Origin: Argopecten irradians
Taxonomy: Eukaryota > Mollusca > Bivalvia > Pectinida > Pectinidae
Length of the DNA stretch: 64,000 nucleotides
Reading direction: 5' to 3'
NCBI RefSeq assembly: GCF_041381155.1
Contig: NC_091134.1
Span: 8,030,755-8,094,754, forward strand
Part shown: piece by piece, positions 1-64,000 of the stretch
Layout: every line of letters starts with the position of its first letter
Numbering within the stretch: position 1 is the stretch's first letter
The notes under the pieces: generated by a model
What the model was told of the DNA's origin: nothing
Databases searched by the model: none
What the model saw: the letters and a program-made list of their open reading frames with translations, nothing else
Position numbers and translations under genes: made by a program

Positions 1-3000
1 AGGTAAATCCTATCTAATCGCTACTTGTCCTAGAGTTCTGCATGGATTGTAACCAAANNNNNNNNNNAATTTGGCCAGAAACTTCCCATAGGGCAGGAAG
101 CAGGGCCCCAATCAGATTTTTGCATAAATGGTGACCGAGTTGACTCCCCTAGGGCATGGAGGGTGGGGCCCCTATTTTAATAGTGACGGTGAAAATACGA
201 AATGTAAATCCTATAAAATCGCTACTTGTCCTAGAACACTGCAAGGATTGCAACCAAAATGGCCAGAAACTTCCTAGGGTAAGGGGATCAGATTTTGCAT
301 AAAGGTACCCTGACCCCCTGGGGGCATCAGGGGGACAGAGTCCCAATAGAGGTAATAGAGGTTAATCCTATAAATCACAACTTGTCCTAGAAGTATCTGC
401 ATAGGATTTGCAAACCAAATTTGGCCAGAAACTTCCTTAGGGGAAGGGGACCAGATTTGCATAAATGGTGACCCTGACCCCCCTGGGGCAGGAGGGGCAG
501 GGCCCAATAGGGGTAATAGAGGTAAATCCTATAAAATCGCTACTTGTCCTAGAGTTCTGCATGGATTGCAACCAAATTTTGAGCCAGAAACTTCCTGAGG
601 GGAAGGGGACCAGATTTTGCATAAATGGTGACCCCTGAGACGGCCCCCTCTGGGGTCAGGAGGGGCATGGCCCAATAGGGATAATAAGAGGTAAATCCTA
701 TAAATCGCCACTTGTCCTAGATTTCTGCATGGATTGCAAAAACCAAATTTGGCCAGAAACTTTCCTTAGGGGAAGGGGACCAGATTTTGCAGTAAAGAGG
801 GTGACCACTGACCCCCTTGGGGCAGGGAGGGGCTGGGGCTCAATATGGGTAATAGAGGTAAATCCTATAAATCGCTACAGTTGTCCTAGAGTTCTGCATG
901 GATTGCAACCAAATTTGGCCAGAAACTTCCTTAGGGGAAGGGGATCAGATTTTTGCATAAATGGTGACCCTGACCCCCCTGGGGGCAGGAGGGGCGGGGC
1001 CCAATAGGGGTAATAGAGGTAAATCCTATAAATCCGCTACTTGTCCTAAGAGGTTCTGCATGGATTGCAACCAAATTTGGCCAGAATTTTCCTTTATTGG
1101 AAGGGATCAGATTTGCATAAATGGTGACCCTGACTCCCCCGTGGGGCAGAGAGGGGCGGGGCCCAATAGGGTAATTAAGAGGTAAATCCTTTAAATCGCT
1201 ACTTGTCCTTAGAACTCTGCATGGATTGCAACCAAATTTGGCCAGAAACTTGCCTTAGGGGAAGGGGATCAGATTTTGCATAAATGGTGACCCTAGACCC
1301 CCCTGTGGCAGGAGGGAAAAAAAACACAGAGGACAGAGCAATAGGGGTAATAGAGGTTAAATCCTAATCCCAATCACAACTTGTCGCTAGAAGTTCTTGC
1401 AGGAATAGCAACCAAATTGTGTCAGAAATTTCCTTAGGTGGAAGGGGATTCAGATTTTTGAATAAATGGTGACCCTGACCTCCCCTGGGGCAGGTGAGCA
1501 GCAGGGCCCAATAGGGTAAGTAGAGGTAAAATCCTATAAAACACAACTACATTGTCCCTAGAAGTTCTGCATGATTGGCCAAAAAACCAAAGTTTGGCCA
1601 AGGAAATCTATACCTTAGTGGGAAGGGATCAGATGTTGCATAAATGGTGTACCCCTGACCCCGCCTTGGGAGCGAGGAGAGGTGCAGGGCCCAATAGGGG
1701 TAATAGAGGTAAATCCTATAAATCGCATACAATGTTCCTAGAACTCAAAGCATGGATTGCTAACCAAATTTGGCCATGAAACTTCCTTAGGGAAGGGGAT
1801 CAGATTTTGCATAAATGGTGACCCTGACCCCCCTGGGGCAGGAGGGGCAGGCCCAATAGGGGTAATAAGGTAAATCCTATAAATCGCTACTTGTCCTAGA
1901 GTTCTGCATGGATTGCAACCAAATTTGCCAGAAACTTCCTTAGGGAAGGGGATCGCAGATTTTGCATAAATGGTGACAATCCTGACCCCCCTGGGGCAGG
2001 AGGGGCGTGCGCCCAATAGTGGTAATAGAGGTAAATCCTATAAATCGCTACTTGTCCTAGAGTTCTGCATGGATTGCAACCAAATTTGCCAGAAAATTCC
2101 TATAGAGGAAGGGGACCCAGATTTTGCATAAATGGTGACGCCTGACCCCCCCTGGGGCAGGAAGGGTGCGGGGCCCAATAGGGTAATAGAGGTAAATCCT
2201 ATAAATCGCTACTTGTCCTAGAGTTCTGCATGGATTGCAACCAAATTTGGCCAGAAACTTCCTTAGGGGAAGGGATCAGATTTTGCATAAAAATGGTGAC
2301 CCCCCTGACCCCCCTGGGGCAGGAGGGGCAGGGCCCCAATAGGGGTAATAGAGGTAAATCCTATAAATCGCTACTTGTCCTAGAGTTCTGCATGGATTGC
2401 AACCAAATTTGCCCAGAAACTTCCTTAGGGGAAGGGGATCAAGATTTTGCATAAATGGTGACCCTGACCCCCTGGGCAGGAGGGGCGAGGGACCCAATAG
2501 GGGTAATAGAGGTAAATCCTATAAATCGCTACTTGTCCTAGAGTTTCTGCATGGATTGCAACCAAATTTGGCCAGAAAACTTCCTCCTTAGGGGAAGGGG
2601 ATCAGATTTTGCATAAATGGTGACCCTGACCCCCCTGGGGCAGGAGGGACTGAGCCCAATAGGGGTAATAGAGGTAAATCCATATAAATCACAACTTGTC
2701 CTAGAGTTCTGCAATGGATTGCAACCAAATTTGGCCAGGAAACTTCCTTAGGAAGGGACCAGATTTTGCATAAATGAATGGTGACCCCTGACCCCCCTGG
2801 GGCAGGCTAGGGCAGGGCCCAATAGGGGTAATAGAGGGTAAATCCTATAAATCACAACTTGTCCTAGAGTTCTGCATGGATTGCTAACCAAATTTGGCCA
2901 GAAACTTCCTTAGGGGAAGGGGATCAGATTTTGCATAAATGGTGACCCTGACCCCCCTGGGGCAGGAGAGGCGGGGCCCAAATAGGGGTAATAAAGGTAA

Positions 3001-6000
3001 ATCCTATAAATCGCTACATGTCCTAGAACTCTGCATGGATTGCAACCAAATTTGCCAGAAGACTTCCTTAGGGGAAGGGGATCAGATTTTGCATAAATGG
3101 TGACCCTGACCCCCCTGGGGCAGGAGGGGCAGGTGGCCCAATAGGGGGTAATAGAGGTTAAATCCTATAAATCACTACTTGTCCTAGAGTTTCTGCATGG
3201 ATTGCAACCAATTTGGCCAGAAAACTTCCTTAGTGGAAGGGGACCACAGATTTTGCATAAATGGTGACCCTGACCCCCCTGGGGCAGGAGAGGGCAGGGC
3301 CCAATAGTGGTAATAGAAGTAAATCCTATAAATCGCTACTCCTAGAGTTCTGCATGGATTGCAACCAAATTTGGCCAGAAACTTCCTTAGGGGAAGGGAT
3401 CAGATTTTGCATAAATGGTGACCCTGACCCCCCTGGGGCAGGAGGGGCGGGGCCCAATAGGGGTAATAGAGGTAAATCCTATAAATCGCTACTTGTCCTA
3501 GAGTTCTGCATGGATTGCAACCAAATTTGGCCAGAAACTTCCTTAGGGGAAGGGGATCAGATTTTGCATAAATGGTGACCCTGACCCCCCTGGGGCAGAG
3601 GGGCAGGGCCCAATAGGGGTAATAGAGGTAAATCCTATAAATCGCTACTTGTCCTAGAGTTCTGCATGGATTGCAACCAAATTTGGCCAGAAACTTCCTT
3701 AGGGGAAGGGGATCAGATTTTGCATAAATGGTGACCCTGACCCCTGGGGCAGGAGGGCAGGGCCCAATAGGGGTAATAGAGGTAAATCCTATAAATCGCT
3801 ACTTGTCCTAGAGTTCTGCATGGATTGCAACCAAATTTGGCCAGAAACTTCCTTAGGGGAAGGGGATCAGATTTTGCATAAATGGTGACCCTGACTCCCC
3901 TGTGGGCAGGAGGGGCGGGGCCCAATAGGGGTAATAGAGGTAAATCCTATAAATCGCTACTTGTCCTAGAGTTCTGCATGGATTGCAACCAAATTTGGCC
4001 AGAAAATTTCCTTAGGGGAAGGGGATCAGATTTTGCATAAATGGTGACCCTGACCCCCTGGGGCAGGAGGGGCGGGGCCCAATAGGGGGTAATAGAGGTA
4101 AATCCTATAAATCGCTACTTGTCCTAGAGTTCTGCATGGATTGCAAACCAAATTTGGCCAGAAAATTTCCTTAGGGGAAGGGGATCAGATTTTGCATAAA
4201 TGGTGACCCTGACCCCCTGGGGCAGGAGGGGCGGGCCCAATAGGGGTAATAGAGGGTAAATCCTATAAATCGCTACTTGTCCTAGAGTTCTGCATGGATT
4301 GCAACCAAATTTGGCCAGAAACTTCCTTAGGGGAAGGGGATCAGATTTTGCATAAATGGTGACCCTGACCCCCCTGGGGCAGGAGGGGCGGGGCCAAATA
4401 GGGGTAATAGAGGTAAATCCTCTAAATCGCTACTTGTCCTAGAGTTCTGCATGGATTGCAACCAATTTGGCCAGAAACTTCCTTAGGGGAAGGGGATCAG
4501 ATTTTGCATAAATGGTGACCCTGCCCCCCTGGGGCAGGAGGGGCGGGGCCCAATAGGGGTAATAGAGGTAAATCCTATAAATCGCTACTTGTCCTAGAGT
4601 TCTGCATGGATTGCAACCAAATTTGGCCAGAAACTTCCTTAGGGAAGGGGATCAGATTTTGCATAAATGGTGACCCTGACCCCCCTGGGGGCAGGAGGGG
4701 CGGGGCCCAATAGGGGTAATAGAGGTAAATCCTATCAATCGCTACTTGTCCTAGAATTCTGCATGGATTGCAATCAAATTTGGCCAGAATTTCCTTATTG
4801 GAAGGGGATCAGATTTTGCATAAATGGTGACCCTGACCCCCCTGGGGCAGGAGGGGGGGGCCCAATAGGGGTAATAGAGGTAAATCCTATAAATCGCTAC
4901 TTGTCCTAGAGTTCTGCATGGATTGCAACCAAATTTGGCCAGAAACTTCCTTAGGGGAAGGGGATCAGATTTTGCATAAATGGTGACCCTGACCCCCCTG
5001 GGGCAGGAGGGGCAGGGCCCAATAGGGGTAATAGAGGTAAATCCTATAAATCACTACTTGTCCTAGAGTTCTGCATGGATTGCAACCAAATTTGGCCAGA
5101 AACTTCCTTATTGGAAGGGGATCAGATTTTGCATAAATGGTGACCCTGACCCCCCTGGGGCAGGGGGGGGCGGGGCTCAATAGGGGTAATAGAGGTAAAT
5201 CCTATAAATCGCTACTTGTCCTAGAGTTCTGCATGGATTGCAACCAAATTTGGCCAGAAACTTCCTTAGGGGAAGGGGATCAGATTTTGCATAAATGGTG
5301 ACCCTGACCCCCTGGGGCAGGAGGGGCGGGGCCCAATAGGGGTAATAGAGGTAAATCCTATAAATCGCTACTTGTCCTAGAGTTCTGCATGGATTGCAAC
5401 CAAATTTGGCCAGAAACTTCCTTAGGGGAAGGGGATCAGATTTTGCATAAATGGTGACCCTGACCCCCCTGGGGCAGGAGGGGCAGGGCCCAATAGGGGT
5501 AATAGAGGTAAATCCTATAAATCGCTACTTGTCCTAGAGTTCTGCATGGATTGCAACCAAATTTGGCCAGAAACTTCCTTAGGGGAAGGGGACCAGATTT
5601 TGCATAAATGGTGACCCTGACCCCCCTGGGGCAGGAGGGGCGGGGCCCAATAGGGGTAATAGAGGTAAATCCTATAAATCGCTACTTGTCCTAGAGTTCT
5701 GCATGGATTGCAACCAAATTTGGCCAGAAACTTCCTTAGGGGAAGGGGATCAGATTTTGCATAAATGGTGACCCTGACCCCCCTGGGGCAGGAGGGGCGG
5801 GGCCCAATAGGGGTAATAGAGGTAAATCCTATAAATCGCTACTTGTCCTAGAGTTCTGCATGGATTGCAACCAAATTTGGCCAGAAACTTCCTTAGGGGA
5901 AGGGGATCAGATTTTGCATAAATGGTGACCCTGACCCCCCTGGGGCAGGAGGGGCGGGGCCCAATAGGGGTAATAGAGGTAAATCCTATAAATCGCTACT

Positions 6001-9000
6001 TGTCCTAGAGTTCTGCATGGATTGCAACCAAATTTGGCCAGAAACTTCCTTAGGGGAAGGGGATCAGATTTTGCATAAATGGTGACCCTGACCCCCCTGG
6101 GGCAGGAGGGGCGGGGCCAAATAGAGGTAATAGAGGTAAATCCTCTAAATCGCTACTTGTCCTAGAGTTCTGCATGGATTATAACCATATTTGGCCAGAA
6201 ACTTCCGTAGGGGGAGGGGATCAGATTTTGCATAAATGGTGACCCTGACCCCCCTGGGGCAGGAGGGGCGGGGCCAAATAGAGGTAATAGAGGTAAATCC
6301 TCTAAATCGCTACTTGTCCTAGAGTTCTGCATGGATTATAACCATATTTGGCCAGAAACTTCCGTAGGGGAAGGGGATCAGATTTTGCATAAATGGTGAC
6401 CCTGACCCCCCTGGTGCAAGAGGGGCGGGGCCCAATAGGGGTAATAGAGATAAATCCTCTAAATCGCTACTTGTCCTAGAGTTCTGCATGGATTGTAACC
6501 ATATTTGGCCAGAAACTTCCTTAGGGGAAGGGGATCAGATTTTGCATAAATGGTGGTACCTGACCCCCCTGGGGCAGGAGGGGCGGGCCCAATAGGGGTA
6601 ATAGAGGTAAATCCTATAAATCGCTACTTGTCCTAGAGTTCTGCATGGATTATAACCAAATTTGGCCAGAAACTTCCGTAAGGGGAAGGGGATCAGATTT
6701 TGCATAAATGGTGACCCTGACCCCCCTGGGGCAGGAGGGGCGGGGCCCAATAGGGGTAATAGAGGTAAATCCTCTAAATCGCTACTTGTCCTAGAGTTCT
6801 GCATGGATTGTAACCATATTTGGCCAGAAACTTCCTTAGGGGAAGGGGATCAGATTTTGCATAAATGGTGACCCTGACCCCCCTGGGCAGGAGGGGCGGG
6901 GCCCAATAGGGGTAATAGAGGTAAATCCTATAAATCGCTACTTGTCCTAGAGTTCTGCATGGATTGCAACCAAATTTGGCCAGAAAACTTCCTTAGGGGA
7001 AGGGGATCAGATTTTGCATAAATGGTGACCCTGACCCTTCTGGGGCAGGAGGGGCGGGGCCCAATAGGGGTAATAGAGGTAAATCCTCTAAATCGCTACT
7101 TGTCCTAGAGTTCTGCATGGATTGCAACCAAATTTGGCCAGAAACTTCCTTAGGGGAAGGATATCAGATTTTGCATAAATGGTGACCCTGACCCCCCTGG
7201 GGCAGGAGGGGCGGGGCCAAATAGAGGTAATAGAGGTAAATTCTCTAAATCGCTACTTGTCCTAGAGTTCTGCATGGATTGTAACCATATTTGGCCATAA
7301 ACTTCCTTAGGGGAAGGGGATCAGATTTTGCATAAATGGTGGTACTGCCCCCCCCCCCCCGGGGCAGGAGGGGCGGGCCCAATAGGGGTAATAGAGGTAA
7401 ATCCTATAAATCGCTACTTGTCCTAGAGTTCTGCATGGATTGCAACCAAATTTGACCAGAAAATACTTTAGGGGAAGGGGATCAGATTTTGAATAAATGG
7501 TGACCCTGACCCCCCTGGGGCAGGAGGGGCGGGGCCAAATAGGGGTAATAGAGGTAAATCCTATAAATCGCTACTTGTCCTAGAGTTCTGCATGGATTGC
7601 AACCATATTTGGCCAGAAACTTCCCTAGGGGAAGGGGATCAGATTTTGCATAAATGGTGACCCTGACCCCCTGGGGCAGGAGGGGCGGGGCCCAAATAGA
7701 GGTAATAGAGGTAAATCCTCTAAATCGCTACTTGTCCTAGAGTTCTGCATGGATTATAACCTTATTTGGCCAGAAACTTCCGTAGGGGGAGGGGATCAGA
7801 TTTTGCATAAATGGTGACCCTGACCCCCCTGGGGCAGGAGGGGCGGGGCCAAATAGAGGTAATAGAGGTAAATCCTCTAAATCGCTACTTGTCCTAGAGT
7901 TCTGCATGGATTATAACGATATTTGGCCAGAAACTTCCGTAGGGGGAGGGGATCAGATTTTGCATAAATGGTGACCCTGACCCCCCTGGTTAAAGAGGGG
8001 CGGGGCCAAATAGAGGTAATAGTGGTAAATCCTCTAAATCGCTACTTGTCCTAGAGTTCTGCATGGATTGTAACCATATTTGGCCACAATCTTCCTTAGG
8101 GGAAGGGGATCAGATTTTGCATAAATGGTGGTACTGACCCCCCGGGGCAGGAGGGGCGGGCCCAATAGGGGTAATAGAGGTAAATCCTATAAATCGCTAC
8201 TTGTCCTAGAGTTCTGCATGGATTGCAACCAAATTTGACCAGAAAATACCTTAGGGGAAGGGGATCAGATTTTGAATAAATGGTGACCCTGACCCCCCTG
8301 GGGCAGGAGGGGCGGGGCCAAATAGGGGTAATAGAGGTAAATCCTATAAATCGCTACTTGTCCTAGAGTTCTGCATGGATTGCAACCATATTTGGCCAGA
8401 AACTTCCCTAGGGGAAGGAGATCAGATTTTGCATAAATGGTGACCCTGACCCCCCTGGGGCAGGAGGGGCGGGGCCAAATAGAGGTAATAGAGGTAAATC
8501 CTCTAAATCGCTACTTGTCCTAGAGTTCTGCATGGATTGTAACCATATTTGGCCATAAACTTCCTTAGGGGAAGGGGATCAGATTTTGCATAAATGGTGG
8601 TCCTGACCCCCCCGGGGCAGGAGGGGCGGGCCCAATAGGGGTAATAGAGGTAAATCCTATAAATCGCTACTTGTCCTAGAGTTCTGCATGGATTGCAACC
8701 AAATTTGACCAGAAAATACCTTAGGGGAAGGGGATCAGATTTTGAATAAATGGTGACCCTGACCCCCCCAGGGGCAGGAGGGGCGGGGCCAAATAGGGGT
8801 AATAGAGGTAAATCCTTATAAATCGCTACTTGTCCTAGAGTTCTGCATGGATTGCAACCATATTTGGCCAGAAACTTCCTTAGGGGAAGGAGATCAGATT
8901 TTGCATAAATGGTGACCCTGACCCCCCTGGGGCAGGAGGGGCGGGGCCAAATAGAGGTAATAGAGGTAAATCCTCTAAATCGCTACTTGTCCTAGAGTTC

Positions 9001-10336
9001 TGCATGGATTATAACCATATTTGGCCAGAAACTTCCGTAGGGGAAGGGGATCAGATTTTGCATAAATGGTGACCCTGACCCCCCTGGTGCAAGAGGGGCG
9101 GGGCCCAATAGGGGTAATAGAGATAAATCCTCTAAATCGCTACTTGTCCTAGAGTTCTGCATGGATTGTAACCATATTTGGCCAGAAACTTCCCTAGGGG
9201 AAGGGGATCAGATTTTGCATAAATGGTGACCCTGACTCCCCTGTGGTTGGAGGGGCGGGGCCAAATAGGGGTAATAGAGGTAAATCCTCTAAATCGCTAC
9301 TTGTCCTAGAGTTCTGCATGGATTGCAACCAAATTTGACCAGAAAATACCTTAGGGGAAGGGGATCAGATTTTGCATAAATGGTGACCCTGACGACCCTG
9401 GGGCAGGAGGGGCGGCGCCCAATAGGAGTAATAGAGGTAAATCCTATAAATCGCTACTTGTCCTAGAGTTCTGCATGGATTGCAACCAAATTTGACCAGA
9501 AAATACCTTAGGGAAAGGGGACCAGATTTTGCATAAATGGTGGTCCTGACCCCCCTGGGGCAGGAGGGGCGGGCCCAATAGGGGTAATAGAGGTAAATCC
9601 TATAAATCGCTACTTGTCCTAGAGTTCTGCATGGATTGCAACCAAATTTGACCAGAAAATACCTTAGGGGAAGGGGATCAGATTTTGCATAAATGGTGAC
9701 CCTGACCCCCCTGGGGCAGGAGGGGCGGGGCCCAATAGGGGTAATAAAGGTAAATCCTATAAATCGCTACTTGTCCTAGGGTTCTGCATGGATTGCAACC
9801 AAATTTGGCCAGAAATTTCTTAGGGAAAGAGGACCAGATTTTGCATAAATGGTGACCCTGACCCCCCTGCGGCAGGAGGGGCGGGGTCCAATAGTGGTAA
9901 TAGAGGTAAATCCTATAAATCGCTACTTGTCCTAGAGTTCTGCATGGATTGCAACCAAATTTGGCCAGAAATTTCCTTAGTGAAAGGGGACCAGATTTTG
10001 CATAAATGCTGACCCTGACCCCCCTGGGGCAGGAGGGGCGGGGTCCAATAGTGATAATAGAGGTAAATCTTATAAATCGCTACTTGTCCTAGAGTTCTGC
10101 ATGGATTGCAACCAAATTTGGCCAGAAACTTCCTTAGGGGAAGGGGATCAGATTTTGCATCAATGGTGAACCTGTCGCCCTTGGGTCAGGAGGGGCGGGG
10201 CCCAATACTGGTACTAGAGGTAAATCCTCTAAATCGCTACTTGTCCGAGAGTTCTGCATGGATTGCAACCAAATTTAGCCAGAAACTTCCTTAGGGGAAG
10301 GGGCGGGGTCCAACAGGGATAATAGAGGTAAATCCT
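1..10336. repeat. 157 bp satellite array, about 65 tandem units
   Basis: Near-identical units recur every 157 bp (for example GGTAAATCCTATAAATCGCT at 5,821 and again at 5,978). Each unit has a G/C-rich part around GACCCCCCTGGGGCAGGAG and a part reading CTAGAGTTCTGCATGG. Units at 3.3-6.1 kb are almost uniform. Those at 6.1-9.6 kb alternate between variants (CCAAATTTGG/CCATATTTGG, CCTATAAATC/CCTCTAAATC). Those at 1-3.3 kb carry many single-base insertions and losses. Open frames here are repeat artefacts and I call no gene. The reverse complement of the unit matches the monomers at 59,650-60,598, so the array derives from a HINE/pearl-like mobile element. Confidence 0.97.
58..67. other. assembly gap (10 N)
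   Basis: Ten N inside the first satellite units. It marks a join of unknown true length, so the array may be longer than shown. Confidence 0.99.
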
Positions 10337-10339
10337 ATA

Positions 10340-10455
10340 TAGCTCAGCGGATTTGTGCAGATATACATAAGATTTGTGCTATTTTGGTTACAAGCATGAA
10401 ACTTGGCATGCTAATAGATAAATATATTTAAAGTAAATTAAGATTAGGAGCCACC
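10340..10455. repeat. left terminal inverted repeat of the AcademX-like element
   Basis: Starts TAGCTCAGCGGATT and contains GGTTACAAGCATGAAAC and GATTAGGAGCCAC. The same blocks occur in the same order on the opposite strand at 15,971-16,076. The copies differ by substitutions and small indels, so this is not a recent insertion. Confidence 0.85.
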
Positions 10456-11105
10456 CGAAATCATATCTGTAATTAGGTCACGGCGTAATTCAAGATGGCC
10501 GCCACCATGATTTTTCGGTAAAATGGGAAAAATTCACATAGGATTGTCAAATACTATATAAATGAGGTATCAAAATGTAGGTAATGAAGCATGTGATGTG
10601 ATAGATTACAAATAATTAAATTTTAATACAAAAAGTATTCAAAATGGCCGTCGAAAAGTGAAATTAATCGAAATTCTCAAAAATTGGTGAAAAGTTTTAG
10701 CATTTCTTATCTTTTTCTATTCTTTTCATGGCTTATAGTTGTCCTATACCATTCTAAACCAGACTTTTGTTTAATATTGGACGTGTTTCTGGGGTTTTTA
10801 TTGACAAAATAGTCGCCATATTGAATTTCCACTATTACTTGAATGTTCCATACCATTGTCGTTTTGTCATTTTTCGATGTTTTTTATTAGGAGCTGCGTA
10901 TACCTCGCAAATATAGGACCAATAACAATAGACATAATAATTTATATATATATAACATCATGCATCATTCCTTTGTTTACATAATATGTATTATTTGCTA
11001 TTCTTATTATCGCTAGCGTTTCGGACTCGTTTGTTTTGTACTTATTATATTATTTCCATTTTAGGGTCAAATATATTGAATGATATGTAACGAGAGAAAC
11101 ATACC
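10456..11105 (+). other. 5' subterminal region and leader of the transposon
   Basis: AT-rich, with no gene. It contains repeated ATGGCCGCC-type motifs (10,496, 10,643 and a related TCGCCATATTG near 10,805), which recur near the other end. It probably holds the promoter and transposase-binding sites; that role is inferred. Confidence 0.4.
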
Positions 11106-12554
11106 ATGTCAAAGCGGCATTGCCTCATAGATCCACAGACCCCTAAGTCACAGGAGACTATTTCAACGGACTATGAAAAATGTGTCATATGTCAAATTGA
11201 TACTTCAGAAAGCTTACAGTGGCCTTCTCAATCCAAACGTAAAGATGTTACCCCTGAACAAGTTTATTCAGCATTTACTGAGAATATCCTTCGGTTTCAC
11301 GAACTACAACAGCTACCTGTTCAAATAGATTTGAAACGCCTAGATGATGGTGATGGTATATCGATCACCTTACTAAACCATACAGCGAAGTGGCATAAAT
11401 CGTGTCATGTGAAATTCAACGCCACGAAGCTTAAGCGGGCAGAAAAAAGGAAGAAGGTTGATATTGAACCCGGACCTTCTGTTATAAAGAAGTTTACTCG
11501 CCGAATTGGAAAATCTGAAGTAAACGAAACAGCACAAAGGACTTGTTTCTTCTGTGATAAGGAAGCTTCAGAATCTGAACCGCTTCGGGAAGCTTCTACT
11601 TTTCGTCTTGATAGCCGTGTACGCATGTGTGCCGTTGAACTGCAGGATGAAAACCTTCTAGCCAAATTGAGTGTAGGCGATTTAGTCGCCCAAGAAGCTA
11701 AGTACCACCCTCGTTTCCTTGTGTTATTATACAAAGCTGCATCTTCACTGAACAAGTCCAACCAGCCGGATACTGACAAAATTAGTCACGGAATCGCCTT
11801 AGCTGAACTTCTGACTTATATCGACGAGGCCAGAATTGACGAAGATGTCGCTCCAATTTTCAAGTTGGCCGATCTTGTGAAGTTATATTCGTCCCGGCTT
11901 GAGCAATTGGGTGTTGATACACAATCACGAATCCATAGTACGAAATTGAAAGAACGTATTCTTAATCAGTTTCCAGATCTGAAGGCTTACAAAGAAGGTC
12001 GGGATGTACTATTAGCATTCGACAAGGACCTTGGACCTGCTTTGAAAAAGGCTTGTCAGAACGATGATTGTGATGACGATGCAATTTGTCTTGCAAGAGC
12101 TGCAAATATTGTACGAAGGGATATGGTGGATATGCAGATGAATTTCAACGGATCGTTCAGCTCCGATTGCCAAGTCAAATCTGTTCCTCAATCCCTCGTT
12201 GCATTGGTTTCAATGATCCAGGATGGTTCCAATATCAGATCTCAATCTGGCAACGGGGTCACCCAAACTACTCTAAGTATCGCACAGTTGCTCCTGTTCA
12301 ATAGCTCAAAGCGTCGACGGACTGGAAGCAAAGCTGTTTATCACAACAAAACCAAAGAACCTCCGCTTCCAATCTACCTTGGACTGACGGTACATGCGCG
12401 TACAAGGAAAAGAGCGTTAATTGAAACGCTTTTTGACCTAGGACTTTCTGTATCATATGACAGGGTGATGGAGATTTCAACTTCACTAGGGAACAGCATA
12501 AGTGAGATGTTTCATCGAGACAGTCGACGAGAAGTACTTGGAGGACGTGGATGA
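11106..12554 (+). pseudogene. AcademX-like transposase, N-terminal part
   Basis: A 482-codon open frame from ATG. Two zinc-type motifs are visible: CVIC near residue 26 paired with a WHKSCHVKF segment, and CFFCDKE near residue 147 paired with AKYHPRFL. As I recall the family, the last motif normally has a Cys two residues after the H-x-R, and here it reads Phe. The middle holds a KERILNQFP segment and a predicted helical region. Reading matches the family up to about GNSISEMFHRD and then runs into a stop in the wrong frame. The next family-like residues (YLEDV) lie in another frame a few codons on. From memory of relatives, roughly 100-150 residues appear deleted here. Confidence 0.75.
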
Positions 12555-14238
12555 CAACACGAATCTGTCATGGGCTGCTTACCATGCAATGAATCAGGAG
12601 GACAGGGAGGTGATACCTGCCATCTCTGCACTACTACCGTTGTTTCCAGATGATTCAAAGTCTGTTGCCATGATCAGACATTCCATGGATGTTATAAGAC
12701 AATCTGTACAACATGTCAACCCACATCAGATACCAGTAGTTACACTAGATCAACCGTTGTTCGCTCTCGCCAAGCAGATCCAGTGGTATTGGCCCGATAG
12801 ATATGGTGAGGATAAATTCGTTGTCGTTCTTGGTGGACTTTATATTGAGATGGCCAGTCTGAAACTTATTGGAAATTGGCTTGAAGAGTCTGGTTGGGTT
12901 GAAGCATTAGTGCAAGCCAATGTGGCTTCAGCTGGAATAGCAGAGTCTTTTCTGAAGTCATCCCATGTAACCAGGACAAGACACGCTCATCAGGTGACAG
13001 CGGCCAGTCTATATATTTTGCTGAAAATGGCTTACGCACAGTATCAGGAATCACTGGAACCTCACGGACAAGCCAAACCATTCGAGGAGTGGTGTGAACA
13101 GCAGAAACGATTGATTCCACAATTTCAGTTCTGGTTGATAGTCCTCCAACTCGAGTTGTTGATGTTGACATTCGTAAGATCATTGAGGACAGGGAATTTC
13201 ACTTTGTACGTGGAAAGTTTGACGAAACTGGCTCCATGGTTTTTTAGTCTAGATCACACAAACTATGCGAGATGGTTACCTGTTCATATCAGAGATATGG
13301 TTTCACTGCGAAGAAGGCATCCAGAAATAGCATCAGAGTTTGACAAGGGAAACTTTGCATTGCACAAAACAAAACGGCCGTTTTCGTCCATTGCTATTGA
13401 TCAGGCTCATGAACAAAACAATGCTACAATAAAAAGCGAAGGAGGTGCTATTGGACTTACACAAAATCCCGAAGCTTTGAGGCGTTGGATGGTTGCGGGA
13501 CCAGAATTAGCCAGAATCACAATGGAATTTGAAACATCTATTGAAAAAACCCACAGACGACATGGACAAGAATATAAACACCTTGAACAAAACAGGTCAT
13601 CGCAAAATGTGTTTGTCCAACATGCCCGGAACTTGGTTGATGTTTTTACCGAGATGGGGAATCCATTCACAGAAGAGAGTCGTGATCTTTTAAGACTGGA
13701 CACAAGAGACATTGCTGAACCCGCGATAGTACACACAGTTCAAAATATAGAGAATGAAGGCAACCAGCAATTCCAGGCCTTTACTAAAGATCGCCTCGTG
13801 GACAGATCAAATTCAATTGCAGAGCCAATAAGAAGGAACAAACTGGCAAAATTCAGCAGTCCATCGGCTAGAGAGACATCAAAAACATCGTTGCAAATAT
13901 CGTCATTGAAGAACAACTGCTCAATTTTCTCCAGACTTTATATCGCTTGCCAGTCAAGAAATGGAGACCTAGCGGAGTTTTTCAAGCATGAGAACCAAGC
14001 CTGTCCACCAGCACTCTCTCAACTTGGTCGACTTAGACTCGGTTCCAAATCTGACCTTACTCATTGCCTGGAGACGTACGTGGAAACGAAAATGGAACAT
14101 CCGGAAACAGACGTTGTTATCCTTGACGGAGCAGTCATAGTGAACATTCTCAGACCAGTGGGCGTCAGAACATTTGAAAACTATGCACGTCATGTTTTTC
14201 TGCCCTACATATCGAGTCAACTACAGCAAGCTAGTTGA
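12502..14238 (+). pseudogene. AcademX-like transposase, central part
   Basis: Continues the protein in the next frame, overlapping the previous segment by 53 bp. Conserved-looking blocks include LSWAAYHAMNQ, IPVVTLDQPLFALAKQIQW, VVLGGLYIEMASLKLIGNWL, SSHVTRTRHAHQVT and SSIAIDQAHEQNNATIKSEG. The His/Asp-rich blocks may form the transposase catalytic core, but I cannot assign acidic residues with confidence. The frame ends at a TGA directly before VDIVFDQYF, which clearly belongs to the same protein, so the TGA is an in-frame nonsense change. Confidence 0.75.
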
Positions 14239-14865
14239 GTGGATATAGTTTTCGATCAGTATTTCGAAAATAGCCTCAAGAGTCAGACGAGGAGCAAACG
14301 TGGCAAGGGTGTGAGAAGGAGAGTGGGTTCTTCGGTGAACGTACCTGGAAATTGGCAGGAGTTCCTGAGAATAGATGCCAACAAGACAGAGCTGTTCTCA
14401 TTCCTTGCACGTTATATCTCAACGATCGAGACTGACAAAGAGCTAATAGCCACAGATGGTTCGGGTATCATCTGTACCAGACAGTGTGTCCATGAACTGC
14501 TCTCGCCCTGCGATCACGAGGAAGCCGACACAAGAATGATCCTACATATGGCAGATGCTGTAAACGAAGGATATAAGAAAATCCTCATCCGAACAGTTGA
14601 CACAGATGTTGTTGCCTTAGCAGTGGCAGCTGGGTGGCTTTTGGAACTGGAAAGAGTTGTTGATACATTCCAGCTTAATGATATTGCCTCTGCTATTGGA
14701 CCAAATAAGTCATTAGCCCTTCCATTATTCCATGCCTATACCGGATGCGACACGGTATCAGCATTTAATACACGAGGCAAGAAGACAGCTTGGGATACAT
14801 GGAAGATATATGAAGAAGCAACTGAGGTTTTCAGTATAAGAGAAGTTTACACTACTCATGTATGA
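14239..14865 (+). pseudogene. AcademX-like transposase, XPG/FEN1-like nuclease segment
   Basis: Same frame as the central part, after one stop codon; no new start is needed. RSKRGKGVRRRV leads into GNWQEFLRID. Then HEEADTRMILH, IRTVDTDVVALAV and FHAYTGCDTVSAFNTRGKK line up in order with the acidic and helix-turn motifs of XPG/FEN1 PIN nucleases (E-A-x-A, D-x-D, G-C-D-Y...G-x-G-x-K-x-A). That alignment is my reading of motif order, not a profile hit. The frame is lost near VYTTHV and resumes one frame over. Confidence 0.7.
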
Positions 14866-15241
14866 CCGAACCAGCAATGCTGAAACCATAGATGATGCAA
14901 GACTGGATCTGTTCACAAAGAAAGGCAGAACAATGGACACGATCCCTCCAACTAGAGGTGCACTTGAGCAGCACATAAAAAGAGCAACATTTCAGGGAGG
15001 ACATTGTTGGGGAAATGCAACCAAAGTGGCCATGGATTTACCAAGTCCTGACCAATGGGGATGGGTAAATGAGGGTGGTTGGAAGCCATTTTGGACGACA
15101 TTACCGGAGGCCACCGCATCATCCAGAGAACTGATTCGATGCGGATGCAAAAAAGGATGCCGTGGACGTTGCAACTGCGTGAAAGCAGCACTGCCTTGTA
15201 CCGCTTTATGCCAGTGTGATGGTGTTAACTGTAATGTGTGA
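14858..15241 (+). pseudogene. AcademX-like transposase, C-terminal Cys cluster
   Basis: Resumes at LMYDRTSNAETIDDARLDLF, giving the expected continuation of the nuclease segment. It includes GWVNEGGWKPFWTTLPEA and ends in a Cys-rich tail CGCKKGCRGRCNC...CTALCQC with nine Cys. That tail resembles the Tesmin/TSO1 CXC type and the 'Cys8' finger described for Academ proteins. It ends at TGA, 730 bp before the right terminal repeat. Confidence 0.7.
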
Positions 15242-15970
15242 GATTGTGAACAAACGGAGTACTTTCACCGTGAAATATTCTAATTGGTTTTTCTTAGATA
15301 TGGAACCTGCAACTGGCAAAGACAGTTAACGTTTAACAGACAGACTGACAGTAAATGCTTAAGTTGTGGTATTTGGATGCGTGGTTGGTGATCTGCTGTC
15401 GCCTTTTCCCCTTCAAATACCACAATGATTCTCATAAATTTCTGTATTTAGTCTGTTAGAAATCCTTACTTGCAACATGCACATCAATTTATATATATGA
15501 CCTTTCCATCGTAAATTGAAACCAGGAGCTTCTTTCGTGAAGTCGACCTAGATGACGCTATCTGGGTCCGCCCTTTGTCTGAACTCGGACATGGTCCATA
15601 TGGATTCAATTTATTTGACGAATATTCCAATCAAAATCAAAATACATATGTTGTGAATATTTTATATAATGTACATGCTATCATCTCATAAATTAAAATG
15701 TAAAAAAGTCGTATATTTCGTTTTGCTGACTCAGCATTTTGATGTTTTGGTGATAATAATCAAATTGCTACTTATTAACATATAATCAGTGTTAACTTAC
15801 AAGTTATTTCATATTTGTTTGTTTTTTTCCAGTGAATATTATAATAAAAACGCTCATGTATTCAAAGATATAGTAATGTTTGTGTTTTGTGGCGGCCATT
15901 TTTGGCCGCCATTGAAAATGGACGCCAAATTCAAAAATGGCCGCCAAATTGTTCCTGGATTTTTTTTTCA
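15242..15970 (+). other. 3' subterminal region of the transposon
   Basis: AT-rich, no gene. Near 15,890-15,950 there are three or four copies of GGCCGCCAT/ATGGCCGCC in both orientations, matching motifs near the left end. Confidence 0.4.
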
Positions 15971-16076
15971 AGTGGCTCCTAATCAAAATTCACTCAAAAC
16001 ATGTTTCTTGACATATACGCAAAGTTTCATGCTTGTAACCATAATAGCACAATTTTTACACCAATCCGCCCAGCTA
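15971..16076. repeat. right terminal inverted repeat of the AcademX-like element
   Basis: Contains GTGGCTCCTAATC and GTTTCATGCTTGTAACCA and ends CCGCCCAGCTA. These are the reverse complements of blocks at 10,340-10,455 in matching order. Confidence 0.85.
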
Positions 16077-16899
16077 ATCATACTCATCTTAAAGATGCTA
16101 AAACTCTGTTCAATGAAGTACTTATGTATCATTTTAAATGTACTATGACCTTTCAATATAACCACCAAGTGTTATTAGTAAGCAACCGGAAATGGATGTA
16201 TGTTATTAATTCATTCTTTGTTCCTTTTTTTACAATTTTTTTTATTCGATAGGCGTATAAACACAGAGTTTTTCCTTTCACAACAGGACTCTCGCATCAG
16301 TTTCCATATTGAAATTGGTCATTCTTATTTTGAACACGACCTTTCATCACCTTTTCATCATTTACTCGTTATTACACCTCATCCATTCATATCCTTTCAA
16401 AATAAATTGATATATAATTACTTTAAAATAGTGTATTTGGTTAATTTCAAGCAAATATGTCAGGGGAAAACTCTGATATAAAATAAGTAAAAGCGGGACT
16501 ACTCAGTTTAACATATTCTAATACATGAATATATAAATAAATATAAATAAATTGTTTATTTCCACATTGCGGATCGTTTTATGTTCCCCTGTCGTTGTCG
16601 TCCTAAATACCGCGCGGTAGTTGACTATCACTGCGCAAGACGGCAAAACAGCGAAATTATTCTGCACTGTCATCATATATTACTCAGGATATCTTACATA
16701 TGTTTAGTAATTGTAACCTCATCTTAGGCCATCGGTATATATTTATAATGTTATTGATAAACCTGTATGCTTTGCTCCGGAAAGGTAGTTGGCCTTTAAA
16801 CAATCCATTTTGTCTTTTACTTTTCCAGGATGCGTATTTTAAGAAGTTGAAACAACTTGAAAATGTTAAAGTCAGTCACTCGATGCCTAGATAAATATA
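16077..16899. other. intergenic or intronic, no gene seen
   Basis: AT-rich sequence. Short open frames show no family resemblance and no splice context I trust. Confidence 0.5.
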
Positions 16900-17097
16900 T
16901 AACGATTAGTATCACCCCTTACATTGACCTTGGTACCACATGGGGCAGTTGCCAGGTACTGGACGTAAGTCGATGTTTTTCTCCGGGTACTTCAATTTGC
17001 CTCTACCTACTAACCTAGGCACGTCATTAAATGACCCTAGTTGTTAATATGAGTATACATATAACAAAACTAAACCAAACCAAATAAACTAAGGCCT
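16900..17097 (+). repeat. SINE-like element, 3' part
   Basis: The order GCAGTTGCCAGGTACTGGA, TTTTCTCCGGGTACTTC, CTAACCTAGGCACGTC, TTAAATGACCCTAG and a tail CTAAACCAAACCAAATAAAC is typical of the body and tail of widespread molluscan/metazoan SINEs. No tRNA-like head is visible, so the copy is 5'-truncated. Confidence 0.5.
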
Positions 17098-18032
17098 TGG
17101 TCCGACGACGCTATGCTCAATTCTGTATTTATTTGTTTCATACTTTTGTGAATAAAGAAATTAACGAAAATGTACAAAAATGAACCTTGGCCTTTGAAAA
17201 TAATGACCTTTGATTTCATTTTCTCAAAAGTTAGATAGATCGATCGAGTCGACTAGGGCGATTCATTAGGAAAATGTTTGTCGAAATCTAGGTTGTAGCG
17301 TTGAGTTAAGTAATAATATGGGGTCACTTATCAACGGGGTCTATTTTCAACTGGTAGGTGTGGAAAGTGCGCTTGAAGTTCAGTTTCAAGGGAATTCGAG
17401 GTAATTCTTCAATGTTGTCATTTTCAACGGGGTCCATTTTCAACGTAAATGTAACACCGGCATGAAAATCAGGGTATTCTACCCATAATGTCATTAAGAC
17501 AAAAACTTTAACATGGTAAGTTAAGGTTACATTAATAATTGCGGTCACCGCTGATAAATGGTACTTTTTTCTATCTGAAAGAGGAGCATTGGTGTTTTTT
17601 TCGGTTGCAAAAGTTACTTACTTTACACCTATACCACCATTTAAAGGTTTTTGATTACGCATGAAAAAAGGCTAAATAAATGAGTTAATATTGTTTTTGT
17701 ATAAATTTGACAAATTAACACAAGTTATCACCAAGTATTGTTCAAATGCTGAATACCGTATATGTTCTACCGGCAGCGAAGCATCTTTGAGCAATGCTGC
17801 AATAGAACCTACTTGTACATTGTATAGGTAAGCAAGTAATACATCAGAAGAGAACATGTGCTATAGGCGGTCGGTAGGACTACACTGGAGGAAAAATGCA
17901 TTTTATAACGCAGCGACCAATCATGAAAGAACATCACTTATGTTTTTAAAAGGGTTTCATTTGAGGAAAATCATTCATTTTAAACCAAAACTGATATTAT
18001 ATATTTTATATAATGTAGCAGGCAATGTTTAC
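17098..18032. other. no gene; holds a degenerate repeat near 17,525-17,830
   Basis: CCGCTGATAAATGGTA and GGTTGCAAAAGTTACTTACT match the repeat pair at 59,148-59,565 (CCGCTGACAAATGTTA, AGTTACAAAAGTTACTTA). I searched the minus strand for the missing last exons of the guanylyl cyclase (KGKG...YWL type motifs) and saw none. Confidence 0.4.
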
Positions 18033-18131
18033 CTTTTCCGAGGGATTCCATCATTGAAGCTATACTGACAGTGACACCAAATAAACAATATCGAGGCATC
18101 TTTGTACCAACCACAGCAGCCACGACAGGAC
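18033..18131 (-). CDS. NIT guanylyl cyclase, exon with altered catalytic loop
   Basis: 99 bp exon, acceptor TTCCAG at 18,132 and donor GTAAAC below 18,033. Its phase fits the exon at 20,082-20,219. It reads [19 protein letters not shown] followed by [14 protein letters not shown]. Class III cyclases normally read GDTVNTASRMES here. The Asp, the ribose/transition-state Asn and the catalytic Arg have become Val, Ser and Met. Splice signals and frame are intact, so either this is a pseudo-cyclase exon or the 3' half of the gene is decaying. No following exon was found before 16 kb. Confidence 0.8.
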
Positions 18132-18578
18132 CTGGAAGAGAACACGGGCTTATCTCAGGACGGTATACACTAAATACACTTATGTACTTATCTGAAGCAC
18201 ATACCTGTTCAACAAGCTTACATTAAGTGTTGCAAGCAACACACGTCCCCTGCCGACAATTACACTTTCTAATCTATGGCAAGTTATTATAATTGCTTAG
18301 TTATGCTATCATTGTATGAAGTTTGAACACATTTTGTTGATGTGTTCTCAAGCTATCCTTCAGAAACTACATTTTTTAAACAATCAGTTTTAGTACAACT
18401 GAAGTATAACGATGCCTTGGTATGAAAGTTCAATTTAAAGATTAAAGTTAAAGTAAGTTATATACAGTATATAACTTGATAATTTGATTGACCAATGTGA
18501 ATATATCTTCATGCAGTTGATTCAGGAACATCGTCTAAGAATTAAGTCCATATAGGAAGTTATTTCATATCTAGGAAG

Positions 18579-18985
18579 TTGTTATTCAATCATTGCCCGA
18601 CATCATTTTAGGGAATCATGATCTTTCCTGCTTCCTGGTATCGAATATATAAGAGACTAGTGATAGTCTTTAAGACACTCCGGACAGAACATACACAACA
18701 GACACTCCGGACAGAACATACACAACATACACTACAGACACTACAGACATGACACACTTCACACCAGGACACCTCTGCAGATACCAACACTGGGAAGCAT
18801 GGAAATAATTTTGTATATGTATTTTAGTAGACGGAGAAGTTATAATTGTAATTTCCGTCAGGATGTTTAGGACTACACGGTCCTTTATCCACTATACTAA
18901 GTATGCATATGTAACCAAATAAAAACTATGCAACTAAAAGTCAACGCCTTTATCATCATTCAACTCTACAACTACATCGACATGA
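18579..18985 (+). mobile_element. possible solo LTR (fossil)
   Basis: A TATA-like TATATAAGAG, a tandem 27 bp motif (GACACTCCGGACAGAACA, two copies) and a later AATAAA with GT-rich context follow the order of an LTR promoter and polyadenylation region. No partner copy, primer site or coding part is seen, so the call is tentative and the ends are approximate. Confidence 0.25.
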
Positions 18986-19229
18986 ACCTCACAAGCTACA
19001 CATCCAGCATACACCGACACACATTTAAAGAAAGTCATTTCATTACACAACTGACCTTTTGACCCCAAATTTAATCTCAAACTCTATTTTTTCATCTGCT
19101 ATCGCGGATATCAAAGCTTGTATACGTACACAGGAAGCCCCGGGCCTAAACGATCATCTGGCTTTTGGCACAAATTAACATAGTGGCTAACAATTATTGC
19201 ATTATAGCGAACATCTTGGTTGAAGCTGT

Positions 19230-20035
19230 AATTTCCGAAATATTTGATGACTTTGACTTTAAAAGTAGGTAAAAGTCATTCAACAAACTTGGTAGCCCTT
19301 CATTCTAGTATGCTGCAGGCCCAATATCAGGTTTCTAGGCCTTTTAATTATTTATAGAAAATTGTTAAAGACTAGTCTTTTTGACCTCCGTGGACTAAAA
19401 TGAAGGCTACGTTCATTAAAGTGAACATACTTGGTAGTCCCTCATCCCAGCATGCCCAATAACAGATGTCCATGCCTTTTAATTACAGACATGAAGTCGT
19501 TTGAAGACTTTAGCCTATTTAACCCCTGTGAAATCTAATAAATGTTAAGGTCATTCGTTTGAACAGACTTGGTAGCCCTTCATCCCAGCATAATACTCCA
19601 GGTCATTTATTTGAACTCAATGTTATTTATATGAAAAATCTTAGAAATATGTTATTCTAGCATGCTATAGGTTTAATAATAGGTCTCTTAACTATTGACA
19701 AGTTGTTTAAAACTTTAACCTACTTGACCCCTGTAACATTGAATGGTGGACATATATTTGAGCTTGGTAGTCCTTTATTCCAACATGCTACAGGTTCAAT
19801 ATCAGATCTTTAGGCTTCTTAGTGATTCAAAAGAAGTCATTTAAACATTTCAGCCTTTTTGACTTTTGTGATCTTCAATGATGATTAATGTCATTCATTT
19901 GAACAAAATCAGTAGCCTTTATCACAGTATGCAACTGGCCGAATATCAATAACCTGGGCCTTGCGGTTAGAAGTCGTTTGAAAGACAAAAATATGGACGG
20001 CGCACGGTGGAGAACGACGGACGAAGTATGATGAT
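19230..20035 (+). repeat. tandem-repeat non-autonomous element (about 150 bp units)
   Basis: About five degenerate units carry AACTTGGTAGCCCTTCAT, CAGCATGCT...CAATATCAG, and TTTAGCCT...TTGACC. It ends GGACGGCGCACGG...GACGGACG, as do related molluscan tandem-core elements. The same unit recurs at 63,605-64,000. It sits in a cyclase intron. Confidence 0.65.
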
Positions 20036-20081
20036 TATATGACCTAATATGTAAAAAATAATCGTTCTATACAGTCCTTAC

Positions 20082-20219
20082 CTGAGTGACAACCAATCCT
20101 CAGTTTAAACTTTGTCCCAGGTAAATGAGGAATTTCTAGGCGGTCAATGTGTTCCAGAATATCCAACGCCATCGTGGCCACCTCAGCTGCATGGCGCCGA
20201 CCATTTAACTTAGGCACAC
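20082..20219 (-). CDS. NIT guanylyl cyclase, exon (catalytic domain, part 2)
   Basis: 138 bp, acceptor CTTCCAG and donor CAG|GTAAGG. Joined in phase to the preceding exon it reads GVPKLNGRRHAAEVATMALD ... KLRIGCHSG, the middle of a class III nucleotide cyclase domain. It contains the LRIG-hx-G strand that precedes the catalytic loop. All expected residues are present, in contrast to the next exon. Confidence 0.88.
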
Positions 20220-20632
20220 CTGGAAGTTGATATTTATAAGTAATACATAGAGATAGCTCTGTTTGTTGTAAATGAATCTTACCAGAAATGGAGATTAACA
20301 AGAATTTGAAAAGTAATAATTTACATTTCGAAGATTGCTAATGGTGAATAGTTCTTTCAATGAATAAAGTGGATATGTTTTGTCATTGTACTGCAAACGT
20401 TTTCGAAACTATATTGTTATCCTACATTGTACTTTCTGGGTTTCCATCAAAGAAGAATGTTATTTCAAACCTTAGTTTTATACATTTTGAATATTTCTTC
20501 GTAGATACACATGTACTCTGTATTGTACGTGTAATTTAAGATATCACAAATTAAAGACAAAAGTTTCAAAAGAAGACCTAATAATGCATGCTAGATTACG
20601 TATTAATAAACAACAAGAAAAAGAAAACTTAC

Positions 20633-20925
20633 CTGATACAACCATGTATGCATCACCAATTGTCTCCACTTTATAAACATCAAACATTTCCAGACGTTTG
20701 TCAAAACACAGGTAAAGACTATTTAACATATCAACCACCTGCATGGGTGAACATTGTGAAGCAATCTGTGTGAAGCCCACAATATCGCTGAATAAGACAG
20801 TAGCATCAGGGTAATGTTCGGCACCAACCTCTTCATTTCGCTTCAGTCGTTCAGCAACGGACTTTGGCAACATCTGGTACAATAGTGTGTCGGTTCGCTT
20901 CTTCTCTTTGTTAAGGGCCTTTGTA
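20633..20925 (-). CDS. NIT guanylyl cyclase, exon (signalling helix and catalytic domain, part 1)
   Basis: 293 bp, acceptor ATAAAG at 20,926 and donor GTAAGT. It begins [20 protein letters not shown], the coiled-coil linker and start of the catalytic domain of receptor guanylyl cyclases. FSDIVGFT gives the first metal-binding Asp. [15 protein letters not shown] carries the Glu that selects guanine and the Asp of the G-D turn. Phase is 2 in and 1 out, matching both neighbours. This exon alone identifies a guanylyl, not adenylyl, cyclase. Confidence 0.92.
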
Positions 20926-23500
20926 CTTTATTTCAAAATATAAAGAACGCGTAATTATGATTTTCGAAAAAAAAACCAAATATGCTAATTTTTAGTTGGC
21001 ACTCTCTACAATGAAGACTGTTTTCGTGTAAACATATATCGTTTGATCCGATTTCACTGAAATAATAAAATCATTTTATTAACATTTCTTAACTTTAAAT
21101 TCTTCAGCATTAGCAATTTGTTAGGAAAATGTCTTAATAACTTGAGGTAGACCGTCCCTTCTGGTTTCTTTTCAGGGATTTCGTTTATTTTTTGATATTT
21201 TGATTTTAGGTATATTCTGATCACAAAAACCACATAAAAATCATATGTCACTAGGTTAATTTTTCTTCCAGGGTTGCTTAAAGAAATGTACTAATGACAT
21301 AAAATTCCGGATTTTAAGGATTTTTAAATGAATAATATTCCCTTCCTGTAACATCCCTTAATATATAATGAATATGCCCGTAACATGTTCATACATTCAG
21401 TAGGTGAGATATAATTCATAACTCTATCAAATTAGCTGGGTTTTCAACAATAAAACGAAATATCATTATTTTAAAATAAAATCTGGGACCAATTTTAGTG
21501 AAAAATTGCATCAAAATAGTAATGTTTTCTTTTTTTCTGAAAAAATAATCTCAGGCAAAATCGATTTTTCTTAATTTCCATGACGATTGATTTATTTGCA
21601 ATAAGAAAAACCAATAAAAAGTATACCTCACCGTATTATTTTTCAAAATATGACCGATTTGCTTTCTAATACCCCTTAAATTTTCGCCTGAAAACCTTAG
21701 AATAGGCAAATCCGTAGCACTGTTCAATGATTTATGCTATTCATTTACCCCTGTTGATTTTATATATTTATTGTATTATTGGATAATACACGATAAAACA
21801 ATTATTACATATCTTAATGATTTTATTTATTTATTATATAAAATATAACAAACCAGTTTGCAAGCAACAAACCAGTTTGCAAGCTACAAACCTGTAGGCC
21901 TGACCTCAAACTTCCAAAAAGAGTCTAATTCAGCAGAAAATACATCAGTTTTTTCTGTGACGAATATTTGCTCTGTGTGATACCGTATTAAAATGGACTA
22001 TTTCCCGTTATAACATCTTTCAAATTATAAGTAATTATTTAATCAAATAAAATGAAAATATTTTTTAGCAATTTTATTTCCGTATTTTGTTTGTCCTTTT
22101 CCGGACGAAAATAAGTATACCGGTATCTTAAGAAGAGTGCCTATCGAAGCTCGAAACTCAAAGTTTCCATTCAAAACACCACTAACTTCCTTAGGCACCC
22201 ATCTACTGTGTAAATTTATTTCTATTCTAAAAAAGAAAGGTATACAATTATAACGATAACGGTTATTCATTTGTTACTATTGACGTGAAGTTTTTCATTT
22301 TGGGTCCCCGTAAATTCATGTGTATTCCATTTGACTGTTTAGCGACTATTGTGATTCTTGGATTTTACTTCATTAACGAATCTTCAAAATTGTACTATAT
22401 CTTCTGATTGTCACACCTTTAGATTGATACACTTCAAGTAAACACTCAGAAAGGTTCCAGACGAAGTATTTGCTCGAATGCCGATGCAAGATGCGAGTTA
22501 TAATAAATGGGTACGGAGAAATAAAATACTTTTGCCGGGATCCGGATAGCGATGTTACAAACGTATGACGTCACAGAAGGGACGGTCTTCGTTAATATTA
22601 TTTCCTTTACTTCTGTTAAACTCTCCTAAGGTAAGACCGTTAAGTTAAGGAATTCATTAAAGTTAAGAAATCTTCGTAAAATTGGTCCTAGCTTCAGAAA
22701 ATGAAAAAAAAAACAAAACAAAAAACAATCAGCCCTCCTTAAATTTGCGTTTTGAAAAGTAAATTATCTTATACATGTACCTATCGTTTTAACAACGATT
22801 GTCAGTAGTTAAGTTGAATAGGGAGTGCTAGATCGCGTTGTATTCTGTGTATTTCACTTTTAAAAGCTAATGCATGTATACAACCTGATTATACTTGTAT
22901 TTATATGGATTGAATTTGTTTATTTATGGCAATTTTACAATTGTACTTCTTATCTACAAGACAGTAAGTATTATCTGGAAGGAAACCATCCAATAGATAC
23001 GTTCATATTACATAGAATCAGAATGTAAGCTGTATGTAGCTCTAATCTCATTAATATCAAAGAAGAAATCAGTGCACCAGATGGAGTTTAAACTTCCTTT
23101 CAATTTATTTAAAAGAGCGTATATAGAAATCTAAAATAAATCATCTACTTCATTCGTATATAACAATTTTATCTATCTTGGCCCGACATCACCTTAAAAT
23201 AGATCATATCTTATCACGTCTTCTAATGTATGGATAGTAAATACACATTATGGATGTATTAGAAGACATTTATGTGCAAATACACAATATTAATTGCGAT
23301 AATATAATACGGAAGACCCGACATTAATTAATATCTTTTTGAAATAACCAATAATTTCCATATGGGATTGGATATTGATTAAGATGGTACGCATTCTATA
23401 AACGACCAAACTTACCCATGTTAATTTATGAATGTCATTTTTCAATCAACTTTTGAACTGAATAGTTATGAAAATCCTTCTTATCATAATAATAACTTAC
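20926..23500. other. intron of the NIT guanylyl cyclase
   Basis: AT-rich. I see no additional coding exon; the flanking exons join in phase (CG|T) without one. Short open frames here lack family resemblance. Confidence 0.55.
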
Positions 23501-24548
23501 CGGGTGGCAATCGATATGGAATATTTTTGAATCTCCGATGTTAGTGAGTAGACAGCAAATACAATTAACGGACACAGAATCAGGATGATACCAAATACAA
23601 CGGAAATGAACACTATATTCCTCAGATCCTCTTCAGCCTCCATTCGCAAAATCTCGTCAATTTCTGAAGCGAGGCGGATCTGTACTTCACGAAGAGTGTC
23701 CTGATAAACTGTCATATTCTCAAACCACCAGTTTGCATACTTAAAGGAGCCTTTCACAGCTGAACTTCGGTTGCTTCTTATTTCACTTCTCATTTCGTTA
23801 ATGGGTTGGATGACACTTGAATTTCTCAAAAGAGTATCTTCATAAATACTGTAAGCTAACTCAGAATATCTTCTTGCAGATTCAAAGGTAATATTTGCAA
23901 TATCTTGACTTTCAACAAAATCCAGATATTCGTCTCGAGTCATAAAACCTCCTATGGCATAAAACGATACCCCTAGCCCTCGTTCTCGCCCGAAGTATTC
24001 ACTAGCTACTACAATTTCCTGATATGCAACAAGTGTAGGCCATACAGTCCCCGATCGGGCTTCTACAATTGCCTGATACAACCACTTAATGAAGACCTCG
24101 ATGCTATCAGAGTAGAATGCTACTTCGTCCTTTGATGTTCGATTATAGGATTCCAGTTGATATCGATGTCTGTTGAGATAAGACAAAAAACTTTCCTTTG
24201 TTTGAAATTCCCGCCTAACAATCGTCTCACTAGTTGGCCAGAAAGAGAGATTCTGTAGTCCCACATCTGTATCTGGGTACCGATCTAGCAAAAAGTCCTT
24301 GGTCTGGGGACTCTTACTACTAATATACAGAGCACTGATGTCTCGTTCTCTCTGCATCATACGTAACAACCATCCAAGCTCGATACTAAAGTAGAGGATA
24401 TTCCTAATGTTTGATAAACTGATGTAGTTGTCTAGGGAGACGATGAATGTGTTAGCAGTCATTCCGGTCAATACGACTACAGGAACTAGAACCACGGTCA
24501 ACATTTTGAACATGTGTAGTCTCTTGCCGGCGTCCGTAATAGGGTTGC
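23501..24548 (-). CDS. NIT guanylyl cyclase, exon (two membrane segments and NIT sensor domain)
   Basis: 1,048 bp, acceptor GCGGCAG and donor CCCG|GTAAG. It encodes a first membrane helix (MLTVVLVPVVVLTGMTANTF), then about 280 extracellular residues, then a second helix (VFISVVFGIILILCPLIVFA). A short cytosolic stretch leads into the signalling helix of the next exon. The extracellular part opens with ELGWLLRMMQRERDISALYI, the helix with conserved Arg/Glu typical of NIT (nitrate/nitrite-sensing) domains. Such NIT-cyclases occur in annelids and molluscs, where related receptors act in nitric-oxide signalling. N-glycosylation sequons (NRSS, NMT, NIT, NSS) fit an external location. The domain call comes from motif and topology, not a profile search. 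Confidence 0.88.
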
Positions 24549-25848
24549 CTGCCGCACAAAACACTAATATTAATACTAAATTCATACAAATTCATACGTA
24601 CTATACATTTACCTCTAACATTGCTTTTAGGATCAACACTTCTGAGGTTTAAGTCCCGTTGAAGTCTCGTTTCGACATAGATCAAAGAAATTATCAGATT
24701 TTCAAATAAATTCATCAATATCTGAAGGCAATATCTTGACTTTCAACAAAATTTTGAAAATGTCTCTCTTCCGGTTTTAGAACGGCCAAAATTTTGCCAT
24801 TTTTATTAATTTTTAATGCAATCTTTCCTAGGTCCGTTGTAATTAAAATGTTAAGCATTAATAATTGAAGTACCGTAATTTTCTGCGTATTGTCTGCGGG
24901 CTATACGATTTTTTACATAAAAAAGATGTCTATTGAGGGCTATCTGCCGATGCAGGCTATCTTTACGGAATTATAACGAAAAAAAAATATGCATGATATA
25001 CCTTGTAAACTATATTAAAGACGAAAAAAATAACAAGTGAATAGATAAGTCACCTTCCTACTATACTATTAAACAAATGAAATTCTATTGACCTAATATG
25101 TCTTAGAATAAACCTATGTCACCCTCCTCAAATGAAAGCAATATAAATATAGACTCACGTGTCATTATTACATAATGTGGCACATAGTTCATACAGGTGT
25201 TATACATGTACTTTCAAGGTAATACAGTTGTCACTTTATTTTTTACATTTAATGGTAATTTGAGCCCTTTTATTTTTTACCCTAAAATATTGAAAAATTA
25301 CAAATATTTAAAATAAAAAGGAAGCACACGAACTCTATATGTTTCTGTCTGATTTTAAAAAAGTAACATTTTCCTTATTGATATGCAAAATGTTTGCGAT
25401 AAACCTTTTCTATAAATGGTTAAATCTAGCAAAAATGGCTGAAAATGGTCAATGTTGTATCTCAAAATTAAGAGTTAGGTGCAGTAGTATATGTTGTTAT
25501 TGTGAATCTTATTAATAATAACTTTTTAACAGATATTTTTCAAAGAAGTATCATAAAATCTGCAAACGCTCGTATATATCACACACCTCTTTGTATGAAC
25601 TCGCATTGACAAAAATCTATATGAGAAAAAGTTTGATACATTAAAATTTTGACTTCTCAGAAGCGTACACCCTTAAGAAGGTTATACTTGTGATAAAAAG
25701 TTTGTCTTTTCAAATATTGATATGAGACTGATATGTGAATATGTTTTATACATATTACCTTAAAATGTCAGTTTAAATAATATATGAAATGTTCAATACA
25801 TAGAGCTAGAATTTCTCAACTTATACATTTAAACGTATACATTTGTAC
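24549..25848. other. intron of the NIT guanylyl cyclase
   Basis: AT-rich with no exon. A 25 bp block at 24,728-24,752 is identical to 23,897-23,921 inside the neighbouring exon. Around 24,886-24,990 there is a short repeat-like stretch (GGGCTAT... twice). Confidence 0.5.
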
Positions 25849-26002
25849 CTCGACAAAGGATCTCGCATCTGTTCCAGTTCTCATTAACATGCAGCATATC
25901 CATGATGACCGCGTTTAGCTGGGATTCATTCAAAGACTCTGTGGAGGACGAAGTACTCTTAATGGTGGCAGGCTCCACTGGTGTGATTTTGTTGCTTGCC
26001 AT
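25849..26002 (-). CDS. NIT guanylyl cyclase, first coding exon
   Basis: The ATG at 26,002-26,000 begins MASNKITPVEPATIKSTSSS and runs 51 codons plus one base to donor AG|GTAC. The last base plus GC of the next exon makes a Gly codon, so phase fits. There is no signal peptide; this is a cytosolic N-terminal tail before the first membrane helix. Ten bases upstream of the ATG lies a clean acceptor (TTTTTACAG at 26,013). The exon therefore probably starts at 26,012 with a little 5' UTR and is preceded by a non-coding exon. Confidence 0.82.
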
Positions 26003-26202
26003 GATGCTTTAACTGTAAAAATGTATTAAGTTTATCTTGTAAGCAATTAAATCAACTGCAAATCATTTTGCTGAAACATTTGAGTAATATACATTAACGT
26101 TTTAAAAGAACAAAGGACAAACATAGAAATCTGAAATCATATATTAAGTGCAAATATATATACATTATGTATTTTTCTAAGATAAATTACGACTTAAAAA
26201 AA
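26003..26202. other. gap between the cyclase and the Kolobok-like element
   Basis: Includes the acceptor and 10 bp of probable 5' UTR for the cyclase (26,003-26,015). Otherwise AT-rich with no promoter signal I can name. Confidence 0.4.
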
Positions 26203-26323
26203 TTAATGTTGACGAAAATTGCCGAAATTCAAATAAAACTGGCGAAGTGTCTTTGTATCTTGGAGAAAATCTGTACGGGTTACCTCCCCTTGAACCGGAA
26301 TCGCTGTGACATCATCTGAGCCA
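26203..26323. repeat. left inverted repeat of the Kolobok-like element
   Basis: The inner 21 bp (26,303-26,323, core TGTGACATCATCTGAGCC) matches the right end at 33,208-33,228 in reverse complement with one mismatch. Before it, GTTACCTCCCC matches GTTACGTCCCC. Farther out, TTGCC-GAAA...AGTGTC...TC-G-GAA blocks recur in the same order. Confidence 0.65.
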
Positions 26324-26559
26324 AACAGGATACACTACCGGTTTATACACTACATAGAAAAACTCCAGCCAACTTTGGATTTATCCGATAATGATCAGAG
26401 CGATTACGACGATATTCCAGAAGTATCGTTTAGTTTAGATATTTGTCCATATATGTACGAACCTGTAGCACAAACAGACACACAGAATGATTGTAGTTCG
26501 CCAGAATTAAGCGAAGACAGCGACGATTCCAGTCAGGACGACGGCGACAGTACACAATG
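26306..26559 (+). CDS. P2X7-C (ballast) domain protein, exon 1
   Basis: Open from just inside the left inverted repeat. It reads an acidic stretch (LDLSDNDQSDYDDIPEVSFS), then CPYMYEPV, then a Ser/Asp-rich linker, to donor AATG|GTTAGT. CPYMYEPV matches the start of P2RX7_C-type proteins. No in-frame ATG precedes it: a TGA lies five codons above the first codon. The start is therefore either the ATG at 26,453 or an unseen upstream exon. Phase 2 out fits exon 2 and creates the Trp of WCSC. Confidence 0.7.
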
Positions 26560-27602
26560 GTTAGTTTACTACACCATGCTATTTACATTTTTTGCATATC
26601 TTCCGCTGTTCTGTGTGTAGTCTGAAGTAAGTACCGCTATTTACAGTTTTGAAACTGTTCAAATTTCTGCCCATTGATACTATGCCATAACAATCATTTG
26701 ACTGACATCACCAGAAGATTGTATTTAGTTTGATTATCTGATCAGCTCATGCCAGTGATGGGTGTAGCCGGATCATGTTTTCACTCGACGTAGCCTAATG
26801 AACGTCTCAAAAATGTCGTGTAGTATTAAACCCTGACATTGTTGCATTGCAGTACCAATCATGCAAAGCAACAAAATAATAATCATTTATTATAATCAGC
26901 TGCCTATTTTTTATGACAATAGTCACGTGCACTTATATTGATTGAACTTCAATTTTAATAAAAAGCTGATAAAAATAATACATGTTGTGCACGTCTACAG
27001 TACTTCCTGTTAGTGCTAGATATAAACCACTTCATTTCAGTGAAAGCACAATGAAAAACAATGGTTAAATTTCATTATTTATTTATAATTTATCATTTTG
27101 AAACACAAACACACACACATATATGCAATGTACTGAATTAATTTAATTGTTGCAAATAAACCGGGCAGTCATATGGACATGTTATGATGACTGCTGATGA
27201 TTCCAAAAATAACTTACAAATAAATAAATCTGCAACATCCTGTTGAATCTGGCATTCTTATTTAGCTGTTTCAGCAATTATATCAATATAAATTGTTTAT
27301 TTCTTATATTTAGCACTTCTTGAAGTCAATAATTCTTAAGCAAGAGTGTACTTGCCAACAAATATCTGAAACTATATACATACTCTATTAAATTGAAACA
27401 GTTAATTCTAACTACAAAATCAGTTATTGATTTTGATCATTAAAAACACACAAGAGAGACTAAAAATATCCCAACAATACTGATACTAAACATATTAAAC
27501 TCAACATGTATATCATCATTCATCATGCTTTTTTTCTCAAACAACCAAAACAATATTAACTTTAACGGTAATCTTAATCGAATAAAAAAATTCCTTGAAC
27601 AG
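26560..27602. other. intron of the P2X7-C domain gene
   Basis: AT-rich, ends ...TTGAACAG. No exon or known repeat recognised. Confidence 0.5.
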
Positions 27603-27812
27603 GTGTTCTTGTAGTTTTTGCACCCCTATGCCCACAAGTGAGGAGCGAAAATGTTGCCACGATATGGACATTTTACAGGAGAAACTAGAAGGCATTGAAT
27701 GTACAACTCAGCATGAAGGATTTGCAGCAAACTGCTTAAACATCCATGTTCTGGAAACATCCTTCTACGAATATGCAGAAGAAAACGATGTTTCACAAGA
27801 AAACATCCACAG
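27603..27812 (+). CDS. P2X7-C (ballast) domain protein, exon 2
   Basis: 210 bp, acceptor GAACAG and donor CAG|GTACTT. It reads CSCSFCTPMPTSEERKCC, then ECTTQHEGFAANCLNIHVLE and FYEYAEENDVS. The clustered Cys/His (C-x-C-x2-C, CC, H, C) correspond to the zinc-binding part of the P2X7 cytoplasmic ballast, which in vertebrate P2X7 holds a dinuclear zinc site. There is no ion-channel part; stand-alone ballast proteins are common in aquatic invertebrates. Phase 1 in and 2 out fits both neighbours. Confidence 0.8.
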
Positions 27813-27924
27813 GTACTTGATCAGATCTACACTAGTTTCTTTAATCATTGGTTAATTATCGCTGGACTAATTTCATTTTATGATCAAAGATATCTATAGC
27901 ATAAATGATATAGCATATAGATAT

Positions 27925-27962
27925 AGGGGCCAAGATGGCCGAGTGGGTAAGATGTCTCTATC
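27925..27962 (+). repeat. tRNA-derived SINE head fragment
   Basis: GGGGCCAAGATGGCCGAGTG GGTAAG is a tRNA-Leu/Ser-like 5' arm with a pol III A box (TGGCCGAGTGG). No B box follows, so it is a truncated SINE head in the intron. It is the missing half of the type of SINE found 5'-truncated at 36,664. Confidence 0.5.
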
Positions 27963-28104
27963 TATAGCACAATTATGTTAATTAATTTATACCTACATAT
28001 AAAAGGGTAAATTTGTTAGAATGTTAAGCATTTATAACTTGTGTCTGTCAGCTTTATGCAATTACATTATGTACATTGCTTTGTTTTCTCTCGCTTTAAT
28101 TTAG

Positions 28105-28261
28105 AACCTACAGACATGTTGCATATAGAAGGTTCATAAGAAGGACGTGGAAAATTCTAGGCAAGAGGAATCGTAAAGTATTACCATCTTGTGCTGTCTC
28201 TGCTATTAGAAGAACTTTTCCATCAGAACAGTTCACATGGTTTCTCTACCCTCGTTTCTAA
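28105..28261 (+). CDS. P2X7-C (ballast) domain protein, exon 3
   Basis: 157 bp, acceptor TTTAG, ends TAA. It reads YRHVAYRRFIRRTWKILGKR then LPSCAVSAIRRTFPSEQFTW and stops after LYPRF. LPSC-x-V-x-x-IR-x-x-FP is the hallmark C-terminus of the P2RX7_C family (LPSCCRWRIR..FP in vertebrate P2X7). All three exons join in phase with no stop. Confidence 0.82.
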
Positions 28262-30722
28262 CTGAAAAGTTAGGGTTTTGTATAGAGGAACATTTTCCAT
28301 AGGGACAGTTCACTGTGTTTATCAGCCGTCATTTCTAACATGGATAAGAGTTAAATTTCCTGCAAGTGTTTTGTATAACAGTGTCTCTGTCATAGTTGTG
28401 GATCACTGCTCTCCGTTGTCCAGAGATGGATGGTGGAGCAGGATCAATCTCTTGAATCAGTGCTCTCAGGACCTGGCCATAGCTGCTAAGCATCTCTCTC
28501 CTGACTACCACTTCCTCCATAAGCTCTTGGATGTAATCTGTCAATAAAGAAAGAAAAATACAGCAAAAAAATATCTTTTTGGCCTTAAATGTACCTTAAA
28601 GAAATCTCAGGACTACTATTGACCAGTTGTGAGGAATTAACAGAAGAATAGTTAAAGGATGTAGCAGAATCAATATAAATTAATTTTATTTACCAAAGTT
28701 CTGGTTGACTTTAACTTCTTTTCCCACCTTTCCTACTCTTAGGAAATGACACTCTGTATTGCCCTTTTCCATCCTTCATTGCCTGTGATCTTGATGAATT
28801 AGCATTGAAGTGAAGTGCCGCAAGGGTGAAAGATTCCAAGAGCAATAACAAAACAATTAGTTATTAAATTTTGAACATGTTATGTTGTTGATTGAATATA
28901 TATTCATGTGTTTGTTTTGATTCTGTCAACATTTTGTTATCTTGTGCTATGGACTTATATATATATGTTAGAAAGTTATAACTACAACAATGAACTATCA
29001 TTCACTACCTGGCTTTCATCTGGATGTAAAATAGTGTGTTGACTTTGGTGCAAAGAAGTTCACAATGTAGTGGAAAGATTCGAGGCTTGATGTCTGTTCT
29101 GCTGGAGACAGTTTACCAATGTCCTTCAGAAGCAGCTTACTGTGGACAATCTTTTCCACTTCTCCCAAAGCCTTGCTACCTGAAATGATAATACAGTGTA
29201 AAATTAGTGTTTCCTTACGCTGACAGGGTACACCCATCAGCTAACAATGTATCACAATTAAAAAGTCAAAAAATTAAAAAAAAAATCTTGCTGTAATAAT
29301 ATTATATAGTCTTTATAACATTAATAATCTTTTGGAACCTAGTCATGTCAAGGTTATGGAATTTTAACACACTATACTATTCAAGCAAACAGCAGGTCAA
29401 CTTTCCTTTTCTCTTTTCAATTTTGTTATTGTGAAATTAGCAACATTTCAGTCTGTTTGATGTAATCAAAAGTTAAAGTTATTCACTTCAACAAACTTCT
29501 GTCTTCTTCACAGCATAATTAGTAATTTCGTCAAAAATTACCTGGTATGTCTGTTTCAAATAATGTTTGAAATAATGTGGTTGTACTATGAGTTAATTCT
29601 TAGTTATACCTGGCTTAAACCATATCCTTTCAAGATTTCCATGCTAGCAGCTCTGATATTTGTCACCATGACCCTTGTGGATGTTAGCTATGTGATTAGT
29701 GATGCTAGTCCACTTTTGTCGTACGGGTTCCCCATCACCATCACTGCTGGCAGCACACCAATACACATGGTTGCCTATGGATCTTGCCCATTGTCCGACC
29801 AATGTATATTTCTTTGTCTTGCCAAGAGCTACCAACTTATTGTAGACACCTGAATACCAGAAAATATTAGATTAGTGACAAGTTCAGAAGATAAATAATT
29901 GATGCAAGGCAAATGTATGGCAATTGATCTGGATAAGACTAAATTATTAAATATATAGTTTCATAGAAACTCAAGTAAATTATATATTCAAATAGCAGTC
30001 ATAACAAAATCATAAAATGTTTTACTGCTATATATTCTGTTATAAATGTCAGTTAAAGAACTAAGTATAAGTTATAACCTTTTGAGAACTTAACACTATG
30101 TGACTGTATTATAAAGTGGTAGAATGTAGGGACTCCATAAATACAATGTAATGAATGTAGTGATAATTACTACTATAAATCAACCAAATTTGAATGTGTA
30201 TGTGGCATCTGGTGTACATAAATTATGCATAACAATTAATTAGCTAAAAGAAGAAAGTGCTATTTATTTAATTACTATTTTGAAATATATGAGATTGAAA
30301 TTTAAACACTTGCCTTTAGCAACATGCCACACGTCAAACAAATGGTTGATACTGGGACATTCTGTTCTCATGAACTTTTTCACCTGACTGTGTCTATCTG
30401 TAACTAAGTCTGATATAGTCACACCTTCTTCCTGGAGATGATGTAGTGCACGTTTCAGCCCTTCAAGTTCCATACCGTAGGAGTTTTTCACTTCATTTGA
30501 CTGTAAAATTGATATATATTATCATATATACACACACAAATTATTTCACTTATTGATTTGCCAATTGATTCGGACTTTTATATGTTCTGCAGATCTCACA
30601 ATGTATTACATTCTTGATCCATCACGTGTTTTATGTGTATAAATATTATCAAAATATCTAAAACAACAAGAAAGTTTAAAAATAACTATAACGATGTCAC
30701 AAATACTTCATATTACACTTAC

Positions 30723-31396
30723 CTGAACAAGTTGTACGTCACTGACTTTTGAAGTCTGTGCATCCATTAAGGTGTAACTCCCATATTTGGCAGTATGGCC
30801 TGGTGAAGAGCATCGAGCATCAACCCCAAGTTTAAGTTTTTGACCACTATTTCGCAGTTGTTCAAACATAGTTGACTGCTGAAACTGCCAGCAGGACAAA
30901 GTGGAAGGAACTATGTAAGTCCGTTGCAACATATTGTAGGATGTACAACACAGTCTGGAAATGCCTGCATGGTGCATAAATTTAAAGTGTTAACTGGACT
31001 ATTTCCACTGAAAAATATTGCACTGGCAATAATGATATTTCCCCAAGGCATAGATTTTGAAAATGGCTGACTACACCACTGCCGTGTAAAACCACACATA
31101 CATCTGGAAGAAAAACACACGCATGTCCCTATAATAGTTCTTACATGTTGCAAACTTGTTCTCATACAATCTGGACAGGAATCTAAAAGTTCCATCAGAC
31201 ACTGTTCAAAGACCACATACTTCTTGGCCTTGTCCGGTTCAGTTTCCTGAGTATCCATGTTAACTTGTTGATTATCAACAGTTTCATCATTATCGTCCTC
31301 AGTCTCACAAGTTGGCACCCAGTCAGGATCATGTGTTGATGAATCAACCTCCTCCTGATAATCATCCAGACTCTGGTCTGTTCCAGTTTCCACTAC
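30723..31396 (-). pseudogene. transposase exon 3 (acidic linker, zinc motif, first catalytic Asp)
   Basis: Acceptor TTACAG, donor CAG|GTAAGT. It opens with an acidic stretch (DWVPTCETEDDNDETVDNQQ), then CPDCMRTSLQHVRTIIGT, WCSQPFSK, NIIIASAIFFSGNSPVNTL. After a one-base shift come HHAGISRLCCTSYNMLQRTY, VPSTLSCWQ and DARCSSPGHTAKYGSYTLMD, with the first acidic catalytic residue. Confidence 0.75.
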
Positions 31397-32171
31397 CTGT
31401 AATTTTTTTATATCTGGTACACTGTGTCGATGTGTTTTCCATCATACAAGTCGCTTGAACACCACATGAAGATTTTGGTCTAGCTGAAGTCACCTGCAGC
31501 GACACATGCCGTCGTTGCTGTTAGAGAAAATTAAACAGATATAATTTATTAAAACCTTCATTGAAAAAAAAATCAAGATAAAAGTACTTCAAAAGGTAAT
31601 TCCATTCAACAAGTTAAGTTTTCTTAATGATCATTAAAATTAAAGTAAGATATTTCCCATCCACAATACTCCAGGGGTTACTATCACTGATGTTATATCC
31701 ACCCCTGGACTATCTCAAAGTAAAACTGGAGGCAATTGAGGAGAGAAAAAAGATCCAATCAGTCAATCACGGGCCTCCAGAAACTTCCTTTGAAGATTTC
31801 AAAGAGTGATGCCCCACTTCAAAGCAACACAGTGTAAATATACCATTCCTTTGATGTGCATCAAGGATCATTACCAGTTTTACTACATGTATTAAATAGT
31901 CTAGGGGTGGATAGAATATATAACCTCAATTAATTACAGTAACCTCTGGAGTATGAGGAGCATATTTCCTCATCAAGGTGTTTTCAAAACATTCATTTGC
32001 AAATATTTACATATTCTAAATGATTAAATAGTATTAAATATTTTTCCTTTCTTACAGGTACATATGATATACTTCTAGTAATGCTAAAGTAATATAATAT
32101 ATCAAATCTTGTAATAAGATGTATTTAAAATTGTAGAATTGTACAATTATATTTGACTCGGTATAACATAC
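31397..32171. other. transposase intron, no exon confirmed
   Basis: A short possible exon near 31,483-31,520 (QRRHVSLQ on minus with splice-like edges) could extend the linker. Otherwise nothing is seen. Confidence 0.35.
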
Positions 32172-32722
32172 CACTATATTGTAGGAAGTCTGACATCCAA
32201 CAGAAAATCTCCCTGTATCCAGATCATCTGTCCCAACACATTTGTCCCTGGGGCCTGGTTTTTCTGTCTGTGTCTCAATATGGCACTGGTCTGGTCTGTA
32301 GTGCACACTGTCATATTCATTCTCATCCTGATGCATGTCAGTGATATCAGCTAACATCTAACAATAAATAGTTTTGTCTATTAGTCTACTATTAGAATTT
32401 ATTTCAAGGATATATATTATCAACATTTGCTTTTTTATACATGTTAATGATGCAATATTTTAATACAGTTAGGTTTTTTCAATATAGCCTAGCTACTGTT
32501 TTAGCAGAAAAAATACATTTGTACACCTTGTGACTTGTGTACCTTGATAACCTGGTAGCCATACATGTTGGAACCCATGTTACTGTTTGGCCTATGTTTT
32601 AACTTTTGATGATTTTTTTAACATGGTATAGATATATAATAATCGCACAATGAAATTATTTTTCGTTAAAAATCCGTTTTCACACATAAAAAACGGATGT
32701 TTACTTAAAATGCATAACATAC

Positions 32723-33137
32723 CTCAAATCTTCGTCTTTTTTTTATCGCACGACTGTTACGACTCCTTGATGTTGATCGTTTCCTGCTTGGTGTTTCATG
32801 ATAAACAGAGGGGGTTCGATCCCTATTTGCTCTTTCACTATCGACGTCTCTAGATGTAGGCGAAGAAAAGTTAAAAATGGTGGGGACAGCATCCGGCTTC
32901 AGTTTTAAGGACTTAGGGTCATATCCGATGGAGCTCACAATGCGGGGATCTTTGGTAAAAGATTCAGGTGTGAAATGTACCTAACAGTCTGCTGTAATCC
33001 GTCGGCACGAAGTCTTTCCTCTTTAATCGAAGAGTCCATTCTTTACGTAGCCTTGGAAACTTCGGGAATGTAAACCAACTTATCTTCTCTCTGTTTCCCG
33101 TTCTATTCGTACAATTAAATGCCGCACACTGAACCAT
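32723..33137 (-). pseudogene. THAP DNA-binding domain exon
   Basis: The ATG at 33,137 begins MVQCAAFNCTNRTGNREKIS (C-x4-C), then WFTFPKFP, EWTLRLKRKDFVPTDYSRL, and after a frame change HFTPESF, GYDPKSLKLKPDAVPTIF. This is the C-x4-C...C-x2-H and AVPTIF order of a THAP zinc finger. The 2-base loss falls where the third Cys should be. A basic tail (RKRSTSRSRNSRAIKKRRR) looks like a nuclear localisation signal. The donor is GAG|GTATGT. Confidence 0.8.
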
Positions 33138-33203
33138 TGTTTACATATTACGACACGACCGAGTATTTGACATATGGCGCGCTCAGCTGTCATCTGTCAT
33201 CTG

Positions 33204-33322
33204 CGAGTGGCTCAGATGACGTCACAGCGGAGGGGACGTAACTCGTATCGGAATCCTTCACCGAGAAAACGACACTGAAAATCGGGTTTTTTGTTTCAGG
33301 CAAAATGTTACAAAAGCATTAT
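33204..33322. repeat. right inverted repeat of the Kolobok-like element
   Basis: Reverse complement of the left end, ordered in matching blocks. It contains a perfect CRE palindrome TGACGTCA (33,217-33,224), about 80 bp upstream of the transposase ATG. Outer limit estimated from ATAATG/TTAATG. Confidence 0.65.
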
Positions 33323-33734
33323 TTTTTTCTAAAATTTAAGCGGATATCGTTTATTATGATAAATTTGAACTGGAAAATACATATATCATAATGTAAACTT
33401 AGTTTCTATGTTTGTCACCTTTAAATGTTACCAATTGGTAACTGTATACCTCATTTGTCTGATATGATCCATGGTTTTATCTAATGCTACGAGAAAACCA
33501 CATGCTTATTAAAATATTTTGTCAGTTATTGCATAAAACGTGTCGTTAACTCGCAATTGCAAATCAGAAAAGGATTTATCTACCCTTGATGGTGACAGAC
33601 GTGTGTTATAGGAGTGTTATAGGAGTGCTATATGATTATTGATTATATTAATCGTCCTCAATTTTTGTTGTGATGGTACACAACTATGACTTCTTCACCC
33701 ATTCGCACTTTAGTGTTTGTCTGACGTTTGGATC
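33323..33734. other. between elements, no gene
   Basis: AT-rich. TATAGGAGTGTTATAGGAGT at 33,608 is a short duplication. The true 5' edge of the LINE to the right may lie here. Confidence 0.4.
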
Positions 33735-34712
33735 TAGACTTTAAGAGTGAAACTTTGTTTCTCTAATCATCTGAATTCTACTCACATCATCTACAACACG
33801 GGATGGCGCTACTGCAAAGACCAATGTCTTTGCATTTTAATCACAGATGGAATAACCCACAAAGAGGTTTTAAGCTGTTGGGAAAGTGATACAAAAGATA
33901 AATGTGAAATCTTTACAGATCACGGACAAAATGTGTATAATGACCATCACCGACAACGCGACGAAAAACAATCACCTCGTGTAATCAATGTCCGCATTAA
34001 AAGGGGTAGGGAACGTAAATCGACAATGGAACACGGTACATACAGTTAGAAAAATACTGATCGGTGCTCCCGCTCACGTTATCGGTGCAATGAGAGTGAC
34101 CATTCTTCATCTCGATGTCCAAACAGGAGAGAGACTGTAAAAGCATGCTTCAAATAAAACTCCACAGAACAACTTATCAGCAACTGCCCTCAGAAGAACA
34201 AACGGGTATGTCACTACTGTGGAGAAAAGGGACATACAAAGAGATTATGATAAAAAAACAACAAAACTAGAGGTAGCGAGAGACATGTATGGAGATTATA
34301 CACCGGAAATCATGGAAGAACAACATGCGAAGCAACATGATGAACAAAAACAGTGCTCGGGCTTCCAAATGTAAAGGAAACCAAAAACTGTCAGAGTAGT
34401 CAGGTGGTGGTTTGTTTAGGCACAAATGACATTTCAAAACACCACAATGTATCACAGAGGCGCTTTTTCAATTTGAAAATGCCTTCCCGGACACATCGCT
34501 GGGTGTTTGTAACATAATCCCACGGAAAGGGAAAAGCAATCGCATCCAGGAACTAAACGAAACCACAGAGAGTGCAAATAAGTTCATTGAAAAACTGTGT
34601 AAGAGAACAGAAAAACTATCATTGATTGACACTCGCAGTGGATTCGTACAAAATGGTACACCAAGTAAAGGTAAATATGATACCAATGATCCGAGTGATG
34701 TGCACATTAGTT
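33735..34712 (+). pseudogene. LINE ORF1: zinc knuckle plus SGNH-like domain
   Basis: CLCILITDGITHKEVLSCWE and an RxKRGRERK basic region are followed by CHYCGEKGHTKR, a CCHC knuckle whose last Cys is lost. Then VVVCLGTNDISKHH (SGNH block III, G-x-N-D), later IIPRKGKS and, near the end, DPSDVHIS (the D-x-x-H block of SGNH hydrolases). Frames change several times. Known Tx1/CR1-group LINEs can carry an esterase-like domain in ORF1; its role there may be in RNP assembly or membrane contact. Confidence 0.6.
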
Positions 34713-35149
34713 AAAGCGGTTCAGAAACATTATTGTCTCTCATTGTGGAGTTCTTAAACAATGATGAAATAAAGAAATACCCCAAACCCCTGCTCAACGC
34801 AAACACTTCCTCGGCATCAAGTCTACACCTCCTCTGAGAGACCGTGCTCAAAGGCCAGTAGACACGACAGAGCTCGAGGTGATGAGACAGCAGTTACAGG
34901 TACAACTGTCCCTTAAGGGACTAGCAAGTAATGAGTGTATACACTGTATACTTAACAGATTAACCAGTTCATATTGATTTGACTTGGAAATGTAAGTATT
35001 ATTTCTACATTCATATATATGTATATAAATAGTATTTGTTACTTTTTATAAATAAAATACATGTATCAATGGTTCTATAAAGTATCAGGGAAGAATTGGA
35101 AGTAAGAATACAAAACAAAATTATCTTTTATCTCTATCATATCAAAATA

Positions 35150-35900
35150 TATGAAAGATAACAGTATATATGTAGCATGCTTGAATGTGAATGGAATGAG
35201 AGATAATAAGAAAAGAGAGCGAATTTCTAGTTGGTTAAAAAGCCAGAAATATGATGTGGTATGTTAACAAGAAACACATCATACAGAAGGTAGGTATGGC
35301 GAGATGGAGTAATAATTGGAATGAAGTGGTAGCTTATGGAATAATGGGAAACATGATTCCAGGGGTGTAGCCATTCGGATCAATACAGAGATGAATATGG
35401 TAGAATATTAATCGGCAGAATAGGTTGTAAAAATAAAAAGTATGATATAATAAATATATACTGTCCTAATAAAGGAACAGATCGGAAAAAAATATAACTA
35501 ATTAGAATATAATTATGACAAATGCACATGAAAAAAATGTTTTGGGTGATTTTAACTGTGCTATAGACAAACAGAAAGATAGATACCCAAGCCGAAACAC
35601 TGGAGATATCGGTAAAATAGAACTGGACTCATTTCTGATAAATCAAAACCTTGAAGGTGTATGACGGGAAAGAAACCAAACTTGAGTAAATACATTTTTA
35701 AAAGACGCACGCCAAAATCTAGAATTGATCTAATTCTAACAGAAAGAACCCTAAATCATCTAATACATAGTGTAAAAGTCAAGAATGGTCCATACAGTGA
35801 CCATGATGTGATTTTATTTATACTTTCTTTGGAGAAATTAGAAAGAGGACCAGGGACCTGGAAAATAAGTTATAAAGTAATAACAAGCAATTTATTAAAA
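35150..35900 (+). pseudogene. LINE ORF2 endonuclease region
   Basis: YVACLNVNGMRDNKKRERIS starts the APE-type endonuclease (LNVNG block). Next come an interrupted Q-E-T-H block (QETHHTEG), GDFNCAIDKQKDRY (D-x-N block), SRIDLILTE and NGPYSDHDVI (S-D-H block). All the expected blocks are visible, but frames change between them. Confidence 0.7.
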
Positions 35901-36339
35901 AAATGATCTTAATCTTGCCGGGCTGTATGGAAAAATGAACAAAATTTATATGAAAATGTGATGGAATGGTGGGATATTACCAAAATAGAAATTAAGCTGT
36001 TGTGTATTGAAGTTGGAAAAACAATAAACATTTCGAAAAAGGAAATTAAACGCCTTGAAGACAAATTTAGAAAAATTAGAAGTGAACAACAGGGAATACA
36101 TTACTGATAATATTAGTGATATAAAGGAGAAAATCAACCTATTCTATACAAATCAAACTGATGCAGCCAGAATACGAAGTAGAATAGAAGCAGTCTTAGA
36201 AAAGAAATGCAGAAAATAAGCTATGGTTCAAAAATAAGGGAAAAGATGGTTATTACAAAACGGGAATTAACAATATATTAGAAGAACAAACAACATTCTA
36301 CTCTAATTTGTTCAAGACAGAAGAATAGGATGAAGATAA

Positions 36340-38226
36340 TACAAAATTGTTGACAGATAAAATTGAAAATAGACTATCAATTGAAGAAAGTAGGTTAATT
36401 GATCAGCCAATACAAGAAAAAGAAATCACAGATTCAATCGAAACATTAAAGAAGCATAAATCACCAGGAGATGATGGGATAATAAGTGAATTTCATCAAA
36501 TCTATTGGAAGTTGGTTATACATGAAACAACTCTCCTATTTAAAAAAAATATTTTCAGAGAACAAGCTTTCTAGCTCTCAAAACAAGAAGTTACTCAAAC
36601 TTTAATTTAAAAAGAGAGAGGGAGAGAAGACATTAAGCACTGGAGACCAATAACGCTATTAAATGGAGCCTTTCACCTCGACGGCCGGGGTTCGATCCCC
36701 GGCACGGACATGAAAAGGTCAGGGGTAACCTGCCCGATCACGTTGGATTTCTCCGATTTTCTCCCACATTAAGACCCCTCGCGCGCTTACATCCGGGCCA
36801 TCGAGAGTAATTTACATAAGTTGTATAACTTGTTTCTGAATCGATGTAAAATAAACAAAGTTTATTTTATATTTATATATGTAGATTACAAAATAATAGC
36901 AAAGATTCTTGCAAATTGAATTAAACATGTCCTTAAAAAATAATTCATCCTGACCATAAAGATTTTGTACCAGGAAAAAATATAATGGATGCAAACAGAA
37001 TGATCCAAGATATAATTGAATATAGTGATATGGAAAACCAAGATGGTGCTATCATTTTCCTTGATCAACAGAAAGCGTTTGACAGAATTGAATTGGGATG
37101 GGTAATGAAATGTTTGGACGAATTTAATTTTGGTAGGAACTTTTGAAATTGAATATGCGTTTAAAAGTCTGAAACATATATTCAAACTAATTGTTTTACT
37201 TTTAAGTTTTTCAATATATCAAGATCTGCCAGACAAGGATGTCAAATATCTCCCCTACAATGTTATATTACTATATTATACAAGCAGAAACTCTAGCATG
37301 TACAATCAGAGCGAACCCAAACATTAAAAGTATACAGATTCCTAACAATAATTCAATAGAGATTAAAATTAATACGTTTGTGGATGACACACAACTATTC
37401 AATAAAACAGAATAAAGTATAGGACCAGCTTTTAAAATATTAGAGGCATATGAAAAGGCACCAGGAGCAAAAATTAATTTAGAAAAAACTGAAGGTTTAT
37501 ATATTGGGGCATCAAAAAACACAGAATTCCAACTTTTGATGAAATAAAATGGAGGCAAATCTGGTATAATAAATATATTATTGTTGGAGGAGGAGTAGTG
37601 TTTTATAAGTCCTGGTATGAAAAAGGAGTGACAATAAACAATGATTTGATAAAAGATTATGTAACATGCTCCTTCTATACTTTTCAAGAATTTACAGAAA
37701 GATATAACATCAATACAAATTTTCTTCAATTTCAAGGTCTTATTTCATAGGTTAAAACATTTTTAAGGAGGCTAAATTTTGAAAATCATGTAGTATTTTA
37801 TCCAATTATTCCTAATAATTTGCTGTGTTTTATAAATAGCCTAAAAGGGACAAAATATTTCTATAAGATTATGGCCATATATGGTGATTTTATTTCACCT
37901 GGTAGAAGAAAATGGGAGAATCTATTTGATGAAATTGAATTGAATTGGGACAAACAATATATAGCAATCCTTTCAAGCTCACTAAAAACACAAAGCTACA
38001 ATGGTTTCAATACAGGGTAGTTCAAAATATCTTAACAACAAACTCATTTTTATATAAAGAAGGATTAGTTAATGATCCAATATGTAAACTCTATAATCTT
38101 GAATGTGAGAATATTGTTCATATTTTATGGGAATGCAGGGAGACTCAGAGATTTTTGCAAACTATAGAGACACTTTTAGATGCTTTGTATATCCCAAGCC
38201 AAGTTTTCTTTTTGGTATGTGTCTGA
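36340..38226 (+). pseudogene. LINE ORF2 reverse transcriptase and C-terminus
   Basis: EKEITDSIETLKKHKSPGDD opens the RT fingers. WRPITLLN is cut by the SINE and resumes as VDYKIIAKILAN. IIFLDQQKAFDRIE corresponds to motif A with Gln in place of the usual aromatic/Lys context, and FVDDTQLF is motif C. The thumb region is largely deleted. The tail has WFQYRVVQNILTTNSFLY and a C-x6-C...H-x4-C zinc motif. Several stops are present. Confidence 0.7.
36664..36868 (+). repeat. tRNA-derived SINE inserted in the LINE
   Basis: CGGGGTTCGATCCCCGGCAC is a tRNA T-arm with the pol III B box. It is followed by a conserved body (CCTGCCCGATCACGTTGGAT, TTTTCTCCCACATTAAGAC) and an A-rich tail (TAAAATAAACAAAG). 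The A-box half is missing, so it is 5'-truncated. It splits LINE codons for HWRPITLLN and VDYKIIAK. Flanks share only a short ATG, so the target duplication is not resolved. It is younger than the LINE. Confidence 0.8.
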
Positions 38227-38689
38227 ATGATAGACCTTCTCCATCAAATAGACTAGATAAATAAATTTTAATCATAATAAATGCACTTATTAATTTAATC
38301 CATGAGCATTATACTTCTCAAATACATATTGCTTGCAGCAACGGTTTTTTTGCTTTTTTTTTTCTCTAGCCCAGTCTCTTTCTCTTTTATCTCTGTTCTC
38401 TTCCTTTCTGACTCAATCTGTTGTTTACTACTCTAATTCTCTTTTCCTTTTCTTGTCTATTCTAATGTGTATGTATGTGTGTAAAGTTGAGTATGTAAGT
38501 GAGGACTTTTCTTGTTTGTGAGAAAAATAGAATATATATATATGTATGTGAGAACATGTATGTGAGAGTAGGTGCGTGTATGTGGTGTAAGTGGTATGAA
38601 TGCTGTGTGATGCCTTTATTTATACCAACAGCTCAATTATGTTTAGTTAATTAATTATGATCATTAAGATTACTAAGGAAGACTTGAAA

Positions 38690-39115
38690 GGACCTAAAAT
38701 AATGATGAGTGATTATGAAAATGAGGATGAGTTATATATGATGATGGTGATGAATGATAATGATGATATGAATGATAAAGATGATGAATGATAATGACGA
38801 TGAATGATAATGTTGATGAGATGATAATAAAGATGATATGATAAAAAAGATGATGAGGATGATGATGGATGATAACAGCATTGATGATGGGTGACCATGA
38901 TGATGAGGATGAGTGTGAAAATGACGAGTTACTGTAAAAATTATGAGTAAATTTAAATGATGAAAGGATTTGATTGGTGAAAGTGATGATGAATGGCGAT
39001 GACTTATGAGAATGATAGTTTTAAGTGTGTTGATGAGGATCAATTATGATGGATGAGGATGAACTTTTAGATGTGAATGAAAATCTGTTGAGAATGATAA
39101 TGATGATAAGAAATA
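38690..39115 (+). repeat. GAT-rich microsatellite, imperfect
   Basis: Runs of GATGAT, GATAAT and GATGAGGAT with interruptions, about 425 bp, between two LINE copies. Confidence 0.9.
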
Positions 39116-39119
39116 ATGC

Positions 39120-40920
39120 GCATGATCAGAAGGAATATGATAAACTATATAATTTAAAAATAATAAATTTAACTGTTTTGTCTGTATGTATTACTGCTTT
39201 TGGAAAAAAATAAAAAAAATTACAAAAAATAAAATGGACAAAAACAAATGTGAAGACTTTAGGGATTAACCATAGATATTTGATAGATGATGCAAAAATT
39301 TGAAGAGAGAAAATTATCAAATTAAAAAACTGTCTGCAGATATGGAAAACAAGAAACCTAACTTTTAAAGGTAAAGTGCTAATCATCAAATCACTGGTCA
39401 TATCAACCATAGCTTATGAAATAAAAATAAGGGGAATTCTAGAAAAAATACAACAAAGAAATAATTAAATTAATGTGGGATTTCATATGGAATGGGAAAA
39501 TTCATCAAATAGAAAGAAAGCTGTGTTGCTATAGCATAGAATAAGGAGGCATGGGAATGATTGATATTGAAGACTTTTCACACAGTAAACCAATAAAAAC
39601 CATTCACAAAATTCTTATCAGCAACATAGAGAATTGGAACATTATAGGTAAAGTTTTTCTCGCAAAAATAGACAGCAAGTATGCCACAAACAATTTTCTA
39701 TGTTCATGTTCAGACTTAAAAGGAATCGACATCACTAGAATACTTCTTAAATTTACTCTGATATTCTTAGCATGGACAAAGATTTTAGGCCAAGGGCTAA
39801 CATAAAATAAAAAATGGAATTTTTTTCACAACCTCTTTGGGAATATCAATATCCCATTTCAAAATAAACCATTATTCATACAGTCATTTTTGAAAAGTGG
39901 ACTCAGGGATGAAGAAAAAAACATTGTCTAATCAACTGATATTTCAAAAACTTAACAACACGCAAAATTGGATAGCAGAAATCTGTTAGATTAGGAACTC
40001 CATTCCTCAAAATTTTCTCAGAACGCTTAAGGTCATTAATACCCCAGAGGCCATAAACATACATTAATGTAGTCTAAGCAAAACTGGAATTGTTCATAAA
40101 TAATGAAATGAAAATGTGTATGTCTATGGAAACAAAAACAAAAATTCCTGAGACAAAAAACATACCATGAGTATCATTCGACAGTCTTTTTTTGAAAAAA
40201 AAAAAAAAAAAAAACAGACAAAAATGTGAAATAAAATGGGAAAATGAACTATAAACAACATTTATTTGGGACAAAATATGGAGTAATAGCAAAGGTAATT
40301 TAACTGCAACCAGTAATAAGATTAAGGAATTTAACTGGAAATGTCGGCATCAAATAGTATATACTGAATATAAGCTCAGTCTCAATAGATCAAATTGAAT
40401 GTGCCATCTTTGCAGTAATGATATAGAAACCATAAGTCATTTATTTTTTCATTGTCAATTTACAAAACATGTATAGAAATTGTGAAAAATGAAATTCTAA
40501 CGCAGGATCAATTGCAACCAGCTTGGATAGAACTAAATGAAATAAACCTTTTGATAGGATTTCACCAAAGTCCAACTGATACTCCAGTTACAAACACAGT
40601 GATTTTTACAATAAAATGGGTAATTTAGAAAGTGAATAATATTATAAAATATCAAAACAAAAGAACAACACCAACTGTGCCTTTAATATATTTAAAACTA
40701 TTTTTCGGTAAAATGTTCAGCTTTTTATGAAAGTATACAATAAAAAAAATCAGCTCGGCAAAGGTTACAGGTATTATTAGAAACTACTCTAAATTATTAC
40801 ATATTATAAACAGATAAATTTCCAATTACCTCCCCTTACACTGTTAAAGTCAAGGAGCGAATAAGTAAATCTAGATTATTAATGTAAAACAAGTGTAAAT
40901 AAAGAAGCTTTATATATAAA
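39120..40920 (+). mobile_element. second L1/Tx1-like LINE fragment (3' part of ORF2)
   Basis: WKTRNLTFKGKVLIIKSLVI, GMIDIEDFSHSKPIKTIHKI and NNFLCSCSDLKGIDITR are the connection region after an RT. MCHLCSNDIETISHLFFHC is the C-terminal C-x2-C...H-x4-C motif, and an AATAAAG-rich end lies near 40,900. It lacks the 5' half and has many stops plus an A20 run near 40,195. It is related to, but a different copy from, the LINE to its left. Confidence 0.68.
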
Positions 40921-41375
40921 TAACAATCGTAAGACACTAGATAATTACTTGGTCATAATCAAAGAAGACAAACATACCGCTAATACAAAACAAATGTTAA
41001 TCGAAGGTATAGACGAATCAACCTATTCGTATTGAGCAATGATATAAGCGACCTTCCGGTTAAAACTTCCGGACACGGTGACCAGCAGGTTTTGATTGAA
41101 GTCACAAGTGAGTAATGTTGTACGTGTATTTACGTGTAATCTCGATATAATCATTACTACTTTTGACATTATGTACTTATAATAATATATCAGTATAGAT
41201 TAGTTTTTTAAAATGACATGTTTTGATGCATGATGTAATGAGAAAGATAAAGCACTCGCCGCTCAGAGCTGAAATCTGACGTATTTCTTGTGAAGTGATC
41301 CAGCAGCGATTACAATGGGAGGATTTATTCAACATTACTTACATTCTTGAAAAAAAATCTTGAAAAAAAAATCCA
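40921..41375. other. no gene seen
   Basis: AT-rich. CCTTCCGGTTAAAACTTCCGG and a CACAAGTGAGTAATG donor-like site near 41,108 could mark a non-coding exon edge, but nothing supports it further. Confidence 0.3.
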
Positions 41376-41540
41376 CGGACATATGCCATATATGGAATGA
41401 GACACTGTATGCTAAGACAACAAAAGTAAATCAAATTTAATTAGAAAAAAAACCCAGATTAAACATCAATTTATTGTCCAAAATGGTAAATATCTTTTAT
41501 GCTCTGTAGTGTCGGTGATGGAGCAGATCTTTAATGTGAC
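41376..41540 (+). repeat. dispersed repeat, copy 1 of 3
   Basis: ATATGGAATGAGACAC...GATTAAACATCAATTTATTG...GCTCTGTAGTG...GTGATGGA matches the copies at 62,600-62,770 (same strand) and 56,165-56,300 (opposite strand). Probably the end of a non-autonomous DNA element. Confidence 0.55.
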
Positions 41541-42289
41541 TCTTGCAAGGGGCATTAAATTGTAAACTTTTGATTTTCAATTACCAATAGCTATCTTTTA
41601 ATTCATCAAGAAGGACTACCTAAAAGAATTAAACAAATTAATCTTAAAAAATAAGTACTGCCTTGGAATTTCTGCAATGAAATTAAAAAAATTAGTAATG
41701 GCGAAAATGACATAATCATACAAATTTACATTTCTCAAATTTTTTTTCAGGTTTAGATAATCCCAAAAGATTTCAAAATTTTTATTGTTTCAATAAGACA
41801 CATGAAAATGTGTTAAATGAGGACATATTAGTATACATAGGCATTATATTAGAGGTACGGAATTTTGTAATAGTAATTCTGTTTTGTTCAGATTACTTTG
41901 TTAAATAATTTTCGAAAAAAGTATATGTTTTTCTTTTTTTAATTTTTAACAAAATCAACCTTTGCACGAGGATTCTATGTCCGCAAACCATTTTGGTATA
42001 AATGCGTCACATAGACTTTGTGCAACTTCATGCTTATAATTCACTGTCAAATAAATATGTGAAACCAGTCTCATTAAAAACCTGTTTAACCTTATCTAAC
42101 CATTTGAACCGCATTTGTCCATTGAGACTTAAACTCGACATTAGTCTATATAAGATATTGCTTATAATTACCGTCGGTATATTATTTTCATTTGACAAAA
42201 GGTTGTTCTAAAATTTAACATTCTAAGCTTATTCTATTATTTCTAATTGATATCTTCCTCGAGTACCCAGGTGTGCCAGCCCTAACATC
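41541..42289. other. no gene seen
   Basis: AT-rich. It may include the decayed 3' part of the minus-strand LINE next to it, but no motif is readable. Confidence 0.35.
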
Positions 42290-43085
42290 TAAAATTATTT
42301 TGCAAATTTTAAGATGAGTTTGTTCTAAAAGTTTTATCTTTGTATCCCCATAATTCTGACCCACATAGCAAAATCGGTTCAACTAACTTTTTAAATAGCT
42401 TATGTTGTAGATCTTCTGGGTTATTTTCGATTAAAAAAACTGAAAATATAGATTTTGGTGCCTGTTCTATAAGCCTCTGTGTAGCCACCACACAATTTCC
42501 GTTAAATTTAAAAGTATTTCCGAGATATGTAAAGCAGTCTACAATTTCCAATATTTCATTATCGAGTATATAGTTGTTTTGCTAAATATCATTACTTTAG
42601 TTTTATTAATATTTACTTCTACCATCCATACTTTACAATATTCGCTGAAATTATTCAGTGCAGCATGCATACCTTAATTCAACACTTTCCGCAAGAATAA
42701 CACTATCATCAGTATATTATAGTACAACTACTTCTAGTAAAATATGTAATTCTCTTGTTATAATAATTTGGAGAGAAGTACTACATTTGGATATGAAAAA
42801 ATTCCTCCAGATCGTTTAGAAACACAGAAAACAAAAAAGGAGAGAGATTCTCACCTTTGCGTACCCCGACTTGAAAAGGAAAAAAGTCAGAAATTTCACA
42901 CAGGATTGATAATATCGTACATATTGTATATTGTTTTGAAACATTTACCCTTTAAAACTTGTTTTGTCATTTTTTTCCAGTCCTACTCGCCAGATAGTAT
43001 CATCGAATGCTTTACAAAAATTAACGAATGTGCAATAAAGTTTTCTATCATTTGATGTGTAAAGAGAAATTAAAATATTCCAAAA
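42290..43085 (-). mobile_element. LINE reverse-transcriptase fragment
   Basis: On minus: KLYCTFVNFCKAFDDTIWR (RT motif A, with Asn where the catalytic Asp is expected), VGVRKGENLSPFLFSVFLND, YTDDSVILA (motif C), and FTYLGNTFKFNGNCVVATQR...VEPILLCGSELWGY (post-RT region). Frames change at least three times. This family is common in molluscs; I do not assign the clade. Confidence 0.72.
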
Positions 43086-44312
43086 CAACTATTGTCAACG
43101 CATTGCCATGTACATCCCTAAGACCCAGATTTGACACTTCAAAATTGAATGTGTTGACCATTGCAGAAAAATTAAGACCACACAATTGCTTCAACCAGGT
43201 GATAAATTAACATAATGGATTTCTATCATTTGTACTATTGTTTCATTAACAATATCAAAATAATACATGTATAAATCAATTACCAACATTGAACAATGAT
43301 AATGCTAACAGCAAAGTTCATACGTGTATTGGTTTTTGTCACATTTATGTCATAATATATAACATGTATGTGGAGAAATGACATACCGGGTACATAACAG
43401 CTGTTAACTTAAGAAAAGAAGGGGAAAACAAAACAGAAAACCCACATATTTTAAATCGTAACACTTTCAATTTCTTTGTACATGCAGTAGATGATTTCAT
43501 TAACTCATTTCCCAAGGTAACATTTACAGATGTGGAAAGTGTTTGGGAGCCACAAGAGGTCAGAGTGTGAATAAAAAGTGGAGAACCCTTCGCAAGGGAG
43601 GAATAACAACTTTCAATTTTCATTTGGTTCATAGCTCCTTTGTTTGACTGGTTTTATTAATTGTTGAGTGTATTGCCTGTTACAATGCAAAAACACAGGT
43701 TACTATTTGAATACTAAACTGTTTCAAGCCCGTGTGCCAGTTAGTATTTGGTTATCAACCTGCGTCTGTGCATAGCTACAGGATATTGTACATGACTGAG
43801 AACACAGGGGCTTGTTACTATAGTTGTACGTAAAATCGATATTGGAGAAATAAAGGTTCCATGTAACACTATTTAAAATCGCAAGAGTAAGGTTGACGTA
43901 TTTCTATATAATACGTGTATGTCAGAGGTCAGCGCGTGACCAAGCATCTTCATTCGGAAATGAAGTAATCGGAGTTTACTAGTTTCATTGAGGCGAAGTG
44001 AAAATGTAAATGTTTAAATGTTGGTTGAAAGTAGTATCCTCCTATAGCCGCTGGCATCTTTCTGGTTCTTCAGAAATACTGACATGCTAACCATTCGATT
44101 GTTTCGTCGCATATATTTTGGATTCTGCAGGAAAAAACGAAGAGAAGGTATTCCGATGCATACCTCCTCTTCGGTTAATAACCATTATGTAATACCCTTC
44201 TTGGTGTAACAAACCAATATATAGCTTCTGAAAAATCCATTAAGTATGGAAGGGACAACCTGTGGCTATTAGGAATGTGTAAAGTTCTTTTCTGCTATAC
44301 ATCATGTTATAT
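43086..44312. other. no gene assigned
   Basis: A 120 bp open stretch on plus near 43,447-43,570 (NRNTFNFFVHAVDDFINSFP then TFTDVESVWEPQEVRV) looks protein-like, but I cannot place it. The rest shows nothing. Confidence 0.3.
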
Positions 44313-44447
44313 AGTGCATTTGGCCTTATACTATGTAAACAGTTTCCTTTTCTATCTGATTCCCCAGACGTATTAATAAAATGTATATGTTGTGGGGAAG
44401 GTCTTGTAGAAATAAAATGCCCTTTGGTCATGCAATGTGAAACTTAA
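44313..44447 (+). pseudogene. YqaJ-like exonuclease remnant
   Basis: 45 codons read SAFGLILCKQFPFLSDSPDV then CICCGEGLVEIKCPLVMQCE. PFL-x-x-SPDG...CC-G-x-G-x-(L/V)E-(I/V)KCP is the catalytic stretch of YqaJ/lambda-Exo-type nucleases, with the Asp, Glu and Lys of the active site present and Gly changed to Val after the Asp. It ends at TAA and has no flanking domain, so it is a fragment. Such genes are abundant in mollusc genomes, usually within mobile elements. Confidence 0.55.
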
Positions 44448-45407
44448 ACATTTTTTTGTAAATAATCTCTTCCTAAATAGAAAAATAAAATGGTACATTT
44501 TTTTAGAAAGTAGAGTGGGTCTTCCATGGTCAGTACAGCACAATTCAACACCTTCCTAAAGTTCCATGAGTATTCAGCAAAAACCAGCTAACACTTTAAT
44601 TCCTTCATTCAAACCAGCAAACATGTGGAGCTTCAGTGTTGTACTTCTTGTATATCAAAATATGCAGGAGCCCTGCAGGAACGCCGCATGAGCATCTCGC
44701 ATCTTTGCAGGAGCGGTGGGCTCCGGTTACCAAAAAGGACAATCTAGAACATAACACTGAGAAAAACGATTAGCCACAAGCAAATGTTGACCTTCTTGTG
44801 TAATGTAGTTGCGGACACTGGCAGATCTTCCAGACTATTACTTCACAAATTAAGAGGGCCCAGCGTGTCCCCAATCTAATTATCAGCTGTCAACAGATAA
44901 GGCTATATCTGATATAGAAAAACACTAAATAATACAGAACATAGAAAAAAAAACCAACAAAACATAAAGATTATAGAAAAATAGCACATTATGTTATATA
45001 TGTAAATAAGAAACATAATGTACCGGTGTACATGTATACTATGGCTCATGTGCATGCACATGTATGCTTAGATTTGTACCTATTTGAAAAAGAACAAATA
45101 AATCATATTTGAAATTCAGAATGCATTTAATGTATGTGTATACAACGATTTATAAGTCTCACTTATAAATCCTTGATATATATGTATTTATCTAATCTCC
45201 TCCAACAATGTTAGAGATATAGCACGACGAGACACTTTTGGAACATTACGTCGTGTCTAACAGTCGATAGATAGCAAAATAACGTCCGATAAAAAACGGC
45301 TGACCAGTCGACTCTCATGTTATGGGAGTAATATCTCACCATGACAACAAAGGTAACTTGTATAAATCTATGAAAGCAGTCGAAGAACCTGATAAACAAC
45401 AATAATT
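44448..45407. other. no gene seen
   Basis: Unique-looking sequence with a GC-richer patch near 44,665-44,720. No coding or RNA signal recognised. Confidence 0.4.
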
Positions 45408-45604
45408 AATTGAAATTATCAATGTTAAATCTAAAATAATTTGCATTAAAGCAAGCTATTTCTGTCTTGTTAGAATTAGGGGCAAGGAACATAACTCTGT
45501 ACCCTTTTAGCTTAGATGGCAAGAATGATAGCGTTTAGCTGATCACGATCTTTCAATATTTAATAGCCGCCATTATACAATCTATCAGTTTTGGAAAATT
45601 TCTC
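45408..45604 (+). repeat. Ngaro repeat A1
   Basis: About 197 bp, e.g. CAAGCTATTTCTGTCTTGTT and CTTAGATGGCAAGAATGA. A near copy is at 50,221-50,418. Confidence 0.9.
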
Positions 45605-45628
45605 GATAACTAATCCATCTCAATCGAC

Positions 45629-46590
45629 ATGGGAAAAGAAAAAAAAAATCACAAAGGACAAGCGCGAGGGGTCGCGGAAAACGCCCATCCCGTTTACCAT
45701 CAAGGTTCCAAGACGACGGGCAGGCTAGCAATGGGAAAAAAAGGAGAGAGAATGACACCGGCATGGCCGCTGAAAACGCACCCTCGACAATCTCACAGTC
45801 TGAGATCAAGGACGGCGACACCGGATAGGCCCATTTACTTTGATGCGAGACCGTCTACGTCAGGTAATGTAGATATTGGGACTAACGAACCAACAGCCGA
45901 ATGGGTAATGGTCCCCGAAATGGATCCCCGTCCCACTACCAGTGTATTTGACGACATTGGAGGGCATGTTCCATTGAGTTTGAAGGAGAAGATATGGGCG
46001 GGGGATGTTTTTAGAGGACTCAACCTACTTACAAAATCAGCGAGGAACCTTAACAATGACCTTGACCAAGCTGGGGGACCCTGTTATGAAAAACGGGAAA
46101 TTGGTTGTTCAGAAGCGAATGTATGTTAAACCTATCACAAACATACACCACTGGACGAGCTCGTTCATGGTTTTGGAGAAATGTCCAGAGAAGGCACAAG
46201 AACTTCTTAGATATATGCGGGATATGATTGGCAGCAAATAGATCGTCCTCAAACGAATGGTCAAAATATGAAGAACAATATCGTTTAAAGGAGACACGCT
46301 ACCTTAGCTCTTCGTGAGGGTCATTGTTAGCGAGCTGTGGTTGCTGTATATGTCCAACAGTGGCCCGGTGCAAAGGAAGGTAACTCCCACTCAAACTTCA
46401 AACGAGTGTTTCAAGACAAATAAGGTCGGTGAGGGGAAACCTAACAATTTTCGTACACCACGATCAAAAGATTGTTGTTGGGGGGTTAAAAAAGGACATT
46501 GCTCCTTTGGAATTCAGTGCAAATTCTTTCACGTGTGCGCAGTCTGTGGAGGACAACATCCTAGTTCCAAGTGCAACAAAAAATAACTCT
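45629..46590 (+). other. Ngaro gag-like region (fossil)
   Basis: A basic N-terminus, a central region and, near 46,470-46,580, a Cys/His-rich segment (GHCSFGIQCKFFHVC and CGGQHPSSKC) likely to bind nucleic acid, as in gag proteins of YR elements. Confidence 0.6.
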
Positions 46591-46679
46591 TTGTACTCTT
46601 TAGGCTACTCCCCAATTAAAATAGAACCCCTGTCTAATCTCTCTCAATCTATCCTCAAAAATCATTAGCAAATGAATTA

Positions 46680-48110
46680 CTAAATGGCTTTCATTATGGT
46701 TTCCCCCTTCAATATAGTGGGCCGCGTTTACCAACTACAGCCAAAAACCTCCGTAGTGCATTACTTTCATCTGATGTTATTAAAGCGAAAATTCAGAAAG
46801 AGCTACAGGCCGGACAAATAGCTGGACCCTTTAACCACCCTCCTTTACCAACTTTACGAATTCCTCTTTAGGTCTAGTTCCAAAAAAGAGATTTTAGAAT
46901 TATCCACCATCTTTCATTTCCTAAGTCTGTTTCTGTTAATGATATTATAGATGAATCTGAATGTGCAGTAAAAACACTAGTATAGATGATGCTATCGAGA
47001 TGATACAGTCATTAGGCCCCGGGTCTCTTCTGGGGAAATCCGACATAAAATCAGCTTTTCGATTATTACCGATATCGCCAGGTGATTTTGACCTACTAGG
47101 TTTTCAAATTGAAGTTTATTTTCTATTTTGACAAATACCTTCCGAGGGGAGCTATTATAAGCTGTGCTTGGTTCGAAAAAATTGCTACATTTTTAGATTG
47201 GTCTGTAAAACATAACATGATTCTCCACAATAACAACATCCAGTCAGCATTACTTCACTATTTGGATGATTTTTTGTTTGGCGGTAAGTCTGACAGACCA
47301 GTGTAAAGTCACAATGAAGGTCTTTTATGACAGCTGTGCTTTATTAGGGATTCCTTTGGCTGATGACAAAACAGTTGGCCCCTGTACAGTGTTAACATTC
47401 TTAGGGGTAGAATTTGATACTATTCATATGATTTTTAAACTTCCGGCCGACAAGTTAGCTAAGTTAAAATCACAAATAGACAACATTTTGAATGAGAAAA
47501 AAATCCCACTTTCAGAACTTCAGTCACTGTTAGGACTGTTAAATTTTGCCTGTCGGGTTGTAAGACCAGGCCGAGCTTTCTATAGGCGGCTCATAGATGC
47601 AACCAAAGGGATTAACAAACCACACCACAAGTTAAGGGTTTATCTCGACATGAAAGGGGATTTGGAGGCATGGTTAGAGTTCTTAAATGAATACAACGGG
47701 GTAACTGTTATGCCTGATCAGTTCTGGACTTCAAATAGTTCTTTGGAACTATATACTGACAGTGCAGGGGCATTGACAAAGGGTACGGTATGTATTTAAA
47801 GGGTCGATAGGCCTTTGCTCCATGGCCTTCTGACTGGAGCGGGTTACCCATTTTTAGAAATATCACTTTCCTGGAGCTACATCCGGTAACTATCACACTC
47901 TATATTTGGGGTAGGGACATGTGTAATAAAAAGGTCCTTTTTCACATCGACAATCAGGCAGTATGTACAATTGTAAACAAACAATCATCGAGGGACCCTT
48001 TAGTCATGAGACATGTTAGGCGTCTAGTAGTGGTGTGTCTTAAATACAACATAATCCTAAAAGCTGAGCATATTGAAGGGTAAAAAAATTCAATAGCTGA
48101 TTCTATTTCT
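46680..48110 (+). other. Ngaro reverse transcriptase and RNase H region (fossil)
   Basis: HYLDDFLF is the RT active-site motif of the DIRS/Ngaro type. TFLGVEFDT and PLSELQSLLGLLNFACRVV follow it, as usual in this family. LELYTDSAG marks the start of RNase H. Confidence 0.8.
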
Positions 48111-48149
48111 CGTTGTCAGTGGGAAAGGTTCAAACTTCTGGCCCGAGAG

Positions 48150-49140
48150 GCGGATCCCAATACAGAAACAATTCCAGCCCGGTTATGGCGGCTCTTAACA
48201 CAGAAGTAAACAGAGTCTTAGCAAATTCTATTGCACATAGTTCCAAAACTACTTATGATACAGCATTTTGTTCATTCCAGACATATCTAGACCAATATAA
48301 TCTTCCCCTAAAATGGCCTATCCCTATATCCTACATCACAAATTACGAGTACATTGCTTTTTTATCCTTAAATGATCGTGCACCAAGTACTGTTTGTACA
48401 TACATCAGTGCTCTTAGTTATTTTCATAAAATTCGCGGTGTGACGGACAACACAAAAATCTTTATAGTATATAAACTCGTGGAGGGAATAAAACGAGAGG
48501 GTAATAGGATTGATATCAGAGCTCCAATTAATCGATTAATCTTTCTTTGCTAGGCAAGTTAATAGTGGCCCTGCCCTCAGTGTGTTCTTCTCATAATAAC
48601 GCTAGTTTGTTCACAGCTGCCTTCAGCTTAGCATTCATGGGTTTTCTTAGGGTAGGAAAATTTACAACAACATTAAAATGTGCCCAGCGGTCTAGGCCCC
48701 TTGAAAAAGGGGATATTTGGTTTACCAGGGAAGGGGACAAAATTCGGGTGTGCATACGATCATCAAAGACCGACCAAAAGGGTCCCTCACATTCATTAAT
48801 AATTTAAAAAACAGCGAATCAATGCGTGTGTCTAGTTCAATCTATGCATAACTATATAAGCAGACGTCCAAATATACTTGAACGACAACTCTCTATTCAC
48901 TACAATGGCCAACCCTTTACTAGGTGTCCTTAAAATTCACTTACATTTTGTGGAATAAGGACTGGTCACTATCGTTCTCATAATTTCCGGATAGGGGCAG
49001 CCACAGAAGCAGCTATTCGATGTATTGATGATGAGACTATCAAATCTTGGGGAAGATGGAGATCTGAGGCCTTAAACTCTATATTAGGATACCAGGGATC
49101 CACTAATAGACTCTATGGGGGTTGGGGTGTATGTGATTAC
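48150..49140 (+). other. Ngaro tyrosine recombinase region (fossil)
   Basis: An N-terminal SAM-like part (NSIAHSSKTTYDTAF...TVCTYISALSYFHK), FSLAFMGFLRVGKFT with the first catalytic Arg, and SHNFRIGAATEA (H-x-x-R) followed by GRWRSEA. This replaces the DDE integrase of LTR elements. Confidence 0.8.
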
Positions 49141-49189
49141 AATTGTAATTTATTGGCAGTAAATTGTGTTAAAGTTGTTTATAGGATCT

Positions 49190-49745
49190 TCTGTCTGGAT
49201 TGTTGGCTCATCATATATCAGATGGGCTGGAACTTATGTCTCTACCTGGCCGGGGGAGCTTCCATGGGGCTGTATGGCCGTTTGGATGTTACAGTCCGCT
49301 GGTATGGCAAGTCAGGAATGAGATGAAGGTAACTTGATGAGACAATCCAGCAACGCCTTAGGTCCTCCCCACCTCCAGCTATGCTCATCATACACCTCGG
49401 GGCCAACGACTTGACCTCCACAAAATCGGTTGACAACATTGATCTGGTCCGATATGTTGCCTAGGTGTTATTGGCATAATGCTGACAAGCCTGTACAGCT
49501 GGACAAGTCAAGAAAAAGAGTGAAAAATGCAGTAAAAAGAATCTTATTAAATAATAATGGGAAAATCATCAATCATCCCACTATAGTGGTTAAGAAAAAT
49601 AGTCTATATATGAATTATGGTACTCATCTTACTATTTTAGGCAATAGTATCTTTAACAATGATATTCAGGGAGCTTTAGAGCGTGTAACCTATCAACCCA
49701 GATTTTTCCGTGAAATAGCTCTTCCTACCTTGTATTTTATGCCGT
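49190..49745 (+). other. Ngaro SGNH hydrolase-like region (fossil)
   Basis: LIIHLGANDL is the G-x-N-D block of SGNH hydrolases; the surrounding order (strand, helix, PTIVV...) fits. A hydrolase gene at this position is known in some Ngaro elements. Confidence 0.6.
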
Positions 49746-49887
49746 AGTCATATCCACTACTTTATTAACATCGGTCAAAGTTCGCAAAGAGTATAGGATG
49801 GGGGTCTGAGAGTCCCGGGGTTGGGGGTACTGAGAATGGCAATAGACCAATTTATGTGGCGTGAGAGGGTTTAGACCCTCTCATGTG

Positions 49888-50220
49888 GCGAGATCCTGGG
49901 GGTCTCTGGAATATGCAGTCCAGGCAGCATATAGCCCAAGTTGTATATGTTAAGTCCTACCCACGTTAACCGAGGAGGGCAGGTTCGGGGGGTATTCCAA
50001 AATATGGAATCCCCAGGATGGATCCACTCACGGGTAACGGAGGGATCCTCTTCACTAGCGATACCGCTAGGGGGTGTTGTCCACCTGCGGGTACCCAGGG
50101 AACAGGTAGAAATTTCGAGGCCATATAGTTCCATCATTGGGTAAAAATTGTAATTGGTATTGCAAGTTTATATATATATTAAACTTGTATGTTGGAAAAA
50201 ATAGTGTCTTGTCTTGTTTT
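49888..50220 (+). repeat. Ngaro repeat B1
   Basis: Shares GGTCTCTGGAATATGCAGTC, TCCACTCACGGGTA and ATTAAACTTGTATGTTGGAA with B2 at 51,589-52,024. B1 is shorter by about 120 bp in the middle. Confidence 0.9.
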
Positions 50221-50418
50221 AATTGAGATTATTAATGCTAAATGTAAAATAATCTCCTTTAAAGCAAGCTATTTCTGTCTTGTTAGAATTAGGGGCAAAG
50301 GACATAACTCTGTTACCCTTTTAGCTTAGATGGCAAGAATGAGAGCGTCTAGCTGATCACGATCTTTCAATCTTCCATAGCCCCCATTATACAATCTATC
50401 AGTTTTGGAAAATTTCTC
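50221..50418 (+). repeat. Ngaro repeat A2
   Basis: Near copy of A1, following B1 without a gap, as expected for the B1-A2 junction. Confidence 0.9.
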
Positions 50419-51588
50419 CCTCCCACCCACCCATTCTATTTAGTACATGTGCATATGAATTGTATACTGCTCTGAGTTATTGTGCTACAGAAATGTGTGC
50501 CTCACCATCCGGCACTCAGGATCACCCAACATTTCATGGAAGTTCTGGAAATTCATATTCGGACAGTCACTGTTATTTCAGTGGACAAGATAGTGTTAAG
50601 GCCTATTGTGTATGTAGTTTGTGATACAGAACTATTCTCTTAACTTGGACAACATTCTTCACGCGGATGGGACAGTTATGTACAATTTCTACATTACTAT
50701 GTTAACATACGTTTAATTTTATATATTTACATTTCCGTTTTCACCTTCCTATATAACCTTACTAACCGGGCAATCGTTTACACTTGCGTAAACGCAGAGG
50801 GGCTGCTGCACAAGAACACAAACCGAAACACTGACTTCCGCCCTTATGTGAATGCGCATCCGGTTAGGCCAAAATATATGCCATGACAAAGGTTCGATAT
50901 CAACATCAGTTTGAATGCAATGGAAAGCATTGTGTTAATATTAAAAACATAAAAAAATGAAAACATATGGAAGAAATGGATTAAAAATGCTTAAGTTATT
51001 GTGGAACTATATTTTATTTACTCCCGGAACTTGACACATTTTCCCGCCAAATTGGAGCCAGCTGTTTCGCGATTCCATCAATTACTCAGCTGTTCCATCA
51101 ATCGTATAACGTTGAAAAAACGAAGTTTTATTTCACCGGAACACTAAATTTAAATGAAATGGTCGGTCGAAATGTAAATATAAGGAATGTTTTTAATTTT
51201 TTGTTGTTTACTGGTGTGTAAACTGCATTTTTTGTACAGATATTTCAACATGACACGCTGACGCGCGTCATTTAAAATATCTGTACAAAAAATGCAGTTT
51301 ACACACCAGTAAACAACAAAAAATAAAAATCATTCCTTAAATCATTTTAGTGTCTAGTCAATTTTATCTACTCATATTCATATACAGGATATTATGTAAT
51401 GAACAATGATTACTTTGTCAAGTGTGATAAGCGTATCGGTTACTATTTGATGTGTTCCATATAAGCACCAATAATAGAACTTTCAACTGGGCATAAGGAT
51501 TCTTTACCAGAAAAAAATATAATTTTAACCAAATGGGGTTTTAAAGGAATATTTCAATAGGTATTTGTCGCAACTAAGTTAAGGAAGG
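50419..51588. other. segment interposed between Ngaro A2 and B2
   Basis: In Ngaro elements A2 normally runs straight into B2; here 1.17 kb intervenes. It holds no gene. Its main structure is a 159 bp hairpin at 51,181-51,339, so it may be a nested non-autonomous element. Confidence 0.5.
51181..51339. repeat. long hairpin, 65 bp arms, 29 bp loop (foldback MITE-like)
   Basis: The left arm 51,181-51,245 (starts TAAGGAATG, contains TGTTTACTGGTGTGTAAACT) pairs with 51,275-51,339 with only about two mismatches. The loop contains the palindrome TGACGCGCGTCA. Confidence 0.92.
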
Positions 51589-52024
51589 GCGAGATCATGA
51601 GGGGTCTCTGGAATATGCAGTCCAGGCACCAGAGGGCAGGTTCGGGAAGGGGGGGTGGGGGTGGGGGAGTATTCCAAAATATGGAATCCCCAGGATTGAT
51701 CCACTCACGGGTACCGGAGGGATCCTCTTCACTAGCGATACAGCTAGGGGTGTTATCCACCTGCGGGTACCCAGGTGACAGGTAGAAATTTCGAGGTAGA
51801 TATCCGAGAGGCACTGGCAGGCCAATAAGTGTTTTTAAACACAGGCGGTCAGGAGATAAAGAGTTTAAAAGAAGGAGAGAACCACCCCCGGGATCTTATC
51901 ATAAATTGAGATAAGCTGTGGCCATATAGTTCCACCATCAGCTAAACATTGTAATTGGTAATGAAAGTTTATATATATATTAAACTTGTATGTTGGAAAA
52001 AATTGGTGTCTTGTCTTGTTTTAA
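51589..52024 (+). repeat. Ngaro repeat B2
   Basis: Near copy of B1 plus an internal block of about 120 bp that B1 lacks. It ends TCTTGTCTTGTTTTAATT, defining the right edge of the element. Confidence 0.9.
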
Positions 52025-53799
52025 TTAATTATTTGTAGTTTAATTGTGAAACCTGTGAAATATACATACCGTGTACATGTAATGCCAGTCAAGTCTATAA
52101 TGCATGATATTCATGGCCAACAGACGATCGCGACGTCATATAACAGTAATTAATGTACTGTTACTCAGAAATTGATTACAACAATATCTATTACCGACAT
52201 TCTTAAAATCAGCTGTGATATCCCAGTGTAAACAAAGTCAAAATTTCAAAAAATGCTCATTTTCAAATCGGCTTGCTTCTGATCATTTTCTGTCAGACGA
52301 ACAAGTAAGGTTAATCTAACCGAGTAAAGCTGCGAGTTCTCAAAACCATCCCATTATTGAAATAAATATATATTCAAGATTGAAGATTCTAACACCAACA
52401 GTGTTTAAAATGCTTTCAAACCAATAAATATGTCGTTCTATAACATTTCCTAAACCTACGTAGTAATCTCGAATTAGGAACACTGAAGCTGCTTGAATAT
52501 CCCGCGCAACATGCGTATCACTGACATTTGTTTTCACCGATTTTTAACCGAAAGGCCGCTTATGTTCACGAAAAAAAAATGGTGGCGTTTAGGTTGATTC
52601 GACTATTTACCGAAAGTTTACTAGGTCAAAATCCAGGTGCCGGAAACACACATAAATTTATAATTAATGGACTCGAAAAGGGAGACTAAAGTCCGGATTT
52701 AACAGGGAAAAGAGAGTGAAGAGTGTGAATTAGATAATACATTTGTGTTGAAATGAAACTATCGGTTTTGTTTCTTGAAATCTAGCTACCTCTCAATATG
52801 GGAGGACGAAAGCAATTGGTTAGATGAGGCATATCTCATCAGCCATATGTTCATCTGGAACCCTCCTGTAGTTGAGAGGTAATATGTATCTATGAATGCA
52901 TAAAGTGATTTGATCAAATGAACCAAGTAAGATTTAAATTATATATTAAGGATATTAGGTTGAATGAAAATAGTATATATGGTTGTGTTGAATGAATCTC
53001 CTCCGGTGTGAGGACACTTAATGTTATGTCATATTATGATTTTTTGAATGAAATTTGATTTGAACCTTAAAAAAAATACAAAAATCGTGGATTATCGAGC
53101 GTTATATTCGCAAGTATATAATGTTAAACTATCTCAAAGACGTGGAATATAAATGATTAATGACATTTCAATGCAAAATATCAACACTTTTGGTTGTCAA
53201 TAATTTTAGATGGCCTCTTATAAGTCAATTGAATTAGGATTGAACTCTTAAGTAAATGCAAAAGGTAACTTTTTTTCTATCTTAGTTTTGAAAAATAGAC
53301 ACGTATTCTTTCAAGAACAAACTAAATTATGTTAAAAGCTTCCTTTAGAATCATTAATTATTAGCATTACTGTTTAATTGCGCAACGTTAAAACAAAATA
53401 TCATATTTCAAGACGATAATGTAGGAGTAAATATTTCATACATCGCACAAACTGTTTACGAATGCCTTGCGGATAGAGCATTAGACTTGCATCAGCTGCA
53501 TGATCGAAATATAGGGTAATAACTTTCCTATCATCGGAAAACAAGCACATGGATGAATGCTCAATCGAAGGCAAAAGTGAGGCGATGTCAAGGGAGACGA
53601 TAGGAAGAAGAACATCGGTTGGGAAGATGAGAAAAGATAATTTTGCTATTTAGACGCATTTTAAGATCGTAAAATAGTGGTAACGGATACAATTTTAACG
53701 CTCTCCCTGTAGGGCAAAAAAGTGCGTCGGCAGGGAATAAAATAACCAAACATACATAGTACATTCAGTTCTCACAAACTATTCCTTGCCTACGAGCGG
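52025..53799. other. no gene seen
   Basis: AT-rich. I find no exon with family resemblance on either strand. Confidence 0.45.
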
Positions 53800-54760
53800 A
53801 ATTTTAATGTACTGTGCAGCTCGACATTCGACATTTAACATTCAGAATTTGAATGCATTGCAAGTCGACATTCGACATTCAAAAATTTAAATGTGGTATA
53901 GCTTGAATTACGACATTCAACAATAAAAAAACTATAACTGGTTACTGAGAACTGACTTTTGAATGTTGTGCAGCTCGACAAACTATATTCAACATTCAGA
54001 ATTTGAATGTTGTGCAGCTCGGCTAACGGCATTTAACATTCAGAATTTGAATGTCGTGCAGCTCGATATACCACATTCAATATTAGAAAAATTGTAACTG
54101 ACCAACGATAACAGACTTTTAAATGCAACATTCAAAATTTGAACAGTATGCAGCTCGATATATGACCTTCAACAATCGACATTAAACTTTTAGAATTTGA
54201 ATGTCATTTTGCTCGACATACAACATTCAAGATTCAGAATGCTATGCAGCTCTACATTTTGAATGTTTTACAGCTCAACATTTGACATTCAGCATTCACA
54301 AACTATACCTGGTTGAGGGGAAAGGACTTTTGAATGTTGTATATCTCGACATATGACAGTCAACATTCAGAATTTGAATGTTGTGACAGTCAACATTCAG
54401 AATTTGAATGTTGTGTAGGTCGACATTCAACTTTCAAAAACTAAAAATAGATGACGAACGAACGGACATTTGAATGTCATGCAGCTCAGTGTAGGGCATT
54501 CAACAAATGTTATAGTTTGTGAATATTCATGACGTATGTCGAGCTGCACGACATTCAATTGTCCGTTCTCGTTGTCCAGTTATAGTTTTTCAATGTTGAA
54601 TGTGGTATGTCGAGCTTTGCGACATTCGAATTCTGAATGTTGAATGTCGTATGTCCAATTACACCAGTGTTCAAATTTTGAATGCTGGCTGTGCTATGTC
54701 GAGGGACACAACTTTCAAATTATGTAAGTTGACTGTCCTATGTCGAGCTACACAACATTA
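53800..54760. repeat. field of short palindromic GAATGTTG/GCAGCTCGACATTC repeats
   Basis: Modules of about 45 bp (GTGCAGCTCGACATTC...CATTCAGAATTTGAATGT) and about 90 bp (with ACTATAACTGGTTACTGAGA and ACTTTTGAATG) alternate irregularly. Modules face one way up to about 54,500 (GTGCAGCTCGA) and the other way from 54,540 (TCGAGCTGCAC). The core ACATTCAGAATTTGAATGT is itself near-palindromic. Confidence 0.85.
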
Positions 54761-56164
54761 TTGAAAGTCACGGTTTACCATTAATTATTATACGTTGCTA
54801 AGGTGTTGCCAAGGTTGACAGATTGACAATTGTAATATAGCGACAATGTACAAAGTAACACATTTAGTGTAGGTGTGATCAACTTTAAAAGTCGAATGTC
54901 TGGTGATCAATAATGAAGGGGCTTGTCTTCATTCTTAACAACTGACAAACATCTATAAATTTGGTAATTTTGGTTTTCTATCGAAGTTTGAAATGTAATG
55001 GTATGTCTATTATATTACTTATTCAAAAGATAATTGATCATTGAAGATGGCCCGCATAATGATAAGTTTAAGTTGAAATTTAAATAAACAGAAATCGTTT
55101 GTGAAGCCATTCATGTTCGTCTTCTGTATCGTTATATAAACTTCCGTATATAAGGAAAAAAATGTTTACAATGTAAATATCACAAACATAAGTATTACAT
55201 TTACTCCCATATCTCTTCTTTTTTGTCGTACTGTAGTTATATAGAAGATATCTTCTAGCTCCCAATGTCACTTATAGATACACCAATCAAAGAGAAACTA
55301 CACTAATAATACCCTAACTCACAATGTCACTGATATATATGCCAAATAGAAAGAAACCTGTTACTAATGACAGAGTCAAGAATATTGCTAATTTTAAGAT
55401 AGTGTAAAATAATTAAGATGAACTTACTTGGTTACACAGGATGTTGGAAAATGTCGCTTCTGTCCTCTTGATCAAACCTTTCTCTGTGTAAACTCGTTCT
55501 CGACTTTTCAATTTACTTGAATAGGTGTTGTGTTGCTATGGAAACAGACTTACGCGCACACGCTCAAGTGAAAACTGTGAAAAATAAGGCCGGTATTTCT
55601 CTCAGTATGTCAATCGTTAAACAGAATATAAGGAAATCGTGTTTCTACCACAATACGTACGCGTCGTGCTTTTTAACTCTCGAGCAACTGTATTATATTA
55701 ATGTGGGGATGTAGGATAAGTATTATAGATATTCCACAAGTAAAAATGGAAAATGAAAATGTGACAAATAGTTTATTGATCAATATTTCTAGCTTTCCTA
55801 AATTGTAAGATTTACATCGAACTTACTTCTCCTTAGTATCACGTAACAAATTGTAAACATCATCTATACTCGAATGACGTCATGTAAATGTCTTATACAG
55901 TTAATGAAAACTTATGAAAACAGAACTTCTGTAAAGTATCATTTGAATGTTATCTAATAAATATATATACAGAGCTAATTATCTCGTTTTAACGCGTTAG
56001 TTATCTCGTTTTAAAGATCTGCTCTGGTTAGGTTTTAGTCTTGTTGAAGTCTCGTTTCAACATTAATCAGTTTTTGTGATTTAAAAAAAATAATTGTAGC
56101 AAGTTACCATATAGAAAATATGTCAAAAATTAGGCGTGTATTGTTTCTATATTTTCAGAAATGA
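54761..56164. other. no confirmed gene; possible 5' exon near 55,429-55,510 on minus
   Basis: On minus a CCAA|GTAAGTTC donor lies at about 55,428. An X-box-like GTTGCTATGGAAAC lies just upstream at 55,532. A stretch reading YNDTEDEHEWLHKRFLF (55,080-55,140, minus) could be coding. None of this is decisive. Confidence 0.3.
55532..55545. promoter_or_regulatory. X-box-like (RFX) motif
   Basis: GTTGCTATGGAAAC fits RYYNYYATRRNRAC. About one such match is expected by chance in a window this size, so support comes only from its place about 20-100 bp above a possible first exon. Confidence 0.25.
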
Positions 56165-56300
56165 CATAAACGATACACGTCATTTGAACAATAATTGGTG
56201 TTTAATCATATATGTCTAATTGACACAAAAATAATATAAAATAGTTTATTTTGTTTCCGGTGCATGCGCAATCAGTACTTCATTCCACATGGGAAATAGT
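56165..56300 (-). repeat. dispersed repeat, copy 2 of 3 (inverted)
   Basis: TTGAACAATAATTGGTGTTT and GGTGCATGCGCAATCAGTAC are the reverse complement of 62,620-62,720. Confidence 0.65.
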
Positions 56301-59147
56301 GCTACGGATTTTTTTTCTGGATGCAATTATTGATTTTTAATTATTATCAATAATCTGTAATATAATATGAAAATAATGAATTGGGTCTCGAAAATATTCC
56401 ATGGTACGATTACTACTATGTGCATGTCCATGAAATTGCCTATTAAAATCTCATTAAACTTATGTCTTGAAAATGTTGTGAAATACCCATGAAATCCAAT
56501 GAAATTCAGTTGTGAGAAGTATATGTAGTCACCATCATGATTTCTTGTTGATCTGATTTTTTTTATCGTTTTCAGTGTTGTGAAAAAAGTTCATGACAGT
56601 GAATTGAAGGAAATTTGCAATGCAATGAAAATTATTGATTAACTAGAATCCATGACTATGAAAACAAAACATCCACATATTTTTATTGCCATTAATTTTT
56701 TCTGTTTTGTTTATCATTCATTGCCATATATTTAATTATCACATTTCAAATAATATCGCGCAATATCAAATTTAAATAATTATCACCACAATGAATATTC
56801 ACTAAAAATAACAGTAGTTATGGCAATGAGTTTTTTCTTCTTTCCAAGGTCATAAACTCAGCTTTTCATAGTCATCATTTTTTTTCGTGGCCCGTTTTTC
56901 ATTTATAAAAAAATGGCTATGAAATGAGCCAATAACCAGGATATTGATATGTAATATATATATCACAACCCTTAAAATTAAAGTCCATACACATATAACT
57001 GCAATATGATAGTTTGTTAAACTGGAAAAGTGGTAAAATTCGCCAGAATTTTCATTAGAATTCCGGTTGTATTTCCAGTGAAATTTTCACTGCAACAGAG
57101 ATAAAATACTCCAGAATGTTTATTTTCATTCAATTGCCACTTGTGTTTCCAATGATATTTCCAATATAATTCAAGTAAATTTCTATTGAATTTTCTGTCA
57201 AACCAATACTGAAAATTGTATTGGAATCCTAAATTCTTGCTCAATTCAACATTTGATTAAACAAATTCTTATGTATAATCCATATGATACTATATAACGA
57301 CAGAAGAGTTTGAAGTGAATCACCAACAGTTTACTGTGTCCATTATGTTTCCATATGCTATAAAAAAGTGCTAAGAAAATGTATTATCAAGGACAGCAGC
57401 ATTTAATTTCATTATACATTCCAAGCAAATTGAATTTAGTATTTGTCCAAAATAGAACTATAGTTGTAATGCATGATAGTTAAGATGGAAAATATGATTC
57501 ATTAACAATTGACAAATACACAGACCAATAATATGCATAAGCATGTGCATATGAACACTATAGCAATATTCTTCATTCATTGTGACGTCACCCACAGTAG
57601 ATGGATGACGCTGCGGTGTAAAATTCCAGAAAATCACAGATGCTCGAGTATTAGGCTGTTTCACCACACCCCCTTCAACACTTTAGTGTTTGGATGTTCT
57701 AGTTTGTCATTCCCATATGTTCACAGAAATATCAAACACCATAATTCGCCAGTACGGGATCGACCGTGGCGACCATCCTTTCAAGAATAAATAAAGCTAG
57801 CGTGACGAATCCATCGGTGATAACACCTCCATTTGTGTCTCCGGAGAATATTGACGATGTAGGCGAGAATCGGAAACATTGCCAGACATGTAATATCTCA
57901 GTTCAGAAACTAGTAAATAAGTAATTAGACTGTCGCAAATGCAAGAAAAAGGTATTGCTTGCCATGTCTGAAGAAAGCGTGGAGGAATATTATGTTATAC
58001 GAAGTCGGACATTGGTTTAACCCCTTAACTCTCAAGATGTTTTTGTGGAACTCATGAAAACCCAATGTTTTGTTTCAAAGTGATTTTTCACCCTTTTGCA
58101 TCAACAATTTTGGTAATCAACCCATGTATATTTAGAAACTTCAGATCACATCCTTTACAGATTTTGTAATGATCTTGGGATCGTTTTGAAATTCTCCACC
58201 ATGTTGTAGTTCTTGTTTGGGGAAAAATGATCAACGTCTCCGTTATGTTCCTCCATTTTTATTACGTTCTAATTATACATCAATACATCACTTCCGGTAA
58301 GAATCTCCGGATTTTGGTATACACTAAAAGCGAAAATGGACAATTCCGGAATTAGCTTATCTCCCCTTCGACCATAAGTATGATCTTACCAGATATCTCG
58401 TAGACCAGATAATACATATATATAACAACGGAAAAATAAATCGTTTTTTTTTTTTTGACTTGCGGTCACACTTTTTTTTTATATTTTTTTCTCGAACCCG
58501 AAAATTTACGTGCGCTGCTCCCGACGAACTACTAAATTAATTTGGTGTGGCCTTAATATGATTGATTCTAGAGAACATGTTAATCTTAATCACAAGGCCA
58601 TATCTTATTGATGCTACGGTTAGATTTGAATGTTATGTATACAGTAAAACACAGTTATAAACAAACCTCTGGGGACCTAAAAATTTACTTTGGTAAAGTA
58701 TAGTTAGTTATACACACAGACACGTTATAGAAAGGGAATCGATTTTTGTGTGTTCGTTAATAAACATGTCTTACTGTATTGAGCCTTTAAAAAATGTTGA
58801 GAAGATGAAAATTTTTTCTCTAACTTTGAAAGAGAATAACCGTACTCCCATACTGCAGAAATTTTCCATTAACAAATTGTCTCGCTTTTATCATATTAAA
58901 AGCGAATAGTAGGGCAAAGGAAACTAGTCTCAATGCGTTCTTTGGCCTTCCAAAAGTCCTTTTATACCGTAATGATGGTCAAGTTCTGCTTACGGTGTCC
59001 AGTTTTGACCATTGAAATATAATATATATTAATTTCTTCGCATGCAGAGCGATTTTGATGGAAGATTTTATTTTTTCTATTTCATAAGAACTTATACTGG
59101 ATATATTAACACCATTTTTACCGACCGCCTTTGTTTGTCCGACTATT
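56301..59147. other. no gene confirmed
   Basis: AT-rich. A plus-strand piece near 57,840-57,950 (SPENIDDVGENRKHCQTCNI, one stop, CRKCKKK) has two C-x2-C pairs and may be a retroelement ORF1 remnant. A C/T run lies near 58,444-58,490. Nothing else is recognised. Confidence 0.35.
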
Positions 59148-59565
59148 CGCTTTAAAGATGCTCCACTGCTGGCAAATGTTATTTTTTCTCTATCAAAATC
59201 AGGAAAAGACGAATTAGTATTTTTCTTCAGTTACAAAAGTTTGCAAAAAATTGTTATTAAGTCAATTTACGATATTTTTGTCACATTTTGGAATATTTAT
59301 AGTTATTTAAAGGTGCTCCACCGCTGACAAATGTTATGTTTTCTCTATCAAAAACATAAGCAGAGAAATATGTATTTTTCTTCAGTTACAAAAGTTACTT
59401 AATTTACACCATTGAAAAGTTTGATCTTTTCATATTACTTCAAGATAAAAATATCAAAAACAAGGACATAGTCATTCAGATCCCCCGCCAATGGAGATAT
59501 CAAAACTAAAGTAAGTTTGATTGTGGAGACTTATGTGTATGAAAAAACCCAGGAAAAAGTGCAAA
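59148..59565 (+). repeat. molluscan repeat, two tandem copies
   Basis: TTTAAAGATGCTCCACTGCT at 59,152 and TTAAAGGTGCTCCACCGCT at 59,308 each lead into CAAATGTTAT and TTCTTCAGTTACAAAAGTT. A third degenerate copy is at 17,525. Confidence 0.6.
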
Positions 59566-60680
59566 CAAGAGGCCCAGAGGGCCTGTATCGCTCACCTGGT
59601 TTGTAATGCCAAGTAATGTTCTGAATACAAGTTCATTGTTTCTTTTCTGAAGGAATTTGAATATTTACATCTAATTCCCCTATTCGCCCCACCCCTCCTG
59701 CCCCCAGGGGGTCAGAGCCAAAATTTATACGAATTCTGTTAACCCAAAGGATGTTTCTGGCCAGATTTGGTTACAATCCATGCAGAACTCTAGGACAAGT
59801 AGCGATTTTTAGGATTTACCTCTATTTCCCCTATTGGGCCCCATCCCTCCTATCCCCAGGGGGGTCAGAGCCAAAATTTATACAAGTTTTGTTTCAATTC
59901 TCCCAAAGATGTTTGTAGCCAAATTTGGTCACAATCCATGCAGAACTCGAGCTCTAGGACAAGTAGCGATTTATAGGATTTACCTCAAATTCCCATATTG
60001 GGCCCCCCCTCCTGCCCACGGGGGGTCAGAGCCAAAATTTACACAAGTTCTGTTCCCTTTCTCCCAAGGACGTTTGTGACCAAATTTGGTTAAAATCCAT
60101 GCAGAACTGTAGGACAAGTAGCAATTTATAGGATTTACCTCTAATTCCCCTATTGGGCCCCCCTCCTGCCCCGGGGGTCAGAGCCAAAATTTATACAAGT
60201 TCTGTTCCCCTTCTCCCAAAGATGTTTGTGGCCAAATTTGGTCACAATCCATGCAGAACTCTAGGACAAGTAGCGATTTATAGGATTTGCCTCTATTTCC
60301 CGTAATGGGCCCCGCCCCTCCTGCCCCTGGGGGGTCAGAGCCAAAATTTATACAAGTCTCTTCCCCTTCTCCCAAAGGATGTTTGTGGCAAAATTTGGTC
60401 ACAATCCATGCAGAACTCTAGGACAAGTAGCGATTTATAGGATTTGCCTCTATTTCCCCTATTGGGCCCCGCCCCTTCTCCCCTGGGGGGTCAGAGCCAA
60501 AATTTATACAAGTTCTGTTCCCCTACCCCCAAGGATGTTTGTGGCCGAATTTGGTCACAATCCATGCAGAACTCTAGGACAAGTAGCGATTTAAAGGAAA
60601 TGTTGACAGACAGACGGACGGACGACGGACGCCGCGCCATGACATAAGCTCACCGGCCCTTCGGGCCAGGTGAGCTAAAA
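59566..60680 (+). mobile_element. HINE/pearl-like non-autonomous element
   Basis: The 5' end CAAGAGGCCCAGAGGGCCTG with TCGCTCACCTGG is followed by about six units of 153-160 bp (59,650-60,598). A GACAGACAGACGGACGGACG stretch follows, and the 3' end has a strong hairpin GGCCCTTCGGGCC nested in GCTCACC...GGTGAGC. This 5' end - tandem core - microsatellite - 3' hairpin layout is that of oyster pearl elements and Helentron-associated elements. The core units are the reverse complement of the satellite monomer at 1-10,336. No coding capacity. Confidence 0.82.
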
Positions 60681-62575
60681 ATGAAAACCTAAAAATAGCA
60701 AAAGGTACTACTAGACCATAAAATGAATGTGTCTATGAAGTGGAAATATCTCTGCTGGTTTTAGAGTTATGCTCCGGAAATGAACCTGCTAAAAAAATAT
60801 GATATTTTCAGCAATGTTTCTATGGTTACGGAAAACAGCACAAAAAGTGAAAAACCTAAATATAGCAAAAGGCACTATTAGTCCATAAGAACAATGTGTC
60901 TATAAAGTTTCATGGAAATATCTCTGCTGGTTTTAGAGTTGTGCTCCGGAAACGATTCTTACATAAAAATCTGCTATTTTCAGCAATGTTTCCATGGTTA
61001 CAGAAAAAAGTACAAAAAGTGAAAACCTTAAAATAGCAAAAGGCACTACTAGACCATAAGACTATTGTGCCTATGGAGTTCCGTGCATATATCTCAACAG
61101 GTTTTCCAGTTATGCTGCGGAAACAAACCTAGTATAAAAATATGATATTTTCAGCAATGTTTCCATGGTTACAGAAAAAGTGCAAAAAATGAAAACCTAA
61201 AAAATAGCAAAAGGCACTACTAGACCATAAAATGAATGTGTCTATGAAGTGGAAATATCTCTGCTGGTGTTAGAGTTATGCTCCGGAAATGAACCTGCTA
61301 AAAAAATATGATATTTTCAGCAATGTTTCTATGGTTACAGAAAAAAGTACAAAAAGTGAAAACCTTAAAATAGCAAAAGGCACTACTAGACTATAAGACT
61401 AATCTGCCTATGGAGTTCCGTGCATATATCTCAACTGGTTTTCCAGTTATGCTGTGGAAACGAACCTGGTACAAAAATATGATATTTTCAGCAATGTTTC
61501 CATGGTTACGGAAAAAGTGCAAAAAATGAAAACCTAAAAATAGCAAAAGGCACTACTAGACCATAAGAACAATGTGTCTATGAAGTTTCATGGAAATATC
61601 TCCGGTGGTTTTAGAGTTGTGCTCTGGAAACGATTCTTACACAAAAATCTGCCATTTTCAGCAATGTTTCCATGGTTACAGAAAAAAGTACAAAAAGTGA
61701 AAACCTTAAAATAGCAAAAGGCACTACTAGACCATAAGACTATTGTGCCTATGGAGTTCCGTGCATATATCTCAACCGGTTTTCCAGTTATGCTGCGGAA
61801 ACAAACCTAGTATAAAAATATGATATTTTCAGCAATGTTTCCATGGTTACAGAAAAAGTGCAAAAAATGAAAACCTAAAAATAGCAAAAGGTACTACTAG
61901 ACCATAAAATGAATGTGTCTATGAAGTGGAAATATCTCTGCTGGTTTTAGAGTTATGCTCCGGAAATGAACCTGCTAAAAAAATATGATATTTTCAGCAA
62001 TGTTTCTATGGTTACAGAAAAAAGTACAAAAAGTGAAAACCTTAAAATAGCAAAAGGCACTACTAGACTATAAGACTAATCTGCCTATGGAGTTCCGTGC
62101 ATATATCTCAACTGGTTTTCCAGAACCTGTTATGCTGCGGAAAAAGGCAAAATGAAAACCTAAAAAACGAACCTGGTACAAAAATATGATATTTTCAGCA
62201 ATGTTTCCATGGTTACAGAAAAAAGTGCAAAAAATGAAAACCTAAAATAGCAAAAGGCACTACTAGACCATAAGAACCAATGTGTCTATGAAGTTTCGTG
62301 GAAATATCTCTTCTGGTTTTCCAGTTATGCTGCGGAAACGAACCTGGTACACAAAAATATGATATTTTCAGCAATGTTTCCATGGTTACGGAAAAAATGC
62401 AAAAAATGAAAACCTAAAAATAGCAAAAGGCACTACTAGACCATAAGACTAATGTGTGTATAAAGTTTCGTGGAAATATCTCAACTGGTTTTAGAGTAAT
62501 GCTCCGGAAACCATTCGTACGGATGGACGGAACCCATTCGTATATCCCACGCCAACTTTGTTGGGCGGAGATAAT
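60681..62575 (+). mobile_element. tandem-core non-autonomous element (about 170 bp units)
   Basis: Eleven units begin AATAGCAAAAGGCACTACTA and contain GATATTTTCAGCAATGTTTC. The end is CGGATGGACGGAACCCATTC, then a hairpin CGCCAACTTTGTTGGGCGG and GATAATAA. Units form a higher-order pattern with a 678 bp period. Architecture again resembles Helitron-like non-autonomous elements. Confidence 0.8.
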
Positions 62576-62599
62576 AATTAATTGCGTCCTGAAAAATTC

Positions 62600-62770
62600 T
62601 GTGGCACTTCATCCTATATGGAATGAAGTACTGATTGCGCATGCACCAAAAGCAAAATTATCTTTTTATTTTTTTGTTAATTAGACATATACACACGATT
62701 AAACACCAATTATTGTTCAAATGGTAAGTATCATTTTTGCTCTGTCAGTGATGGATTATCTTTAAGAGAT
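62600..62770 (+). repeat. dispersed repeat, copy 3 of 3
   Basis: GGAATGAAGTACTGATTGCG, TTAAACACCAATTATTGTTC and GCTCTGTCAGTGATGGAT match the copies at 41,376 and 56,165. Confidence 0.65.
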
Positions 62771-62874
62771 TAAAATGATAAGCCCTTAAATTATAAGACA
62801 AAGCCATCCAATATCTTTTTAAGGCTTTATTAAACTCTATAGTTATCAATGTGTTGGCTAGAGAAAGTTGTTTC

Positions 62875-62995
62875 CATCATAGCTATGGCTTTGACCAGAT
62901 CACAGAGAAAGACTGTTAGCTATGCTTTTGACCAGATCACAGAGAAAGACTGTTAGCTATGCTTTTGACCAGATCACAGGGAAAGTCTATTACTG
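62875..62995 (+). repeat. minisatellite, about 48 bp, three copies
   Basis: GACCAGATCACAGAGAAAGA then CTGTTAGCTATGCTTTT repeated, with a related single copy at 63,200-63,245. Confidence 0.85.
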
Positions 62996-63230
62996 TATTC
63001 GACCCAATAAGCCCCCATGTCCCTATAAGCGAACCTCACCCTTTTTGAAGCCTCCATTTCAATTGCCCCAGCATAGATAAAGACCAAATCTACACAAAAA
63101 TGTATAGATTTGCAATAATTTTGTCTGATCAGCATCTTTTCATTATTATTTTTAAATATTTTTAAACGCCATGGGCGCTAATTGGGTCAAATAGGCTGTT
63201 TTTGACCAGATCACAGAGAAAGTCAATTAG
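62996..63230. other. no gene seen
   Basis: CGACCCAATAAGCCCCC and CCTATAAGCGAACC look repeat-like; otherwise AT-rich. Confidence 0.4.
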
Positions 63231-63365
63231 CTATGATTTTGACCAGACTCTTTTGCTGCTTTTCTCATTTGACCAGTGGACAAAGAGGGCTGCAGCAGAC
63301 ACACGTGCTTGTAGGTCATATTTGTCCAGTTCATGGTGCCATTCCACACTGCCCCAGGTTTTTAA
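63231..63365 (-). CDS. possible terminal exon of an unidentified gene
   Basis: On minus, a good acceptor (ATACTTTTTACAG) is followed by LKTWGSVEWHHELDKYDLQA, RVSAAALFVHWSNEK and a TAG. Composition is protein-like and unlike the surrounding AT-rich DNA. The family is not recognised. Its 3' end overlaps one copy of the 48 bp minisatellite motif, which weakens the call. Confidence 0.35.
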   Translation of the reverse strand, partial: LKTWGSVEWHHELDKYDLQARVSAAALFVHWSNEKSSKRVWSKS

Positions 63366-63604
63366 CTGTAAAAAGTATAATACAAATATTTTTACAAGCA
63401 AAACATATTCATACACTATACAGAACATTGCTCTTATAATAATATCATTATTTCAGTTGGTGTTATACTAAATGCATTTTCTATATGTCCTTAATCAGGA
63501 ATAACACTGGATTTGACTCAATGTGCATAAAGCATATTAAAGAAACTATTATTCTTTTGAAATTCATATACATGTAACAAATACAAAATTTTAACAGTCC
63601 ATTG
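63366..63604. other. no gene seen
   Basis: AT-rich, between the possible exon and the repeat at the window end. Confidence 0.4.
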
Positions 63605-64000
63605 GTAGAGTATGCTACACATTTCAGGACTATAGCCTCTTTGTTGCAAAGAAGCCTTGTATGTATGCCTGTGACCCTGAAAGGGGGTCAAGGTCATTCA
63701 CTTGAACAAACTTTTCATCCTAGCATGCTGCATGTCAACTATTAAGTCTCAACCTTTTAATGAACAATTACAAGGTTCGAGCCGATTTGACCCTTTGACT
63801 TTAAACGCAAGTCAAGGTCATTCAATTAGATTAACTTTGAAGCCCTTCATTGCAGCTTGCTACAGTATCAATATCAGGACTCTGGGACAAATAGAAAAAT
63901 TTAAAAGATTTTAGCCTATTTGACCCCCATTACCTTGAATGAAGGTCAAAGTCATTCACTTAATACACTTTGTAGCTTTCCAACTAAGCATGCTACAGGT
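63605..64000 (+). repeat. tandem-repeat element (about 150 bp units), cut by window end
   Basis: AAGGTCATTCACTTGAACAA, AGCATGCTGCATGTC and TTTAGCCTATTTGACCCC recur and match the units at 19,230-20,035. It runs off the right edge. Confidence 0.7.

Follow-up and report, generated by a model that had tools for sequence, protein, structure and literature searches.

A decayed Kolobok transposon copy with a P2X7 ballast-like KolX gene in the genome of Argopecten irradians

The window, a stretch of 64,000 nucleotides from Argopecten irradians, carries two genes arranged tail to tail between inverted repeats. One of them, on the plus strand, is KolX, a gene resembling the ballast domain of the P2X7 receptor, and the other, on the minus strand, encodes a THAP transposase of presumed DDE type. 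Together they occupy an element with the following limits and repeats:

26114..33420, no strand assigned, whole Kolobok element, ~7.3 kb (from termini, TTAA and homology to other copies)
26114..26129, plus strand, left terminal inverted repeat, eroded in the window copy (by sister-copy comparison)
26302..26323, plus strand, left arm of the subterminal inverted repeat, upstream of KolX
33208..33229, minus strand, right arm of the subterminal inverted repeat, upstream of the transposase gene
33403..33420, minus strand, right terminal inverted repeat, intact
33421..33424, no strand assigned, right TTAA target-site copy, intact

Homology to four other copies (L009, L010, L011 and L013) is restricted to 26116-33429, the shared sequence beginning at 26116 and ending at 33420-33429. 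At their left ends, L009, L010 and L011 read TTAA followed by AGGTGACAAACATAGAAA, and the perfect 14-nt pair 26116-26129 / 33403-33416 of the window is a portion of the 18-bp terminal inverted repeat. The window element has the termini AG ... CT, and its left target-site counterpart (26110-26113) has decayed, with ACAA in place of TTAA. A preliminary description of this DNA had set the limits of the element at 26203 and 33322. The homology limits and the termini rule out these positions, and the true ends lie 89 and 98 bp outside them. The inner inverted repeat with one mismatch, described at the same time, does exist as a 22-bp pair (95%, 21/22 complementary) and proves to be subterminal. This pair is perfect in L010, and its left arm carries one inserted base in L011; L009 yielded no right arm, the stretch compared matching the window only to 32963.

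KolX consists of three exons:

26375..26559, plus strand, exon 1, acidic N-terminal part (donor site placed by eye)
27603..27812, plus strand, exon 2, with C-x-C-x2-C, CC and C ligands (splice sites placed by eye)
28105..28261, plus strand, exon 3 with stop, YRHVAYR ... LPSC ... IR ... FP

Exon 1 starts with ATG in three sister copies, not in the window copy. The gene was already recognised as of P2RX7_C type, and the Pfam model (PF20478) agrees, with 46.8 bits for joined exons 2 and 3 and 30.8 for exon 3 alone at a cut-off of 23.5; exon 2 by itself gave no match at E 0.1. Against the PDB, KolX matched P2X7 residues 477-594 (E 4.6e-5), and a nine-row KolX profile reached E 1.9e-7, with P2X7 chains as sole matches up to E 10.

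The transposase gene runs in the opposite direction:

28335..28538, minus strand, C-terminal exon with stop
29019..29180, minus strand, exon with the presumed third catalytic residue, SSLESFH
29647..29847, minus strand, exon with the presumed zinc-finger region between D2 and E
30309..30500, minus strand, exon with the presumed second catalytic D, VTDRHSQ ... DVWH
30723..30929, minus strand, exon with the presumed first catalytic D, GVDARCSSPGHTAKYGSYT
32708..33137, minus strand, THAP domain coding region including the AVPTIF box

The catalytic residues, spread over three exons, and the zinc-finger region are presumed from their motifs, and the DDE and zinc-finger parts so assigned are conserved across copies. 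The THAP domain previously attributed to this gene is recovered at 30.3 bits (cut-off 23.9), and the reading frame of the window copy is interrupted within it. Among Pfam transposase models, none exceeded its cut-off on the window peptides (MULE, 18.1 bits vs 27.6). The tail-to-tail arrangement with stops 73 bp apart is also exact, the KolX stop lying at 28259-28261 (plus strand) and the transposase stop at 28335-28337 (minus strand).

The window element is a decayed copy of a DNA transposon of the Kolobok superfamily. The TTAA duplication of this superfamily is observed in a sister copy on C6, while the window keeps it intact on the right and decayed on the left, and the 5'-RR ... YY-3' termini appear as AG ... 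CT in both. Assignment to KolobokP was rejected, as the window element lacks the long direct repeats (about 450 or 660 bp) found at KolobokP termini. The only direct repeat of at least 25 nt in 26050-33480 is a 47-nt pair close to the tails of the two genes, and no His-Me finger nuclease, a KolobokP trait, emerged when 4 and 9 peptides were scanned against Pfam.

Sister copies provide direct evidence of mobility. Two of them, on C743 and C6, align with the window element over its full length, the right end being disturbed on C743, and a third, on C5, aligns as far as 32963. The flanks of these three copies have no match to those of the window. TTAA stands at the left end in all three and at both ends on C6, where a 7,948-bp element (C6:40177300) has an unoccupied counterpart in which TTAA occurs once (C6:40232500-40234200). 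For the window copy, an empty site was looked for with the left flank; the full query was matched at the window's own place alone, the other rows being a short repeat. Given the unrelated flanks, the two TTAAs and the empty site, a unit of 7-8 kb inserts as one piece, KolX included. Of the further copies that the preliminary description had proposed to look for, that on C6 has both ends and both TTAAs.

The association holds on a genomic scale. Of 72 KolX loci, that of the window included, 51 lie at most 12 kb from a Kolobok transposase, for a chance expectation of 0.18, and all 51 neighbouring pairs are tail to tail, in two KolX lineages. Taken by itself, the decayed window copy with its eroded left end could be read as two independent neighbouring genes flanked by inverted repeats that arose by chance. 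The genome-wide co-location, the sister copies in unrelated flanks with TTAA on both sides in C6, and the empty site for the whole unit leave this reading practically no probability, and we reject it. The proposal that a P2X7-like gene travels in a Kolobok transposon is well supported by the same observations.

The pairing is nevertheless incomplete. No transposase match was found within 12 kb at 21 of the 72 KolX loci, and no KolX match within 12 kb at 33 of the 87 transposase loci, so we abandoned the idea that KolX is present in every Kolobok transposase locus of the genome. Solitary KolX genes occur, for instance on C10. Five of the 33 transposases are remote, at 27-29% identity and with open frames of 163-587 aa, and may represent other Kolobok lineages. 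At least seven others have pieces at least 60% identical to the window transposase:

C4:43227598, close relative without KolX match
C8:34597032, close relative without KolX match
C14:22485464, close relative without KolX match
C15:17431487, close relative without KolX match
C15:17439370, close relative without KolX match
C15:25091514, close relative without KolX match
C27:131006, close relative without KolX match

Distance alone, therefore, does not account for the missing KolX. At C8, the sole locus read onward, KolX is absent from the 2.3 kb past the last transposase exon. KolX may thus be dispensable, lost or decayed past detection in some family members. The preliminary description had regarded transposase copies with inverted repeats but devoid of P2X7-C, combined with an orthologue at the same place in related species lacking the transposon, as contrary to its proposal. 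The 33 loci, identified by gene match, may in part be such copies, and in one short derivative with both ends both genes are absent save KolX exon 1.

These unpaired loci of both kinds, the close relatives among them, would suit a KolX that is a host gene and a chance passenger of the element, devoid of any role. We find this very improbable in view of the uniform orientation of the pairs across two KolX lineages, of a published Kolobok group with KolX as its second protein (Kol0; PMC9587614), and of the selection acting on the gene. Out of 120 possible pairs, 16 named beforehand were computed; within-family pairs were set aside for too few changes (KolX pN/pS 0 to 1.41), and the 8 between-family pairs were used. 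In these pairs, whose silent sites are saturated, KolX has a pN/pS of 0.16-0.48 and the transposase one of 0.16-0.50, and the constraint on KolX resembles that on the transposase. With high confidence, we consider the feature a decayed two-gene Kolobok copy and KolX its own accessory gene, not a captured host gene.

By analogy with the Kolobok superfamily, the transposase would bind the terminal repeats, then cut and paste the element into TTAA. KolX would aid or tune transposition; its likeliest role would be that of a small protein, stabilised by zinc and binding phosphate or nucleotide, that joins the transposase complex. It could instead be an element gene that represses the transposase or regulates copy number, a role weakly suggested by its separate position on the opposite strand and by the matching subterminal repeats that lie upstream of each gene and that one factor could read; we regard this as possible but unlikely.

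In the C-terminal ballast domain of P2X7 (6u9v), residues 477-594 align with KolX, and cysteines 477, 479, 482, 498, 499, 506 and 572 as well as R546, Y550, R551 and R578 are retained in the KolX rows compared. The receptor has a channel part, whereas nine plus-strand open pieces from 26200-28258, a scan that shorter exons escape, gave P2RX7_C alone. At the GDP site, R546 and R578 are kept in 14/14 rows and H547, which Rump et al. 2020 reported as absent from invertebrates, in 8/14, in both lineages. As far as sequences tell, KolX retains the ballast cysteines and part of the GDP pocket. These residues would agree with KolX supplying in trans a guanine-nucleotide site that P-element transposase has in cis, but R574 and K583 are missing from all 14 rows and we judge the idea improbable. 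If it were correct, P2X7 would have re-used a transposition cofactor site as its GDP-binding ballast. Rows of the second KolX lineage reach 43% identity to P2X7, and two of the four compared are closer to it than every window-lineage row. In a midpoint-rooted tree of 15 rows, where rat P2X7 and L035 have long branches, rat P2X7 groups with the second lineage at 89/88, below the tool's starred level, which is a lead only. Being nearer to P2X7, this lineage offers a better start for studying ballast function before ion-channel capture.

The association had been thought undescribed, but Kojima & Bao 2022 (PMC9587614) already reported a P2X7 ballast fold for the KolX protein of Kolobok transposons of the Kol0 lineage. 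They also traced the P2X7 tail to KolX, through fusion of such a gene to a P2X4-like gene giving P2X7, the same idea of a transposon-borne domain captured by a channel gene as in the preliminary description. Our analysis supports in one more genome their claim that the ballast is a transposon accessory protein, and adds, from an empty site and from counts across the genome, evidence that gene and transposon move jointly. Rump et al. 2020 described an 'ancestral synteny' across animals between ballast genes and two markers, which may partly be the transposase gene that the element itself carries.

Among known systems, the P-element transposase (PMC7776569) combines THAP DNA-binding and DDE-type catalytic domains, as does the window gene with the catalytic residues we presume; unlike the window element, the P element has a GTP site within the transposase and makes 8-bp duplications. 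The Xenopus XKol Kolobok elements (6.8-13.9 kb at full length), in the parts of their account consulted (PMC6004289), have a DDE domain and share with the window element a THAP domain with AVPTIF box, AG termini and TTAA; KolX goes unmentioned in those parts. A further close counterpart is the Kol0 lineage (PMC9587614; exemplar Kolobok-1_XT), to which the window element, a decayed copy in comparison, probably belongs. Both have the TTAA duplication, 5'-RR / YY-3' termini and a DDD/E transposase, on our presumed catalytic residues for the window, and the KolX of the window is predicted to be, as in Kol0, a second protein with the ballast fold.

Within the window lies a copy of a Kolobok DNA transposon with two genes, a THAP-DDE transposase gene and KolX, the P2X7-ballast-like (P2RX7_C, PF20478) second gene of Kol0-lineage Kolobok elements. 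As the preliminary description had proposed, the genes lie tail to tail, their stops facing each other with 73 bp between them.

Features of the window element
26114-33420: Kolobok DNA transposon, one copy
26375-26559, 27603-27812 and 28105-28261, plus strand: KolX exons 1-3, coding from the counterpart of the start in sister copies, splice sites placed by eye
33137 to 28335, minus strand: THAP-DDE transposase gene

With Pfam, KolX exons 2 and 3 joined reach 46.8 bits for P2RX7_C and exon 3 alone 30.8 (cut-off 23.5), while exon 2 alone gives no match at E 0.1. The THAP domain of the transposase scores 30.3 bits (cut-off 23.9); the best row for its presumed DDE part is MULE, at 18.1 bits and below its cut-off of 27.6. 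The copy is decayed, with an eroded left end, a broken THAP reading frame and a non-ATG codon at the presumed KolX start; sister copies free of these three faults occur elsewhere in the genome. An imperfect 47-nt direct repeat (28216-28262 and 28293-28339, 77%) runs across both stops, so that the tails of the two genes sit on duplicated sequence. Nested inverted repeats at 31666-31954, inside the transposase gene region and of varying length among other copies, are possibly a small foldback insertion. In the left flank, an 85-90 bp repeat (25593-25683) has at least 39 further copies in the genome.

The limits of the element were located by BLAST of 25700-34000 against the loci fetched by then from the same genome. 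On the left, homology to L009 (C5), L010 (C743) and L011 (C6) ends at 26116; on the right it ends at 33420 (L010), 33424 (L011) and 33429 (L013, C597), the L009 alignment stopping at 32963. The inverted repeats first taken for the element ends, at 26203 and 33322, are thus subterminal, as homology to the copies reaches further out. At the left end, L009, L010 and L011 all show TTAA|AGGTGACAAACATAGAAA, and the right end in L011 and L013 is the complement of AGGTGACAAACATAGAAA followed by TTAA; that of L010 is disturbed. Searched genome-wide with up to two mismatches allowed, this terminus turned up at 19 places, and 11 of these matched exactly. Inexact matches carry no meaning, because the pattern read backwards gave 26 places at the same tolerance, its exact share not shown. 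Eight exact places are ends of inspected copies, two are the ends of L030, and one, on C205, is known by its position beside another C205 match. In L010 a perfect 22-bp subterminal repeat (window counterparts 26302-26323 and 33208-33229) contains TGACGTCA, a CRE-like palindrome; the repeat sits some 50-70 bp ahead of where each gene starts. To judge from the sequence, it appears placed as if it were a promoter element common to both.

That the P2X7-C gene travels in a transposon, as had been suggested, is borne out by the sister copies, the TTAA on both sides of L011 and an empty site. No match was found among the flanks of the window element, L009, L010 and L011. L011 is a 7,948-bp element, and about 56 kb from it on C6 lies a stretch (L042) that matches its left flank at 96%. 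In L042 left flank joins right flank directly at a single TTAA, the aligned parts of 611 and 442 bases being 96.4% and 97.3% identical; L042 may represent duplicated sequence or else a second haplotype retained by the assembly. A genome search with the left flank of the window element found no such empty counterpart. A derivative of about 1.1 kb (L029 and L030; C13:7175500 and C13:7265400) retains both ends, TTAA and KolX exon 1, without exons 2-3 or transposase exons; lying about 90 kb apart in opposite orientation, the two were counted as one insertion because they are 99.8% alike including flanks.

According to PMC6004289, Kolobok elements feature a THAP domain with AVPTIF, a DDE domain, an H2CH finger, TTAA and AG ends. 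By analogy with the superfamily, the transposase would bind the ends through THAP, cut, and insert into TTAA; KolX itself most likely acts as an accessory protein for the element, and may aid or tune transposition.

The genome searched comprised 846 million bases in 1508 contigs. Matches numbered 68 for PF20478, 69 for the window KolX, 142 for the window transposase and 32 for a transposase peptide of a second KolX lineage, merging, window included, into 72 KolX and 87 transposase loci; these are lower bounds, as the search scores only the best candidates. A transposase locus lies within 12 kb of 51 of the 72 KolX loci (0.18 expected by chance), tail to tail in all 51, and 21 have no such match. 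The 16 large contigs alone, a partial guard against duplicate contigs, give 34 of 46. An earlier count, with PF20478 and the window transposase as sole queries, gave 37/56 paired and 37/37 tail to tail. It missed some KolX genes: among 20 loci read, 16 were chosen for having both matches and four (L012, L013, L017 and L021) for showing a transposase but no PF20478 match, and all four had KolX exons. Pairing is not constant from the transposase side either, where KolX is found within 12 kb of 54 loci out of 87. At least seven of the other 33 include pieces whose identity to the window transposase is 60% or higher, a result that slightly lowers confidence in the two-gene reading.

Close transposase relatives with no KolX match inside 12 kb
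C4:43227598
C8:34597032
C14:22485464
C15:17431487
C15:17439370
C15:25091514
C27:131006

At C8:34597032-34599609 the last transposase exon is present, and the next 2.3 kb, the readable stretch, hold no KolX.

In the second lineage (L001-L007, L032 and L033), KolX has a different exon boundary; L008 shares at least the last part. In L032 and L033, read on the transposase side, the presumed catalytic residues D1 and D2 share an exon. The KolX-side end is GGCT|TTAA with diverging flanks beyond it on C7 and C88, two of the three copies that were compared; C11 differs. On C544, L032 and L034 follow each other as a direct tandem at a distance of 10.5 kb. They share 99.8% identity over 7 kb and are either a multimer or an assembly artefact. 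A solitary, intronless KolX-like frame of 181 aa (L035:3360-3905), with no transposase match within 12 kb, is a candidate domesticated or retro-copied gene. The same locus holds a long minisatellite, open in several frames (L035:1521-2740).

The preliminary description was true in its observation and correct in its reading; the association, of which it knew no description, is already in print. Kojima & Bao 2022 (PMC9587614) report that Kol0-group elements code for KolX alongside a transposase, that KolX resembles P2X7 476-595, that P2X7 originated when a P2X4-like gene became fused to KolX, and that Nanor is likely a domesticated KolX. Within the literature searched, KolX and its P2X7-Kolobok link appeared in this paper alone; one other paper names both P2X7 and Kolobok, each a single time.

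Against the PDB, the window KolX aligns to P2X7 477-594 (E 4.6e-5); a nine-row KolX profile reaches E 1.9e-7, and its four hits at E 10 or better are P2X7 without exception. Residues were compared in 14 hand-picked KolX rows from this genome (L008 without its first part), with second-lineage exons cut and joined by eye; the set excludes the degenerate L022, with one cysteine lost, as well as copies that were nearly identical, partial or interrupted by stops. The nine window-lineage rows are 29-34% identical to rat P2X7, the four second-lineage rows 32-43% (L033 43, L005 36, L032 34, L008 32) and L035 25%. Across eight between-family pairs, pN/pS ranges from 0.16 to 0.48 in KolX and from 0.16 to 0.50 in the transposase. 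Saturated silent sites make these values rough; they favour a constraint on KolX similar in magnitude to that on the transposase.

Cysteines 477, 479, 482, 498, 499 and 506 are kept in 13/13 rows and 572 in 14/14, as are R546, Y550, R551 and R578; R574 and K583 occur in none. With two of the five GDP residues missing in all 14 rows, a site just like the GDP site of P2X7 is disfavoured. A nucleotide site in KolX, if there is one, would join the GTP site of P-element transposase as a second example, here on a protein distinct from the transposase. For invertebrate proteins, Rump et al. 2020 (PMC7016195) give only R546 and R578 of the GDP residues as conserved, H547 not being found, whereas here H547 occurs in both KolX lineages (8/14 rows: 4/9 window-lineage, 4/4 second-lineage, absent from L035). 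The present genome strengthens and slightly extends the published KolX case.
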